64,000 nt of DNA. Origin: Candidatus Nitrosopelagicus sp. (GTDB lineage: Archaea > Thermoproteota > Nitrososphaeria > Nitrososphaerales > Nitrosopumilaceae). The DNA is taken from NCBI GenBank assembly GCA_028345965.1, contig JAOMEP010000003.1, forward strand, positions 1 through 64,000, given 5' to 3'. Below, piece after piece: positions 1 to 64,000 of this stretch. The notes under the pieces were generated by a model, which saw nothing but the letters and a program-made list of their open reading frames with translations, was not told the origin of the DNA and did not search any database. The position numbers were made by a program, and so were the translations under genes. Positions within the stretch are counted from its first letter, which is position 1, and each line of letters starts with the position of its first letter.

Positions 1-1350
1 TGTTACAAGATTTTGACTTGGCGATTTTGCTTCAAGGGAAATATCATCCATAGAAGAGATTGTTGGAGGAGTAGAATCTTGAATTGTAACTGTTTGAGAA
101 GCAATAGCCATATTTCCGGCACCATCAACAGCGGTCCAAATTATAGTATTAATTCCTAGAGGAAATGAGGAGGGAGCATTATTTGTTAGAGAATAAATTC
201 CACTTTCATCAGTTGCCATTGCCTCACCAATATTTATGAGAGTTAATGGTCCAGACGCTTCTATCAATATATCCTCAGGAACCATAATTGTTGGTTTTTG
301 AAAATCATTAGGAATAGGATTTACAGGCTGTAATGGAGATTTGATAGTTTCAATTTTTTCAGATTCAGGAATAGTTTCTAGCGGAAGTGTTTGTTCCTCT
401 TCAATTATAATAGAATCTTGAACCAAAGGAGTTGAGAATTTCTGAATACGATGACCCTGCGTATCAGTAACAAAAAGATATCCATCATTTGAAATTGCTA
501 TATCTTTTGGAAATTTGAAATTTCCATTTTCATTTCCCATCTGACCAAACATTGACAATGAAATACCAAATTCATTGTAATGAATTATTCTATTATTTCT
601 ATAATCAACAATATAGAAATTATCTTCTTGATCAAATGCTATTCCTTGTGGATGAATGGGATAACCACCCACACTATCATTAAGTATTTTTTCAAAATTT
701 TCTTCTATATCAAAAACAATGATTTTGTTTTGATTTGGATCAGTAACATAGATTTTATCAGAATTAATTGCAATATCCACAGGTGTAACAAAACTACCAC
801 CAAATTTTCCGCTTTGTCCAAAGTATGAAACGAATTCACCATCAAGAGTAAACTTTTGAATTCTTGCATTGCCAGAATCAACAATGTAAACAAGATTATC
901 ATCAGAGATGGTTATTCCACGTGGAGATTTGAAAAATCCAACATCTTTTCCAAATCCACCCCATTTTGAAATGAATTCCCCATCAAGAGTAAACTTTTGA
1001 ATATCGTGATTTTTGTTATCAACTACAAATACAAATTCATCAGAAACTGCTATTCCTGTAGGATGACCAAATTCTCCAGAGTTTGTTCCGCGGTTTCCCC
1101 ATTCAGTAAGAAAGTTTCCGGTGGAATCAAATTTTTGAACACGTGAATTACCAAGATCAGTAACATAAACATTATTTTCAGAATCAAATGCTAAATGTTG
1201 AGGGCTTAAGAAAAAGCCAGATTTTGAGATTCCAGCCTTTCCCCATTGTGATTCAAAATTATGACCGCTTGCAGCATCAACATTTTCAATATATGAAATT
1301 CCTGCCAAAGATACAGTCAATGCTAAGACTAGGATTATCTGTAGATGCAC
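1..1350 (-). CDS. Secreted NHL-repeat (beta-propeller) protein with HYR-like domain, 3' end outside window
   Basis: Reverse-strand frame open to window edge; repeated [F/W]G..G...G.F..P.GIA.....YV.D..N.RIQKF blades, then DSTPPTI HYR-like segment; probable GTG start at 1350 followed by a hydrophobic signal. Confidence 0.8.
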   Translation of the reverse strand, partial: MHLQIILVLALTVSLAGISYIENVDAASGHNFESQWGKAGISKSGFFLSPQHLAFDSENNVYVTDLGNSRVQKFDSTGNFLTEWGNRGTNSGEFGHPTGIAVSDEFVFVVDNKNHDIQKFTLDGEFISKWGGFGKDVGFFKSPRGITISDDNLVYIVDSGNARIQKFTLDGEFVSYFGQSGKFGGSFVTPVDIAINSDKIYVTDPNQNKIIVFDIEENFEKILNDSVGGYPIHPQGIAFDQEDNFYIVDYRNNRIIHYNEFGISLSMFGQMGNENGNFKFPKDIAISNDGYLFVTDTQGHRIQKFSTPLVQDSIIIEEEQTLPLETIPESEKIETIKSPLQPVNPIPNDFQKPTIMVPEDILIEASGPLTLINIGEAMATDESGIYSLTNNAPSSFPLGINTIIWTAVDGAGNMAIASQTVTIQDSTPPTISSMDDISLEAKSPSQNLVT

Positions 1351-1362
1351 AGAAAATACTCT

Positions 1363-1421
1363 AAAAATTGACTCAAGATCAACCGTGTAAGTATTTTTTA
1401 CAATTTTTGTCAAAAATTGAC
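1363..1421. repeat. Direct repeat AAAAATTGACT (1363-1373, 1411-1421) plus inverted repeat CAATTTTTG-T-CAAAAATTG (1400-1418); candidate operator
   Basis: Exact matches read in sequence, just upstream of the reverse-strand NHL gene start. Confidence 0.5.
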
Positions 1422-1477
1422 TAACTTTTCAGTCATTGAACTAGTTGATTTAAATAATTAATTCGTAAATTCATGGT

Positions 1478-2254
1478 TTAGAATGGTTTGTTGACATCAC
1501 GAGTAAATACATAACTTGAAAGACCAATCATTACTATGCTAAATATTCCTAAAATAGCAATACTGGTCATTGCAGACAAACTATCCACATATCCAGACAT
1601 CATCTCTCTAACAAGAATTACAGTATAGCTTACAGGATTAAATGCTGCAACAGATGCAAGCCAATCAGGCATTAATTCAAGTGGGAAAAGCGCAGGACTA
1701 AGCAAGAATAATGGCATTCCAAGAAAATTAATTATTCCCCAGAATGTTTCTTGTGATTTTGCAGCTGCTGCAACCATGACAGAGATTCCTGAAAAACCAA
1801 TTGAGAATAATATTACAATTCCCATTATAGGTGCAATCATCCATAGATTAGGCATAGTAACACCAAGCATCAACGCCATTCCAAGAATTAAGCTAGATTG
1901 AAATGCAGCAATCATAGATATTGCAAGCATTTTTCCTAATGCAATTGATGAACGAGAGATTGGAGAGGTTAATGCCTTGTTCATAAAACCATAACGTCTA
2001 TCCCACAGAGTATTAACACCACCAAAAATACTTGTGAATATTGCAGTGAGTATCAAAACACCCGGAGCCATGAATTCAATGTATTCACCATCAAATCCTA
2101 CGGATTGTATTAATGGTTGAGTTCCAGCAAAAATATTCCCCATCACTACAATCCAAATTGCAGGTTGAATTAATCGAATTATAACACCACTCTTTGATTT
2201 TCTATAACGTTTCATTTCACGCCAAAAAATTGCATATGTATCAGAGATTATCAT
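1478..2254 (-). CDS. ABC-2 type transporter permease
   Basis: Six-TM ABC-2 permease-like sequence, overlaps start region after ATPase gene. Confidence 0.88.
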   Translation of the reverse strand: MIISDTYAIFWREMKRYRKSKSGVIIRLIQPAIWIVVMGNIFAGTQPLIQSVGFDGEYIEFMAPGVLILTAIFTSIFGGVNTLWDRRYGFMNKALTSPISRSSIALGKMLAISMIAAFQSSLILGMALMLGVTMPNLWMIAPIMGIVILFSIGFSGISVMVAAAAKSQETFWGIINFLGMPLFLLSPALFPLELMPDWLASVAAFNPVSYTVILVREMMSGYVDSLSAMTSIAILGIFSIVMIGLSSYVFTRDVNKPF

Positions 2255-3255
2255 AATCCACGTCTCCTTGATTGATTGTGTTCTTTTCTTTTATTGAATT
2301 TTCCATTTGTATCATCTCGTAAATTGTGACCAGTGTATGAAATGAAAACATCATCCAAGGTCGGTTTATTCAATACAAATGAATCAATAGATATTCCAAT
2401 TTCAGATGAAGATTGGAAAATTTTTGGTATTACTTGAGTTGAATTGGATGATTGAACAACCAGGGTGTTATCATTAATTTCTACATTTTTTATTAAATCA
2501 AGTGCTTTAATTTTTTGAATAAATTGTTCATGTTTTGTTTCATCAGGAATTATAGAAAATGTTATCATATCAGTTTCTAATTTATTTTTCATCGATTCAG
2601 GAGTGTCAACTATCTGGATTTTTCCATAATCAATAATACCAACTCTATCACATAGACTATCTGCTTCTTCCATGTAATGTGTTGAAACAAAGATAGTCAT
2701 TCCAAACTCTTTGTGAATTTTTCGTATGTATTGCCAGATTTTTCTTCGTGTTTGTATGTCTAATCCAACCGTAGGCTCATCTAAGAATAGAACTTTTGGT
2801 CTATGAATCAATCCACATGCAATATCAAGTCTTTTTCTCATTCCGCCGGAAAATGTGATTGATTGTTCATCTTGTTTTTCAGTTAATTCAACTAAATCAA
2901 TTACCTCTTCAATTCGTTTTTGAGTTTGATCCTTGGGAATTTGGCTAATTTTACATTGAAATTGCAGATTTTCTCGTGCGGTCAGATATTCATCAATACC
3001 AATTTCTTGTTGAACAAATCCAATATTCTTACGCACTTTGGAAGGATTTGTTACCACATCAAATCCATATACAGATGCATTACCAGAAGTAGGTTTCAAT
3101 AGAGTGGTCAGAATCATCATCGTAGTACTCTTTCCAGCACCATTTGGACCAAGAAAGCCAAAAATTTCACCTTCTTCCACATTAAGGGAAATATTATCAA
3201 TCGCGGTTGATTTTTTAAAATTTTTCGTTAAGGAATTGATTTCTATAGCATTCAT
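2251..3255 (-). CDS. ABC transporter ATP-binding protein (DrrA-like)
   Basis: Walker A GPNGAGKST, signature FSGGMRKRLD, Walker B VLFLDEPT. Confidence 0.93.
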   Translation of the reverse strand: MNAIEINSLTKNFKKSTAIDNISLNVEEGEIFGFLGPNGAGKSTTMMILTTLLKPTSGNASVYGFDVVTNPSKVRKNIGFVQQEIGIDEYLTARENLQFQCKISQIPKDQTQKRIEEVIDLVELTEKQDEQSITFSGGMRKRLDIACGLIHRPKVLFLDEPTVGLDIQTRRKIWQYIRKIHKEFGMTIFVSTHYMEEADSLCDRVGIIDYGKIQIVDTPESMKNKLETDMITFSIIPDETKHEQFIQKIKALDLIKNVEINDNTLVVQSSNSTQVIPKIFQSSSEIGISIDSFVLNKPTLDDVFISYTGHNLRDDTNGKFNKRKEHNQSRRRGL

Positions 3256-3323
3256 AACTAACTTTTAGAATAAGAATATAATTTGCTTGCTAAAACAGTC
3301 ATTTCATATTTTAAATATTCTAT

Positions 3324-3425
3324 ATGATTAATCAGATTATGCAAGGAAACAAAATCATGTATGTCATGGGCGTAGGAGGTTCATGTCTTCTTGCAATGTT
3401 TGCAGCATATATGGCATTTGGATAA
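3324..3425 (+). CDS. Small single-TM protein, 33 aa (MINQIMQGNKIMYVMGVGGSCLLAMFAAYMAFG)
   Basis: Short ORF not in track; hydrophobic C-terminal helix, preceded by AT-rich promoter-like region. Confidence 0.45.
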   Translation: MINQIMQGNKIMYVMGVGGSCLLAMFAAYMAFG

Positions 3426-3427
3426 AA

Positions 3428-3757
3428 ATGAAAATAATTAATAATTTAACATTCAAGGCAATACTAAAAACTAAAGGTAGGAAAACAGGTAAGGAGCATA
3501 CAGTTTGGGCAAAAGCTGTAACTTACAATGATATGATTTACTTTTCTAGACGAAATCCAAATAGTGATTGGCTAAAAAATGCAATTGCACATCCGCAAGT
3601 AAAAGTTGAATTTGATGGAAACAAATTTTCAGGAGTGGCAAGATTAGTTCAAGAAGAAGAACTTTCACAGAAAATTTCAAATTTAAAATATACAGAAGAA
3701 AATAGACAGAAAGAAGCTAGAGTCGTGTTAGAAATAAAATTATTAAAAAGTGATTAA
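3428..3757 (+). CDS. Split-barrel (DUF385/deazaflavin-dependent nitroreductase-like) protein
   Basis: LKTKGRKTGKEHTVWAKAV... NSDWLKNAIAHPQVKVE typical of the family; internal ATG preferred as start. Confidence 0.65.
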   Translation: MKIINNLTFKAILKTKGRKTGKEHTVWAKAVTYNDMIYFSRRNPNSDWLKNAIAHPQVKVEFDGNKFSGVARLVQEEELSQKISNLKYTEENRQKEARVVLEIKLLKSD

Positions 3758-4398
3758 ACTATATGAACTACAGTAGATAATCCTCTACGGTCATATTCAT
3801 TTCCATCTTTCATTTCACTAATTATAATAGTAAATGAAATCACATCTCTTTGAACACATCGACTAGCATCTAGTTTTAGATGTACATCTAATGTATCAAA
3901 TTCTTGTTCAGGAATGTTTGTTTCATCAAAAAATACTTTTCCAGTTGATTCAATTCTGAATCTGTCATCTTTATGATGGAATCCTAGTTTAGTTTTCCTA
4001 CCATCCCTACCAATAGATTTTACATGAACATCAATTATTCCTGGTTTTGACATTGTATATTCAGACTTTTGATTAATGAATACACCAATTTGAAAAATTT
4101 TTCCAGCAGTGGCCTCAGCCATCTTTTGAATTCCATCATTCATGATAACATCAATAGCTTTGATGGATGTAGGAACTTTGGCAAGCCAAGTGTTTGTCTT
4201 TTCTATTATTGCAGAAATGTCACTTCGTCTTTTTTTATCCTCATCTTCAGGTAATTTGTAATAATCAACCCATTCCAAATAACTTCCAGAAATATCTTCA
4301 ATAAAATCAATACAAGTTCTTTTGTAATCAGTTACATTGTCAGTTCTCTCAGAATCATCACCTGTACGCATACTATCATAATCCATAGGCATTGCCAT
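3754..4398 (-). CDS. Conserved hypothetical protein
   Basis: Long ORF, 214 aa. Confidence 0.7.
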   Translation of the reverse strand: MAMPMDYDSMRTGDDSERTDNVTDYKRTCIDFIEDISGSYLEWVDYYKLPEDEDKKRRSDISAIIEKTNTWLAKVPTSIKAIDVIMNDGIQKMAEATAGKIFQIGVFINQKSEYTMSKPGIIDVHVKSIGRDGRKTKLGFHHKDDRFRIESTGKVFFDETNIPEQEFDTLDVHLKLDASRCVQRDVISFTIIISEMKDGNEYDRRGLSTVVHIV

Positions 4399-4461
4399 GT
4401 TGATTCCAGATATTATGTTGTAAAAAAACTAATCTAAATATGGTAATATCTAACATGGAAT

Positions 4462-4950
4462 ATGTTTAAGACAATTACAGAAGATTTGCAAAAAACATTA
4501 AAATCAAATTTACCACAAATACGATTTCTGTTAAAAAAAAATCCAGGAATGGCGTATAAAGAAATTGGAGAAATTGGGAAAAATGTTGGAAAAAAATACA
4601 ATATTGAATTATTAGTTAATTTTCCACATGAAGGAAAGATTGATAATTTTGAGATGTATGGGAAACAAGATCTTAGTTTGATTATAGATATGGAAAAGAA
4701 ACGTTTTCCTTTTGAAAGAAGCATAATAAAACAAAAAGCCATAGAATTGTTAGGAGAGATAAAAACTGAAGATGCTTACATGTATGAGGATAAAGAAGGA
4801 GTAAGAATAATTTTTAACGATAACATACAAGATAAAATCGACATTCTTCCACATTCATTGCATATTTGGTATGAATTCACTCAACCAGTAACAGAATTTT
4901 GTGAATGGCTTTTGGAGAATGTCTATCTTATGAAAGATATACGAGATTAA
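4462..4950 (+). CDS. Hypothetical protein
   Basis: ORF 162 aa. Confidence 0.65.
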   Translation: MFKTITEDLQKTLKSNLPQIRFLLKKNPGMAYKEIGEIGKNVGKKYNIELLVNFPHEGKIDNFEMYGKQDLSLIIDMEKKRFPFERSIIKQKAIELLGEIKTEDAYMYEDKEGVRIIFNDNIQDKIDILPHSLHIWYEFTQPVTEFCEWLLENVYLMKDIRD

Positions 4951-5336
4951 GATTCTAATTCAGTAATAAGATCGCGTACTTCAAAATTATCTGGAGCGAC
5001 ATCCAAAATTTTTCTACAACAATCAATTACAACATCAAGTTCATTTTGTTTTAATTCTTGATTATCTTCCTTTTCAGCCAAATATTGATGAACACGTAAT
5101 TTTAAGGAAAGCGTTTCAACATCATATGGATTGATTTCCAATACTCTATTGATATAATGAAGTGTCTTTTCTTCATCATTTAGCATGTAGTACATACTTC
5201 CCATAATGAATAGAAAATCAGGATCCTTTGAGAATTTTGCTTCCAATTCATTACCAAAAGATATAGCTTGGTCATATTCTCCTTGACCAATTAATTTTCG
5301 AAGTTTTCGTTTGGGATAACTAAAAAGACCGGTCAT
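4947..5336 (-). CDS. TPR-repeat protein
   Basis: Helical repeat pattern YDQAISFGNELEAKFSKDPDFLFIMGSMYYMLNDEEKTLHYINRVLEINPYDVETLSLKLRV. Confidence 0.75.
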   Translation of the reverse strand: MTGLFSYPKRKLRKLIGQGEYDQAISFGNELEAKFSKDPDFLFIMGSMYYMLNDEEKTLHYINRVLEINPYDVETLSLKLRVHQYLAEKEDNQELKQNELDVVIDCCRKILDVAPDNFEVRDLITELES

Positions 5337-5352
5337 ATTTTCACATCATTTA

Positions 5353-6858
5353 CTAAGATAGTTTCATTATTCCATTGGAGATTAACCATTGGATTCCACC
5401 AACGAACGTATTATCATCAATTTGACCATCTGCCCAAAATTCTGCAATATCTTTTATCCATGCAGGTATTCCATCAGAACCAGAACCGCTACCTTGTGCA
5501 GTTTCAGGAATTTTCATTATTCCTTGATTAATCAGATATTGTATTCCACTAACAAAATCTGAATCAGGTATCTGACCCTCTGCCCACCATTCAGCATTAC
5601 TTTTTACCCATTGAGGAATTTCGGTAATTGATGCAGTAGGAGGTGCTACAAATGATGTGTTTCCGCCCTTTACAACTTCAACATCAAATGTCATTAATCC
5701 AGAAGTATCAGGATTACCACCTAGAATGTGTTCAGGTCCGGTACCATAGACAATTATTGCATAGATATATTTTCCTGGCGGTTGTTCTGCTATTACAAAC
5801 CTGTGTGTTTGCCCAGATGCGGTGTATAATTCGGCTCGTCCTTCATCAATAGAAACTGTTTGAATTGGAGGTTTAGAAGGATCTGAGAAAACTGCAATAT
5901 CATAATGTACTTGATCCACAAATTCAGTAGGATTTACCATTCGTTTGAAATCAATAAACATCTCAATTTCACATCCTTGTTTCACAATTTTTGGACCGTA
6001 AACGCCTTTTACAATCATTGAAAATGTATTTGTAGACTCGTTAAATTTTGTTTTTAGAAATTCCTCGGGACATCCTGCAGCTGCTTGTTTTGCGGCAGTA
6101 GTTTCTACATTAAGAAAAGGATTTGAAGATACATTTTCCTTATAATCTAACAATTCAAAATCATATTCAACTGGTGGAATACCTTGAGAAACATGCATGA
6201 ATGTTTTACCTTGAATAGGAAATGGAAATTCATCTACAATCCAGACTTTACTTTGTTGACCACCTGTCTTCCAAGTAAGTAGAATGGAATCAAATTGACC
6301 AGCTCCAACTGAAATAGTTTCTTGAGCAGAAGGCAAGATTTGTTGACCGCCAATATTTCCAATCTTTCCCCATGATGCCGCTCTAAAATCTTTTGGACCT
6401 TTTCCAGTTAAGTATACTCCATCGGAATCTATTTCTTTTGTTGCAAATGCAGAAAGCCAAACAATAGAAGATTTGTAAACACTTCGATATGAAGAAATTT
6501 CTTCAGAACCACCAGTAGGTTCTGGAGCAACTTGGCCAACATCCATGTGTCCTTTAACAATTTTCTTTCCATCATAAATTAAAACTTGTATTCTAAATTT
6601 ATCCTCAGTTCCAACACGTACTTCTTCTTGAACCCACATTGCCATGTCGAAATCTGAACAATCTAAATAATCAACATGGCATAAATTGTAACTATAATAG
6701 TCACCTACTTTGAGACCTTCACCAACATACCAAGATCCATCAATGTTTACACCACCTGCTTGAAATCCACCTGAATTAACTTGAGCAAATGAATCTTGAG
6801 ATGCTAAAGGTATTAAAAATAATAATGCAGACGCTGCTATAATTATTGGTAGTCTCAC
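5353..6858 (-). CDS. Secreted protein with two C-terminal IPxWIKxxAExWAxGQIxDxxFVxGIQxLIxxGIMK repeats
   Basis: N-terminal signal peptide; two near-identical C-terminal repeats. Confidence 0.8.
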   Translation of the reverse strand: MRLPIIIAASALLFLIPLASQDSFAQVNSGGFQAGGVNIDGSWYVGEGLKVGDYYSYNLCHVDYLDCSDFDMAMWVQEEVRVGTEDKFRIQVLIYDGKKIVKGHMDVGQVAPEPTGGSEEISSYRSVYKSSIVWLSAFATKEIDSDGVYLTGKGPKDFRAASWGKIGNIGGQQILPSAQETISVGAGQFDSILLTWKTGGQQSKVWIVDEFPFPIQGKTFMHVSQGIPPVEYDFELLDYKENVSSNPFLNVETTAAKQAAAGCPEEFLKTKFNESTNTFSMIVKGVYGPKIVKQGCEIEMFIDFKRMVNPTEFVDQVHYDIAVFSDPSKPPIQTVSIDEGRAELYTASGQTHRFVIAEQPPGKYIYAIIVYGTGPEHILGGNPDTSGLMTFDVEVVKGGNTSFVAPPTASITEIPQWVKSNAEWWAEGQIPDSDFVSGIQYLINQGIMKIPETAQGSGSGSDGIPAWIKDIAEFWADGQIDDNTFVGGIQWLISNGIMKLS

Positions 6859-6947
6859 AAAGTTCAGACTGTTATGAGTATATTTAATGTTTGATAGATT
6901 TTACAATAATAAAATAAAATAAAAAAAGAGAAAATAACTTTATTTTC

Positions 6948-7097
6948 TTATGGATTTAGTTGGGATACTGCTTCTTTACAGACTGCGACGCTACATGTGC
7001 AATCATTAGCACAGAGACAAGTCCCTTGCATTGCACAATCACATTCATAATCTGGATCGCCTGTATCTGCTTCGCATCCGCATGCTTGATCTGTCAT
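6948..7097 (-). CDS. Cys-rich 49-aa protein with four CXC motifs (metallothionein-like)
   Basis: MTDQACGCEADTGDPDYECDCAMQGTCLCANDCTCSVAVCKEAVSQLNP; 9 Cys in 49 aa; below ORF track length cutoff. Confidence 0.7.
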   Translation of the reverse strand: MTDQACGCEADTGDPDYECDCAMQGTCLCANDCTCSVAVCKEAVSQLNP

Positions 7098-7150
7098 GAA
7101 ATTCTAGTGCCAAACTTAGTTTTAAGGGTTTTTCAGATTTCATAACAGCG

Positions 7151-8029
7151 TTAGTGAAAATTGGATAGTAGTGATTTTGGAATTTCAGATAAAGAATCAA
7201 TGGTGTCAGATAAATCTGAAGATGTGGTAGTAAGATCAAATGCAGTTTTTAGCACATGTATCTTATCAGGATTTTTGTTAAGTGAGTCCTTAATTTTATA
7301 AAAATTATTTCTATTCTGATAAATCAAATACAAATAACAATCAGCAAACAACGAGTTTTGAATTAGATAGTTTGCTTTTTTTTCAATAATAATTGAGTTT
7401 TGGTTTTTTTCAATCATATCAGAAAAACCACAAGTAGATTTTAACATTCTAACTAATAATGAAGAAGTTGCTCTTTCAATTCCAGTTTCAGAGATAATTT
7501 TATCTACAAATTGATTTGTATTTTTTTGTTTTAAACTTCTCATGGAAGATAGTGCATGAACAGGATTTGGTAGAATATTATTTTGGAAAAGAATTGAATC
7601 AATAAGAGAAATTATACCAGATTTTATCCAACACGAGACAAATGGATCATCATGTTCAAGAGCATTTTTTGCCTTTGATAATGATAATTGTGATTCAATA
7701 AGAGCATTTTTTGTAGATGTAGAGAATAACACATTTTTCTTTTCTTGAACTTTAGATACTAACATCTTTAGTTCCCATTGGGTATCTTGTATAATTTGGA
7801 TATTTCCATAATGAATTAGGTATTCAGAATTGGTTTCAGATAGACTTCCGTGAGATATTTTTAGAGTTTTAGATTCATGTGTTATAATTTCATCAGGTAT
7901 ATCTTTTCCATCGAATATAATTACATTCTGTATACCACAATCGGTATCAAAGTTATCAGAATCATATCCACCAAGTGCTATCGGAGAGTCATTTGATCCG
8001 ATAATTTTTGTAATTTCGTCCAAGTTCAT
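7151..8029 (-). CDS. Conserved hypothetical protein
   Basis: ORF 292 aa; N-terminal GGYDSDNFD segment. Confidence 0.65.
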   Translation of the reverse strand: MNLDEITKIIGSNDSPIALGGYDSDNFDTDCGIQNVIIFDGKDIPDEIITHESKTLKISHGSLSETNSEYLIHYGNIQIIQDTQWELKMLVSKVQEKKNVLFSTSTKNALIESQLSLSKAKNALEHDDPFVSCWIKSGIISLIDSILFQNNILPNPVHALSSMRSLKQKNTNQFVDKIISETGIERATSSLLVRMLKSTCGFSDMIEKNQNSIIIEKKANYLIQNSLFADCYLYLIYQNRNNFYKIKDSLNKNPDKIHVLKTAFDLTTTSSDLSDTIDSLSEIPKSLLSNFH

Positions 8030-8160
8030 GATAATATTTCCATCAACAAGTAATTATTTTGATTACTCAAAACTTTTTTGGGAATATAGTTAATTCAAAA
8101 ATTTTTAAAATAAAAAATTATGCGGATTCGTTTAATTATGACAAATTTCTTGTCAAAACA

Positions 8161-8235
8161 GCTCCTATAGTGTAGTCCGGCCAAGCATATTGCCCTCTCA
8201 AGGCAGTGACTCGGGTTCAAATCCCGATGGGAGCA
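8161..8235 (+). tRNA. tRNA-Glu(CTC)
   Basis: Cloverleaf: acceptor GCTCCTA/TGGGAGC, anticodon loop CTCTCAA, T arm CGGGTTCAAATCCCG; no encoded CCA. Confidence 0.95.
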
Positions 8236-8279
8236 TTCATCATAACAAGATTTTAAATCTCAATAATACATAAAATATC

Positions 8280-8942
8280 GTGGAACTTAGAAAATTAAAA
8301 TTAAAAGAACAGTATAGGTCAGATGAAGATGACATAGTTTCAGATTTCTTAATTCCTTGTCTGAATAATTGTATTGAATATGATAGAGCTGTGGAATATG
8401 TAACATTGAGTGGACTTACCACATTATCATTAGGATTTCATAATTCAACACCAAATGCAAGAATGAGACTAATATCAGGACATCAGTTCGCGATAAAAGA
8501 TTTGAATATGATGACAAAACTATTTTCAAAAAACACAAAAAAATGGAAAAATTTTAATCCAGAATTAATCAAAGATGTGAAACTAGAACAAATTAGAAGA
8601 TTAGTTGATGATGGGAATCTTATGTTAAAAATTGGAATACCAAGTTCAGAGGAAATTGATGGAACATTTTCAGAAAAAGTTGGGATTTTTAGAGATTCAA
8701 ATGGAGATTCAGTTGTTTTTTCAGGTTCATCAAGTGTAATGTTGGCTAGAAAAAGTAAGAATTTTGAAACTATCGATGTATTCACATCATGGAATGATAA
8801 AACAAGAGTTGAAACAAAAATTAAAGATTTTGAAAAATTATGGTTAGATGAAACACCATCAGTCAAAACTTTTGACTTTGACTATGCTGAGAAAAATAAT
8901 TTGCTCAAATATTCTTCAGAATGGGCTGTTAATCTTAATTAA
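8280..8942 (+). CDS. PLD-like (helicase N-terminal type) domain protein with degenerate HKD motif
   Basis: TFSEKVGIFRDSNGDSVVFSGSSS...NFETIDVFTSW resembles FHEKIGIF.D..G..V.FSGS.NE...N.E..DVF.SW. Confidence 0.65.
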   Translation: MELRKLKLKEQYRSDEDDIVSDFLIPCLNNCIEYDRAVEYVTLSGLTTLSLGFHNSTPNARMRLISGHQFAIKDLNMMTKLFSKNTKKWKNFNPELIKDVKLEQIRRLVDDGNLMLKIGIPSSEEIDGTFSEKVGIFRDSNGDSVVFSGSSSVMLARKSKNFETIDVFTSWNDKTRVETKIKDFEKLWLDETPSVKTFDFDYAEKNNLLKYSSEWAVNLN

Positions 8943-9510
8943 AATTAAAATCCTTCATTTCAAGTTCAGATTTATTTTCTAGGAAATTCATTTTATTGAT
9001 TTTATAATATATTATTTCTCCACGACGCTCAATTACTGCAATAATAGGCTCTTTACCCATTTGAGTTATTTCATGTATGTTTTTGTAAAGCTTGCCAATC
9101 TTTTGTTGTGTGCCTTCATTGAAGGCAAAAATAAGAAATTTGGCATCTTTGTTTCCATAGGTTCCCTTTTCGTAAACTCTAAAATCAGAACCAAATCCAA
9201 AACCATCTTTAACAACATATCCTTTAGTTCGTAAATCCCTATAAAGTAAAAATCGTGTTAGAATATCGTCATTTTTTTGAATGTATTTTTGAATTAATTC
9301 GTCAAAAACAATATTCTTGTTTATTTTTTTCAGTTCAAGTTTATTGTTATAGAGAAGATATAGAGTTTCAAAGGAATTTAGAATCAAGGTATCTTTTTCT
9401 GATTCTCCAAAGCCCCTCTCATTCAAAATGTTCTGCATTTTTGGATTAATCACAATTGTTTTTTCATCTATGAATTTTGCTGTGATCTTTGTCTCAAAAT
9501 CAAATGACAT
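8935..9510 (-). CDS. endA: tRNA-splicing endonuclease family protein
   Basis: LLYRDLRTKGYVVKDGFGFGSDFRVYEKG and IAVIERRGEIIYYKI motifs. Confidence 0.85.
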   Translation of the reverse strand: MSFDFETKITAKFIDEKTIVINPKMQNILNERGFGESEKDTLILNSFETLYLLYNNKLELKKINKNIVFDELIQKYIQKNDDILTRFLLYRDLRTKGYVVKDGFGFGSDFRVYEKGTYGNKDAKFLIFAFNEGTQQKIGKLYKNIHEITQMGKEPIIAVIERRGEIIYYKINKMNFLENKSELEMKDFNFN

Positions 9511-9623
9511 ACCTCGTTTAGAAGTATCGCGATATAATAATTCTGCAAAATATACTCAAAAATATACAAGATCTATACCTGTTATGCTAATCGTTAAAAT
9601 AGGGTTGTTAGAGTTTCATTGGT

Positions 9624-10154
9624 ATGCATGGTGCCTGCTATCGAAAAGGAAATGGACAACCTTATGCCAATACAAGGCATATCAAAGGAAAGCCACAAAT
9701 CAAAATTGCAAAATTTAACAGTGGAAATAAAAAAAGACAATTCGAGTATTGTGTACAATTAAAAATTAATGAAAAAGTCCAGATTAGACATATGGCTCTT
9801 GAATCAACCAGATTGGCTGCAAACAAAACATTAGAAAAAACCACAGGTGAAACAGGATATAATTCACGTTTGAGGGTTTACCCACATGTCAGATTAAGAG
9901 AAAATAAAACTATTGCAGCAGCAGGTGCAGATAGACTCTCAGAAGGTATGAGACGTGCATTTGGAAAAGCAAATAGTCTTGCAGTAAGAGCAAGACAAGG
10001 ACAAGTCATAATGGAGATGAATGTAGATAAAGAACATCTTGAAGCAGCAAAAAGTGCATTACGAAAATCATGCGTGAAATTACCAGGAACCCCAACAATC
10101 GTCTTCTTTGAGAATAAAAAAGTAGAGAACAAAAAATTAGAGAATTTATCCTAA
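9624..10154 (+). CDS. rpl10e: Ribosomal protein L10e (uL16 family)
   Basis: CYRKGNGQPYANTRHIKGKPQIKIAKF... VRARQGQVIMEM. Confidence 0.93.
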   Translation: MHGACYRKGNGQPYANTRHIKGKPQIKIAKFNSGNKKRQFEYCVQLKINEKVQIRHMALESTRLAANKTLEKTTGETGYNSRLRVYPHVRLRENKTIAAAGADRLSEGMRRAFGKANSLAVRARQGQVIMEMNVDKEHLEAAKSALRKSCVKLPGTPTIVFFENKKVENKKLENLS

Positions 10155-10388
10155 TTCCCTTTTTAAAAATTTAAGAAATTCATTAAATTCATTATCAGTT
10201 GGATTTCGTTTTAAAATTCTTCTATGTTGATAATGAAAAGAATTCAACAAACGTCCAATCATAATTCCTGAAGAAAATGAAGCAGAGTCAAGATTTGAGA
10301 ATTCATTAATAATTCGTTTAGTTTGGTCGTTTTCTGTTTTTATTTCACTTATTTTTTTAACAAGAATTTTTATGATTTGTTCATCCAT
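10146..10388 (-). CDS. Hypothetical protein
   Basis: ORF 80 aa convergent with L10e. Confidence 0.55.
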   Translation of the reverse strand: MDEQIIKILVKKISEIKTENDQTKRIINEFSNLDSASFSSGIMIGRLLNSFHYQHRRILKRNPTDNEFNEFLKFLKRELG

Positions 10389-10470
10389 GTCTGATTAATG
10401 CAATAGATGAATTAAAAAATTGATATTGAATCATTAGGCTTTAATATGCAACTTTTTTTTAGACGTTTGA

Positions 10471-10544
10471 GCAGTCATAGTATAGTTTGGTTATTATTCT
10501 AGCTTGCCAAGTTAGTGACCCGGGTTCAAATCCCGGTGACTGCA
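10471..10544 (+). tRNA. tRNA-Gly(GCC)
   Basis: Acceptor GCAGTCA/TGACTGC, anticodon loop TTGCCAA, T arm CCGGGTTCAAATCCCGG; no encoded CCA. Confidence 0.95.
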
Positions 10545-10564
10545 TTCTAAATTTTTAAGAAAAC

Positions 10565-10602
10565 AACCAATTTTTGGGTAATCGTCAAAAAAATAATTGG
10601 TT
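10565..10602. repeat. Inverted repeat AACCAATT...AATTGGTT between tRNA-Gly and downstream gene
   Basis: 8-bp perfect arms with 22-nt loop. Confidence 0.45.
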
Positions 10603-10639
10603 AAGATAGTATTAAATTAGTTTTTATTTTATTTTTGTT

Positions 10640-11854
10640 ATGGGAGAATTTACTGAATTTGCAGAAGCGCTTTTAGATCAAATTTCAGTAGAAATTGATG
10701 AAGAAAAAGAAATTGCAAAATTAACAGAAAAGATTAATGATGATCCAGAATTTCCTAATCAGTTTACAGAATTAGAATCATTTTCTAAAGAAATACTTCC
10801 AGATATCGCTAAACAGGTTGAAGCGTTTACTGGATTTTCAGTTAAATCGAACCTTAGAATCGAGTTTCCAGATTTAAAGGAATTCAAATTATTGAAAGGG
10901 AAAAAGGTTTTTGCGACAAAACAATCAAGAGGGTTTGTTGATGAATTATTCTCAGCGGTGGCAGATTTAGATATCAAAGGCATCGCAGAATTAATTGAGA
11001 AAGATACTGAAAAATTTTTAGTTTATTCTACTTATGCAAAATCATACATTTCAAAAATTTCAACTACCTATGGAGATTATTTAGATTCTTGTGTATACCT
11101 CAACAAGTTTATTCTATCAAGCTATCCAAAGATTATTCTGTATAAACAAGGTCAGCCATACGACTTACGAAAAGAGCAGGTTGAATCAGGTTACAAAGGC
11201 GCTCTTAAAATGACAATGGTGGAAGAGATAGTTCATTCTACACAAGACAATTTACAAGAAGATAACAAAAATGCCGCAATAAATGTAAATTCCATTAATG
11301 AAGAATTGGCTAAAATAATTATTAATTTAGAAGAAGATGCTACAAAAAATCTTTACGAATATTTACAATTACAAACTGTTCCAGATAACTTTCCAATTGC
11401 AAAACGTGCAAATTTATTTTTCATGTTAAATCCAGATAATTTTGTAGTGAATGAACTAGGACCAGATGTTATGACTTATTCACATGTGGAGATAGATCCT
11501 AAAATTTCAGAGATTGTTCCCGAATTATCAGAGATTTATCAAAGATGGCTATTACCAATCCAAACACATCATGCCGCATTTTCTACCATGGAAGGAATAG
11601 CAGAATTTGCAGTACAGAATATTTTACAAGAGGATCAGGATTTCCAAAATTATCTAACTACTTTCATGGGAACTGATTTTTCATCATATAAAGTTAGAAA
11701 AAATATGGGTAAAGAACTAACAGAAAAAGTATTTGATAAGTTTGGAAAAGATGCATTTAGGTTTTTGATTGAAAAGCCACCTAGTACAAGAGAATTAAAA
11801 GAACCCGAACTTTATCTGAAAAGGGATTTATCTACCGGCTCAAAACACATGTAA
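10640..11854 (+). CDS. Conserved hypothetical protein (possible degenerate zincin-like helix EEIVH)
   Basis: 404-aa ORF with its stop codon overlapping the next gene's start. Confidence 0.75.
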   Translation: MGEFTEFAEALLDQISVEIDEEKEIAKLTEKINDDPEFPNQFTELESFSKEILPDIAKQVEAFTGFSVKSNLRIEFPDLKEFKLLKGKKVFATKQSRGFVDELFSAVADLDIKGIAELIEKDTEKFLVYSTYAKSYISKISTTYGDYLDSCVYLNKFILSSYPKIILYKQGQPYDLRKEQVESGYKGALKMTMVEEIVHSTQDNLQEDNKNAAINVNSINEELAKIIINLEEDATKNLYEYLQLQTVPDNFPIAKRANLFFMLNPDNFVVNELGPDVMTYSHVEIDPKISEIVPELSEIYQRWLLPIQTHHAAFSTMEGIAEFAVQNILQEDQDFQNYLTTFMGTDFSSYKVRKNMGKELTEKVFDKFGKDAFRFLIEKPPSTRELKEPELYLKRDLSTGSKHM

Positions 11855-12678
11855 TGAATGAGAGAGAAATCTCACTTGTTTCAGAATGGAGTTTGTTCGT
11901 TAGTAGTGAAAATTATAATTTAATTGAAAAATGTCTAAAATTAGCACAAATTCTTGAATATCCAGAATTATGTGTTTCAAAAGAAATAGAGGAAATTAAA
12001 GAACTAGGGATAAATTTTAGAAATAGAGTTTCAGAATCAAAAAATCCCACATATGTGATTTCATTACTGAATGAATTCCTTTTTGATGTTGAAGAATTTA
12101 AAGGAGATTTAGATGATTACTATAATCCCAAAAATAATTTTCTTAATTATGTTTTAGAAAAAAGATCAGGAATTCCAATCACATTATGCATTTTATACAA
12201 AGAAATTGCAAAATATGCAGATTTAGATCTAAAGATAGTAGGATTTCCAAGTCATGTTATTATCAAATACGGAGAAGAAATGATTTTAGACCCATTTAAC
12301 AGAGGTAGATTATTAGAATTAGAAAATTTACAAGAGATTTTGTATCAAAATTATGGCGATTCAGTAGAATTTGAAGCAGAGTATCTAAATCAAATTTCAG
12401 ATGAAAAAATAATAGTAAGAATGTTAAGAAATTTAAAAAATTCATACACAGATTCGTTTGCATATGAAATGGCAAATATGTGTAATAGAATGATTTTAGA
12501 AATATTACCAGAATCACCAGATGAGATTCGAGATATGGGAATTTTGGAAAACAAATTAAAAAATTTTGATGATGCAATAAAATTTCTTAATAAATACTTG
12601 GAGATGGAACCAAATGCAGAAGATGTAGATTTTGTTTTAGAACTAATTAAAGAAATTAGAGAAAAAATTAGTCAATGA
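11854..12678 (+). CDS. SirB1-type transglutaminase-like/TPR protein
   Basis: DDYYNPKNNFLNYVLEKRSGIPITLCILYKEIAK... GFPSHVIIKY....ILDPFNRG; C-terminal TPR. Confidence 0.85.
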   Translation: MNEREISLVSEWSLFVSSENYNLIEKCLKLAQILEYPELCVSKEIEEIKELGINFRNRVSESKNPTYVISLLNEFLFDVEEFKGDLDDYYNPKNNFLNYVLEKRSGIPITLCILYKEIAKYADLDLKIVGFPSHVIIKYGEEMILDPFNRGRLLELENLQEILYQNYGDSVEFEAEYLNQISDEKIIVRMLRNLKNSYTDSFAYEMANMCNRMILEILPESPDEIRDMGILENKLKNFDDAIKFLNKYLEMEPNAEDVDFVLELIKEIREKISQ

Positions 12679-12841
12679 TTGATGAAACATCGTGACCTTT
12701 TTTGATCATTTTAACTTCATGTCTTGCGAGTTCGTTTCTGAAAGCGTTTTTTATTACATCAATTTCATTTCGTAATGTTGCAATTTCATCTTCTAGTTTT
12801 TCAATTCTATCATAAACTGTTCCTTCTCCTTCAGAACTCAT
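12668..12841 (-). CDS. Small coiled-coil protein, 57 aa
   Basis: MSSEGEGTVYDRIEKLEDEIATLRNEIDVIKNAFRNELARHEVKMIKKGHDVSSIID; heptad pattern. Confidence 0.6.
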   Translation of the reverse strand: MSSEGEGTVYDRIEKLEDEIATLRNEIDVIKNAFRNELARHEVKMIKKGHDVSSIID

Positions 12842-12892
12842 ATTTTGATATTAGAAAAATTCTTTAAAAAGGTATGGTTACGCTCAGTCTAG

Positions 12893-13054
12893 CTATAAAT
12901 CAAATTCTTGATTACATGCAGGACATTTAGCTCTTTCTTCCCCAACATGTCCAATAATGAAAATTCTACCAATTGTTTGACATAAAGGACACATTCCAGT
13001 TGTAACATTTTTTGGACCTGTTTTTACGATTTTTTGACTTTTACGACGTCCCAT
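12893..13054 (-). CDS. Small zinc-ribbon protein, 53 aa
   Basis: MGRRKSQKIVKTGPKNVTTGMCPLCQTIGRIFIIGHVGEERAKCPACNQEFDL; two CxxC knuckles. Confidence 0.7.
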   Translation of the reverse strand: MGRRKSQKIVKTGPKNVTTGMCPLCQTIGRIFIIGHVGEERAKCPACNQEFDL

Positions 13055-13095
13055 TTTGTTTCTAAATTATACCAAGATTAAGTCAATATTAAAGC

Positions 13096-13182
13096 TGGCG
13101 CGGGGAGAGGGATTTGAACCCACGAGTTCTTGCGAACATGAAATTAGCAATCTCACGCCATACCGGGCTAGGCGACCCCCGC
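13096..13182 (-). tRNA. tRNA-Ser(GCT), with encoded CCA
   Basis: Reverse strand GCGGGGG...TCCCCGC-G-CCA, anticodon loop TTGCTAA, long variable arm TGTTCGCAAGAACTC. Confidence 0.93.
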
Positions 13183-13261
13183 TCAAACTGATTGGATTAT
13201 GTTGGTTAATTAGTATAACTTGGTAATATTGGACTAAATACAAGATACATAATTTTGAATT

Positions 13262-14533
13262 ATGGGTAAACATTCAAGATCTAAGAACAGTAACGATGGA
13301 GAACAAAACTCAGAAGTTAATAATGTAATTCAAAGAAAAATAAACAATCCAGTTATTTGGTTAATTTGTTCAATAGGAATTTTTGTGGTTTTACTTAGTT
13401 TAATTTCCGTTGTCTTTCCAGGATTAATAATTTCAGTGGTAGATACGAATCTATTTGGTGAAGTGTTTGAGCTCGGCGCAATGGGAATTCCACTTATCAT
13501 TGTGAACATCATAATTTTCTCATTAATCATATTAGGTCTTAAAGAAAAATTACCAAGAGTATTTACAAATATCATAGAGAAAATTTTATCATTTGATCTA
13601 TCTAAGAGAAATTCATTTATAATTTTGATTATAATATTAGCAATTTACGTTGTTACAAGTGTCAATGAGTTATCAATTAATGAATTAAATCAGTATGGAG
13701 ATTTTTTGGTGCTTGAAAAAGCAGTTAAAATATGGCCAGAACAAGAAGCAGAAAATAAGTATCTTGCAGAACAATTGGACAGACATGTTAGAATGGCGTT
13801 GTTGGTTGCATCCGAAGAGGTTTTTAATAATATCAAAGTAATTCCGTATTTAGCAAGTATTTTTCTTCTCATTACAACATATTTTCTAACAGTAAAATTA
13901 TCAAACAAAAATTTCACAGGACTGATAGCAGTTGTGTTAGTTTTACAGAGTTCTACATTTTATATCTACGATACAATTGCAGTTTATGAAAATTTTTGGG
14001 TTTTATTTTATGTTTTTTCAATTTATTTAATTTTTAAGAAACCAAAATTTTCATCTATTTTTTATATTTTAGCAATTTTTTCAAAAGCAATATTTGTACT
14101 CTGGTTGCCAATATCAATTCTAGTTACATTATTATCAGATATTCCAAAAAATAAAAAAATTTTTGTGATAATTACACACATCATTGTTATAATAATTAGT
14201 TTAATTATTTTTCAATATTCAAATGCCATTTATGGAAACGTAGTTGATATAGAGATATCAGAATTTTTAATCGGATTTACAACATTAGCGTCTAATCTTA
14301 GATTTGATATTTTATTATTACTATTTTTGTTACCTGTTTCAGTAGGATTATTATTAAAAGCTAGAAACGGATGTATGAATTCAGTTTCATTAATTGTATT
14401 AATTTCTGGTACAATTTTGGTTACACCAGTATTAGAGATGATAACTGATTACTATTTTGTATACCCATACAGATATGTTCCTCTGATAGTATTTTTTGCT
14501 ATAGGATTATCGACTTTGTTTTCAAAAAAATAG
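13262..14533 (+). CDS. Polytopic membrane protein, glycosyltransferase 39-like
   Basis: About 10 hydrophobic segments; LDRHVRMALL, YENFWVLFYVFSIYLIFKK pattern. Confidence 0.6.
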   Translation: MGKHSRSKNSNDGEQNSEVNNVIQRKINNPVIWLICSIGIFVVLLSLISVVFPGLIISVVDTNLFGEVFELGAMGIPLIIVNIIIFSLIILGLKEKLPRVFTNIIEKILSFDLSKRNSFIILIIILAIYVVTSVNELSINELNQYGDFLVLEKAVKIWPEQEAENKYLAEQLDRHVRMALLVASEEVFNNIKVIPYLASIFLLITTYFLTVKLSNKNFTGLIAVVLVLQSSTFYIYDTIAVYENFWVLFYVFSIYLIFKKPKFSSIFYILAIFSKAIFVLWLPISILVTLLSDIPKNKKIFVIITHIIVIIISLIIFQYSNAIYGNVVDIEISEFLIGFTTLASNLRFDILLLLFLLPVSVGLLLKARNGCMNSVSLIVLISGTILVTPVLEMITDYYFVYPYRYVPLIVFFAIGLSTLFSKK

Positions 14534-14538
14534 ATAAT

Positions 14539-15051
14539 TTAGTTATAAACAATTTCCCATAATACACTTACTTTGTCACCAGGTTGAACTGCACAACCAT
14601 TAGCAGTGGCAAAGAAAAGAGAGTATGGTTTTTCATTTGCAGGGTCGATTACAGCATATCTTAAGGCTGATAGAAATGAATCACCTTCGCCGACATTCCA
14701 AGAATCTCTTAATGACACATAATTTATCAATCCACCATTATTTTCAAATGTTACATGAGATGGATGATTAGTAAGATAATTGAAAGTGAATTTTGAATCA
14801 TAAATTGTTATAGTGTCAGATTGAACAATGCAAACCAATCCATCAGAAATGTCTCTAACTTGATATTGTACATTAGCAGAAATAAAATTAAATCCAGAAT
14901 TAAAAGAACTATCTGAAGAAATCATTCTTTGATATTCAGGTACTCCCCAATCATCTAAGTTGTCAGAATAGGATTCAAACGGAATAAGAAATAACAAAAC
15001 CGAAATTGTGATGATTGTAAGAGAAATGCCAGATATTTTCAATTTAATCAT
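14539..15051 (-). CDS. Secreted hypothetical protein
   Basis: Signal peptide MIKLKISGISLTIITISVLLFLIPF; ATG overlaps upstream stop codon. Confidence 0.7.
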   Translation of the reverse strand: MIKLKISGISLTIITISVLLFLIPFESYSDNLDDWGVPEYQRMISSDSSFNSGFNFISANVQYQVRDISDGLVCIVQSDTITIYDSKFTFNYLTNHPSHVTFENNGGLINYVSLRDSWNVGEGDSFLSALRYAVIDPANEKPYSLFFATANGCAVQPGDKVSVLWEIVYN

Positions 15052-15790
15052 CCTCGAACCTAGCATAATTTTTTGTAATATCTTGCAAAGGAGTCCTTTT
15101 TCCACCTACAACCTTAAGATCAACTTGAATTTTTCCATTTTCAACAGTTATGATATTATAGCTATTTTCAAAGAATCCTCTTACACGTTTAGATGAGGTT
15201 GTACCAGCGTTTGCGATAAGCAAATTGCTAAAATCCCACATCCAAGGTCTATGTTTGTGACCACATAAAACAAGATTTACTTTAGAATCCAAAGTTGCAC
15301 GTAAAACATCACCTGCATCAACAATTGTGAGTCTATCTGAACCAGTATCAGGAATACCTATCAAATGATGATGCATAGCAAGAATAGTAACCTTATTTTC
15401 ATATTTTTTCATTGTTCTTTCAAGCCAGAGTGTTTGTCTATATCCAACTTCACCATCATCACGATCTGGTCTTGCAGTTCCTATTGTAACTACTACTACC
15501 CCCTTACCTAATTCATTAATTGCTTGAAATGGAAAATATTTTTTAAAATGTAAATATCCAGTATTTCTATAATCATGATTTCCAGGCATCGCAATGATTT
15601 TTTTTACATTTAATTTTGAAATTAGTTCTTTGCAGCCCTCATATTCTTCTTTAAGACCTTCGTTTGTTAAATCACCGGTAATTATTACTGCATCAGGAGA
15701 TAACTCATTAACTTCATCAATTACCTGACTGAAAACATCATCACGAAATTGTGCTCCAAAATGAACATCAGATAATTGAACTATTTTCAT
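15044..15790 (-). CDS. Calcineurin-like metallophosphoesterase
   Basis: LSDVHFG, VIITGDLT, MPGNHDYRN, LAMHHHLIG, LVLCGHKHRP. Confidence 0.93.
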   Translation of the reverse strand: MKIVQLSDVHFGAQFRDDVFSQVIDEVNELSPDAVIITGDLTNEGLKEEYEGCKELISKLNVKKIIAMPGNHDYRNTGYLHFKKYFPFQAINELGKGVVVVTIGTARPDRDDGEVGYRQTLWLERTMKKYENKVTILAMHHHLIGIPDTGSDRLTIVDAGDVLRATLDSKVNLVLCGHKHRPWMWDFSNLLIANAGTTSSKRVRGFFENSYNIITVENGKIQVDLKVVGGKRTPLQDITKNYARFEDD

Positions 15791-15844
15791 AAAATATGGT
15801 GTAGATTATTTCATTTAAGAATTTTCAGTATTGCGAATATAGTA

Positions 15845-16273
15845 TTATTTATTTGAAGGTTTATTGGTTAATCCAGTTTTTATTATTTCTAATGCTTCAT
15901 GAGTTTTTTCAGGTTTTGGCAGTTGTATCATGAAAATTTTTTCCGGATGATTTACAGAAGCGATAGCTAGCATAGTATTCTTTGCAAGTGATTCAAAGAA
16001 TTCAAGATTTTCATTTGCATTTACCAGAATTTTTTCATTTATTTCACCATGTGAAAATGTGAGAAGCATTTCAACAAATACATGACCTAATCCGTCTTGC
16101 AAAATATTTAGATTGGTATCTACAGATAATGGTTTTCCTGCAACCTTATTCAGCATATCATCAAACTTACGCCCTTCAAACCCAATGCATGGAACCATCT
16201 TACCTTCAAAATCTTCAACAGATAGATCTTTATGGCAATTTTTTAAAAATTCATCTAACTCTTTATTTGACAA
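15845..16273 (-). CDS. Conserved hypothetical protein
   Basis: ORF 142 aa adjacent to antiporter. Confidence 0.65.
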   Translation of the reverse strand: MSNKELDEFLKNCHKDLSVEDFEGKMVPCIGFEGRKFDDMLNKVAGKPLSVDTNLNILQDGLGHVFVEMLLTFSHGEINEKILVNANENLEFFESLAKNTMLAIASVNHPEKIFMIQLPKPEKTHEALEIIKTGLTNKPSNK

Positions 16274-16274
16274 T

Positions 16275-17591
16275 TTATTGCCTCGTAAATTTTGGTATTA
16301 TAAAATCACCAGCTTTTACTAAGAAAGGTGTGATAAATGCTGTAATTATTGCAATTATTCCTATCAATGGGAACAAAAATGCACTAACAACTCCAGCATC
16401 AACTCCAACCTTGACTATCACGATTGAGAATTCACCCCTTGGCGCTGCAAGTGTAAAAGCAGAACGGAGTGATTTTGGTTTTGGTTGTCTAAGCATAATA
16501 TTTCCGAGTAGATTTCCTCCAAGCTTCATACCAAGCGCAACTGCAATTAGTGCAATTGCAATGAAAATGTAGTTTTCTAATTGACTTACATCCATTAGAG
16601 CACCAACAGAAACAAAGAAGATTGCAACAAACATATCTTTTATTGGACTAGATAGAATTTTTGAAACTTCAGCAGATTTTGATTCAGCTACTAATACACC
16701 AGCAAGAAATGCACCAATTGCTACGGATAATCCTACAATATTTGCTAATAATGCATACCCAAAACACACACCTAAAACACTAAGTAATAAAATCTCTCGA
16801 TTTTCTGCACTTGCAACCTTATCGATTAATTTTGGAACTGTACGTATTCCAATAGTGAAAGTTCCAACTATCAAAATAGTGGCAACTACCACAACAGCAA
16901 CTGCACCTTCAATTGAGACAGTTCCTGCTAATGCAATTGATTCTAACGACGCAATTAAAATTACAGCAATAACATCTTCTACAATCAATATACCTAAAAC
17001 CAAAATAGAAGATTCTTTTTTGATCTTCCCTGTTTCTTCTAAAACCTTTACAATTATTGCAGTACTACTGATAGATAATGCAGCAGATATGAATAATGAA
17101 TCCATGAATCCTAGTCCAAGTAATGTAGATGCATAAAATACTACAATTAAAGTGAGAAACAGACCAAGTGATCCTACCAAAATCGCAACTTTTCCAATAG
17201 AACGTATTTTTGCAAATGGGAATTCTATACCAATTACAAACAAAAGTAAGATAACACCAATCTCAGCAAAAACATTGAGTGCCGCAATATCTGAAAGTAT
17301 TCCTATTGAACCACTAGGTTCACTACCACTTTCAGGAAGAAAAGATGTCCAAAGAGGAGATAATGGACCAATCAACATTCCTGCAAACAGGTACCCAATG
17401 ATGAGTGGTTGTCGTATCTTAAAGAATGCAAGGGTGACAATTCCTGCAAGAATCATTATCACTGCCAAATCAGTTACAAAGGTATCATGAGGCATCTGTA
17501 AAGGATTGATTTTATCAACCAGATTCCAAACTCCATCTTCAATTGAGCTTTCACCATTTCCAGTACCTAACTGAAGGAAAATATTTTGCAT
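16275..17591 (-). CDS. CPA2-type cation/proton antiporter (KefB-like)
   Basis: Multi-TM; FFKIRQPLIIGYLFAGMLIGP, GVILLLFVIGIEF, SISSTAIIVKVLEE. Confidence 0.92.
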   Translation of the reverse strand: MQNIFLQLGTGNGESSIEDGVWNLVDKINPLQMPHDTFVTDLAVIMILAGIVTLAFFKIRQPLIIGYLFAGMLIGPLSPLWTSFLPESGSEPSGSIGILSDIAALNVFAEIGVILLLFVIGIEFPFAKIRSIGKVAILVGSLGLFLTLIVVFYASTLLGLGFMDSLFISAALSISSTAIIVKVLEETGKIKKESSILVLGILIVEDVIAVILIASLESIALAGTVSIEGAVAVVVVATILIVGTFTIGIRTVPKLIDKVASAENREILLLSVLGVCFGYALLANIVGLSVAIGAFLAGVLVAESKSAEVSKILSSPIKDMFVAIFFVSVGALMDVSQLENYIFIAIALIAVALGMKLGGNLLGNIMLRQPKPKSLRSAFTLAAPRGEFSIVIVKVGVDAGVVSAFLFPLIGIIAIITAFITPFLVKAGDFIIPKFTRQ

Positions 17592-17667
17592 CTATCTATG
17601 GTGTATTAGTGAATTTAAAACGATTTTCAGGATACGGCTTTATTTTAAGAAATTTTTCACTATATTA

Positions 17668-17729
17668 TCTGGGATGATGATCAGAGTGTCTGATTAGTGA
17701 AGAAATAAGCTCTGGGGTATCTGACCAGA
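17668..17729 (+). ncRNA. Box C/D guide sRNA (candidate 1)
   Basis: C box ATGATGA (17674-17680), D' CTGA (17690-17693), C' GTGAAGA (17697-17703), D CTGA (17721-17724), terminal stem TCTGG/CCAGA; intergenic. Confidence 0.75.
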
Positions 17730-17764
17730 AATGGTTATTTCAATAGAACCCTCGGTATATATCG

Positions 17765-17781
17765 TACCGTACCATACGGTA
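17765..17781. promoter_or_regulatory. Inverted repeat TACCGTA-CCA-TACGGTA just before start codon of small ORF
   Basis: 7-bp perfect arms ending 3 nt before ATG at 17785. Confidence 0.45.
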
Positions 17782-17784
17782 TAC

Positions 17785-17892
17785 ATGATACAATGCGAAT
17801 ACTGCAACAGAGGTTTTATTGAAAGCCAAAACGGATTAGCTGAGAAAACAATTCATCAGTTATTACACGACCCAGAGATTATCAACAAATAA
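17785..17892 (+). CDS. Small CxxC protein, 35 aa
   Basis: MIQCEYCNRGFIESQNGLAEKTIHQLLHDPEIINK. Confidence 0.6.
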   Translation: MIQCEYCNRGFIESQNGLAEKTIHQLLHDPEIINK

Positions 17893-17954
17893 TCCTCTCG
17901 TTTTTCTTTTTTCATACCGCACTTTTTAAACCAGCAATGTGACTTGAGATTGTT

Positions 17955-19166
17955 ATGGTTGAAAGGAAGAATTCAAAAAAACAATCTACCAAAACAAATA
18001 GAGACCCAAGCCCAGCAAAATTATTCAATAAAGTAAATACAGTTTCAGAATCAACAAAAGTGTTATCTAAGGAGATTAAAGAAATGGCTAAGATCTTCAA
18101 AGATAATCAAAGAGTTTTGGTTTCGATGAGTAGTATGATGGAATCATTAAGTGTGGCAATGTCTCAGATGCAAAAACAAGCAAAACAAATGGACATAATT
18201 GAGGAAGATACACAGAGATTGTTTGCAGGATTTAATCAGGTAAAAGTACATGAAAAATTTATTGCAAAATTAAACAAGCAAACAGAAGAGATTGATAAAA
18301 AAATTATAAAAATAAATGAATATCAAAAAACAGTTCCAAAAACCAACGAAATTATGAAGTCAATTTCAGAAAGTAAACAATCTATACAAAATAATTCAAA
18401 AATGATTATGAAAATTGCAAATAGAGTAGATGAGGTAAAAGAGAAAATTGATAAAGTTCCAACAAAAACTGAAGGAAACATTACATCACAAATTGAAGAA
18501 TTACGAGAGAGTATAAAATCAATTACTAACAGAACTGGAGATATTGGAAAAGATATGTCTAATTTGAAAAATGAAATTGGTGGATTAGTTTCAAGTCCAA
18601 AAATTTCATCATTAATTGGAGATGGAATGAAGACATTCAAATCTGAAATGGAGGAAAAGATATCAAATATTTCAAATATGATTGACCGTTCAGACCAGAT
18701 TGCCTCAGAATTCCATCAAAAAACAGACAAAGTTATGCACGAATTACAAGGCGTAAAAGGAGTCACAAACAAAACTTCAGATGATAATTCTAAAGAGGTT
18801 ATGGCAATTTTGAAACTTAACGAATATCAATCAAGTATCAGAATGCAAGCAGAATCAAAATATGGAGATATAAAAGATATTGAAAAAATGGCTGCTCAAA
18901 CAACTGAATTAATTAATTTATTTGATAAACTCTCAATTGAAACGGAAGATAAGATTCCATTACCGCATGAAGTTAGACAATGGGCAGTAGGGAAAATTTT
19001 TGATTGTGCAGATAAATGGGAATTACGATTTTCAGAAGTACTAAACGTAATGGCTGAAAACTTGGGAAAAGAATTACTAAAAGAAGCAATAAGAATACCT
19101 CAAGTTAGAGATATTTTTGGAATTCGTGCAGTTGATGAGATTAGAAATGAATTAGGTATTTCTTAG
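17955..19166 (+). CDS. Long coiled-coil protein
   Basis: 403 aa, extended heptad-rich charged sequence, conserved-looking C-terminal globular segment. Confidence 0.75.
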   Translation: MVERKNSKKQSTKTNRDPSPAKLFNKVNTVSESTKVLSKEIKEMAKIFKDNQRVLVSMSSMMESLSVAMSQMQKQAKQMDIIEEDTQRLFAGFNQVKVHEKFIAKLNKQTEEIDKKIIKINEYQKTVPKTNEIMKSISESKQSIQNNSKMIMKIANRVDEVKEKIDKVPTKTEGNITSQIEELRESIKSITNRTGDIGKDMSNLKNEIGGLVSSPKISSLIGDGMKTFKSEMEEKISNISNMIDRSDQIASEFHQKTDKVMHELQGVKGVTNKTSDDNSKEVMAILKLNEYQSSIRMQAESKYGDIKDIEKMAAQTTELINLFDKLSIETEDKIPLPHEVRQWAVGKIFDCADKWELRFSEVLNVMAENLGKELLKEAIRIPQVRDIFGIRAVDEIRNELGIS

Positions 19167-21190
19167 ACATCTTGTGAAACATCATATTCTTGCATTTTTT
19201 GTTTCTTTTTATTGAGGACAGCAAATATTCCTAAGATTGCTGCAATCCAGATAGAACTGAAGATTATATTTGAAAAACTGACATACATGTAAGGTATAGC
19301 ATCAGCGATATTTTCTTGTATAAGTACAGAACGACTGTTAATATCCAACATTCCAGTATGGTATGCAGCACTATCAGTCGGTACTGCAGAAATTTTTTCA
19401 GCACTGATTAGCATTGTATCAAGATCAGATTGAATTCTTGAAAAATTAGTAGAATCAGTTGGAAAGATCCATACAGGATTTCCTGTTGCAGGTAGATTTG
19501 CTTTGATTGAATTAATGTCAGCAATAATTGATTGTGGATCTGATGTGGCTACAATTCTATCTAAGAAACCAACAGATTGATCAAGAGGATATACATCATT
19601 GGCGTAACCAGTGAATGCCATGAAACCACCGATTACGATTATTGCGAATATTCCGCCGAGTGCAAGTTTATAGAAACGATTAGCCATTTTTTCTTCCTTT
19701 GTTAATTGATGCTTTGTGGATTGTGGTCTTTTATATCTTGTATGAGAGAAGCTCAGCCACGAGATGTAAAAGAATCCAACTGCCTGTAAAGCAATTATAG
19801 GCACAAAGATAGGATTATTGGAAAAAATTGCTATGAATATTCCAAGTACACCATACACAGCAAAGAACATTTCCAGTAAAGTGGTCTTTGAAAATGGTAA
19901 ATTGTATGCTTTATCTCTCCAATCATCATCATTTTTGACAATTCCATATTTTGGAGTTCTAAGAAATTCATTCTTTTTTCCAAATACGCCATCAAATACC
20001 GCTACAGTGTTATTAACAGACATTCCAATTGAATAAACAAGAAGATATGGAAGCACTTTTGCTTTTGATTTCCAATCATTTTTGTACATTTTATGAATGA
20101 CAAGAAGATATGCACCAGGTCCCATGGCAAGATATGTCGCCAAAGTTAACGCTGGTAGAAAGCTAACAATGTAAAGATTAACTTCAGATGCAAGAAGTAT
20201 TGGAAGTGTGATAAATTGTATTAACATTAATGGAAAAACAATATGTCTAGTAAGTTGAATAAAAGCTTGGAGTTTGGTATCAAATGCTATTTTTCTTTTA
20301 AGTAAAATATTTCCAAGTAATTTAACAGCACATTGTATTGAACCTTTAGCCCAACGAAATTGTTGTCTTTTTGCACCATTCATTTGAACTGGAAGTTCAG
20401 CATCAACCACGATATCAGGCAAGAACAAACATTTCCAACCTTTCATTTGTGCTCTATAACTAAGATCTAGATCCTCCACCAAAGTTGCAGTATGCCAACC
20501 ACCTGCATCATCAATACATTCTTTTCTCCAAATTCCTGCGGTTCCATTAAAATTCATAAATAATTTAGAATTACTTTTTGCCTTTTGTTCTACCAAGAAA
20601 TGAAAATCTAAATTTAATGCTTGAGCCTGTGTGAGTGCAGAATAATTTTCATTGATATGACCCCACCTACATTGAACAAGACCGATGTTTGAACTTGTAA
20701 AGTGAGACATTGCTTTTTTGAGATACCATGTAGGTGGAATAAAATCTGCATCAAAAATTGCAACAAATTCACTCTTAGTTGATTTCATTGCATGTTTTAA
20801 AGCACCAGCCTTGTAACCAGTTCGTGTTCCTCTACGAACATGTTCAATATCAAAACCTAAATTCTGATATTGTTTTACAGTGCCCGACATTGTTTCAACA
20901 GTATCATCATCAGAATCATCTAATACCATGATTTTCATTTTTTCTTTAGGATAATCTTGTTGACAGATTGCATCAACTAATCTTGTCGCAACATACTTTT
21001 CATTATAGATTGGTAATTGAATGGTAATTGTTGGTTCGCCTACTTCAATTATTGAATTATCTTCCTTTCGACGACTTGATAAAAAGGCAAGATAATAAAA
21101 ATTACAGGTATAACCAATAATTAGAATTGCACAAAATATGAAGATTTGAAATACAAATTGAGTGAATGGGTTACCTTCCAATGTTACCAC
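19163..21190 (-). CDS. Family 2 glycosyltransferase, cellulose-synthase-like, membrane-bound
   Basis: TIQLPIYNE, VLDDSDDDT, FDADFIP, LVEDLDLSYRAQ, QQFRWAKGS plus TM segments. Confidence 0.93.
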   Translation of the reverse strand: MVTLEGNPFTQFVFQIFIFCAILIIGYTCNFYYLAFLSSRRKEDNSIIEVGEPTITIQLPIYNEKYVATRLVDAICQQDYPKEKMKIMVLDDSDDDTVETMSGTVKQYQNLGFDIEHVRRGTRTGYKAGALKHAMKSTKSEFVAIFDADFIPPTWYLKKAMSHFTSSNIGLVQCRWGHINENYSALTQAQALNLDFHFLVEQKAKSNSKLFMNFNGTAGIWRKECIDDAGGWHTATLVEDLDLSYRAQMKGWKCLFLPDIVVDAELPVQMNGAKRQQFRWAKGSIQCAVKLLGNILLKRKIAFDTKLQAFIQLTRHIVFPLMLIQFITLPILLASEVNLYIVSFLPALTLATYLAMGPGAYLLVIHKMYKNDWKSKAKVLPYLLVYSIGMSVNNTVAVFDGVFGKKNEFLRTPKYGIVKNDDDWRDKAYNLPFSKTTLLEMFFAVYGVLGIFIAIFSNNPIFVPIIALQAVGFFYISWLSFSHTRYKRPQSTKHQLTKEEKMANRFYKLALGGIFAIIVIGGFMAFTGYANDVYPLDQSVGFLDRIVATSDPQSIIADINSIKANLPATGNPVWIFPTDSTNFSRIQSDLDTMLISAEKISAVPTDSAAYHTGMLDINSRSVLIQENIADAIPYMYVSFSNIIFSSIWIAAILGIFAVLNKKKQKMQEYDVSQDV

Positions 21191-21232
21191 TTTGAAACTT
21201 GTATCGGTGCTATATATCTGAAATTAAAAAAA

Positions 21233-22189
21233 TTACTTTTGTTCAAAGATTTTGATAGCTTTTGGAGGACAAACACCCTCACATGCAAGGCAGAAAATAC
21301 AATCAGGTTCTTTTGACATTAATGGTTTCTTATCAGATGCAGGATTTCCAGGAAATTCTGCAAATTCATAAACTGCTACGGGACATGCATCGATGCATGC
21401 ACCATCTGCAACACAGATATCGAAATCGACTGAAACAAATTCACCCCATACACCCATAATTCCATTTTCAGTACCAACTCGACCCCAAGTTTTGATCTCA
21501 TGACCAGTTTCAGCTTCAAATGATGGAGATTGTTTCATTTTTGATTTATACTCAACATCGATTGGACCAGGTTTTGCGCCATCTGGTACTTCCATGTTTG
21601 CTTCATCAATTTCTTCAATTTCTTCGTCGTCGGATGCAACTTTTGGTTTTGGTTTTGCATTAAGGACAATCATTGCTAATGGTGTTAATTCTTCTAATCT
21701 TTTGATTGATTCTTTTTCAGAAATTTTTTCAAGCTTCATTAGTGCAGCACGGAATTTTTCTTCAAGTATTGTATTACGTAAAATAGTATCAGTAACCATC
21801 TTTGCAAAATGATCAGCCTTTTTTCTATAATCTTTTAACCAATGCGGATCACCAAATTTGTCAATTGGCCAAATTTGATAAATAATATCAACAACATCAC
21901 CGGTTACAATTTCTACTGTAACATTCAAGTCAACCTTTTCATAATTTTTATCAAATTGATCAGGCATATTTTCTTCAGACCAATGATATGTAGCAAATAT
22001 TCTGTCTGCGTATATTTCCATTTCAAAGGCTTTTTTCAAACCATCGTGAATAGATTTGATTTCAAGAGGATCGTCCAATTTGAAAGGTAAACGGTACAAA
22101 CCAAGTTTAAATCCATGTAACGGATATACACCTCTTTTTGCAGTCTGAGACTCCATTGTGTAAACTCGATCTTTGAGTAAGAGTGACAT
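21233..22189 (-). CDS. Ferredoxin-like protein: unknown N-terminal domain fused to C-terminal 2x[4Fe-4S] ferredoxin
   Basis: CVADGACIDACPVAVYEF...CIFCLACEGVCPPKAI. Confidence 0.85.
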   Translation of the reverse strand: MSLLLKDRVYTMESQTAKRGVYPLHGFKLGLYRLPFKLDDPLEIKSIHDGLKKAFEMEIYADRIFATYHWSEENMPDQFDKNYEKVDLNVTVEIVTGDVVDIIYQIWPIDKFGDPHWLKDYRKKADHFAKMVTDTILRNTILEEKFRAALMKLEKISEKESIKRLEELTPLAMIVLNAKPKPKVASDDEEIEEIDEANMEVPDGAKPGPIDVEYKSKMKQSPSFEAETGHEIKTWGRVGTENGIMGVWGEFVSVDFDICVADGACIDACPVAVYEFAEFPGNPASDKKPLMSKEPDCIFCLACEGVCPPKAIKIFEQK

Positions 22190-22319
22190 TTACTTTAATG
22201 CGCTTTCAATTAGTTAAAAACCTTCTCGAGATAATTATAAAAAAAATGTCAAAAATATGAGAATTATTCATGAATAAGGTACTATCATTTTTAAATGCGG
22301 TAAAGTTTGGAGAGACTGC

Positions 22320-23135
22320 TTGAAACTAAACAAAGTTGCAATAGTGAGTAAATTTGGATCAAAGATTTCAGAAGATGCTGCAGAAATGATTTCAAAAAAA
22401 TTAATTGCAAAAAAGATCAAAGTCTACACAATTGCTCCAGTGAGCGTTACAGGATCTGAAAAAGTTGAATCACTTGAAGAGTTGTCAAAAATAAAATTAG
22501 ATTTGGCTGTAACATTAGGAGGTGATGGTACAACACTAAGAACATTTAGAAATCTTCGAAATGAAACGCCAATTTTAACCATAAATGTTGGAGGGAATAG
22601 GGGAATTCTTTCAGAGATAACATTAGATGATTTTGATGAAGCGGTTGATGCAATGATAAAAGATCAAGTTTGGTTGGATAAACGAACAAGAGTAGTAGCA
22701 ATATGTAATGGAGAAGAATTTTCACCAGCATTAAATGAAATTTATGTAAATCGTAAAAATTTAACAAAAACTGCAGAATTTGAGATTAAATTCCAAAATG
22801 ATACAGTGAAACAAAAGATGGATGGGGTTATAATTTCAACACCAAGCGGTTCTACAGGTCATTCGTTTTCAATTGGTGGACCATTACTTCATGAAAGTTT
22901 AGATGTACTGATTATAACTCCAGTCGCACCAGTACACCGATTACCATCAATTGTTGTTCCTGATGAAAAAATTGAGATTAATTGTTCACATGATTGCAAT
23001 ATTGTAATGGATGCACAAATGATCAAATCATCAGAAGTTGATCAAAAAATTACTATTAAGAAATTTAAGAATCAAGCAGTTTTTGTTCGATTAAAGAAAA
23101 AAGGTCTAAGACAAATGAATAAACTTGGTTTTTAG
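22320..23135 (+). CDS. nadK: NAD kinase
   Basis: TLGGDGTTLRTFR, NVGGNRGILSE, STPSGSTGHSFSIGGP; TTG start. Confidence 0.92.
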   Translation: MKLNKVAIVSKFGSKISEDAAEMISKKLIAKKIKVYTIAPVSVTGSEKVESLEELSKIKLDLAVTLGGDGTTLRTFRNLRNETPILTINVGGNRGILSEITLDDFDEAVDAMIKDQVWLDKRTRVVAICNGEEFSPALNEIYVNRKNLTKTAEFEIKFQNDTVKQKMDGVIISTPSGSTGHSFSIGGPLLHESLDVLIITPVAPVHRLPSIVVPDEKIEINCSHDCNIVMDAQMIKSSEVDQKITIKKFKNQAVFVRLKKKGLRQMNKLGF

Positions 23136-23610
23136 AGTTTTAGATGCTACAGCATTTTATGCAGGAATACCATTTGCATCTAATGATTCTTTTATGACAA
23201 CTAGTATGGTGTATGAAGAAATACAGCACATCAAAACAAAACAAGGTGTACTGGAAATGTTACAACAAACAAATAGACTTCAGATAAGAGATCCTAGTGA
23301 AGAAAATATCATTATTGTAACAGATGCATCAATTAAGACAGGAGATAATTCAACAATTTCTAAACAAGATGTATCAATTATTGCATTAGCATTAGAAAAT
23401 GATATTGAATTAATCACGGATGATTTTGCGGTTACAAATGTTGCAAAACAATTAAAAATTAAAACATCTTCACTCATGACTGAGGGAATCAGAACAGTTG
23501 GAAAATGGATTAGGTATTGTTCAGCGTGTGGAAAAGAATTTTCAAAACAGAAAGAATGTCCAATATGTGGAAGTAAATTGAATAGAAAACTAATTAAAAA
23601 ATCAATTTAA
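23125..23610 (+). CDS. nob1: rRNA maturation endonuclease Nob1 (PIN + Zn ribbon)
   Basis: PIN acidic residues; CSACGKEFSKQKECPICGSKL. Confidence 0.88.
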   Translation: MVFRVLDATAFYAGIPFASNDSFMTTSMVYEEIQHIKTKQGVLEMLQQTNRLQIRDPSEENIIIVTDASIKTGDNSTISKQDVSIIALALENDIELITDDFAVTNVAKQLKIKTSSLMTEGIRTVGKWIRYCSACGKEFSKQKECPICGSKLNRKLIKKSI

Positions 23611-24293
23611 GATTCATGTAATGTTTTCTGCCCAGATTTTTTATGAATTTTATTCTTATTTTGTAGCATTTTTTTAATTTTTTTTGCTTTCGCTTCTCCT
23701 AACCCAGGAGTTTTTGCAAGTTCGGTTATAGGTGCACATAATGCATCAAGTGGTGTTCCAAATTTTTCTAGTAAACGGATTGCAGATTTTTCTGCGACTC
23801 CAGGAAGACTACATAAAACAGAAAGTTGTTGTTTTTCCAAATTATTAGATTTTTTAATTTTTTTGAGAAATGGTCCTTTTGTTAGTTCTTTTCTTGATGA
23901 AAGTGACACTAAAAGTTTTGCAGTATGTGTTGCGCTGGGAGTAGGAATTACTGGAATCTTAAAGTCTAATGCAACGGTAGATAATGCACCATAAAATATC
24001 AGAGGATTATCAGTCAACTCTTCAATTTCATCCACATTTCCTTCTACCAATAAAATTGGATGTTGATAATGTTCAGTTAATCTACTACATTGATCAAATA
24101 AACGACCATCAAATATGGAAGAAAGTAAATCACGTATAGTTTTTCTTTCAACTATAGTTTCAGGAGCAACGATATAATCACCTATTGGAAGTGTTTTGAT
24201 TTCAGTCTTTACACCAATAGAAGACAAAAGTTTTGGAATACCACTCTTTTTCTCTCGTTCATCAACTATAATTCGTAATTCTTCAATTTTCAC
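23607..24293 (-). CDS. XPF/ERCC4-type nuclease with HhH
   Basis: IVDEREKKSGIPKLL, GDYIVAPETIVERKTIRDLLSSI, C-terminal helix-hairpin-helix. Confidence 0.9.
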   Translation of the reverse strand: MKIEELRIIVDEREKKSGIPKLLSSIGVKTEIKTLPIGDYIVAPETIVERKTIRDLLSSIFDGRLFDQCSRLTEHYQHPILLVEGNVDEIEELTDNPLIFYGALSTVALDFKIPVIPTPSATHTAKLLVSLSSRKELTKGPFLKKIKKSNNLEKQQLSVLCSLPGVAEKSAIRLLEKFGTPLDALCAPITELAKTPGLGEAKAKKIKKMLQNKNKIHKKSGQKTLHES

Positions 24294-24332
24294 AATTATG
24301 TGATATAACCTATGTTAAAATTTGTTAAGGTT

Positions 24333-24725
24333 TTATGATGATGGTTTATCTGAGTTAGGAGAGTTAGGTTGGTTAGGATTTTTTAGCATCTCTTGAATTT
24401 TTTGTTCTTGTTCTTGAAGACTAGTTTTTAGTCGTTCTTCTTGTTTTGCCAACACAGTAGTTTTTGTTTTAGATAGCTCTTTTTTTTCTTCTAATTCATC
24501 AATGAGAGATTTTTTATCAGATTTTATTAGAATTGAGCCAGCATATTTGAAAACTTGATCACCATCAGCTGCTTTTTTTAATTCTTCTAATGCCCTATCA
24601 GATTCTGCATTTTCCATCTCAACTTGTTGTTTTTGCATTAAAATTGATTGTAGATTTTGTTGAGATTGTTGCATTTTTCCTATTTGTTCTTGTAGCCAAG
24701 GTGGCATTTGTTGTCCTGCAGACAT
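24333..24725 (-). CDS. pfdB: Prefoldin beta subunit
   Basis: Coiled-coil; position in exosome/ribosome cluster; FKYAGSILIKSDKKSLIDELEEKKE. Confidence 0.9.
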   Translation of the reverse strand: MSAGQQMPPWLQEQIGKMQQSQQNLQSILMQKQQVEMENAESDRALEELKKAADGDQVFKYAGSILIKSDKKSLIDELEEKKELSKTKTTVLAKQEERLKTSLQEQEQKIQEMLKNPNQPNSPNSDKPSS

Positions 24726-24749
24726 AATTTACGATTTATTATTGTTTTA

Positions 24750-24995
24750 TTATGTCTTTACAGAGTTTATGGTATCATAAGATGCTTGTAACAGGCGTAA
24801 TGTAGAATTTAGATTTGCTCGTAAATGAGGTAAATGGTGCGATTCAAGTTCAATTATAATTTCATCATTAAGAGAGATTTTTGTTTTTGTAGGATTTTCA
24901 GGATAGAACTCATTGTCAGTGTTAATTGAATCATAAATTGATTTATTTTCTTTATCTGAAGAGAATTGAATTTTTGCGTTAAAGCTTAACGTCAT
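24750..24995 (-). CDS. KEOPS subunit Pcc1-like
   Basis: Small alpha/beta protein ESHHLPHLRANLNSTLRLLQASYDTI; typical neighbourhood. Confidence 0.75.
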   Translation of the reverse strand: MTLSFNAKIQFSSDKENKSIYDSINTDNEFYPENPTKTKISLNDEIIIELESHHLPHLRANLNSTLRLLQASYDTINSVKT

Positions 24996-25197
24996 ATGCA
25001 GTGCCAGCTATTTTTAGTCCACATTTTTTACAAGCCCAAATTCCAACTGCCTCACGAACGACGGGACCTCCACATTCAGGACATTTTCTTTTTTGCTTCA
25101 TTAAATGATGGACTTTGGTAAATGATTTTCTGATTTTAATTCCATATCTAGGACCAAGTCCTTTTAGTGTAGTTTGTTTTTTTGCCATTCTAATCAC
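24979..25197 (-). CDS. rpl37ae: Ribosomal protein L37Ae
   Basis: GPRYGIKIRK...CPECGGPVVREAVGIWACKKCGLKIAGTAYD. Confidence 0.95.
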   Translation of the reverse strand: MIRMAKKQTTLKGLGPRYGIKIRKSFTKVHHLMKQKRKCPECGGPVVREAVGIWACKKCGLKIAGTAYDVKL

Positions 25198-25201
25198 AAT
25201 A

Positions 25202-26008
25202 TTATTTTGATTGTTTTATAATCTCTCGTATTTTACTGCCAACTTTGACGGATAATTCAGCACATTTGATTAATTCTTCTTGAGTGAATCCATCAGAGCC
25301 ACCTTTTTGAAGTGCAACCACGTTTCCATCAGAATTAGATGTAATTGTAATTCGTGCATCCATTATACCCCATTCTTCAATAGTAGGATCAACTACAATG
25401 AAACCGCCTATTTTTGCCATTGTTACAGATACAGGCAATGTTGTAATAGGAGGTTCAGTAAATTCACCTTCAATTTTAACAGGTTTTTCATCTTGCATTT
25501 CATATTTAGGAATTTTACAAGCATTGATTGCAGCTGTTGATGCATAAGAACATGCATCAAACAAATTACCATCATGATCGGTTACAGCATTATCACAAAA
25601 TACACCAATTACAGATTTGTCTTTTTCTAAAACAAGTTGTTTCATATCCAACATTCCACTTTCGCGTATTCCCCTATCAGTTACTCTTGCCAATTCAACA
25701 ACAGGTGGTTGTGGAGGGCCAGTTTCAGCAGAAGGATGTGCAATTGGTAAAATTTCTGCAGTACAAATTAGCATTCCTTTATCTCCAGTATCCGGGAATG
25801 GACGTTCAGGTTGAACTTTTACTCCGGCTACAACTTCAGTATCACCTAATCTTGCACGTGCAGACCCTTCAGCCTTTGGAATTACACCAATGTCTATAGT
25901 TAATTTACGTGGTTCATCAAATTGACGACCATCAACACGTTTTCCCTCTTTAAGTAAATCAAGAATTTGATTCTTCTTTAATTGATCAATAATTAATCCG
26001 TCACTCAT
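25202..26008 (-). CDS. rrp42: Exosome subunit Rrp42
   Basis: KRVDGRQFDEPRKLTIDIGVIPKAEGSARARLGDTEVVAGVK. Confidence 0.95.
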   Translation of the reverse strand: MSDGLIIDQLKKNQILDLLKEGKRVDGRQFDEPRKLTIDIGVIPKAEGSARARLGDTEVVAGVKVQPERPFPDTGDKGMLICTAEILPIAHPSAETGPPQPPVVELARVTDRGIRESGMLDMKQLVLEKDKSVIGVFCDNAVTDHDGNLFDACSYASTAAINACKIPKYEMQDEKPVKIEGEFTEPPITTLPVSVTMAKIGGFIVVDPTIEEWGIMDARITITSNSDGNVVALQKGGSDGFTQEELIKCAELSVKVGSKIREIIKQSK

Positions 26009-26742
26009 TGTTTTTCACCACTTCCAAAAAACTTGTCTTGTAATGCTTTTTTCTGTATTTCATAGACTTGATTACAACCATCAATTCCAATTTCAATACA
26101 TTGTTTATATTCTTCAGGAGTCAATACACCATCTAATTGTAATAAAGTGATCTTTTTCAAATTTGGCATGTAACCAATCGGAAGATCTGCTTGACCTGCT
26201 TGGTCTTCTTCGTTATTTACATCCAATATTACTGCATCAGCAGCTTTACCTGCAGCACATCCTGCTACCAAGTCACGCATAGGAATTCCTGCATCAGCTA
26301 ATGCAACGGATGCGCCAGTTAATGCAGCACATCTTGTACCACCATCTGCTTGTAATACTTCCATGTAAACATCAACCGCAGTTCTAGGAAATTCTTTTAA
26401 CATAACCGCAGGTTCTAGTGCTTCTTTGATGACTTTACTAATTTCAACTTCTCTTCTTGATGGTGCAGGATTTTTTCTTTCTCCTACAGAAAATGGAGCC
26501 ATGTGATATCTACATCGTAAAATTCCTGTGTCAGTATCAGACATGTGTTTTGGATGTACATCTCTAGGGCCGTAAACACCTACGAGAATTTTATTATCGC
26601 CAAATTCAATATATGCAGAACCGTTAGCGTTTTTTAAAACACCTGCTTTGATGGTAACTTTTCGGGTTTCGTTGACTTTACGTCCATCACAACGAATTCC
26701 GTTTTCATCTAATAATACAATATCTGTGTCTCTTCCGCCCAT
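26005..26742 (-). CDS. rrp41: Exosome catalytic subunit Rrp41
   Basis: IRCDGRKVNETRKVTIKAGVLKNANGSAYIEFGDNKILVGVYGPR; MEVLQADGGTRCAALTGAS. Confidence 0.96.
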   Translation of the reverse strand: MGGRDTDIVLLDENGIRCDGRKVNETRKVTIKAGVLKNANGSAYIEFGDNKILVGVYGPRDVHPKHMSDTDTGILRCRYHMAPFSVGERKNPAPSRREVEISKVIKEALEPAVMLKEFPRTAVDVYMEVLQADGGTRCAALTGASVALADAGIPMRDLVAGCAAGKAADAVILDVNNEEDQAGQADLPIGYMPNLKKITLLQLDGVLTPEEYKQCIEIGIDGCNQVYEIQKKALQDKFFGSGEKQ

Positions 26743-26744
26743 TT

Positions 26745-27425
26745 TTATTCACTTTTTGATTCCAACATTTCATTTACTTGATCAGTTAAATTTGCAACGT
26801 GTGCTTGTTCTTCGATCAATTCAATTGCTTGTATCGCCTTTAATAATCCATTTGGATCTTCTGAAGAAACAACAAGTAATCCATTTTGACCGATAGTAAC
26901 TTGACTATTAGTTGACGATTCAATCATCTGTATCATTGAACCACGTTTACCAATTAATCGTGGTACTTTATTTGGAGAAATTTTTACTAATTCACCTGAA
27001 TCAATCTTACCTAATTCACGACCACTAATTGTAATAAGTGGATCACGAGTCATATCAGCATTTACAATTCTTGCAGCAATTAAATCACCTTTAGCTAGTT
27101 TAGCAGTCATATCATCGGAACTTGAAGAATAATCTCTGCCAAAAACATCGCTAGCTGGAAGCATTCCAACATAACAAGAATTAATGTCTGCAGTCCAAGA
27201 TAATGAAGAATGAGATGATATTTTTCCAATTACTAAATCATCATCTTTTGGTAAATAACCACCAGTAAGAGGAATTACTCTAACACTACCATCGTGTACG
27301 TCAGATAAACCAACAATAGTTGATACAATATTATCGCCAACCTGAATAGTGTTTTGCTCAGCTCTGTAAGAACCAGATGTTATTACTTCACCAGGAATTA
27401 CATGACGTTTTCTTTCACCGCTCAT
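26745..27425 (-). CDS. rrp4: Exosome RNA-binding subunit Rrp4
   Basis: S1 and KH domains, position between Rrp41 and SBDS. Confidence 0.93.
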   Translation of the reverse strand: MSGERKRHVIPGEVITSGSYRAEQNTIQVGDNIVSTIVGLSDVHDGSVRVIPLTGGYLPKDDDLVIGKISSHSSLSWTADINSCYVGMLPASDVFGRDYSSSSDDMTAKLAKGDLIAARIVNADMTRDPLITISGRELGKIDSGELVKISPNKVPRLIGKRGSMIQMIESSTNSQVTIGQNGLLVVSSEDPNGLLKAIQAIELIEEQAHVANLTDQVNEMLESKSE

Positions 27426-28108
27426 TTTTGTACCTCAACATTAGCAGTACCCTTTGTAATTGCACCTAGTCTGTCTATCACGTTTGGTCTTGCGGCAGCG
27501 GGTATTTCAAGTATTGCTTTTAATGAGCCATTTGGTTGCCAATCTTCTTTTTTCAAACTTCCAGTTGATTTTAAAACAGTATAAGATTGTGCCACAAATT
27601 GTGCAGGAACAGATATTTCAAGAGTTAGGTTTTCAGTTTTCAATGGAATAATAGGTCTTAATTTTTCAACAATATCCTTGATTTGTTCATCAGCATTTTT
27701 GAAAGGATCTATAGAAACACGACCGTCAATCATTGCTTGTTCAATTCTTAATGGAGGATGTGGGAGATGTGTTTTTGGATCAACATATGTCTTGGCGATG
27801 AAAGTAATAATTTGTTTTCGTTTGTCAGTAGTCATCTTTTTTCTTTGTTCTGTGTTAAGATTCAGTTCACCTTTTTGCATCATTATTTCAGCTATTTTTG
27901 TAGTATCTTCTGTTTTGAAGACTTTAAGAAGTAACTCATTTGATGCACGAGTTCCTTTTCCTGAATCAGTGTATATTTCATCAGAGACTAAAATTTTTGA
28001 TATTTCAGAAATTTTACCCAATTTATAATCAAACGCAGGATCAGGCTTTACCAATATCTCAAATTTTTCACTTGCATAGCTGTATTTTACAACCGTGACT
28101 TTGTCCAT
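27422..28108 (-). CDS. SBDS ribosome maturation protein
   Basis: FEILVKPDPAFDYKLGK...KGTRASNELLLKVF... HPPLRIEQAM. Confidence 0.95.
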   Translation of the reverse strand: MDKVTVVKYSYASEKFEILVKPDPAFDYKLGKISEISKILVSDEIYTDSGKGTRASNELLLKVFKTEDTTKIAEIMMQKGELNLNTEQRKKMTTDKRKQIITFIAKTYVDPKTHLPHPPLRIEQAMIDGRVSIDPFKNADEQIKDIVEKLRPIIPLKTENLTLEISVPAQFVAQSYTVLKSTGSLKKEDWQPNGSLKAILEIPAAARPNVIDRLGAITKGTANVEVQK

Positions 28109-28193
28109 ATGGTATGGATCAAAGTAATTCGTATTTATCTCTGATGAAATAAGTCTACATTTTTATTACTACAGTCTGTTTTTTGATTAAGAT

Positions 28194-28796
28194 TTGTCTC
28201 TAGAAATTACTAATGAAAATGATGAAAAAGTATCTGTGAAGATAAAGGGAGTGCCACTTCAGTATGCCAATGCATTAAGAAGAATTTGTTTGAACGGCGT
28301 TCCAATTTATGCAGTTGAAAGTATTGATGTTTTAGAAAATTCATCAGTTTTGGCAGACGAAGGTGTAGCTCACAGAGTTGGTCTAATTCCATTAAAAACA
28401 GATTTGAGTGCATCTAAAGATGGAAATGAAAATGATAAAATTATGCTTACATTAGATTCAGGTGTTTCAGATGAAACAAGAACAATTCTATCAGGAGAAT
28501 TGAAATCACAAGATGAAAGCGTAGTTCCTACTTCTAATAATATTCCAATAGTTACTCTTGCACCTGGTCAATCAATAAAATTTGAAGCATATGCAAGATT
28601 AGGTAAAGGAACAGAACATGCACGATGGAATTCAGCAAATATTGTAACACTAACAGATACTGAGAAAGATGATGAGAAAGTATTGACGGTAGAATCAACA
28701 GGTGCACTTAATCCAAAACACATCATATTATCGAGTGTAGAACAATTATCAAGTAAATTATCTGAATTTAAGACAATCATATCCGAAATCAAGTAA
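28194..28796 (+). CDS. rpoD: DNA-directed RNA polymerase subunit D
   Basis: YANALRRICLNGVPIYAVESIDVLENSSVLADEGVAHRVGLIPL; TTG start. Confidence 0.95.
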   Translation: MSLEITNENDEKVSVKIKGVPLQYANALRRICLNGVPIYAVESIDVLENSSVLADEGVAHRVGLIPLKTDLSASKDGNENDKIMLTLDSGVSDETRTILSGELKSQDESVVPTSNNIPIVTLAPGQSIKFEAYARLGKGTEHARWNSANIVTLTDTEKDDEKVLTVESTGALNPKHIILSSVEQLSSKLSEFKTIISEIK

Positions 28797-28835
28797 GACA
28801 TCATATTATATTTGGGTAAAATGGCGAATTGACTT

Positions 28836-29183
28836 ATGGTAACACAAGCTAAAGTGAATATGTTAAAAATTTTGAAAAAGGCATCTAAAGAAAATGATGC
28901 ACCAATTTGGGCAAAAGTTGCAGATTATGTTCAAAAATCAAGATCAAATCAAAAAATCGTGAATCTTACCAGAATTGATCAGACAACAGAAGATGGAAAT
29001 GCCGTGGTGATTACGGGTAAAATTTTAGGAACAGGCAATATTTCACATAAAGTTTCAGTTTCATCATTATCTATTTCAAATTCTGCTGCAAAAAAAATTA
29101 TAGAATCAGGTGGAGAAGTTTTAAAATTTTCAGAAATGATAGAAAAATTTCCAACAGGAAAAGGAGTTAAAATAATTGGCTAA
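28836..29183 (+). CDS. rpl18e: Ribosomal protein L18e
   Basis: Family-like sequence, gene order RpoD-L18e-L13-S9. Confidence 0.93.
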   Translation: MVTQAKVNMLKILKKASKENDAPIWAKVADYVQKSRSNQKIVNLTRIDQTTEDGNAVVITGKILGTGNISHKVSVSSLSISNSAAKKIIESGGEVLKFSEMIEKFPTGKGVKIIG

Positions 29184-29670
29184 ATGGAATAACAGAAAGT
29201 CTCAACCCGAACAACAACAAGTCATCGACTTAAGTAAACCAATAGTTGTCGATGGTACAAACTTGATTGCAGGTAGACTTGCATCGAATGTTGCAAAATT
29301 ATTGAGAAAAGGAAATAGAGTTTCAGTAGTTAATTGTGATAAAATTATGATGAGTGGAAAAAGAGCAAGCATTGTTGGAGAATATGAAGAATTTTTAAAA
29401 ATTAACAGTATTATCAATTACAAACACGGACCTAAACATCCTAGAAGACCAGATACAGTAATTGCAAGAATGATTAGAGGAATGCTTCCATATGAAGACA
29501 AACCATCTGGAAAAACTGATTTATCACGATTAAGAACTTACATTGGAGTTCCAAAAGAAGTAAAAGGTTTAGAAAAAATCCAATTTGAAAAAGCAAAGAT
29601 AAGACATGATTCATCACGATATACAACAATGGCAGAAATTAGTAGATACATTGGAGGAACCAACTTTTGA
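29176..29670 (+). CDS. rpl13: Ribosomal protein L13
   Basis: VDGTNLIAGRLASNVAKLLRKGNRVSVVNCDKIMMSG; TTG start. Confidence 0.95.
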   Translation: MAKWNNRKSQPEQQQVIDLSKPIVVDGTNLIAGRLASNVAKLLRKGNRVSVVNCDKIMMSGKRASIVGEYEEFLKINSIINYKHGPKHPRRPDTVIARMIRGMLPYEDKPSGKTDLSRLRTYIGVPKEVKGLEKIQFEKAKIRHDSSRYTTMAEISRYIGGTNF

Positions 29671-30116
29671 TTCCTAAGACAGAGATTTACTATGCATCAA
29701 GGAAAACATCTAGTGCACATGTATACATCACAAAAGGTGTAGGAAAAATTAGAATTAATAATATTCCACTTGAAATGATTGAACCAGAAGCTTCTAGAGA
29801 AGTAATTCTAGCACCATTAGAAATCATTGGGGAAGAAATTAGAGATAAAGTTGACATTTCAATCAGAGTTAGGGGTGGAGGTTTCATGGGACAAGCATAT
29901 GCATCCGCTACTGCAATGACAAGAGCTTTAATTGGTTGGACAAAATCTAAGAAAGAACCAAAAGATCATCCGTTTAACAAAACAACACGTCAACAATTAA
30001 AAGAAAAAATTGCAGATTATGATAAATATTTGATCAGTGGAGATGCAAGAAGAAAAGAACCAAAGAAGTTTGGCGGCCCTGGTGCAAGAAGAAGAAAACA
30101 AAAATCATACAGATAG
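29667..30116 (+). CDS. rps9: Ribosomal protein S9
   Basis: ASRKTSSAHVYITKGVGKIRIN...RGGGFMGQAYA...KKFGGPGARRRKQKSYR. Confidence 0.96.
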   Translation: MIPKTEIYYASRKTSSAHVYITKGVGKIRINNIPLEMIEPEASREVILAPLEIIGEEIRDKVDISIRVRGGGFMGQAYASATAMTRALIGWTKSKKEPKDHPFNKTTRQQLKEKIADYDKYLISGDARRKEPKKFGGPGARRRKQKSYR

Positions 30117-30141
30117 TCTTATCTGTGAAAATTTTTTGTAT

Positions 30142-30729
30142 TTATTCAAAAATTGATATGCTAGAAGAATTTTTTTCAAAATAGTCTATTTTATCATCTT
30201 CTTTGAGAGTAAGATCAACATCATCTAATCCTTCCAATAATCTGAATTTTCGATGTGAATCAATTTCAAAATTTATAGATTCATCGCCAAAAGTGATTTT
30301 CTGGGAGTTTAAATCAAGTTCAATTTTATCCGTATATTGTAATAATTTTTTAATTTTTTCAATATCTAAGATAATAGGTAAAACACCATTTTTGAAGCAA
30401 TTACTATAGAAAATATCTGCAAATGAAGGAGATATTATTACATTAAAACCAAAATCTTTCAAGGCCCAAACAGCATGTTCTCTTGAAGAACCACAACCAA
30501 AATTTTCATTTGTAACCAATATTTGAGAGTCTTGGTATGTTGAATCATTTAAGATAAAATCATTTTTCTTCTGTCCATCATGATTAAATCTCCAATCATA
30601 AAAAAGAAATTTTCCAAATCCAGATTTTGTAATTAATTTAAGAAATTGTTTTGGAATTATTTGATCCGTGTCAACATTCGCTTTATCAAATGGAGTAATA
30701 ATACTAATAATTTTGGTAAAAGGTTTCAA
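30142..30729 (-). CDS. leuD: 3-isopropylmalate dehydratase small subunit, bacterial type
   Basis: ANVDTDQIIPKQFLK..., [14 protein letters not shown]. Confidence 0.93.
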   Translation of the reverse strand: MKPFTKIISIITPFDKANVDTDQIIPKQFLKLITKSGFGKFLFYDWRFNHDGQKKNDFILNDSTYQDSQILVTNENFGCGSSREHAVWALKDFGFNVIISPSFADIFYSNCFKNGVLPIILDIEKIKKLLQYTDKIELDLNSQKITFGDESINFEIDSHRKFRLLEGLDDVDLTLKEDDKIDYFEKNSSSISIFE

Positions 30730-30732
30730 ATT

Positions 30733-32142
30733 TTAACACCACTCCCTAACATCAACAAAATGACCAGCAATAGCAGATGCAGCAGCCATGACAGGACTTA
30801 CGAGATGAGTTCTACCGCCAGAACCTTGTCTTCCTTCAAAATTTCTATTAGAAGTACTTGCACAACGTTCACCAGGTTTTAAAATATCAGGATTCATTCC
30901 AAGACACATACTGCAACCAGATTCTCTCCATTCAAAATTTGCATCTTTAAAAATTTTATCTAACCCTAATTTTTCAGCTTCAAGTTTAACCATTTGTGAA
31001 CCTGGAACAACCATTGCACTAACATCAGAATTTACTGTTTTACCCTTTACAATTTCTGCAGCATCTTTCAAATCTTCTAAACGTGCATTAGTACAAGAAC
31101 CAATGAAAACTCTGTCAATTGGAATATCTACAATTGCAGTATCAGGTTTTAAATCCATATACAATAATGCTTTTTTTGCACTTTCGATTTGTATTTCATT
31201 ATTCTGACCAAATTCCTCGGGAGTGGGAATTTTTCCTGTTACATCAGACACCATTGCAGGATTTGTTCCCCAACTTACTTGTGGTTCAATTTTATCCACA
31301 TCAATTATGAAACTTTTATCAAATTTTGAATTAGGATCAGACATAAGATTATTTTTCCAATCGTCAACTAATTCATCATAGTTTTTTGGAGTGTACTTTC
31401 TATTATTGAGATAATCAAATGTCTTTTCATCAGGTGCAATGAGACCCGCTCTAGAACCGGCCTCTATAGACATGTTGCAAATAGTCATTCTTTGTTCCAT
31501 CGATAGATCACTAATTGCATCACCACGATATTCTAATACATGTCCAGTACCACCGTCAGTTCCAATCTGTTTGATAATACTTAGAATTATGTCCTTAGAA
31601 GTTATTGCAAATGAGTTTTTGCGCTTACCTGTTGCTAAAATTTCAAATGTTTTCGGTTTTTCAAGCCAAAGTGTTTGAGTTGCAAGAGTATGTTCAACTT
31701 CACTTGTTCCAATACCAAATGCAAATGCACCAAATGCACCTTGTGTTGATGTATGACTATCACCACATACTATGGTGCTACCAGGTAAAGTGATTCCTAG
31801 TTGAGGTCCTATTACATGAACAATTCCCTGATTAGGATCATTAATTCCAAATAACTTTATTCCAAAATCCTTACAATTTTTTTCTAGAGTTTGTATTTGA
31901 GTTGAAGAAGTTTCATCAATCATTGGTAAACTTCTATCAGTGGTAGGAACATTATGATCAATAGTAGCCACAGTTAAATCTGGACGTCTAACATTTCTCT
32001 GATTAACACGTAATCCATCAAAGGCCTGAGGCGATGTTACTTCATGAATTAGATGACGATCAATGTAAATTAATGAAGGTTCATTTTCTCTTTCAACTAC
32101 GATGTGAGAATTCCAAATTTTCTCAAATAATGTTTCAGTCAT
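30733..32142 (-). CDS. leuC: 3-isopropylmalate dehydratase large subunit, bacterial type
   Basis: [12 protein letters not shown]...[50 protein letters not shown]. Confidence 0.95.
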
Positions 32143-32151
32143 TTACTATAT

Positions 32152-32634
32152 TCACTTTTTATATTTGAAAAGACCCCCAGCAGCAATAATTTTTGCAATT
32201 ATTTCCGAAAAAGGTTTTATCGCGTATGTTTCATTTTTTGTGATGTTTTTTATTTCATTTTTTTCAATGTTGATTTCTAGTTGATCAGAATTTGCTATTT
32301 TGTGATATGTTTCATCATCAACTTCTATTGGAAGTAAAAATGCACCATCAACAGAGTTTCTATAAAATATTCTTGCAAAAGATGTAGCAATTACGGCTTT
32401 TATTCCACATGTTGAGAGTGCAATAGGTGCATGTTCTCTTGAAGAACCGCAACCAAAATTTTTTCCTGCAACAATAAAATCACCGTCCTTGACCTTTGAT
32501 GGAAAATCAGGATCAAGCCCTTCCATTGCATGTGTTGCTAATTCATTATAATCATGAATTTTCAAATATGTTCCAGGGATTATAACATCGGTATCAATAT
32601 TATCTTGTTCATATTTTATTACATTACCAATCAA
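32152..32634 (-). CDS. Aconitase-family small subunit, archaeal LeuD type
   Basis: [28 protein letters not shown]; 160 aa. Confidence 0.9.
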
Positions 32635-33917
32635 TTCAAATCCCTCGGATCAGTTAATTTCCCAGTTACAGCAGATGCAGCTGCAACTTGTGGTGATGCA
32701 AGATATGTCTGAGATTCTACATGCCCCATCCTTCCTGGGAAGTTTCTATTTGTAGTACTAACACAAATTTCATCTTTTGCTAATACACCCATATGAGCAC
32801 CACAGCATGCACCACATGTAGGTGGACCTACAGTAGCACCAGCATCTAAAAATATTTCAATTAATCCATCTTTTACCGCTCTTTTGTATATTGAAATTGC
32901 TGCAGGTAATACTTCAGTTCGTATTTTTACTTGTCTTCCCTTAAGAATTTTAGCAGCTGCTAAGAGATCCTCATATTTTGCACCAGTACAAGAGCCAATG
33001 TATGATTTATCTAATTCAGTAGAAGATAATTCCCTAGCAACAGTAATGTTATCAGGAGAAAACGGTTTTGCGACAGTAGGTTCCAATTCAGATGCTTCGT
33101 ACTCTAAAATTTTTGAATAATCCGCATCCGTATCTCCATGAAATTCAGAAACATTAGTTGCACCTCTTTGATTTAGATATTCAACTGTTTTTTTGTCAGA
33201 TTCAATAATCCCATTTTTTGCACCTGCTTCAGTAGTCATATTACATAATGTTAATCTACTTTCTATGGACATTTCATCAATTCCTGTTCCACCAAATTGC
33301 ATGGTATTATACGCTCCACCATCATTTCCAATATCACCAATAATGTTTAGTATGAAATCTTTAGCCATTACATGTGGAGGTAATTTTCCATTAAGTTTGA
33401 AATAATATGTTTCAGGTACTTTAAACCAAATTTCTCCATTCAATAATACATATGCAACATCGGTATGGCCTAATCCACAAGCAAATGCACCCAATGCACC
33501 AGTAGTGTTAGTATGAGAATCACCGCCAACATAAACATCTCCAGGATTAACCAACGCTTCTTCATGAGATAATGTATGACATATTCCATATTGTCCCATT
33601 CCATATTTGAAATGTTTTTTGATATCATATTTTTTTGAGAAATTTGATAATTTTACAATATTTTCTGCAGATATTTTTTCTGCAGACGGAACAAAATGAT
33701 CTTCAGCAATCCAAACTTTTGTTGGATCATGTAATTTTGATGTATCAATTCCTTGTTTTTGTAATTTATCAAAAACTTTCAAAACTCCAGGTCCCGAAAC
33801 ATCATGTACCATAACCTTATCGACTTTAGCAAATACAATATCATCCGGAGAAACGGTATTTTTCTCAGAAGCTCGAGCTAGTATTTTTTCAGTTATGTTC
33901 ATAAACGACAATGCCAT
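32631..33917 (-). CDS. Aconitase-family large subunit, archaeal LeuC type
   Basis: GGDSHTNTTGALGAFACG, YIGSCTGAKYEDL, PTCGACCGAHMG; 428 aa. Confidence 0.92.
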   Translation of the reverse strand: MALSFMNITEKILARASEKNTVSPDDIVFAKVDKVMVHDVSGPGVLKVFDKLQKQGIDTSKLHDPTKVWIAEDHFVPSAEKISAENIVKLSNFSKKYDIKKHFKYGMGQYGICHTLSHEEALVNPGDVYVGGDSHTNTTGALGAFACGLGHTDVAYVLLNGEIWFKVPETYYFKLNGKLPPHVMAKDFILNIIGDIGNDGGAYNTMQFGGTGIDEMSIESRLTLCNMTTEAGAKNGIIESDKKTVEYLNQRGATNVSEFHGDTDADYSKILEYEASELEPTVAKPFSPDNITVARELSSTELDKSYIGSCTGAKYEDLLAAAKILKGRQVKIRTEVLPAAISIYKRAVKDGLIEIFLDAGATVGPPTCGACCGAHMGVLAKDEICVSTTNRNFPGRMGHVESQTYLASPQVAAASAVTGKLTDPRDLN

Positions 33918-33974
33918 CGATTGAGATTAAAAGCTTTTCAGAACAATAATTAGAGAATAATATGTAAAATATCT

Positions 33975-34739
33975 ATGAATTTGACAGTAATTCCATTAAC
34001 ATCAAGGAAAAAGACAGAAAAATTTTGCTTTTTTGATGAACTGAAGAATATAATCAAGAATAGTAAAGTTGTAATCAAAGAAGGAGATATCTTAGTAATC
34101 TCGAGTAAATTTATCTCGAATTCACAAGGACGAATTTTAGAGATAGAAAAATCAAGGGTTTGTGAAAAAGCAAAAAAAATTGCAAAAAAATTCAATACTA
34201 ATGAAAAATTTATGGAAATTGTTTATAGAGAATCAGATAAAATCGTAGGAGGAGTGGCAGGATTTGCCATGGCAACTACAAATGGAATATTGGCACCTAA
34301 CGCTGGAATTGATAAATCAAATTCTAAAGGAACAAGAATCATCTTGTATCCTAACGAACCAGATAAATTTGCTGAAGAATTAAAAAGAAGAATTTTTCTT
34401 GAATTAAAGTTACATGTTGGAATAATCATAGTTGATAGTAGGTTAATGCCTGCAAGAATTGGTACAACAGGAGTTGCAATAGCATGTGCAGGAATAGAAC
34501 CAACAAAAGATTTACGAGGAAACAAGGATTTGGATGGAAACCCACTAAAAGTTACATTTCAAGCAACTGCAGATAATTTAGCATCTATTGCAAATCATAA
34601 GATGGGAGAAGGTGATGATCTACACCCAATAGCAATTGTTAGAGATTCAGGATGTGAGTTGACAAATAGAAAAATTGTTTCTGATGAAATGATAATTCCT
34701 TATGAACAATGTGTATACATTAGAAGTTTTTCTAGTTAA
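33975..34739 (+). CDS. cofE: Coenzyme F420-0:L-glutamate ligase
   Basis: ISSKFISNSQGRI..., APNAGIDKSNS, DSRLMPARIGTTGVAIACAGI. Confidence 0.93.
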   Translation: MNLTVIPLTSRKKTEKFCFFDELKNIIKNSKVVIKEGDILVISSKFISNSQGRILEIEKSRVCEKAKKIAKKFNTNEKFMEIVYRESDKIVGGVAGFAMATTNGILAPNAGIDKSNSKGTRIILYPNEPDKFAEELKRRIFLELKLHVGIIIVDSRLMPARIGTTGVAIACAGIEPTKDLRGNKDLDGNPLKVTFQATADNLASIANHKMGEGDDLHPIAIVRDSGCELTNRKIVSDEMIIPYEQCVYIRSFSS

Positions 34740-36061
34740 CCCATTCCAAGTTTACGAAGCATTCCTTGCATTTGTCTACCTTTAGATGCCTTCATCATTG
34801 TTTTTGAGTTTTTGTAGTTTTTTATTAATTCCTTAACCTCATGTTCAGGCCAACCAGAACCTCGTGCAATTCTTTTAATTCTAGATGAATTAAGTAGATC
34901 AGGATCAGCTTTTTCTTCAGTATTCATACTTTGGATGATGTATCTCCATTTGTCCATTCTTTTTTCCATCACTTCAAGTTGATCTTCTTTTACCATTCCC
35001 GATAATCCAGGCATTGTTTCCATCAAACTTTGAAGAGAACCAACTTTAGTCACTTCTTCTAATTGATAAAAGAAATCTTCCATATTCATTTTACCGCTTG
35101 TAATTCTTTTCATGCGAACTTCATCTGCTTCATTACCAAGTCGTTTTGCAAGATCAAGTACAGCTTGAACATCACCCATACCCAAAAGTCTACCAACAAA
35201 TCTAGTAGGCGAAAACTGTTCTAAATCATCAATTCGTTCACCAGTTCCAACATACATTACTTGTGCACCGGTTGCTGCAGATGCCGCAAGAGCACCACCA
35301 CCTTTTGCTGAACTATCAAGTTTAGTAATTACTATGCCTCCAACAGGAACGATTTTGTTAAATGCTTCTGCTTGTGAAAAACACTGTTGACCAATTGTAC
35401 CATCAATAATTAATAATGCTAAATCAGGATTAGATACTTTTGAAATTTCGGTCATTTCATCCAAAAGATCTTTTTCTTCTTTATGACGTCCAGCAGTATC
35501 AATCAATACTACATCAATATTTGAATTTTCAAAATGTTTTAAACCATTTTTTACAATTTCAGCTGAATCTTTGTTATTTTCTTCACCATAAACTTCAACA
35601 TTAGATTTTTCACAGTTTGTTCTTAATTGAACCAAAGCACCAGGTCTATAGGTATCAGCTCCAATCGCACCAACACGATAACCTTGTTTAGTAAGAAATT
35701 TTGCCAATTTTGATGACACAGTAGTTTTACCACTTCCTTGAATTCCGAGCATCAAAACTTTGTTGATTTTTCCAGATTTGAAATGAAACTCAGTATCATT
35801 ACCTAATAATTTTGATAATTCATCGTACAGAATTTTCACAATATGATCTTTTCTTGATAATCCAGGTGGCGGAGTTTCATTGATGCAACGTTCTTGAAGA
35901 TTTTTTGTAATTTCAAGAACTAATTTTACATTTACATCAGACTGTAAAAGTGAACGTTGAACATCCTTTGCTAATTCTTTGATTAATTCTTCATCTATTC
36001 CAGAAGAGCTAACAATTTTTTTAATTGCGGTTCGTAAACCATCTTTCAGATTATCAAGCAT
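34736..36061 (-). CDS. srp54: Signal recognition particle 54 kDa protein
   Basis: GIQGSGKTTVSSKLA, DTYRPGALVQL, DTAGRHKEE, C-terminal M domain. Confidence 0.97.
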   Translation of the reverse strand: MLDNLKDGLRTAIKKIVSSSGIDEELIKELAKDVQRSLLQSDVNVKLVLEITKNLQERCINETPPPGLSRKDHIVKILYDELSKLLGNDTEFHFKSGKINKVLMLGIQGSGKTTVSSKLAKFLTKQGYRVGAIGADTYRPGALVQLRTNCEKSNVEVYGEENNKDSAEIVKNGLKHFENSNIDVVLIDTAGRHKEEKDLLDEMTEISKVSNPDLALLIIDGTIGQQCFSQAEAFNKIVPVGGIVITKLDSSAKGGGALAASAATGAQVMYVGTGERIDDLEQFSPTRFVGRLLGMGDVQAVLDLAKRLGNEADEVRMKRITSGKMNMEDFFYQLEEVTKVGSLQSLMETMPGLSGMVKEDQLEVMEKRMDKWRYIIQSMNTEEKADPDLLNSSRIKRIARGSGWPEHEVKELIKNYKNSKTMMKASKGRQMQGMLRKLGMG

Positions 36062-36744
36062 TATCTTTTAATTTAGCCTCCAATATTTCAAATCTTCCCC
36101 TATAACCATCCCATTCAGTACTTGAATCTTGAATAAATAATGATTTTTCAAACAATGGACAATTTATTACAAAGGTTTCTGCCTCACCACCTTCAAAATT
36201 TAGATTAAATCTAAATTGTTTTTGTAATTTCTTAAGATCTCCTAATCCATTTTTATCAATTATTTTTCCAAGCCAAGAATCATTCAAACCATCTGAACTC
36301 ACACTAGAAATAATATATTGAAAATTTTCTTTTACTAATTCATCCATATAAGATTCAGGTTTTGTATCCCATAAAGGTGATAAAACTTCTAAATTATTTT
36401 TTGCACAAATTAACGAAAAATTATCCTTTTGATATTTACTTAGAATTCCACCATGAACAATTCCTTCAATAGAGTATTTTTTCTTTTGCAAGAATGATTA
36501 ATTTTTCAAGTCTTTTAAATTCGTCCTTAGGATCAGTAGTTCTAATTTCTTCTATTAATTGTGGAATTTTCATGGATTCAGCTTGTAGTGAAGTGAATTT
36601 TATGTTTGGATAGTGAAGTAAATGGCTTTCACTAGAATGAGGATATAATGTCAATAATACATCAACTGAATGAGATAATTTCTTTGCAAGGTAAATTGCA
36701 TATGTGCTATCTTTTCCACCAGAAAATAATGCAGCTAATTTCAT
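36054..36744 (-). pseudogene. Diphthine-ammonia ligase/Dph6-type ATP pyrophosphatase, split into two frames by frameshift at A6 run
   Basis: N-part MKLAALFSGGKDSTYA... and C-part KYSIEGIVHGGILSKYQ... GGEAETFV are consecutive parts of one family; removing one A at 36477-36482 restores ...LAKEKYSIEG... Confidence 0.8.
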
Positions 36745-36760
36745 TTTAAAATAAAAAATA

Positions 36761-36825
36761 GGATGCCTCAATACTCATAATCTTCATCAGAAATCAGTTG
36801 GCTTTTCCAATCATCATTAGCATCC
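36761..36825 (-). ncRNA. Box C/D guide sRNA (candidate 2); D guide matches elongator tRNA-Met anticodon loop (sR-tMet-like)
   Basis: Reverse strand GGATGC-TA-ATGATGA-TTGGAAAAGCCAA-CTGA-TTTC-TGATGA-AGATTATGAGTA-TTGA-G-GCATCC; C, D', C', D-like boxes plus 6-bp terminal stem; 65 nt. Confidence 0.85.
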
Positions 36826-36828
36826 AAT

Positions 36829-37242
36829 TTAGGATGTTTTAATTCGCATGATTTTAGTTCTTCCCATAACATTCCAATATTCAATATCTTGACCTTGTTC
36901 TAATTTTCCGTCGACTTCTTCGTCAACCATCTGAATATCAACAGTTTCAAATGTTTCTCCATCCATAACTTGAATCTCAGAACCAGTCATTGAAATGATT
37001 TGACCAACTCTTTTGTCAATTAGTGGTACATGAATTTGCATACTTACAGGACCTACATGTGGTCGTTTTGCACCATCAAAAACACCTACTCCAACAATTC
37101 GTGCTTTTGCTGCACCATGTTTTCCAGGCTTACTAGTATCATATTCAGATATTCTACAAGGTTCACCAGTAGGTTGATCACCAACAGGTAATAAAATGTA
37201 AGAACCAATCTTTAATGAACCTAAATCAGAAGGTTTGCTCAT
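36829..37242 (-). CDS. eif5a: Translation initiation factor 5A
   Basis: PCRISEYDTSKPGKHGAAKARIVGVGVFDGAKR hypusine loop. Confidence 0.95.
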   Translation of the reverse strand: MSKPSDLGSLKIGSYILLPVGDQPTGEPCRISEYDTSKPGKHGAAKARIVGVGVFDGAKRPHVGPVSMQIHVPLIDKRVGQIISMTGSEIQVMDGETFETVDIQMVDEEVDGKLEQGQDIEYWNVMGRTKIMRIKTS

Positions 37243-37276
37243 AACAAAATAATTTCTGAGGGGTATTTACCTTTTT

Positions 37277-37897
37277 TTATTTCATTGTTTCAAGAATTGA
37301 GAGACTGACAAGATTATTCATGACAATCCCTTTCCTACAAATATCACGTCTAGTTTGTTCACAGTATTTGTTATCACTTTGATGACTTTTGTCACTTGAA
37401 ATTTCTAACATTACTATATGATCGCTATATGGAAATGCAAATTTTGGAGATTCTTTGGACAATAATTTCATATTTCCAAATCCAGCACGATATACTTTTT
37501 CTCGTCTAGCAACATGGGCAGATACATCTCTAAGATCCTCTTTTGAATCGCCATATTCCAGATAATAGATTGAAACAAAATTTGTTTTTTCAGTTAGTGG
37601 TCTTTCAAATATAGTATCATCTATTTTGAAGAGAAATGAAGGTTTATCAGTATCTTGAGATAAGATTTCTTTTGAAATTTTTTCGTGATTTTTGAATTTT
37701 GCCAAAATATAATGATTTGATGAGGTCAAAAAGTATGGTTTGCTATCTTCAGAAAAGGTTGCTGTAACAAAATAAAGAGATTCAATGTTTTTTGATGAAA
37801 CCCAACTATCTTTTAGTTCGATTGAGTCGTGATCATGAAGATATGGTGCACATACGTATCCACTAGAAGTTTGAGAAGTATCACTCATGAATCTCAA
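37277..37897 (-). CDS. Conserved hypothetical protein
   Basis: ORF 206 aa. Confidence 0.65.
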   Translation of the reverse strand: MRFMSDTSQTSSGYVCAPYLHDHDSIELKDSWVSSKNIESLYFVTATFSEDSKPYFLTSSNHYILAKFKNHEKISKEILSQDTDKPSFLFKIDDTIFERPLTEKTNFVSIYYLEYGDSKEDLRDVSAHVARREKVYRAGFGNMKLLSKESPKFAFPYSDHIVMLEISSDKSHQSDNKYCEQTRRDICRKGIVMNNLVSLSILETMK

Positions 37898-37977
37898 AAT
37901 TAACGAAAGTAATTAAATTTGTTCAAAAAGGGCCAAAACTAATAATTAATAAATAAAAAAAATATCAAAAAAGATGT

Positions 37978-38100
37978 CCCCACTTAGCTCAGCCTGGTAG
38001 AGCTTCCGACTGTAGTTGTCGGCTTAGGGCTGAATAACAGTAGTCTACTAGGCATACAGAAATCGGGTTGTCGAAGGCTCAAATCCTTCAGTGGGGACCA
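37978..38100 (+). tRNA. tRNA-Tyr(GTA) with 46-nt intron (38016-38061) at position 37/38 and encoded CCA
   Basis: Acceptor CCCCACT/AGTGGGG, anticodon GTA, anticodon stem TCCGA/TCGGG re-formed after intron removal; exon CTGTA pairs with intron TACAG (bulge-helix-bulge). Confidence 0.93.
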
Positions 38101-38111
38101 TTATTTTTTAA

Positions 38112-39161
38112 CTAAGGATTAATTACCGCTCGTCCCAAAATTTTTCTATTTTTTAGATCATCTAAAGCACCAGTTGCTTCATCCAAAGTATAATGTTTTG
38201 ATACAATTGGATTGATGACGCCTTTTTTGGCAAGTTCAATTAATTCCACCATGTCTTTATAATTTCCAGTATAAGCACCCTGAATTATTATTGCTTTTAG
38301 TGGAACAGATACCAAAGGTAATTCTACAGAACCTCCAAATAAGCCAACTAGAATAATATTTCCACGTTTTCGAATTACAGATAAATCTAATTTTACAGTT
38401 GGAGGTGCATTTACAAAGTCAACAATACTGTCAACACCTTTTTCATTACATATTGACATAATTTTTTGTGATGCATCACTTTCTTTTGTATTAATTACAT
38501 GTGTTGCACCTAATTCTTTTGCTGTGTTTAATTTTTCATCATCTATGTCTGCACAAATTATAGTACACTTAGTCATATGACTTGCCAATTGTACTCCCAT
38601 CAGACCTAAACCACCCGCACCAACAATTAGAATCGATTCAGGATTATTCACTAATGCTTTTTTGATTGCAGTGTATGCAGTTAAACCAGAACATGCTAAG
38701 GATGATGCTGAATCAGGATTTACATCTCCAATATTTGCTAGAAATTTATAATCAGGAACAATAACTTTCTCTGCATATCCACCATCTTGAAAAACACCTA
38801 ATGATTTTGGTGTTTCACATAGATTTGTGTCACCTTTTTTACAAGTTGAGCAAGTATCACATCCAATCCAAGGATAAACTAGAACGGTATCACCAATTTG
38901 TACATCTTTTACAGAGTCGCCAATTTTTTCAATAGTGCCGACAACCTCATGACCAGGTGTTACAGGGAATTTTACACCTCTATCTGTGACTTTCATAAAT
39001 CCATCACCTGTATCATATCCACCTTCCCAAAGATGCAAATCACTATGACATACTCCTGTGGAGATTACTTTGAGTAGTACTTGCGTTCCAGTAGGGTCAG
39101 AAATTTCAACTTGATTTAGTTCAAGGGGCTTATCTGGCTCTATAATCCGTGCGGCTTTCAC
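38112..39161 (-). CDS. Zinc-dependent alcohol dehydrogenase
   Basis: GVCHSDLHLWEG, PGHEVVGTIEKIG, GCDTCSTCKKGDTNLC, GAGGLGLMGVQLA. Confidence 0.93.
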   Translation of the reverse strand: MKAARIIEPDKPLELNQVEISDPTGTQVLLKVISTGVCHSDLHLWEGGYDTGDGFMKVTDRGVKFPVTPGHEVVGTIEKIGDSVKDVQIGDTVLVYPWIGCDTCSTCKKGDTNLCETPKSLGVFQDGGYAEKVIVPDYKFLANIGDVNPDSASSLACSGLTAYTAIKKALVNNPESILIVGAGGLGLMGVQLASHMTKCTIICADIDDEKLNTAKELGATHVINTKESDASQKIMSICNEKGVDSIVDFVNAPPTVKLDLSVIRKRGNIILVGLFGGSVELPLVSVPLKAIIIQGAYTGNYKDMVELIELAKKGVINPIVSKHYTLDEATGALDDLKNRKILGRAVINP

Positions 39162-39192
39162 AAAATGGATTTTTCATTTTATAATATAAGAG

Positions 39193-39924
39193 TTGACTGA
39201 TGATGAAAAGAAAATAGAGTCGATAGATATTATTCAATTAGAATGTGAGGAGTTTGTGAGTCAGGAAGAAACAAAATCACTTATTTCAAAAGTACCGATT
39301 AATGTATTATTTAATCCAGAAGGAATTCAAAAAAGAGACGTTTGGGACATAGATCTTATTCAGATTTTATCAATGTTATTAAAAATTCTAGAAAAGACAG
39401 ATAAGAAAGATCTCAGAGTAGCAGGAATGGCGGCGTTATCATCATCATTAATCTACAAATTAAAAGTGGAGAGTATTTTTGCATTACAAAAAGCAGCAAT
39501 GGAGAAGAAACCTCTACGTCAAAGAACTGACGTAGACATAGATATTCTCGAGTTTCCATATAGACATGAATCAACCTATCCTGTTAGTTTAGATGAATTA
39601 CTGGATTTGCTTGAAAACTTGATTGGGACAATTGCAAATCCAAGAGAACGAAAGGGCAATAAATTAAGATTTGAACCAATTGAACCACCAGATTTTAAGA
39701 AGATTTTCAATAATCTTGAGAACATTATAGGAGAGTATCAAGATTTAGTGTTAAGAAAACTTCAAGCAAATGGCTCACTTTTACTTGAAAAGATTGTGGA
39801 AGAGTTAGATACAACAGATTCTATTAGATGTTTTTTTGCAATCTTATTTTTGGCAAGAGATGAAAAAATTGACATCATGCAAGAAGAGGGAGAAGAGGAG
39901 ATTAGGATCACCCTAATCAAATAA
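39193..39924 (+). CDS. scpA: Segregation and condensation protein A
   Basis: VWDIDLIQILSMLLKI..., followed by scpB; TTG start. Confidence 0.85.
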   Translation: MTDDEKKIESIDIIQLECEEFVSQEETKSLISKVPINVLFNPEGIQKRDVWDIDLIQILSMLLKILEKTDKKDLRVAGMAALSSSLIYKLKVESIFALQKAAMEKKPLRQRTDVDIDILEFPYRHESTYPVSLDELLDLLENLIGTIANPRERKGNKLRFEPIEPPDFKKIFNNLENIIGEYQDLVLRKLQANGSLLLEKIVEELDTTDSIRCFFAILFLARDEKIDIMQEEGEEEIRITLIK

Positions 39925-39978
39925 TAATTTACAATTTGATCAACGATATGAAAAGGATGATTTTAAGTCAATTTCAAC

Positions 39979-40545
39979 ATGGAGATAATCATGGTTAAGG
40001 TTGATAATGAAAATGAAGCAACTGCACGAATAGAAGCTGCACTATATTCAGCTGGAAGACCACTAAGCATAGAAGATATTATCCGAGCGTCAGGAACAGA
40101 ATCAAGGGTAAAAACACTGAATTTACTAACAAAACTAATTCAAAAAACAAAATCATCATTCAAAGCAATTGAGATTACAAATTTACCAGATGGATCATAT
40201 GTCTTCCAACTAAAACCAGAGTACAGTTCAACAATTGGAAGAAAATATGCATCAAGACCAATGTTAGCCAGAGCAACCCAAAAAACATTATCCTACATTG
40301 CATATGAACAGCCAATTTCCAGTAAACAATTGGTAGAAGTTAGAGGAACAGGAGTTTACTCTCATTTGAAAGAATTAACCCAACTTGATTTTATAGAACA
40401 TCAGACTGTTGGAAGATACAAAATTTTTACAACAACTGAGAAATTTAAGAAATATTTCGGTATTCAAGGTGACGACGATACATTAAGACAAAAATTATTC
40501 AAAAAAGTACGTACCCGAAATACTATGCCTGGTACAGTAAATTAG
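39979..40545 (+). CDS. scpB: Segregation and condensation protein B
   Basis: ARIEAALYSAGRPLSIEDIIRASG... ATQKTLSYIAYEQPISSKQLVEVRG. Confidence 0.9.
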   Translation: MEIIMVKVDNENEATARIEAALYSAGRPLSIEDIIRASGTESRVKTLNLLTKLIQKTKSSFKAIEITNLPDGSYVFQLKPEYSSTIGRKYASRPMLARATQKTLSYIAYEQPISSKQLVEVRGTGVYSHLKELTQLDFIEHQTVGRYKIFTTTEKFKKYFGIQGDDDTLRQKLFKKVRTRNTMPGTVN

Positions 40546-40612
40546 AATTAATATACATAAAAATTCTCAAATCTTGCGTTTTGTATAAATTAGAGTAATT
40601 CAAAAACATTCC

Positions 40613-40996
40613 ATGAAGAAATCTGTAGAGAATCTTAAAACTAGTAAAATTACGGGAGGTCTAAGACATCCATTAAAAACTAGACAGAAATTTGAAACAG
40701 ATAGATATCCAAACGAAGCTGAGATGGGAGAAGAGCAACAAACCATAACAAGAAAAACTAGAGGAAACAATAGAAAAACCGGTTTAAAGATTGCAAGCTT
40801 TGTAAATTTGGTCATGGCAGATTCTAAAGTAAAAAAATCAAAGATTATCAAAGTTTTAGAAAATCAAACAAACAATGATTATCAAAGACGTGGAATTATT
40901 ACAAAAGGTGCAATTGTTGAAACAGAAGATGGAAAATGTAGAATTGTATCAAGACCAGGTCAAAGCGGAACAGTTAGCGGAATTTTAGTAAAGTAA
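40613..40996 (+). CDS. rps8e: Ribosomal protein S8e
   Basis: KITGGLRHPLKTRQKFETDRYPNEAEMG... YQRRGIITKGAIVETEDGKCRIVSRPGQSGTVSGIL. Confidence 0.95.
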   Translation: MKKSVENLKTSKITGGLRHPLKTRQKFETDRYPNEAEMGEEQQTITRKTRGNNRKTGLKIASFVNLVMADSKVKKSKIIKVLENQTNNDYQRRGIITKGAIVETEDGKCRIVSRPGQSGTVSGILVK

Positions 40997-41000
40997 AGAT

Positions 41001-41303
41001 ATGAAAGATTACGAACATGTCGTAATCTGGCTTGATTATTTTAACAAGACATTACCACGTAACAAAGGCAGAAGATTATCAAAAGAGAAATGTGTGTTTG
41101 ACCCATCATTAAAAGAATTAATTGATGCATCAAATGCTGCAGGTTTGCAACCAAATGAGACTGAAGAACAAGTAAGATTTCCAAAAAGACCATATGTTAG
41201 ATCAGGTTACATCGTTCTACCAAAAACAGAAAAAAAGACAACAATACTTGAGAAAATTTCTCAAAAATTAGTTTCTAAAAGAGCAAAACAATCAAAGAAG
41301 TAA
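41001..41303 (+). CDS. srp19: Signal recognition particle 19 kDa protein
   Basis: HVVIWLDYFNKTLPRNKGRRLSKEKCV. Confidence 0.9.
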   Translation: MKDYEHVVIWLDYFNKTLPRNKGRRLSKEKCVFDPSLKELIDASNAAGLQPNETEEQVRFPKRPYVRSGYIVLPKTEKKTTILEKISQKLVSKRAKQSKK

Positions 41304-41373
41304 CGAAAATAGCTACAAACTAAAGTTTTGTTGACAGAACCCAATGAAAACTATCAAAACGTATGAATTGTAA

Positions 41374-41637
41374 TTGCAGGAGGTAGGTGAAGTTATGCAC
41401 TTAGCCAATAGTGGCAGAGTCATTGTACGACTCAACTCAGAGGTACCTGAAGGTCAAATTCTTTGCGATAGCAATAGTCAAAAAATTGCAAAAGTTACAG
41501 AATTAATTGGGCCAGTATCAAGTCCCTTTGCGTCAGCCATACCACTAACAAATAACTTGAGAAAAATTAGTGGAAAGAAAGTTTTTGCGCTTGATCAAGC
41601 TCCTGCAAAGAAAAAAAGCAGGAGAAAATATAGATGA
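41374..41637 (+). CDS. gar1: H/ACA RNP protein Gar1
   Basis: GEVMHLANSGRVIVRL...KVTELIGPVSSPFASAIPL; TTG start. Confidence 0.88.
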   Translation: MQEVGEVMHLANSGRVIVRLNSEVPEGQILCDSNSQKIAKVTELIGPVSSPFASAIPLTNNLRKISGKKVFALDQAPAKKKSRRKYR

Positions 41638-42596
41638 GTACAATAGAAATACAATCTTGCTGCAATGAATGTAAATCTCCAGTAGTAGATGACATTCATA
41701 ATGGCGAGAGAATTTGTTCCGGATGCGGCATTGTCGTTGATGAACAAATGGCTGATATGGGTCCAGAAACAAAAACATCAAATCTCGAAGATAAAATGAG
41801 ATTAGCAAGAGCAACTGGACAAACAACACTTGCACAGCATGATATGGGAATTGCTACAGATATATCAATTTCATCCACAGATTTTAGTGGAAAAAAACTA
41901 TCAAGTACAGTTTCCAATCAGATGCAAAATCTAAGAAAATGGCAACAAAGAGTTCGTGTTACATCTCCACGTGAAAGAAGACTAACTAACGTTTTAGGAA
42001 AAATTTCTGAAACCTGTGTTAGTTGTAGTCTTCCAAAGAATGTGGTTGAGACGGCATCCATGATTTATCGTGGCCTAGATGGAAAAAATATCGAGGTAAA
42101 AGGTAAGTCAGTCATTAGCATTACTGTCGCAGTAGTGTATATGGCATGCAAACAATGCGGAATAGTCAGATCATTAGATGAAATTTGTAAAAATGTTTGT
42201 GCGCCAAAAGATGTAAAAGCAAAAACAAAGTTAGCTGCAAAATACTACAGAAATCTTGTTTTAGAGATAGGAAATGTTGTAACTCCAGTAGTTACCATGG
42301 ATAAATATATCTCAAAGATCGCAAATCTAACCAGAACAGATGTAAGAGTTGAGCGACTTGCTTTAGAGATTGCTGAAAAAACAGAAACAAAAAGTATCAC
42401 AGATGGTAAGGCTCCAAATGGAATAGCCTCAGCATATCTGTACGTATCTTCAGTTTTGTTAGGACAAAATGTTCTACAAAGAGATGTGTCTTCAGTTTCT
42501 GGCATCACAGAAGTAACAATCAGAAATAGAGTCAAAGAGATTCTTTCAACACATAAGATGACTTTGACATTAAGACCTATTTTAGCCAAAAAATAA
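41634..42596 (+). CDS. tfb: Transcription initiation factor IIB (TFB)
   Basis: Zn ribbon CCNECKSPVVDDIHNGERICSGCGIVVDEQ and cyclin repeats. Confidence 0.96.
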   Translation: MSTIEIQSCCNECKSPVVDDIHNGERICSGCGIVVDEQMADMGPETKTSNLEDKMRLARATGQTTLAQHDMGIATDISISSTDFSGKKLSSTVSNQMQNLRKWQQRVRVTSPRERRLTNVLGKISETCVSCSLPKNVVETASMIYRGLDGKNIEVKGKSVISITVAVVYMACKQCGIVRSLDEICKNVCAPKDVKAKTKLAAKYYRNLVLEIGNVVTPVVTMDKYISKIANLTRTDVRVERLALEIAEKTETKSITDGKAPNGIASAYLYVSSVLLGQNVLQRDVSSVSGITEVTIRNRVKEILSTHKMTLTLRPILAKK

Positions 42597-42678
42597 TCCC
42601 CCCCTTTTCTTATTTATTTTACATTAGGATTAGCTAAAATTCGTCGAGATTATATACGAAGTTCAAAAAATATACTCA

Positions 42679-43449
42679 ATGGCAGTACTTGAAATAAAGG
42701 ATTTACATGTAAAAAGAGAAGGAAAAGAGATTCTCAAAGGAGTAAATTTGAAGACAGGTCCAGGAGAGGTCCACGCAATTATGGGACCTAATGGTTCTGG
42801 CAAAAGCACGTTATCTTATACGCTTTTGGCACATCCAAAATACGAGGTTACAAAAGGAGACATACTTTTGGACGGAGAAAGTATTTTAGAATTAACAGCT
42901 GATGAGAGAGCAAAAAAAGGATTGTTTTTAGGATTTCAATATCCAACAGAAGTTTCGGGTGTAGGCTTTTCACATTTTCTTAGAACATCTTATAATGCAT
43001 TAAGCAAAGCGATGAAAGGAGAAGATAGAGAAGTTTTCATTACAGTAAGAGAATTTCAAAATTATCTCAAAGAAAATATTAATTCTGTGGGATTAAAAGA
43101 AGAATTTCTTTCAAGGTATTTGAATGAAGGTTTTTCAGGAGGAGAGAAAAAACGTGCAGAAGTATTACAAATGGCAGTACTAAAACCAAAAATTTCAATT
43201 TTAGACGAACCAGATTCTGGATTAGATATTGATGCAGTGCAATCAGTTGCAAAAGCAATTAGTCAAGTATCTGATAAAGACTCAACAACAATTGTAATCA
43301 CACATTATGCAAGAATTCTAAATTTCTTAGACAGATTAGACCACGTACATGTATTTGCAGATGGTAGAGTTTTGAAAAGTGGTGACGCATCACTTGCACA
43401 AGAACTTGAAAAACGTGGTTATGATTGGGTTTTAGAAGAAGCCAAGTAA
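42679..43449 (+). CDS. sufC: Fe-S assembly ATPase SufC
   Basis: GPNGSGKSTLSYTLLAHPKYEVTKGDILLDGESI, FSGGEKKRAEVLQM, LDEPDSGLDIDA. Confidence 0.95.
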   Translation: MAVLEIKDLHVKREGKEILKGVNLKTGPGEVHAIMGPNGSGKSTLSYTLLAHPKYEVTKGDILLDGESILELTADERAKKGLFLGFQYPTEVSGVGFSHFLRTSYNALSKAMKGEDREVFITVREFQNYLKENINSVGLKEEFLSRYLNEGFSGGEKKRAEVLQMAVLKPKISILDEPDSGLDIDAVQSVAKAISQVSDKDSTTIVITHYARILNFLDRLDHVHVFADGRVLKSGDASLAQELEKRGYDWVLEEAK

Positions 43450-43488
43450 TAGAATTAAAAATTATTTTAAATATTAGTCAAGAAATGA

Positions 43489-44169
43489 ATGAATATGTCT
43501 GAAGAAAATAAAAGATATTATTTTAATTTTTCATTTTTTAAAATAGATCCAAAATGGAGATGGATGGCAGATTTAGCAAAAGAAGAATCAGCAAAAGAAT
43601 TAGAAAATATTTTAGAAAATGCTCCAGTAAAAACTAGGACATATTCAACATTAGGGTTAAGAGATGATGCAGATTTTTTAATCTGGTTCATGTCTGAATC
43701 AATAGAAGATATTCAAGAAACAATTTCAAAAATATATCTGACAGTAGTTGGAAAATATATCATACCATCTATAGTATATTTTTCATCAACACGTCCATCA
43801 ATATATGCACAAACAGATAGAATTCATTCATTTGTAGGAGGGTTAGAGGCAAAAAAATATGCAGTTGTCTATCCTTTCTTGAAAACAAGAGAATGGTATC
43901 TTCTTCCACTTGAACAACGTAAAGCAATGATGGATGAACATATTAAAGTCAGTCAAAAATATCCGCAAGTTGAACTAAACACAACATATTCCTTCGGTAT
44001 ACATGACCAAGATTTCATGTTAGCATTTGAATCAGATGATCTAAATATTTTCCAAGACATGATTATGGAACTTAGAGGTACCAAAGTTTCAGCATTTGTC
44101 AAAGAAGATACTCCTATGATAGTCTGTGTGAAAAAAGATATAGTTCCTATAATTACGAGTCTTGGATGA
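43489..44169 (+). CDS. Chlorite dismutase/HemQ-family protein
   Basis: YFNFSFFKIDPKWR, AVVYPFLKTREWYLLPLEQRKAMMDEHIKV, TTYSFGIHDQDFMLAFESD. Confidence 0.9.
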   Translation: MNMSEENKRYYFNFSFFKIDPKWRWMADLAKEESAKELENILENAPVKTRTYSTLGLRDDADFLIWFMSESIEDIQETISKIYLTVVGKYIIPSIVYFSSTRPSIYAQTDRIHSFVGGLEAKKYAVVYPFLKTREWYLLPLEQRKAMMDEHIKVSQKYPQVELNTTYSFGIHDQDFMLAFESDDLNIFQDMIMELRGTKVSAFVKEDTPMIVCVKKDIVPIITSLG

Positions 44170-44714
44170 TGGAGGGATTAAAAGAATGGGCTACGGTTGT
44201 AAAGGCTCTAGAACAAGGAAAACAAACTGTAATTTTGAGAAAAGGTGGTATTCTAGAAACTGCATCAGGATTTAATGTTGAATCAAAAAAATTTTTTTTA
44301 TTTCCAACATGGGAACATCAAGAAACAAAACATGTGAAACCTGAATTTCATGATTTTTTAAATCAAGTATTAAATAAAAAACCAGATGAAGGATTTAACA
44401 AAATTTCATCATATGCAGAAGTGTTGTTTGAAAAAGATATAGAATCAGATGATATGATTAATGCATTATCATCATTTCATGTATGGAGTGATTCATATAT
44501 TCAAGAAAGAAGGAATTGGAAACCAGAAAAAACAATGAAGGCCGTATTCTTAAAGACAATAAAAATTCCAGAATTTAATTTGCCGTTAAAATCAGAGTTT
44601 TCTGGATGCAAATCCTGGATAGAATTAAATTCTAATTTTCAAGAAGGTGAATCAGCTTTGAAAGATAATGAAATTGAAGAAAAATTAAAAGAATTCAAGG
44701 AGATTGTTAAATGA
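44166..44714 (+). CDS. DUF1802 family protein
   Basis: KEWATVVKALEQGKQTVILRKGGILE...FLFPTWEHQ. Confidence 0.8.
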   Translation: MMEGLKEWATVVKALEQGKQTVILRKGGILETASGFNVESKKFFLFPTWEHQETKHVKPEFHDFLNQVLNKKPDEGFNKISSYAEVLFEKDIESDDMINALSSFHVWSDSYIQERRNWKPEKTMKAVFLKTIKIPEFNLPLKSEFSGCKSWIELNSNFQEGESALKDNEIEEKLKEFKEIVK

Positions 44715-45715
44715 AATATAAAAAATTAGGAAAAAGTGGAATTGAAGTTTCAGAGATTGGTTTTGGAGCATGGACTATTGCATTGAATTGGTGGGGAAAA
44801 GAAATTGATGAAGATGAAGCTAAAAGAATGTTGAAAAAAGCATATGATTGTGGAATAAATTTCTTTGAAACAGGAGATATGTATGGGAAAGGTAAGAGTG
44901 AACGATTGATTGGGGAAGCTTTCAAAGATATGAGAAACGAGGTTATAATTTCAACTAAATATGGTTATGATTTTGAACAAGTTAAACAAATTGGACATAC
45001 AGAATTACCACAACAGTTTGATGATGAATTTACACGTAAGGCATTAAAAAATAGCTTGGATAGATTGAAGACAGACTATGTTGACATGTATGGATTGCAT
45101 AATCCAAAGATGCATCATATCAAAGATGATTCTATTTTCAATACATTAGATAGTTTAATTGATGAAGAAAAGATCAGAACATATCAAGTTGCTTTAGGAC
45201 CTGCAATAGGTTGGACAGCAGAGGGGTTAGAATCAATGAAAAGAAAGAATGTAACTGCAGTCCAAACCGTATTCAATATTTTAGAACAAACACCAGGAAA
45301 TGAATTATTGAATTCAGGTATACAAAATGATGTAGGAATTCTAGTTCGAGTTCCAGATGCATCAGGTATTTTAACGGGAAAAGTAAATGCAGATACAAAA
45401 ATTGATGAAAAGGATCATCGTTCAGTAAGAAAAGGAGAATGGATTAAGGCTTCGTTGAAAAAGGTAGAAGAATTAAAACCAATTGCAGATAGAAATGGAT
45501 TAAGCATTAAAGAGTTAGCCATTAAATTCATCTTATCAAAACAAGGAATTTCATCGGTTTTTCCAACAGTAATTAGTGAAGAAGAGATTCAAACATTTTC
45601 AGATATGGCAAATGGAAAATATCTAAATGATTCAGATATGAAAGAAATTGACCAACTATACACACAATGGTGGTCAGAAAATCCATACGAATTGAAAGCT
45701 ACCCAGGTTGCATAG
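44711..45715 (+). CDS. Aldo/keto reductase
   Basis: KYKKLGKSGIEVSEIGFGAW..., INFFETGDMYGKGKSE. Confidence 0.93.
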   Translation: MKYKKLGKSGIEVSEIGFGAWTIALNWWGKEIDEDEAKRMLKKAYDCGINFFETGDMYGKGKSERLIGEAFKDMRNEVIISTKYGYDFEQVKQIGHTELPQQFDDEFTRKALKNSLDRLKTDYVDMYGLHNPKMHHIKDDSIFNTLDSLIDEEKIRTYQVALGPAIGWTAEGLESMKRKNVTAVQTVFNILEQTPGNELLNSGIQNDVGILVRVPDASGILTGKVNADTKIDEKDHRSVRKGEWIKASLKKVEELKPIADRNGLSIKELAIKFILSKQGISSVFPTVISEEEIQTFSDMANGKYLNDSDMKEIDQLYTQWWSENPYELKATQVA

Positions 45716-45775
45716 TAGAGGATATTCACGAATCAATTCTTATTAAGATTTAATTGTAGATAATAGAACATTTCT

Positions 45776-47899
45776 ATGATGAGCTCACATTCAGTTTTAG
45801 TTTTTTCATTACTATTGGTTTCATCAATTATTTTTGTATCAAATTTTGGGACTAGTTTTGCGGATGAAGTCATTGGTACTAGTACAGGTTTTGAGGATTC
45901 AACCATACTTGAATTAAAAAACAGTAGAGGAAATACCGCAAATATAGATACAGTGAGGATTTGGTTGAGTGGCGATAATGAATTCAAATCATTTAAAACT
46001 GAAGAAGGATGGATTGGCAAAAATACACCTCAAGGAGTAATTATCTTTACATCTCAAAATGAAATAAATCCAGGTCAGTCTGTAAAATTTGGAATTAAAA
46101 CTACAGAAAATAACCCAGTGGTGAATTGGAAGGCAGTAGATTCAAGTGGAGAAGTAATTAGTTCTGCAAGTACAACAGTTACAAGTTCAGAAATATCTCA
46201 AAATAAACCAGAATTAAATCAACCAAAAATTGTTACAATAAAAGAAAGTTCAAGCTTTAGATTTATTCCAGAAAGACCAGCATCAAATTCTGATTTTAGA
46301 GTAGTAGGTGAACAATTTGTTCCAAATCAATCACTTGATTTCTATATTTCAAATGAATTACACAAGTCAGTCAAAGTTGATGAAAATGGAAGAATACTAT
46401 TTACAGCTAATCTGCCAGTTATTATGAATGATGAAAGAACGGAATTTGTGTTACGAGATTCTGGTGGAAATGAAAAAAATCTAAGTATTAGAATTCCACA
46501 ATTAGAAAATAGAGAAATTCCAGATGTGATAAAATTATCACTTGGTAATACCCCACAAGACATCAAACGAGGAGATATACTAACACTTGAAGGAATGGCA
46601 ACACCAAATACGACAGTGACAATTACATTAAAAGATGTAAATGGAGATATTCTTGGAATAGATACTATTCAAGTAGGTTTTGATGGTAAATGGACATATG
46701 ATAATTTATTTTCGCCAAACTTAGATTTGGGAATAGTTTCTATCGAGATTGAGGATGGTAAAACTAAAGCATTAAGAAATATCAATGTGATCAGTGCAAA
46801 ATTAATCAATATATCAAGTACAGAAACAAGTATTGATGCAGGAAATACAATTATGTTTGAAGGAATTGTAATTCCAGAACAAGAAATGTCAGTAATTATT
46901 GAAGATGCAATAGGTACCGAGATTTTCTCCAGAACAGTATCTGTCGGAGAAACAGGTATTGTGAATTTTAATGTTGAAATACCAAGAGGGTCAGTTGAAG
47001 GGACGTATATTTTATCAGCATTTCAAGGAAATGAGTCAGGAATTTCAACTTTCGGCGTAGGACAAGAACCTGAACCAATTTTAATTGTCAGGCCAACGAA
47101 ATTGAATTTTTCAGCAAGTGAAATTATTAATATTGAAATTCAAGGTTCAGCAAATGCACAAGTTTCAATAATTTTAATTGATTCTGCAGATAGAGAGAAA
47201 ATTTCAGATACATTGAATTTAGGACCGGATGGAAAAGAGATATACAAAATTAATTCAACTGATTTACCTACAGGAGCTTATACACTAAATGCAAAGAGAG
47301 GTGAAAGTTCAGGCTCAGCGGTATTCACCTTAGGATTAACTACAGGTTCAGGTGCAATTTCAATTCAAACAACCAGAGATGAATACAAACAAGGAGAGCA
47401 AATATTAATTCTCGGCAATACTGGTGCAATCAATGTATTACTAGATGTTACAATTACAGATTCAGAGGGAAAAGTCATTAAAAAAATTGAAACATTTTCA
47501 GATAGATTTGGAGTATTCAAAATAGATAATTTTAGAATTCCATTAGATGCCAAATTAGGAACTTGGACTGTCAATGCAAAAAGTGGAGGGAATTTTAAAG
47601 ATACAGTATTTTCTGTTTCTGGAGAAAATAAAGAATTAGTAATTTTAGTAGATAAAACAAATTATGACAAAAATGAATTAATGAATATTTCAGGATCTGG
47701 AGCAAGATTGTCAGCAACAGTTACAATTAAGATATTAGATTCAGAAGGAATAGAAATTTCAGAACTGAATATTACAGCAAAAAGTAATGGCAATTATCTA
47801 ACAATATGGCAGATTCCAGCAGATATAGAAAGCGGAGATTATGAAATGACCGCAGATGATGGAGCGTCTAATACATCTACAAAATTCACCATAAATTGA
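45776..47899 (+). CDS. Large secreted protein with repeated Ig-like beta domains
   Basis: Signal peptide; repeated KRGDILTLEG...TVTITLKD..G, DAGNTIMFEG, YKQGEQILILG, YDKNELMNISG units. Confidence 0.8.
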   Translation: MMSSHSVLVFSLLLVSSIIFVSNFGTSFADEVIGTSTGFEDSTILELKNSRGNTANIDTVRIWLSGDNEFKSFKTEEGWIGKNTPQGVIIFTSQNEINPGQSVKFGIKTTENNPVVNWKAVDSSGEVISSASTTVTSSEISQNKPELNQPKIVTIKESSSFRFIPERPASNSDFRVVGEQFVPNQSLDFYISNELHKSVKVDENGRILFTANLPVIMNDERTEFVLRDSGGNEKNLSIRIPQLENREIPDVIKLSLGNTPQDIKRGDILTLEGMATPNTTVTITLKDVNGDILGIDTIQVGFDGKWTYDNLFSPNLDLGIVSIEIEDGKTKALRNINVISAKLINISSTETSIDAGNTIMFEGIVIPEQEMSVIIEDAIGTEIFSRTVSVGETGIVNFNVEIPRGSVEGTYILSAFQGNESGISTFGVGQEPEPILIVRPTKLNFSASEIINIEIQGSANAQVSIILIDSADREKISDTLNLGPDGKEIYKINSTDLPTGAYTLNAKRGESSGSAVFTLGLTTGSGAISIQTTRDEYKQGEQILILGNTGAINVLLDVTITDSEGKVIKKIETFSDRFGVFKIDNFRIPLDAKLGTWTVNAKSGGNFKDTVFSVSGENKELVILVDKTNYDKNELMNISGSGARLSATVTIKILDSEGIEISELNITAKSNGNYLTIWQIPADIESGDYEMTADDGASNTSTKFTIN

Positions 47900-47940
47900 T
47901 CAACTAACGGTTTTTATTTCTCAAATTTTCGTCTAAACTT

Positions 47941-48453
47941 ATGAATCTAAAAGATAAGATTACAGATTATCCAAATTTTCCTAAAAAAGGAATTTTGTTT
48001 AGAGACTTTTCACCAATCTTAGGCGACCCATCAGCACTATCATTTATGGTAGAAGAATTTTCAAAGAAATTTCATCCTAACGATGTAGATGTTTTTGCAG
48101 GAATTGAGTCTAGAGGATTCATTATAGCGTGTGCATTAGCACTAAAATACAACAAAGGAATGATTCTTGTACGAAAGGCAGGAAAATTACCTGGAAAAGT
48201 TGTTAAGACGTCATATACGCTAGAGTATGGCAAAGCAACATTGGAAATACAGAAAGATGTTATACAAGAGGGACAACGAGTTTTAATTTGCGATGATTTA
48301 CTTGCAACTGGTGGAACTGCTAAAGCAGCAGCAAAATTAATTGAGAAGATTGGTGGTACAATAGTAGGATTTGCATTCATTATAGAATTACTTGAATTAA
48401 ACGGACGAGAAAAAATTAAAGAATATAGATCAGAATCATTGGTGGAATACTAA
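47941..48453 (+). CDS. apt: Adenine phosphoribosyltransferase
   Basis: [41 protein letters not shown]. Confidence 0.95.
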
Positions 48454-49244
48454 TGGATGAGTCTGCAGAAATTGGAATTTTTGGCGGTACAGGAATTTAT
48501 GATTCAGGATTATTGAAAGAACCGAAAGAGATTGTAATAGATACACCATACGGAAAACCATCCGATTCAATAACAATTGGTGAGTTTAATGGAAGAAAAA
48601 TAGCATTTTTACCAAGACATGGAAAAAAACATACGATTCCACCACACATGATAAACTACAGAGCAAATATTTGGGCGTTCAAAGAATTAGGTGTAAAAAG
48701 AATTATCGCTCCATCAGCGGTGGGAAGTTTAAAAGAAGAGTTTGCTCCACGTGATTTTGCATTACCAACACAATTTTTAGATTTTACAAAATCAAGAAAA
48801 GGTTCATTTTCAGAAGATGGCAGAGTTATACATATTTCAGTTGCAGACCCATTCTGCCCAGAATTACAAAATGCAATTTTGGATGTAGCAAGTGAACAAG
48901 AATTAAAAATTCACAAAGAAGCAACTTACGTATGTATTGAAGGACCAAGATTCTCAACCAAAGCTGAATCAAAATTTTACAAAAGTACAGGTGCAGAAAT
49001 TATAGGTATGACACTTGTACCAGAATGTCAATTAGCTAGAGAGGCACAAATTTGTTATGCATCAATTTCAACAGTAACAGATTATGATGTATGGGCAGAA
49101 AAACCTGTTACTGCAAAAGAAGTAATTGCAACATTATCAAAAAATGTTGAATTAACAAAAAAACTTCTCACCGTACTAATTAATAAAATTCCAGTTTCAA
49201 AATCATGTTCGTGTGAAAAGGCATTAGAAGAAGCAGAATTTTAA
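48453..49244 (+). CDS. mtnP: S-methyl-5'-thioadenosine phosphorylase
   Basis: [46 protein letters not shown]. Confidence 0.95.
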
Positions 49245-49525
49245 TCGTCAGCAAAAGATTCTCTTTGCAATCCTTCAGGTAGAGTAAGATCACCCTGAAT
49301 TAGATTTTTTTGTAAAGTATCAATCACAACATCAAGATCATAACCTAAATCTTTAATGTTTTTTTCAACATCTTCAGTAAGTTTTACACCTATATTTTGA
49401 CCTCCAATTCTTCCAAATGCAATTCCAGTGAAAGGAAATGAATTTTCATCTACAATAAAATTACCAACAATTTTTGCAGCCATTTGAGTACCAGTAATTT
49501 CTTGAACGTTAACAGTAATTTTCAA
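49241..49525 (-). CDS. Hypothetical protein
   Basis: ORF 94 aa. Confidence 0.65.
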
Positions 49526-49527
49526 GA

Positions 49528-50010
49528 CTAAATTTCAACTGCAGTGTGTATATGATCTAATACAAGAAAACTTGAATGAAAATCATCTACAATTTTAAAA
49601 TCTTGAATTTTCAAGTCAATAAGTTTTTCATCAGATGTTTCAAATTTTATCATTCCAGTTTCTTTTAATTTAACTAATTTCCATTTGTCTTTTCCTTTCT
49701 GTAATTTACTTACAATAACTGCCCATTTTTCATTATCATCAATTCGTGGCATTCCAACTATATCAGAAATAGAATCAATTCCTAATGTTTTTTCTTCACA
49801 AAATGATTTCATGCATGCAGCACATCTCCAAACATCAACGGATCCAATTGTTCTTTCATCAATGTTAATGTTAACAGGAGCAAGGTATGTTATCTGAGGA
49901 TTGTTACAACATTTGTAAATCTCAGGAGCTTTTGGTTTATCTTCAGAGTCACCCAGAGTTTTTCTAGTATAGCTTTGAGGCTTTCCAGAAGGAGCATCAG
50001 ATTCACTCAT
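49528..50010 (-). CDS. Cys-containing hypothetical protein
   Basis: ORF 160 aa with CC and CxxC pairs (KCCNN, CAACM). Confidence 0.65.
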   Translation of the reverse strand: MSESDAPSGKPQSYTRKTLGDSEDKPKAPEIYKCCNNPQITYLAPVNINIDERTIGSVDVWRCAACMKSFCEEKTLGIDSISDIVGMPRIDDNEKWAVIVSKLQKGKDKWKLVKLKETGMIKFETSDEKLIDLKIQDFKIVDDFHSSFLVLDHIHTAVEI

Positions 50011-50021
50011 ATTTTTTCATT

Positions 50022-50384
50022 TTATTTGTTATATTTAGTCCTTGCATCATCATAAGATACTTCTAATGCAACACCAATGTTATCAATACTCAAGTTCTTC
50101 TTGAATTCTTTTTGTTCTCGTTCACACATTTTTCGATACATATTGACTGCAGTAAACCTAGGATGCATTGCCTCAAATTCATCATTTGGCATATCAATAA
50201 ATCCACCTAACTCTACTAGTTTTTTTGAATTTTGAGTTGCAACATCAAGAGAAATATTCAGATCACTTGAAAGTTTAGATGTATTCATTTTACCGTGAAT
50301 TACAATATGTAGAAAAATTTTTGCTTGAATTTCTGTTAATTTTATTTCAGATACAAGAGTTTTGATAATTTGTGATAGATTCAT
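50022..50384 (-). CDS. Winged-helix-like DNA-binding protein
   Basis: LTEIQAKIFLHIVIHGKMNTSKLSSDLNISLDVATQNSKKLVELGG (TrmB-like HTH). Confidence 0.65.
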   Translation of the reverse strand: MNLSQIIKTLVSEIKLTEIQAKIFLHIVIHGKMNTSKLSSDLNISLDVATQNSKKLVELGGFIDMPNDEFEAMHPRFTAVNMYRKMCEREQKEFKKNLSIDNIGVALEVSYDDARTKYNK

Positions 50385-50392
50385 TTCATTAA

Positions 50393-50632
50393 TTATAATT
50401 CAAAATCATCTTTTGGTTTTTTAACAAATTTCTTAGTTACGATTTTAAATGAAATACCTAATGTAATGAAATTGGTAATCAGTCCAGCAACACCACCAAA
50501 AATTAGATCACCAGTTATGGTCCATATAGCAAAAAATACAATCAATGTAGGAACAGCGATAATTATTGCGACTAAGGAGCCTTTAGTGATTAGATCCTTT
50601 GATGTTACTTTTTTTGCAGGGTTTTCAGTCAA
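50393..50632 (-). CDS. Small membrane protein (2 TM)
   Basis: ORF 79 aa hydrophobic. Confidence 0.55.
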   Translation of the reverse strand: MTENPAKKVTSKDLITKGSLVAIIIAVPTLIVFFAIWTITGDLIFGGVAGLITNFITLGISFKIVTKKFVKKPKDDFEL

Positions 50633-50703
50633 CAGTTTCAGATATGATTCTGCCTATAAAAATCAAAGATGCTTTATATTTGGTAAAACTAATTTTGTGT
50701 GTA

Positions 50704-51177
50704 TTGAGTAAATATGCAAATGCAACACAACCAACTGAAAAATCGCTAAATTATGTAATACCCATAGTTTTGCTAGTTTTTTTCGGATTAGTGTATGCAA
50801 TGTCACTACGAGCAGATAATGGATTTGTTAGTTTCATATTAATTGGAATTGCTCTAGTCACAATAGTTTACTGGACCAAAGTAATCAAGAAAATGGTTAT
50901 CACTCAAAAACCAAAATTTACTGCAAGAGAACAAGAAACAAAGAACTGGGTATATGATTTAATCAAAGGAGATAATGAAACAGTCTTTGTTGCAGAAGTT
51001 CCAGGACCAGAAGATAAAATCGCTGTCAGATTAATCGATGGTGTTTTATACATCAGAGGATCACAAGGATTTTCAAAAGAAGTTCAAATTGAAGGACCTA
51101 AAGAAATGGAAATTGGTGATTTCAAATATAGAAATGGTGTATTAACATTAAGAATTAAAACATCAGAAGCTCTTTGA
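50704..51177 (+). CDS. Membrane-anchored Hsp20/alpha-crystallin-like protein
   Basis: Two TM helices then VFVAEVPGPEDKIAVRLIDGVLYIRGSQGFSKEVQI...YRNGVLTLRIK; start probably TTG 50704. Confidence 0.65.
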   Translation: MSKYANATQPTEKSLNYVIPIVLLVFFGLVYAMSLRADNGFVSFILIGIALVTIVYWTKVIKKMVITQKPKFTAREQETKNWVYDLIKGDNETVFVAEVPGPEDKIAVRLIDGVLYIRGSQGFSKEVQIEGPKEMEIGDFKYRNGVLTLRIKTSEAL

Positions 51178-52284
51178 TTCTTCTAGTTTTTTTGGTAAAT
51201 ATTTCTCAGTGATATTATTAAGACCATATTTAGAAAATGCTTCCAGTTCTGCTTTTCGTTTAATCTTTATGAATACTTCAAGTTCTCTTTTCCATAATCC
51301 TTCTTGATATCTAGGATCTTTCAATAAATCGTAGCAACGTTTGATATCAGATTCTGTCATAGGTATTGTAGGAAGTTTGAATTTATCAATATCGGTAGCC
51401 CATACACCCATCCATTTTGCATCCGGTACAGTTAATCCTTTTAGATGAGCTGCGTTTGCCGAACCAGATTTTATAACCATCGCAATGTGTTCTCCATACA
51501 CATCACCGTCAGTTAAAATTACAACAGGTAAACCCATTTCATCATGTAATCGTTTTAACAAAGTACGAGTTGAACGAGGAGCTTGACCTCCAGTATTGAT
51601 AATTATTGATTTAAATTTTTTATCAACTTGTTCTTCCACAAATCTAGTGAACAAACCACCTTTTTCTATTGCAATTACAAGTTCAGCACTAGTATCAACT
51701 AACTCTGCAGAAGTCATACTTGGACCAATTGCATATCCATCAGGGTGACTAGAAAGATTTTGTGTTTTTCCTTCATATCCAGGTATTGTATATTCTATTG
51801 TCAAATCACCAAAAATACTACTTCTCTCTTCAGGAAATACATAGAAGTCTTCTCTAGGTTGAGACAAAACAGCTTCCAGATCAACTATGATGTTATCAGA
51901 TTCACCTTGATCTTCAAAATCTACAGCAAATGCTTGTGATGAATAGTAAACATCCCGAAGAGTAGAGGATTTTTTTTCATGTGTTAGTTTGTTGGCAAAA
52001 AATGCAAGCCACAATAATTGAGTAAATGAACGTAATTGTGAACTGTTTCTTGAACTTCTTAGAGAAGTGTTAGTTCCAAGTACATACTGTCTTAATTTTT
52101 TATCATAAATTATATTGCTGATAGAACGATTTGGGATTGAAAATTTTGGAAATTCTCCATTTTCAAGATCCTCATACACTTGAGCACCATGTTTTTTGAG
52201 AAGACTAATCAAATTTTTTGATTTGTCTATTTTCTCTTTTTTCGTTTGTTTTTTGGTTTCTTTTTTAGTCTGTTTTTTAGCCAT
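51163..52284 (-). CDS. top6A: DNA topoisomerase VI subunit A
   Basis: LRDVYYSSQAF, IEKGGLFTRFVEE, LTDGDVYGEHI. Confidence 0.96.
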   Translation of the reverse strand: MAKKQTKKETKKQTKKEKIDKSKNLISLLKKHGAQVYEDLENGEFPKFSIPNRSISNIIYDKKLRQYVLGTNTSLRSSRNSSQLRSFTQLLWLAFFANKLTHEKKSSTLRDVYYSSQAFAVDFEDQGESDNIIVDLEAVLSQPREDFYVFPEERSSIFGDLTIEYTIPGYEGKTQNLSSHPDGYAIGPSMTSAELVDTSAELVIAIEKGGLFTRFVEEQVDKKFKSIIINTGGQAPRSTRTLLKRLHDEMGLPVVILTDGDVYGEHIAMVIKSGSANAAHLKGLTVPDAKWMGVWATDIDKFKLPTIPMTESDIKRCYDLLKDPRYQEGLWKRELEVFIKIKRKAELEAFSKYGLNNITEKYLPKKLEESKSF

Positions 52285-54148
52285 TCTTTTTTATCTCCTC
52301 TGGCGGTCCATCTGAATTAGTCAATGCGGTTTCTTCTTTTATCATTTCTTTATAGTTTGGTTCTTTTTTGTTTCCAGATAATTCAGTACAAAATTGTGCA
52401 ACAAGCGGTAAATATTTTGAATATAGATTTGCACGTTTTTTTGCCATTTCGGCTTGACCTTTTTTAGACATATATCCAGAAAGTTTTCTTGATAAAAATT
52501 GAAGTGCTAATCTAAGTTCTTTTTCAATTTCAGGCCTGTCTGCAACATTTTCTTTTCCTACTGTTTTGTATGGCACTCTAGTTGAACATATATGAGAAAC
52601 GATAATCATAGGCGCAGAATCATTTTTCACTTTATAACGATTCCAATCGGTGTCTTTTACAACTTTTAGTACCACATCACTACCTTCATCATATAATAAT
52701 GGAATTCTATTTGCAAATCGGTAAACAGTAGTACCACGCGTTTCAATCTTACCTCCATACGCAATTCCCATTTCAATGACAAATGGGAATCCAGAATATG
52801 CAGATGCGGTTCTTTGAACTACTGCCATAAAATCAGGTTCGAATCTTCTCTCAATTCCTTTTTCAAGAGGACCGTCACCAAGTGGTGCCAAACATGTAGG
52901 ATCAGGAGATCTAAATCCTTCATATGTTTGCAATGCATCACTCAATTTTACTAATTCTTGGTCAGTCATATTTCCAACTCTAGTTTCTGGTTTAAACTTG
53001 GCAAATTTACAAAATTCCAATGCAGCTGTTGGACCTACTCTTTGGAATCTTTTAGATAAAAAGTGGGTGAGAGACTCACCTTGAACAGTATTTGCCAATT
53101 GTTTGTAGTAATGACTTTCAACATCCATATCAGCTACAAGGGTTTGAGAAGTGCTGTAATCCCAATAAATTAATTTATTATTTCTAAGATCAACATCTTC
53201 AATTCTAATTCTTTGTAATTTTTCAAAATCTGCTTCAAGGAATGACATTAGAGCAATCACAACACGTACAGGTCTGGTAAGCGATTTCCATTTTTTTTCT
53301 GTCTTTTTCATGATTTCATCATATGTAAATTTCTTTTTTGACATTCCAAGTTCTTTTCTAACTTTTTCAATCATTTTATCATCAACATTTGGAATTTGGT
53401 AATGTGTGTCCACAAGCATCCGACGAATTGTTTCAACATCAATTCCATAAGGATGAGGTGCAATAATTGTCGGGGCAGGCGGCATTGAACGAATTATTGC
53501 TTTATGATGGAATTTCTCGCCTTTAGGATCATCAAAAGATATAGTTGCATATGGAGTAATCAATGAAGTTTGATATACATAATCACGAATTTTTGTACCT
53601 GCTTTGGAATAATCACCATCTAAACAAATACTCACACTCAATCCTTTTTCAGAACTAGATGTTTCTTGTTTTTTTAGTATGACAGGTTTATTTTTTTGGA
53701 TATCAAGTAACATTTCATAATCAAAACGAGTTTTTCCATCTGCATTGCTTTTTACTTTTACAGCTTTGTTTGTAGTAATTTGCCCATACAGTATAGCCAT
53801 TGTTGCACCTAATCCGAACATTCCACGAGCTTGTTTAAGACCAAATTTTGAACCATACAAAACAGTTCCAAATGCAAGAGGGACATGTTTTGAAGGAATT
53901 CCGGGACCATTGTCTTTTACAGTTAAGATGTATTGTTTTGGGTCAGGTTTTTCTGGATCTACGGCTTTAATTGTCATGTGGATATTAGGTAAGATTCCAC
54001 TATGATCACACGCGTCAAGTGAATTTTCTACAAATTCACGTACTGCAGTGTATAATGAACGAGTAGGATTACTAAATCCTGCAAGATCACGATTACGGTA
54101 AAAGAACTCACTAGGAGAAATTTGATTGAATTGTTCTTTAGAAGACAT
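52277..54148 (-). CDS. top6B: DNA topoisomerase VI subunit B
   Basis: ISPSEFFYRNRDLAGFSNPTRSLYTAVREFVENSLDACD; start set at MSSKEQF. Confidence 0.96.
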   Translation of the reverse strand: MSSKEQFNQISPSEFFYRNRDLAGFSNPTRSLYTAVREFVENSLDACDHSGILPNIHMTIKAVDPEKPDPKQYILTVKDNGPGIPSKHVPLAFGTVLYGSKFGLKQARGMFGLGATMAILYGQITTNKAVKVKSNADGKTRFDYEMLLDIQKNKPVILKKQETSSSEKGLSVSICLDGDYSKAGTKIRDYVYQTSLITPYATISFDDPKGEKFHHKAIIRSMPPAPTIIAPHPYGIDVETIRRMLVDTHYQIPNVDDKMIEKVRKELGMSKKKFTYDEIMKKTEKKWKSLTRPVRVVIALMSFLEADFEKLQRIRIEDVDLRNNKLIYWDYSTSQTLVADMDVESHYYKQLANTVQGESLTHFLSKRFQRVGPTAALEFCKFAKFKPETRVGNMTDQELVKLSDALQTYEGFRSPDPTCLAPLGDGPLEKGIERRFEPDFMAVVQRTASAYSGFPFVIEMGIAYGGKIETRGTTVYRFANRIPLLYDEGSDVVLKVVKDTDWNRYKVKNDSAPMIIVSHICSTRVPYKTVGKENVADRPEIEKELRLALQFLSRKLSGYMSKKGQAEMAKKRANLYSKYLPLVAQFCTELSGNKKEPNYKEMIKEETALTNSDGPPEEIKKNG

Positions 54149-54707
54149 CTTGATTTTCCCACAATAATGCTTTATCAGCTTTTTCACGTCTTCTAGCAGA
54201 TTCCAGTTTACTGTAAACTGGACCATGCATACTACCACTACAAAGTGAAGCAATTGCATCAACTGCTAAGCGTAATTGATTTGGTTCTCCAATTATTCCA
54301 ACAGTTCTACCATAAACAGAAATTGTTGCACCAGTTAAATTTTCCATGTTTAACCTAGCCGTTCCATTTTCACCAATAATTCTTCCTTTAATTCGTTCAA
54401 TTTGATCAGGTGATTTTCCACCAAACTCACGCAAATCAATAACATGTAGACTATTTTCTCCACGTAAAAGTCGTAATGCATTTTCGGGGGAAAATCCTCT
54501 ACCAATTGCAGAAACAATTTCAACTGATTTGAATGGGCTTATGTTTCCATCAATTTTATCACTAGTAATCATTACTTCACCTGTTTCACTATCTATATTC
54601 AAATCAACATGACATTTTTTTTCGATTTGACGTTTGGTGCTTCCAGATTTTCCTATGATGACGCCAATTCTTTCAATTGGAATTCTAATTAATTTTTCAA
54701 AGCTCAT
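54138..54707 (-). CDS. KH-domain RNA-binding protein (Pno1/Dim2-like)
   Basis: RIGVIIGKSGSTKRQIEKK..., second KH RIIGENGTARLNMENLTGA. Confidence 0.9.
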   Translation of the reverse strand: MSFEKLIRIPIERIGVIIGKSGSTKRQIEKKCHVDLNIDSETGEVMITSDKIDGNISPFKSVEIVSAIGRGFSPENALRLLRGENSLHVIDLREFGGKSPDQIERIKGRIIGENGTARLNMENLTGATISVYGRTVGIIGEPNQLRLAVDAIASLCSGSMHGPVYSKLESARRREKADKALLWENQDVF

Positions 54708-55483
54708 TTTGTTATCCTTTCGAGAATATCAACAGGGTTTTCTACTGTTAATCCTCGTTTTACAAAGAAGTTGGTTATGTTATTAATGTCTCTTTTCAAA
54801 AAATTCATTGTATTAGGGTGCGTTGTATCAACTGCAGATCCCAAATCAAACAATTTTAGACCAGTTTTTGTTTTAAAAATATTATATTCTGAAAAATCAC
54901 CATGAACTAATTTTGCTTTTTTGAATAAATCAGAAATTAAAGTGATTGATTGACGGTAATCATTTTCATCAACTTCAGATTCCAATAGAGTATTCTCAGG
55001 TTTTCCATCTTTTCCCTCGAAATCCATTATCAGAATATTCTTTGATACATGTCTAGGTTTTACCACAGATATTCCACAGTCATAACATTTTGAAATATTT
55101 TGGAATTCTTTTCTAGCCCAGAGATAAACTAGATTTTTTGTTCCTTTTTTAACATTGGTAAATCTAGGATCACCCATAACATATTGACTTCTTTTTTTAA
55201 AATTTGATGTAGTAACCAAGTAAATTTTTAATGCTATATCATTATTTTCAGCATCTTTTGCCCAAAATACTACAGATTCCTTTCCAGCTTTTACAACTCC
55301 ATTGACATAAGAAATTATTTTCGATGTAATTAGATCATAAAGTTGCATTACAGTAATTTTATCTAAAACCTCATTGACTACTTTATTTTTTTTAAACCCG
55401 TCATCTAGAGTCTTCTTTTTTTTCTTTTGTTCAAGTTTAGACTTTATCTTTAATTCAATTTTTTTTTCAGAATTATTTGACAT
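54704..55483 (-). CDS. rio1: RIO1-type serine protein kinase
   Basis: VVKAGKESVVFWAKD, WARKEFQNISKC, LVHGDFSEYNI, LFDLGSAVD. Confidence 0.95.
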   Translation of the reverse strand: MSNNSEKKIELKIKSKLEQKKKKKTLDDGFKKNKVVNEVLDKITVMQLYDLITSKIISYVNGVVKAGKESVVFWAKDAENNDIALKIYLVTTSNFKKRSQYVMGDPRFTNVKKGTKNLVYLWARKEFQNISKCYDCGISVVKPRHVSKNILIMDFEGKDGKPENTLLESEVDENDYRQSITLISDLFKKAKLVHGDFSEYNIFKTKTGLKLFDLGSAVDTTHPNTMNFLKRDINNITNFFVKRGLTVENPVDILERITK

Positions 55484-55523
55484 GTCTTATATCATGCCTA
55501 CAAATAAAAAATCATTTCTAAGA

Positions 55524-55835
55524 TCAAAAGTCTTTTGGAATATGATCGTTATCTTTTAACCAGTCAACTTGAGGTAAAGTGAATCTCCAAACTATATCAC
55601 CACGTTCATCTTGTTTAAAATCCCAAGGTGCAATTACCACAACATCATTGTCTCTAATCCAAATTCTTCTTTTTAATTTTCCTCTAATTCTACCTCTTCT
55701 AGTAATATCATCAGTACATTTTACAAGAACTTGATCACTTCCTAATAGCTTAATCACCCTACCATACATTTCACCTTCTTCAGCTAATCTAATTTCTTTT
55801 AATGCACTTTCATTGAGTACTTTACGTTTTCCCAC
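55524..55835 (-). CDS. eif1a: Translation initiation factor 1A
   Basis: GEMYGRVIKLLGSDQVLVKCTDDITRRGRIRGKLKRRIWIRDNDVVVIAPWD. Confidence 0.95.
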   Translation of the reverse strand: MGKRKVLNESALKEIRLAEEGEMYGRVIKLLGSDQVLVKCTDDITRRGRIRGKLKRRIWIRDNDVVVIAPWDFKQDERGDIVWRFTLPQVDWLKDNDHIPKDF

Positions 55836-55871
55836 GCAAAAGATATGTAAATTTTGTATATAATTGTGGTG

Positions 55872-56168
55872 TTACATCTTGAATACTATTAAAAATGGAA
55901 CACCTTCAATACGTCGTATACTTTTTTCAGAACCAATTCCCATACTTGTTGCAAGTGAGACTGTTTTTTCACCAACCATATTGATAGAGTTACATTTTGT
56001 TAGTAGATTTTTTGCTTCATGTTCATCAACATCTCTTTCAGCATAATAATTTGGATTAATTCTAATTTTTGTTTTTCCATCTTGAAGAGTTTTATCTATT
56101 AATTCTGGATCACAAATATTTAACATTAAATTTCCACTTGCGCTAATAACTTTTGTAGAAAAAAGCAT
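55872..56168 (-). CDS. DUF424 family protein
   Basis: NLMLNICDPELIDKTLQDGKTKIRINPNYYAERDVDEHEAKNLLTKCNSINMVGEKTVSLA. Confidence 0.85.
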   Translation of the reverse strand: MLFSTKVISASGNLMLNICDPELIDKTLQDGKTKIRINPNYYAERDVDEHEAKNLLTKCNSINMVGEKTVSLATSMGIGSEKSIRRIEGVPFLIVFKM

Positions 56169-56587
56169 TATGCATATTTACCTTTGATTGTAGATTTTGC
56201 TCCACATGCCTCACAAATTAGAAAAGAAATTCTATTTTGTTTTTCCACCTTGGTATCAGGGCTTTGGCATGTTGGACATTCAACATAATCCTTCAGGTAT
56301 ATCCCAAACAATCTAGTAAAATCATCCGGATCACGTTTACCAACAAAAATTGCTTTTTCACCTACACGATCAGCAGGTACAGCGAATTCTTTTGACAAAT
56401 ATTGTAAGATGATGTTAGGTTCTCGTCTTAGTGCTTTTGGAAAGTCTGCAAAATTTCTAAGAATTGTTTTTTTTCCTTCCCAGGTAATATCAATTGGAGG
56501 TAACTCAAAACGTTTACCGGAGGAGGATGTGTTTGAAATATTTTTTTCAATTCTTTTTAGTAAATTTTCATAGTCAGACTTTGTCAT
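56168..56587 (-). CDS. Translation initiation factor 2 subunit beta
   Basis: YLSKEFAVPADRVGEKAIFVGK..., Zn ribbon CPTCQSPDT...CEACGAKS. Confidence 0.94.
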   Translation of the reverse strand: MTKSDYENLLKRIEKNISNTSSSGKRFELPPIDITWEGKKTILRNFADFPKALRREPNIILQYLSKEFAVPADRVGEKAIFVGKRDPDDFTRLFGIYLKDYVECPTCQSPDTKVEKQNRISFLICEACGAKSTIKGKYA

Positions 56588-56644
56588 AACTAACAGTTGT
56601 TCAAATCCCCTATATGGGTTTAGTTAGAAAAAGGAAAGGAGAGT

Positions 56645-56788
56645 CTAAGGTTTACCTATTCGGAAAACTTTAGTTCCGCATTCGCCACACACGCCTTTTA
56701 CAGCTGGACGTCCATTTTTCAATTTAGTCTCTTCTGGGTTTTGAATTTCTCTTTTTTGTCTGCATTTTACGCAATATGCTTCAGTCAT
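56645..56788 (-). CDS. Small Zn-ribbon protein (DUF5679-like), 47 aa
   Basis: MTEAYCVKCRQKREIQNPEETKLKNGRPAVKGVCGECGTKVFRIGKP; below track cutoff. Confidence 0.85.
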   Translation of the reverse strand: MTEAYCVKCRQKREIQNPEETKLKNGRPAVKGVCGECGTKVFRIGKP

Positions 56789-56981
56789 ATATCAAACACA
56801 AAACAATCTTCTATTTGAAAAGAGAATGTGAATATTATTTCACTCTAGGCTAGACGTGAAGGATCTTTTTTATTAACTAATTTGGAATAATTTCTAAATT
56901 TGATCAAAAATATTGAATTTTTTCAAAAAATGAGTAAAATTAAAATAAAATAGATCAGTATTATAATGATCAAAGATTGGT

Positions 56982-57491
56982 ATGGACATGGGTTCCAAGA
57001 AAGGAGTTGTAATTACAGTAGCAATATTAGTTGTAATAACAATTGCAAGTTTTTCAGTTTGGATAGTAAATAATTCAACAAACACAGAAATGACAATTGT
57101 AGTTACTGATTTTCAGAATCATCAAGAGGGCATCACAGAAAGACACAAAATTATTTCAAATGCTATAGAAACCTCATTTTCAAAATTAATTAATGAACAA
57201 ATTTCAACCGACGAATATCTTAGAATTGCAGAGGTTTCTTCATCACAAAATAATGCCTTACTAATGGAATTAGCATATAGTGATGCACCAGAAGAATGGC
57301 AAGAAAGTTACATTAATCGAATTGCATCACTAAAATCATTTGAAGCATACATCATAGAAACAATGGTTATGGCAAATCTAATCAATAATGATGGAGAGAT
57401 AGAACAAAGAACTGAAATTTTGAACAATATAGAGAAATTAAAAGAAGAGTCAATTCAATATGCCAAAATGGCAGATTCCTCAAAACCGTGA
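56982..57491 (+). CDS. Membrane-anchored helical hypothetical protein
   Basis: N-terminal TM then helical region, 169 aa. Confidence 0.65.
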   Translation: MDMGSKKGVVITVAILVVITIASFSVWIVNNSTNTEMTIVVTDFQNHQEGITERHKIISNAIETSFSKLINEQISTDEYLRIAEVSSSQNNALLMELAYSDAPEEWQESYINRIASLKSFEAYIIETMVMANLINNDGEIEQRTEILNNIEKLKEESIQYAKMADSSKP

Positions 57492-57560
57492 GTAAGTACA
57501 AAAAATACTATATTCATTAGTTGGAAATCATTAAAAGGTAATTTTGCAATAATAGTCATA

Positions 57561-58700
57561 ATGTCAGAGAATAAGAAATTAGAGAGAGATATAGAATCTA
57601 CCGTGGCATCGAAGCTACTTGTAATTTGTGTAGATAGAGACGATGACGTTGGAAAAAAAGCGGGAATTACAACTCCAGTAGTAGGAAGAGATTCATGTAT
57701 CAACGCGGCACAAAGACTTGCTTTAGAGGATCCAGAGGATGCTGATTCAAATTCTATATTTTATGCTGTAAAAACTTATGAAGATTTGGTCAGCAAAGGA
57801 TACAATGTAGAAGTTGTAGTAGTAGCAGGCGTAGATAAAAGAGGAGTTCAAGCAGATGAAAAAATTGTTAATGAAATAAAATCAGTTTTACAAACATTTT
57901 CAGCGAATGGTGCAGTAATTGTTTCAGACGGTGAAGATGATGAAATGGTAATACCAGTTATTCAAAATGTAATACCAGTTGTATCAGTTCAAAGAGTTGT
58001 TATGCAAGTTAGTAGAACAATTGAACATTCCTATGCAGTATTTGGAAAGTTTTTGAAGACTGCAATGTATGATAAGACGTATTCAAAATTCTTTTTAGGA
58101 GTTCCAGGAATTTTATTGTTAATTGGAGGTATTGGAACAGTAGTAGGATACACTGCAGAGATTTTTGCAGTTTTAGTTAGTATTTTAGGTGGTGCATTTC
58201 TTATTCGTGCATTTGACATAGACAAATCATGGTCTAATTGGACAAAAGCAACGCCAACAGGATTCATTAGAATATTTGCACTCGTAACAGGAGTAATTCT
58301 AATTCTTGCGTCAGTACCAGCAGGTGTTACAAATATTGATCCACAATTATTTGAAAATGAAATAGATTTCTCACAATCATTATCAAATCAAATAGTAATT
58401 GGACAGTTTCTTCAAGGTTTGTTTCCATTTTTATGGATGGGACTCGGTACAATTGCAGCTGGGATTTTAATTAGTAATTGGCTAAATAGAAAATTAAAAC
58501 ATATTAGCGATGTATTAAGAATTATCGTATTAGCTGCAATTTATCCAACAGTTGCTCAATTTACAAACATACTAACTACTAATGAGAGTTCATTTTCATT
58601 AATTCCACCATTGTTAGCAGGTGCAGCAATAACACTGATATCAGCCACACTACTTTTCCGTAGATACAGGAAACGAGGTGGCAAATTATTAACGGAATAA
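57561..58700 (+). CDS. DUF373 family membrane protein
   Basis: LVICVDRDDDVGKKAGITTPVVGRD... plus TM region. Confidence 0.85.
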   Translation: MSENKKLERDIESTVASKLLVICVDRDDDVGKKAGITTPVVGRDSCINAAQRLALEDPEDADSNSIFYAVKTYEDLVSKGYNVEVVVVAGVDKRGVQADEKIVNEIKSVLQTFSANGAVIVSDGEDDEMVIPVIQNVIPVVSVQRVVMQVSRTIEHSYAVFGKFLKTAMYDKTYSKFFLGVPGILLLIGGIGTVVGYTAEIFAVLVSILGGAFLIRAFDIDKSWSNWTKATPTGFIRIFALVTGVILILASVPAGVTNIDPQLFENEIDFSQSLSNQIVIGQFLQGLFPFLWMGLGTIAAGILISNWLNRKLKHISDVLRIIVLAAIYPTVAQFTNILTTNESSFSLIPPLLAGAAITLISATLLFRRYRKRGGKLLTE

Positions 58701-58777
58701 AAGACGCAGCATTATATCTTTCAGGATTTTATTCAATCTATTCCAAGAGACTGGAAAATGATATCCTTCAAGGCGAT

Positions 58778-59479
58778 ATGCCTAATCATATAGCAATAAT
58801 TCTAGATGGGAATAGGAGATGGGCAAAAAGAAATTTAACAATTCAGGAAAAAGGTCATTTCAAAGGTGCAGATGCAGTTGAAAATTTACTGGATTGGTGC
58901 GAAGAGTTTGATATCAAAATTATTACATTATACGTCTTATCAGCAGAAAATCTTGATAGAAAAAATGAAGAATTAGATTATCTCTATGAATTAATCCATA
59001 AAAGATTAGAAAAATTACACGATGATTCAAGATTACACAAAAACAAAATGAGAGTAAAAGCAATTGGAACTATCGAATTATTACCAGAATCAATCAAAGA
59101 TGTCCTTAGTAGATTGGATGAAATAACAAAAGATTACGATAAACATTTTCTAAATATTGCAATTGCTTATGGAGGACAAGATGAGTTGGTTGATGCAGTA
59201 AAAAAAATTGGAACACAGATTAGAGATGGTGAATTAGATGCAAAAGATATCAATAAAGAAGTCATAGAATCTAATTTGTATACATCACATTTACCACAAT
59301 CATCTCCAGACATGATTTTAAGGACATCAGGTGAAAAACGAATGAGCGGATTTCTATTATGGCAAAGTGCATATAGTGAATTAGTATTTTTAGATATTTT
59401 CTGGCCAGAATTTAGAAAAATTGATTTAATGAGAGCAATTAGAACATTTCAAAAAAGAAAACGAAGGATAGGAAAATGA
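58778..59479 (+). CDS. uppS: Undecaprenyl/polyprenyl diphosphate synthase (cis-prenyltransferase)
   Basis: HIAIILDGNRRWAK, LRTSGEKRMSGFLLWQSAYSEL; true start may be upstream. Confidence 0.93.
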   Translation: MPNHIAIILDGNRRWAKRNLTIQEKGHFKGADAVENLLDWCEEFDIKIITLYVLSAENLDRKNEELDYLYELIHKRLEKLHDDSRLHKNKMRVKAIGTIELLPESIKDVLSRLDEITKDYDKHFLNIAIAYGGQDELVDAVKKIGTQIRDGELDAKDINKEVIESNLYTSHLPQSSPDMILRTSGEKRMSGFLLWQSAYSELVFLDIFWPEFRKIDLMRAIRTFQKRKRRIGK

Positions 59480-59886
59480 AAGAAGAAGTATCGTCAGGAA
59501 TTATTTTATTTAATGATGTTGAAGATAGAAAATTTTTGTTATTAAATTATCCATCTAAACATTGGGACTTTGTCAAAGGTAAGATGGAAGAAGGAGAAAC
59601 ACCTCATGAAACAGCACTTAGAGAAACTAATGAAGAAACAGGAATATCAGATGTAGAATTTTTAGAAGGTTTTAAAGAAGAAATTGAATATTATTTTCGT
59701 GCAGATAATCAAGATATTCATAAGAAAGTTATATTTTTCCTAGGTAAAACAAAAACTCTAGATATAACTTTATCACACGAACATTTAGATTTTGTCTGGT
59801 TAGATTACGATAATGCCTTAAATAAAATTACATACAAAAATGCAAAAGATCTTCTAAAAAAATCTAAACAATTTTTAGATTATTGA
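59476..59886 (+). CDS. Nudix hydrolase (Ap4A hydrolase-like)
   Basis: GKMEEGETPHETALRETNEETGI Nudix box. Confidence 0.92.
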   Translation: MKEEVSSGIILFNDVEDRKFLLLNYPSKHWDFVKGKMEEGETPHETALRETNEETGISDVEFLEGFKEEIEYYFRADNQDIHKKVIFFLGKTKTLDITLSHEHLDFVWLDYDNALNKITYKNAKDLLKKSKQFLDY

Positions 59887-60612
59887 ATCAGTAACCAAGT
59901 TTTTTGTAGTTTCGACAGGATTTTTAGAACTAAGAATAGTTCTTCCAACAATAAGATAATCAGAACCAAGTTTTTTTGCTTTTGATATACTTCCACCTTG
60001 TGTACCTATTCCTGGAGAAAACAATGATAATTTTCCACGCACAGATTTCTTACAATAAGATATGATTTTTGGATAAGTAGCACCAACAATTATTCCATCA
60101 ACATGACTAGTTATCGCCCAATCTAAAAATAATTGATAGAGTTGTTGTTTTTTTGAATTATTTTTGAGTTCTAATTCATATGAAATTTTTGCTTCTGGTG
60201 CACTCATATGACACAATGAAATTACTCCTTTGTTTTTCTTATGAGATAGTTCTACAAGATTTTTAAGACTTTTTTTACCCATTATTGGATTAACGATTAC
60301 TGCATCAAATCCCATATTCCATAAATTTTCAGAAGTAATAGAATTTGTATTTCCGATATCATTTAATTTTATATCAGCAATACATTGTAAACCATAATCA
60401 TGTGCAGATTTATTAATTTTTGAAATTTGTTTTTTATCTAATTGTAAAAGAAGATGAAAATTAATTTTAATCCCACACAGATAATTATTTAGAAGTTTAA
60501 TGTTACGTAATGTTTTTGATTCGATATTTGGTATTTTTGAATCATAATCATTTGCTAAAATGATCGGAGATGTTTTTGCAGATTTTTTTATTCTATCACT
60601 GAATTTGGTCAT
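59875..60612 (-). CDS. pyrF: Orotidine 5'-phosphate decarboxylase
   Basis: IADIKLNDIGNTN, VDGIIVGAT, FSPGIGTQGG, YLIVGRTI. Confidence 0.9.
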   Translation of the reverse strand: MTKFSDRIKKSAKTSPIILANDYDSKIPNIESKTLRNIKLLNNYLCGIKINFHLLLQLDKKQISKINKSAHDYGLQCIADIKLNDIGNTNSITSENLWNMGFDAVIVNPIMGKKSLKNLVELSHKKNKGVISLCHMSAPEAKISYELELKNNSKKQQLYQLFLDWAITSHVDGIIVGATYPKIISYCKKSVRGKLSLFSPGIGTQGGSISKAKKLGSDYLIVGRTILSSKNPVETTKNLVTDSII

Positions 60613-61258
60613 AATCGACCAAGGGATGTGAGTCTTTTAACTTTATTATTTTGATGTAAGAATAGCCATGTTCGCCAGTATGAGTAACAAATTCAGGTTC
60701 TGAATTTTTAGATGTAGTATATTTCAAAAAGGGTTTTGTTGGTTCATCATCTAGACTAACATGACAAAAATATGATGGCCCATCTTCGTTAAAATTAAGA
60801 AAAACACCTAAGAACCACTTGTCTTTCTGCTTAAATGCAAATAATGGAAACGGTGCTTCTTCATATCCAAAGCTTAGTTTAGCCAAACTGGACAGATCTT
60901 CCAATTCAATTGGTTGATATTTTTCTTTGGAAGCTTCAATGTCAGGTTTTAGAGATGAAGGAAGAGATTTTATTTTAATTATAGGAGAATAGAGTTTAGA
61001 ATTATCTAGAGTGGTATCTACTAATTCAAGTTTTTCTTGACCAGAATTAAAGCCGTAACAAAGATAATGTCCAATATTTTCAATAGGTGTAAAGTAAATT
61101 ACAGGTTTTTCTTTCAGTAAATCCATTTGAACGGATAATACTTTTTTGCCATTATGTTCATGAAGAAATGACACACGTGGAGAACGTTCTAGTGCACATA
61201 CCAAACGTGTAAATTCCAAAGGTGAATCTAATTGTACATAGTTTGGTAAAGTTGCCAT
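60596..61258 (-). CDS. Conserved hypothetical protein
   Basis: ORF 220 aa. Confidence 0.65.
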   Translation of the reverse strand: MATLPNYVQLDSPLEFTRLVCALERSPRVSFLHEHNGKKVLSVQMDLLKEKPVIYFTPIENIGHYLCYGFNSGQEKLELVDTTLDNSKLYSPIIKIKSLPSSLKPDIEASKEKYQPIELEDLSSLAKLSFGYEEAPFPLFAFKQKDKWFLGVFLNFNEDGPSYFCHVSLDDEPTKPFLKYTTSKNSEPEFVTHTGEHGYSYIKIIKLKDSHPLVDYDQIQ

Positions 61259-61303
61259 TGATTGTTTTTTTAGAAATTGTAAATTAAAGCTTACTGAAAA
61301 AAA

Positions 61304-62320
61304 TTATGTGCGTAAATCAATAATATCATTCACGCCTGCTCCAGTTCCAATTAGAGTAACAGGCACGCCTAACTTTTCTTCAATATTTTTTATGAATACT
61401 TTTGGTTCTGAGCCTAAGTCATCAATCGATTGTGCACCTGCACATTCAGGGAATCTTACATCTAATTTTGTGATTGAAATTTGATTTGCACTACTAAGCA
61501 TAATTGCACGACTAGCTAGAGTAAAATCAAATTCAGCTGCACGCCTTAATCTTCCAGTTACAGTACCAAATTCTTCCCAACCTTTTTCAGATGTTTCTTC
61601 AGGACTAAGTTCACCTTCCATAGGACCAGTACCAACTCTAGTCAAATATGATTTAAAAACAACAATTACATCATCAATTCTTTTCGGACCCACTCCCACA
61701 TCAGCACAAATTCCAGATGCAGTCACATCTTTTGTGGTTACAAAGGGATATGTTCCGTGCCAGAGCGATAAGTGAGTACCTTGAGTTCCTTCTATCAGAA
61801 CATTCTCATTTTTATCTAAAGCAGTATTAATTTCGAGAGGAACATCAACAATGTATTTTTGTAAGGATTCAATCTCTTTTGCCATTTTTAAAGTTCTCAT
61901 TGCGCGCTCAGCATTTGCAGGACCTGTTCCAGAACCAGTGCTACCAATTTTTTCTTTTAATCTACCTTGTGAGTCAGCTTCAAGATGATGTTTTTCAATT
62001 ATTCCACAATTATTATCAAGAAATGATCTTCCATTAGTTCCAAAATCATTTATTTCTTTTAGAAAAACATCAGGGTTTACAACCACACCAGGTCCGATCA
62101 TCACTTTAGAATTTTTGTTTAGAAATCCACTTGGTAACATTCTAACTTTGTAAGTTTTTTCGCCATCTTTGATTGTATGACCAGCATTTGGACCAGCTCC
62201 ACCTCTAACAACTATCGAAGGATTATCTTTTTGTGCCAAATATGATATAATTTTGCCTTTACCTTCATCTCCAAAAAAACCTCCAACAACGATACTTGCA
62301 CCCATAACACAAATTTTCAA
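61304..62320 (-). CDS. purA: Adenylosuccinate synthetase
   Basis: GGFFGDEGKGKIISYL, GPNAGHT, EGTQGTHLSLWHGTYPFVT. Confidence 0.95.
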   Translation of the reverse strand: MKICVMGASIVVGGFFGDEGKGKIISYLAQKDNPSIVVRGGAGPNAGHTIKDGEKTYKVRMLPSGFLNKNSKVMIGPGVVVNPDVFLKEINDFGTNGRSFLDNNCGIIEKHHLEADSQGRLKEKIGSTGSGTGPANAERAMRTLKMAKEIESLQKYIVDVPLEINTALDKNENVLIEGTQGTHLSLWHGTYPFVTTKDVTASGICADVGVGPKRIDDVIVVFKSYLTRVGTGPMEGELSPEETSEKGWEEFGTVTGRLRRAAEFDFTLASRAIMLSSANQISITKLDVRFPECAGAQSIDDLGSEPKVFIKNIEEKLGVPVTLIGTGAGVNDIIDLRT

Positions 62321-62378
62321 ATCACATATTTAAGCTAAAGTGCATTACGGTTAATATCAAGTCTCTAAATTTGATAGT

Positions 62379-62840
62379 GTGTCAGAACCTAATTTTGCAG
62401 GAAATATTATTGTAAATCTTGCCAGTTTACCAGATTTTCTAAGAACACCAATTCTTAAAAAAAGAATGACAGAGTTTTTTTCAAAAAATGACGAAGAAAA
62501 AGCTGAAATCATAGTCAATGCACTTAACGCAGGTCCAACAATCCCATTCCCGAATTTCTCAAAGTTATTCAGAACATGGTTAGAGGTACTTTCAACTATT
62601 AATATTGAAAATAGAGAAGATATGTTTTCAAATTATTTTAAACATATACTAGCATCACCAGAAAAAATCATTCTTTTTAATTTAGATGCAATTTTTGAGA
62701 TATTTTTGCAAGTAGATAGTCAAAAACAACAGATTTTGATATCGTCGATAAAAACAGTTTTTGATAGATTGGATGAAGAATCTAAAAGAAAGATGAATTT
62801 GTTATCTCCAGATTCTGCTAAAAAATTGTTTAATTTCTAA
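62379..62840 (+). CDS. Hypothetical helical protein
   Basis: ORF 153 aa, GTG start. Confidence 0.65.
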   Translation: MSEPNFAGNIIVNLASLPDFLRTPILKKRMTEFFSKNDEEKAEIIVNALNAGPTIPFPNFSKLFRTWLEVLSTINIENREDMFSNYFKHILASPEKIILFNLDAIFEIFLQVDSQKQQILISSIKTVFDRLDEESKRKMNLLSPDSAKKLFNF

Positions 62841-63115
62841 GCTGGTTTTTCTTCAGGATTTCTATTATCTTCATTTTGGAAGTCAACATAATCACCCTCA
62901 GGAGTCATTACACCAGCAAATATTTTTTCATGTTTTCGGAGTACCTTACGATGATCAGATAAAGATAAATCAAGATGCATTTCATTTATGACCATGATTT
63001 TCATCTCTTTCCATTCAGCCCAACATTTTGAACATACAGGATATTTCTCTGCCTGTGATTCCAATACATCATTATTAGAAATTTCTTCTTTACATTTAGT
63101 ACAGATTTTACTCAA
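62837..63115 (-). CDS. Small Zn-binding hypothetical protein
   Basis: CTKCKEEI...PVCSKCWAEWKEMKIMVINEMHLDLSLSDHRKVL. Confidence 0.75.
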   Translation of the reverse strand: MSKICTKCKEEISNNDVLESQAEKYPVCSKCWAEWKEMKIMVINEMHLDLSLSDHRKVLRKHEKIFAGVMTPEGDYVDFQNEDNRNPEEKPA

Positions 63116-63189
63116 TATCAGTTAGAAATTTTATTTCAATTTATCTCTTCTTGATAAAAGCAATAATACTCTGCAAATAAAAATAGAAT

Positions 63190-63402
63190 ATGAAGATCAA
63201 ATGTCCAAAATGTAAAGAGGATGCAGAGTTAGCTCCAGATTTTTCATATGTAGAATGTAAAAAATGTGGTTTGGATATGAGTTATGGAGAATACGTAAGA
63301 TTTGTAGCACATAATGAAGCACAATATTCGGATATTTTAGGAGATTATACAGGAACAACAGAAGGAGAAACAGCTGGAACGTTAGACGAATGGGAAGATT
63401 AA
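63190..63402 (+). CDS. Small Zn-ribbon hypothetical protein
   Basis: MKIKCPKCKEDAELAPDFSYVECKKCGLDMSYGEY. Confidence 0.75.
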   Translation: MKIKCPKCKEDAELAPDFSYVECKKCGLDMSYGEYVRFVAHNEAQYSDILGDYTGTTEGETAGTLDEWED

Positions 63403-63472
63403 ACAGAATTAATCAGTTTATGAATCAATTTTCTACAAGACTTAATTAATTTAGCAATAGGCAAATAAATGA

Positions 63473-64000
63473 ATGGAGTTCTTATTAGAAAATATTTTGA
63501 ATCTCGTAGGATTCATTATTGGAATAATCATAGGTACTTTTGCATATGTCGGTTACAAAAATACTGGAAGTCCAGTCTTATTTAGATTAACAATTGCGTT
63601 CTTTGCAATTGGAATTGGTTTCGGAATAATATGGGGAGGGTATATGATCGATGACTTAGTTTTACAAGAGGGAAAAATTAATCGAGGATTACAAGCTTTA
63701 GGTTTAGGAACACAAACAATAGGCTATTTTTTCATTGCATTTTCACACACAATAAAATCTTTTTTTCCAAAATCAAGATACTTTAGATCAGTTGGAATTT
63801 TACCATTATTTGCACTGTCAGCAATGAATATAGAACACATCATAAGATCATTTTCATTTATTTTACTTGTTTATGGAGCAATTGAAACATTTGTTTCATT
63901 TTTGGAAGGAAAGCAAAAAGGTGCTTTAGCTGTAGGCATTGGACTTGCATTGTTAGCATTCGGTGAATTCATCGCATGGTATTCATTAGTATTCCCAGAA
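63473..64000 (+). CDS. Multi-TM membrane protein, 3' end outside window
   Basis: Frame open to window edge: MEFLLENILNLVGFIIGIIIGTFAYVGYK...; several TM segments. Confidence 0.7.
   Translation, partial: MEFLLENILNLVGFIIGIIIGTFAYVGYKNTGSPVLFRLTIAFFAIGIGFGIIWGGYMIDDLVLQEGKINRGLQALGLGTQTIGYFFIAFSHTIKSFFPKSRYFRSVGILPLFALSAMNIEHIIRSFSFILLVYGAIETFVSFLEGKQKGALAVGIGLALLAFGEFIAWYSLVFPE

Follow-up and report, generated by a model that had tools for sequence, protein, structure and literature searches.

Guides for 2'-O-methylation of C34 in tRNA-Met are, as the original prediction had stated, known in other archaea, namely halophiles and Pyrococcus (PMC2584109; PMC7994747). In halophiles a box C/D sRNA guides Cm34 of elongator tRNA-Met, and the same paper cites Pyrococcus sR49 as a predicted guide for tRNA-Met Cm34 (PMC2584109). 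In humans, SNORD97/SCARNA97 guide Cm34 of elongator tRNA-Met (PMC6601510), and SNORD49A/B guide 28S Cm4456 (PMC9941101). A review of guide RNAs describes archaeal guides as evolving fast and, citing work on Pyrobaculum, mentions tRNA guides in which the second guide lacks a target (PMC7994747). Our search of published papers found no description of the sRNA family reported here.

The window analysed is a stretch of 64,000 nt from a Candidatus Nitrosopelagicus genome, a genus that the original prediction had not identified. On its minus strand, at 36825..36761, lies a 65-nt element that reads GGATGC-TA-ATGATGA-TTGGAAAAGCCAA-CTGA-TTTC-TGATGA-AGATTATGAGTA-TTGA-G-GCATCC, in letter-for-letter agreement with the C/D layout and 6-bp stem (GGATGC/GCATCC) originally proposed for this strand. 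It has the hallmarks of an archaeal box C/D sRNA: C (RUGAUGA) and C' boxes, a terminal stem, and spacers with N+5 targets, the spacers before boxes D and D' being 12 and 13 nt long where about 12 nt is expected. The element is located between the genes for eIF5A and a Dph6-like protein, the latter starting at 36744, and the proposed start of the sRNA 3 nt past the eIF5A stop codon was confirmed on the sequence, with eIF5A identified by Pfam. A search of the window with Rfam returned no family at gathering score for the sRNA; with few exceptions, the matches below that threshold were to box C/D RNAs, placed on the right strand and over the right stretch. The element is very probably a dual 2'-O-methylation guide of the archaeal box C/D type, with one guide predicted to act on C34 of tRNA-Met and the other on the 23S rRNA equivalent of E. 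coli C2510. The features are as follows, where A1 is an alignment of 57 distinct sequences from relatives and R1 the covariance model derived from it.

36829..37242, minus strand: eIF5A gene, 137 aa, upstream of the sRNA (Pfam PF21485 and PF01287)
36761..36825, minus strand: whole box C/D sRNA (sequence; R1, 95 bits)
36820..36825, minus strand: 5' arm of the terminal stem, GGATGC, extended by U36819 (pairing statistics of the stem)
36811..36817, minus strand: C box, ATGATGA (sequence; conserved columns in A1)
36798..36810, minus strand: D' guide region TTGGAAAAGCCAA, within which GGAAAAGCC is invariant; G36802 at -5, predicted to face the 23S C aligned to E. coli C2510 (alignment and complementarity)
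36794..36797, minus strand: D' box, CTGA, invariant (sequence; alignment)
36784..36789, minus strand: C' box, TGATGA, invariant (sequence; alignment)
36772..36783, minus strand: D guide AGATTATGAGTA; G36776 at -5, predicted to face C34 of elongator tRNA-Met (complementarity to relatives' tRNA-Met)
36768..36771, minus strand: D box, TTGA, non-canonical (sequence; family counts)
36761..36766, minus strand: 3' arm of the terminal stem, GCATCC (sequence; stem pairing)
36753..36758, minus strand: run of six Ts just 3' of the sRNA, a possible transcript end (sequence)
36054..36744, minus strand: Dph6-like (Diphthami_syn_2) gene, downstream of the sRNA (Pfam PF01902)

The Dph6-like gene is split in the window by a frameshift near an A6 run, GCAAAAGAAAAAATACTC, and is intact in the relatives G001, G016 and G021; the split may be an assembly error or a real lesion. 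At one locus from another family of the class (L321), the sRNA abuts or overlaps the apparent start of the Dph6-like gene.

The D guide had been proposed to pair with the anticodon arm of elongator tRNA-Met so as to place C34 at the N+5 position, and this was borne out: TACTCATAATCT in sister genomes is an exact 12-nt complement, with C34 facing guide position -5, counted back from the D box. The window's genome bin is 72% complete and lacks an elongator tRNA-Met, and the pairing is accordingly shown in close relatives; the two CAU tRNAs in the bin are, as read from their sequences, an initiator tRNA-Met and an Ile2-like tRNA. The window was rightly said to hold no tRNA-Met. It does hold an intron-containing tRNA at 37978-38097 on the plus strand, which Rfam finds and a default run of ARAGORN missed; considered as the missing tRNA-Met, it was ruled out, as its anticodon reads GTA (Tyr). 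The closed genome of a relative, G001, encodes three CAU tRNAs, the third being an elongator tRNA-Met that is interrupted after position 30 by an intron of some 41 nt; the splice, read by eye from the sequence, leaves CCAGA and UCUGG fully paired. The final base of the intron followed by the exon reads U-ACUCAUAAUCU, the exact complement of the window D guide, which therefore matches 12/12 positions of the precursor and 11/12 of the spliced form. Among the tRNAs of G001 this is the best match of the D guide (12, against 8.5 for the next best tRNA), and none of 400 shuffles of the 10-nt guide core did as well. A genome with an identical eIF5A, G021, carries both the exact window guide and the matching tRNA-Met.

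Across the relatives examined, the elongator tRNA-Met arm matches the guide in every case, over 10-12 nt, and the exon sequence CTCATAATCTGGAGG is nearly invariant in the family. The non-canonical intron at 30/31 is likewise family-wide, its position kept and its length ranging from about 20 to 44 nt (L089:127-242, L100-L121, L211-L240). In a predicted fold, the long form of this intron pairs with the 3' half of exon 1. The guide varies at positions -1 and -12, whereas -2 to -11, which face A31-C40, are largely kept; the conserved target therefore lies wholly in the second tRNA-Met exon and, because the intron is at 30/31, is contiguous both before and after splicing.

The original prediction overlooked what sequence complementarity predicts as a target of the D' guide in 23S rRNA. 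GGAAAAGCC is complementary at every base to GGCUUUUCC, which lies in domain V of the G001 23S rRNA, near the ribosome's catalytic centre, and the N+5 base is a C at position 2618 of that rRNA, aligned to E. coli C2510. Taken alone, the 9-mer is moderately significant, with 9/400 shuffles matching rRNA equally well. The total conservation of the D' guide, GGAAAAGCC being invariant in 57/57 aligned sequences, carries more weight. The D' guide of other families of the class reads GGAAGAGCC, in the same register as SNORD49, and the Rfam SNORD49 consensus AGGAAGUGCCGUC-AGA aligns to GGAAGAGCC in that register. The pairing of GGAAGAGCC with GGCUCUUCC in the 23S rRNA of these families is a putative case of guide/target covariation. 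The human site Cm4456 we take to be E. coli C2510, from the shared guide and the usual numbering rather than from an alignment with human rRNA.

Conservation of the box motifs in relatives, on which the original prediction had staked itself, was found family-wide, together with that of the guides and the position. The same element is present 3' of eIF5A within the genus and in named Nitrosotenuis, Nitrosarchaeum, Nitrosopumilus and Cenarchaeum loci. In the 57-sequence alignment, C', D' and the guide cores are invariant or nearly so, between variable flanks, and covariance, which had been proposed as a check in related genomes, is present in the terminal stem as compensatory changes: the six-pair stem is 98.8% paired with two-sided changes in 4/6 pairs, and a seven-pair stem, completed in the window copy by U36819:G36767, is paired in 99.0% of cells with two-sided changes in 5/7 pairs. 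Sliding the partner strand as a control left 41.6-55.1% of cells paired.

Within the window, R1 scores 95 bits (E 8e-24) at the sRNA and finds nothing comparable elsewhere; a second match of 20 bits at 31322-31379 falls in apparent coding sequence and was judged false. At E <= 0.01, R1 matches 309/400 genomes of the class, including approximately 209 of 221 Nitrosopumilaceae genomes as counted from the table, of which a few matches are weak (for example G015, G102 and G140) and may be other C/D RNAs. It reaches other families of the class more weakly. Among 80 named eIF5A loci, R1 found a match at 61; in these the distance to eIF5A is <=300 nt in 59 and <=10 nt in 48, the stem starting a median of 3 nt after the eIF5A stop. 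In other families, both guides can still be made out in at least 15 of the 24 loci that were read, many of them next to eIF5A on its 3' side. At L327:1500-1575 (G296), R1 weakly matches a second C/D-like RNA, which has GTGAAAAGCCCTACTGA and TAGATCTTGAG stretches. These results show that the guide RNA is deeply conserved, and almost unchanged through the whole family.

The D box had been called non-canonical, with U in place of C, and this description extends beyond the window copy: in the 57 family sequences the box is UUGA in 41, AUGA in 13, GCGA in two and GUGA in one, and CUGA is absent. The U retains a possible U.G pair with box C in the kink-turn. CUGA does occur as D box in several loci that, by an inferred family name, are Nitrososphaeraceae-like; as none occurs in the family, the non-canonical D box is probably derived and old, not a defect of the window copy.

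The D guide is not kept everywhere, and it has decayed in one clade of the genus. Three genomes (G026, G027 and G028; L051, L054, L056) have a C facing A35 where the window guide has U, and the guide of G002 (L053) is 2 nt short; D' is intact in all four. One might therefore suppose that this is a real box C/D sRNA whose main role is at the 23S site through D', the tRNA-Met guide being secondary or lost in some lineages. The D' guide is indeed invariant in 57/57 sequences and its box never departs from CTGA; the D box, by contrast, is degenerate, and the genomes just named have a broken or mismatched D guide. However, the D-guide core GATTATGAG is kept from Nitrosopelagicus to other families, where it is sometimes accompanied by a canonical CUGA D box, and position -2 of the guide is T in 52/57 sequences, which argues against a secondary role. 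We consider this reading unlikely.

It is considerably less likely still that the D guide is aimed at tRNA-Ile2(CAU) instead of, or besides, elongator tRNA-Met. The Ile2-like CAU tRNA of G027 has ACUCAUAAUCG and that of G028 the same arm, both matching the 10-nt guide core; in these two genomes the Ile2-like tRNA shares its ACUCAUAAUC arm with elongator tRNA-Met and would therefore also have been complementary to the ancestral guide. By contrast, the Ile2-like arm in the window's own genome, GGCUCAUAACCG, is complementary to the D guide over only 7 nt, the tRNA-Met arm matches wherever examined, and C34 of archaeal tRNA-Ile2 is agmatidine (PMC7668247). Re-aiming of the guide at C34 of tRNA-Thr(CGU) in the G026-G028 clade is highly improbable: the guide there, CGATTACGAGTG, has 10 nt of complementarity with the tRNA-Thr(CGU) of G001, a relative, but the tRNA-Thr(CGU) of G027, from within the clade, differs in its arm, CGCCTCGTAAGCG, and offers just 7 contiguous pairs, and we rejected the idea on that tRNA. 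That the whole is a chance set of C/D-like motifs in the eIF5A 3' region can be practically dismissed, since, short as such motifs are and common as single ones are in A+T-rich DNA on general grounds, chance is contradicted by class-wide conservation, invariant guides, stem covariation and two targets in N+5 register.

Archaeal box C/D sRNAs form kink-turns at C/D and C'/D' that are bound by L7Ae, Nop5 and fibrillarin, and a dual guide sRNA at this locus would fold and assemble likewise. The D guide would pair with A31-C40 of elongator tRNA-Met, placing the wobble C34 at the fifth nucleotide upstream of box D for conversion to Cm34, and the D' guide would pair with GGCUUUUCC in 23S domain V and direct Cm formation at the E. 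coli C2510 position. Judging by the 3-nt spacing, the eIF5A transcript probably ends in the sRNA, which is then trimmed out. Because the tRNA target is contiguous in the precursor, methylation could precede splicing. The sequences themselves show conservation, stem covariation, complementarity and synteny; assembly of the RNP, both methylations, excision from the eIF5A transcript and action before splicing are steps that we infer. More tentatively, and somewhat short of an even call, a class-wide syntenic sRNA may join decoding and peptide transfer, by Cm34 on unspliced tRNA-Met and a Cm in 23S rRNA at the site served by SNORD49 in humans, from within an eIF5A/Dph6 translation-factor cluster.

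The predicted targets would extend RNA-guided Cm34 of tRNA-Met to the Nitrososphaeria, including abundant marine ammonia oxidisers, and the guide is so well conserved that two specific modifications can be predicted across many species. The degenerate D box and the broken D guides offer natural variants for testing what a guide requires.

Compared with described systems, Cm34 guides for tRNA-Met are the known part; what stands out from the sequences is the deep conservation, the putative dual tRNA/rRNA targeting and the decay of the D guide. One close likeness is to sR-tMet (RF02163), which we take to be the Haloferax volcanii guide of the halophile study cited at the outset: it too is a box C/D guide for Cm34 of elongator tRNA-Met, the role predicted here. 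RF02163 was not among the window matches and reached 15.2 of the 50 bits required (E 1.7) in the Nitrososphaeraceae-like locus L304. The present sRNA differs in that its target tRNA has an intron at 30/31 and that it adjoins eIF5A. Pyrococcus sR49 has the same predicted target, a likeness of description rather than of sequence. SNORD97/SCARNA97 is eukaryotic, and a second, rRNA target is not mentioned in the relevant section of PMC6601510. SNORD49A/B (RF00277) of eukaryotes share the antisense element AGGAAGNGCCGUC, placed ahead of D' and in matching register, linking the archaeal guide to SNORD49 by site as well as by antisense sequence; RF00277 was not among the window matches and gave 22.1 of 37 bits, below gathering score, in L304. 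SNORD49 is a eukaryotic snoRNA without a tRNA-Met guide, whereas the sRNA here has one. Unlike the archaeal guides described in PMC7994747, the present sRNA is slowly evolving and has predicted targets for both arms; if the dual role is true, it stands apart from the rapidly changing guides reported for other archaea and from those of their tRNA guides in which the second arm is idle.
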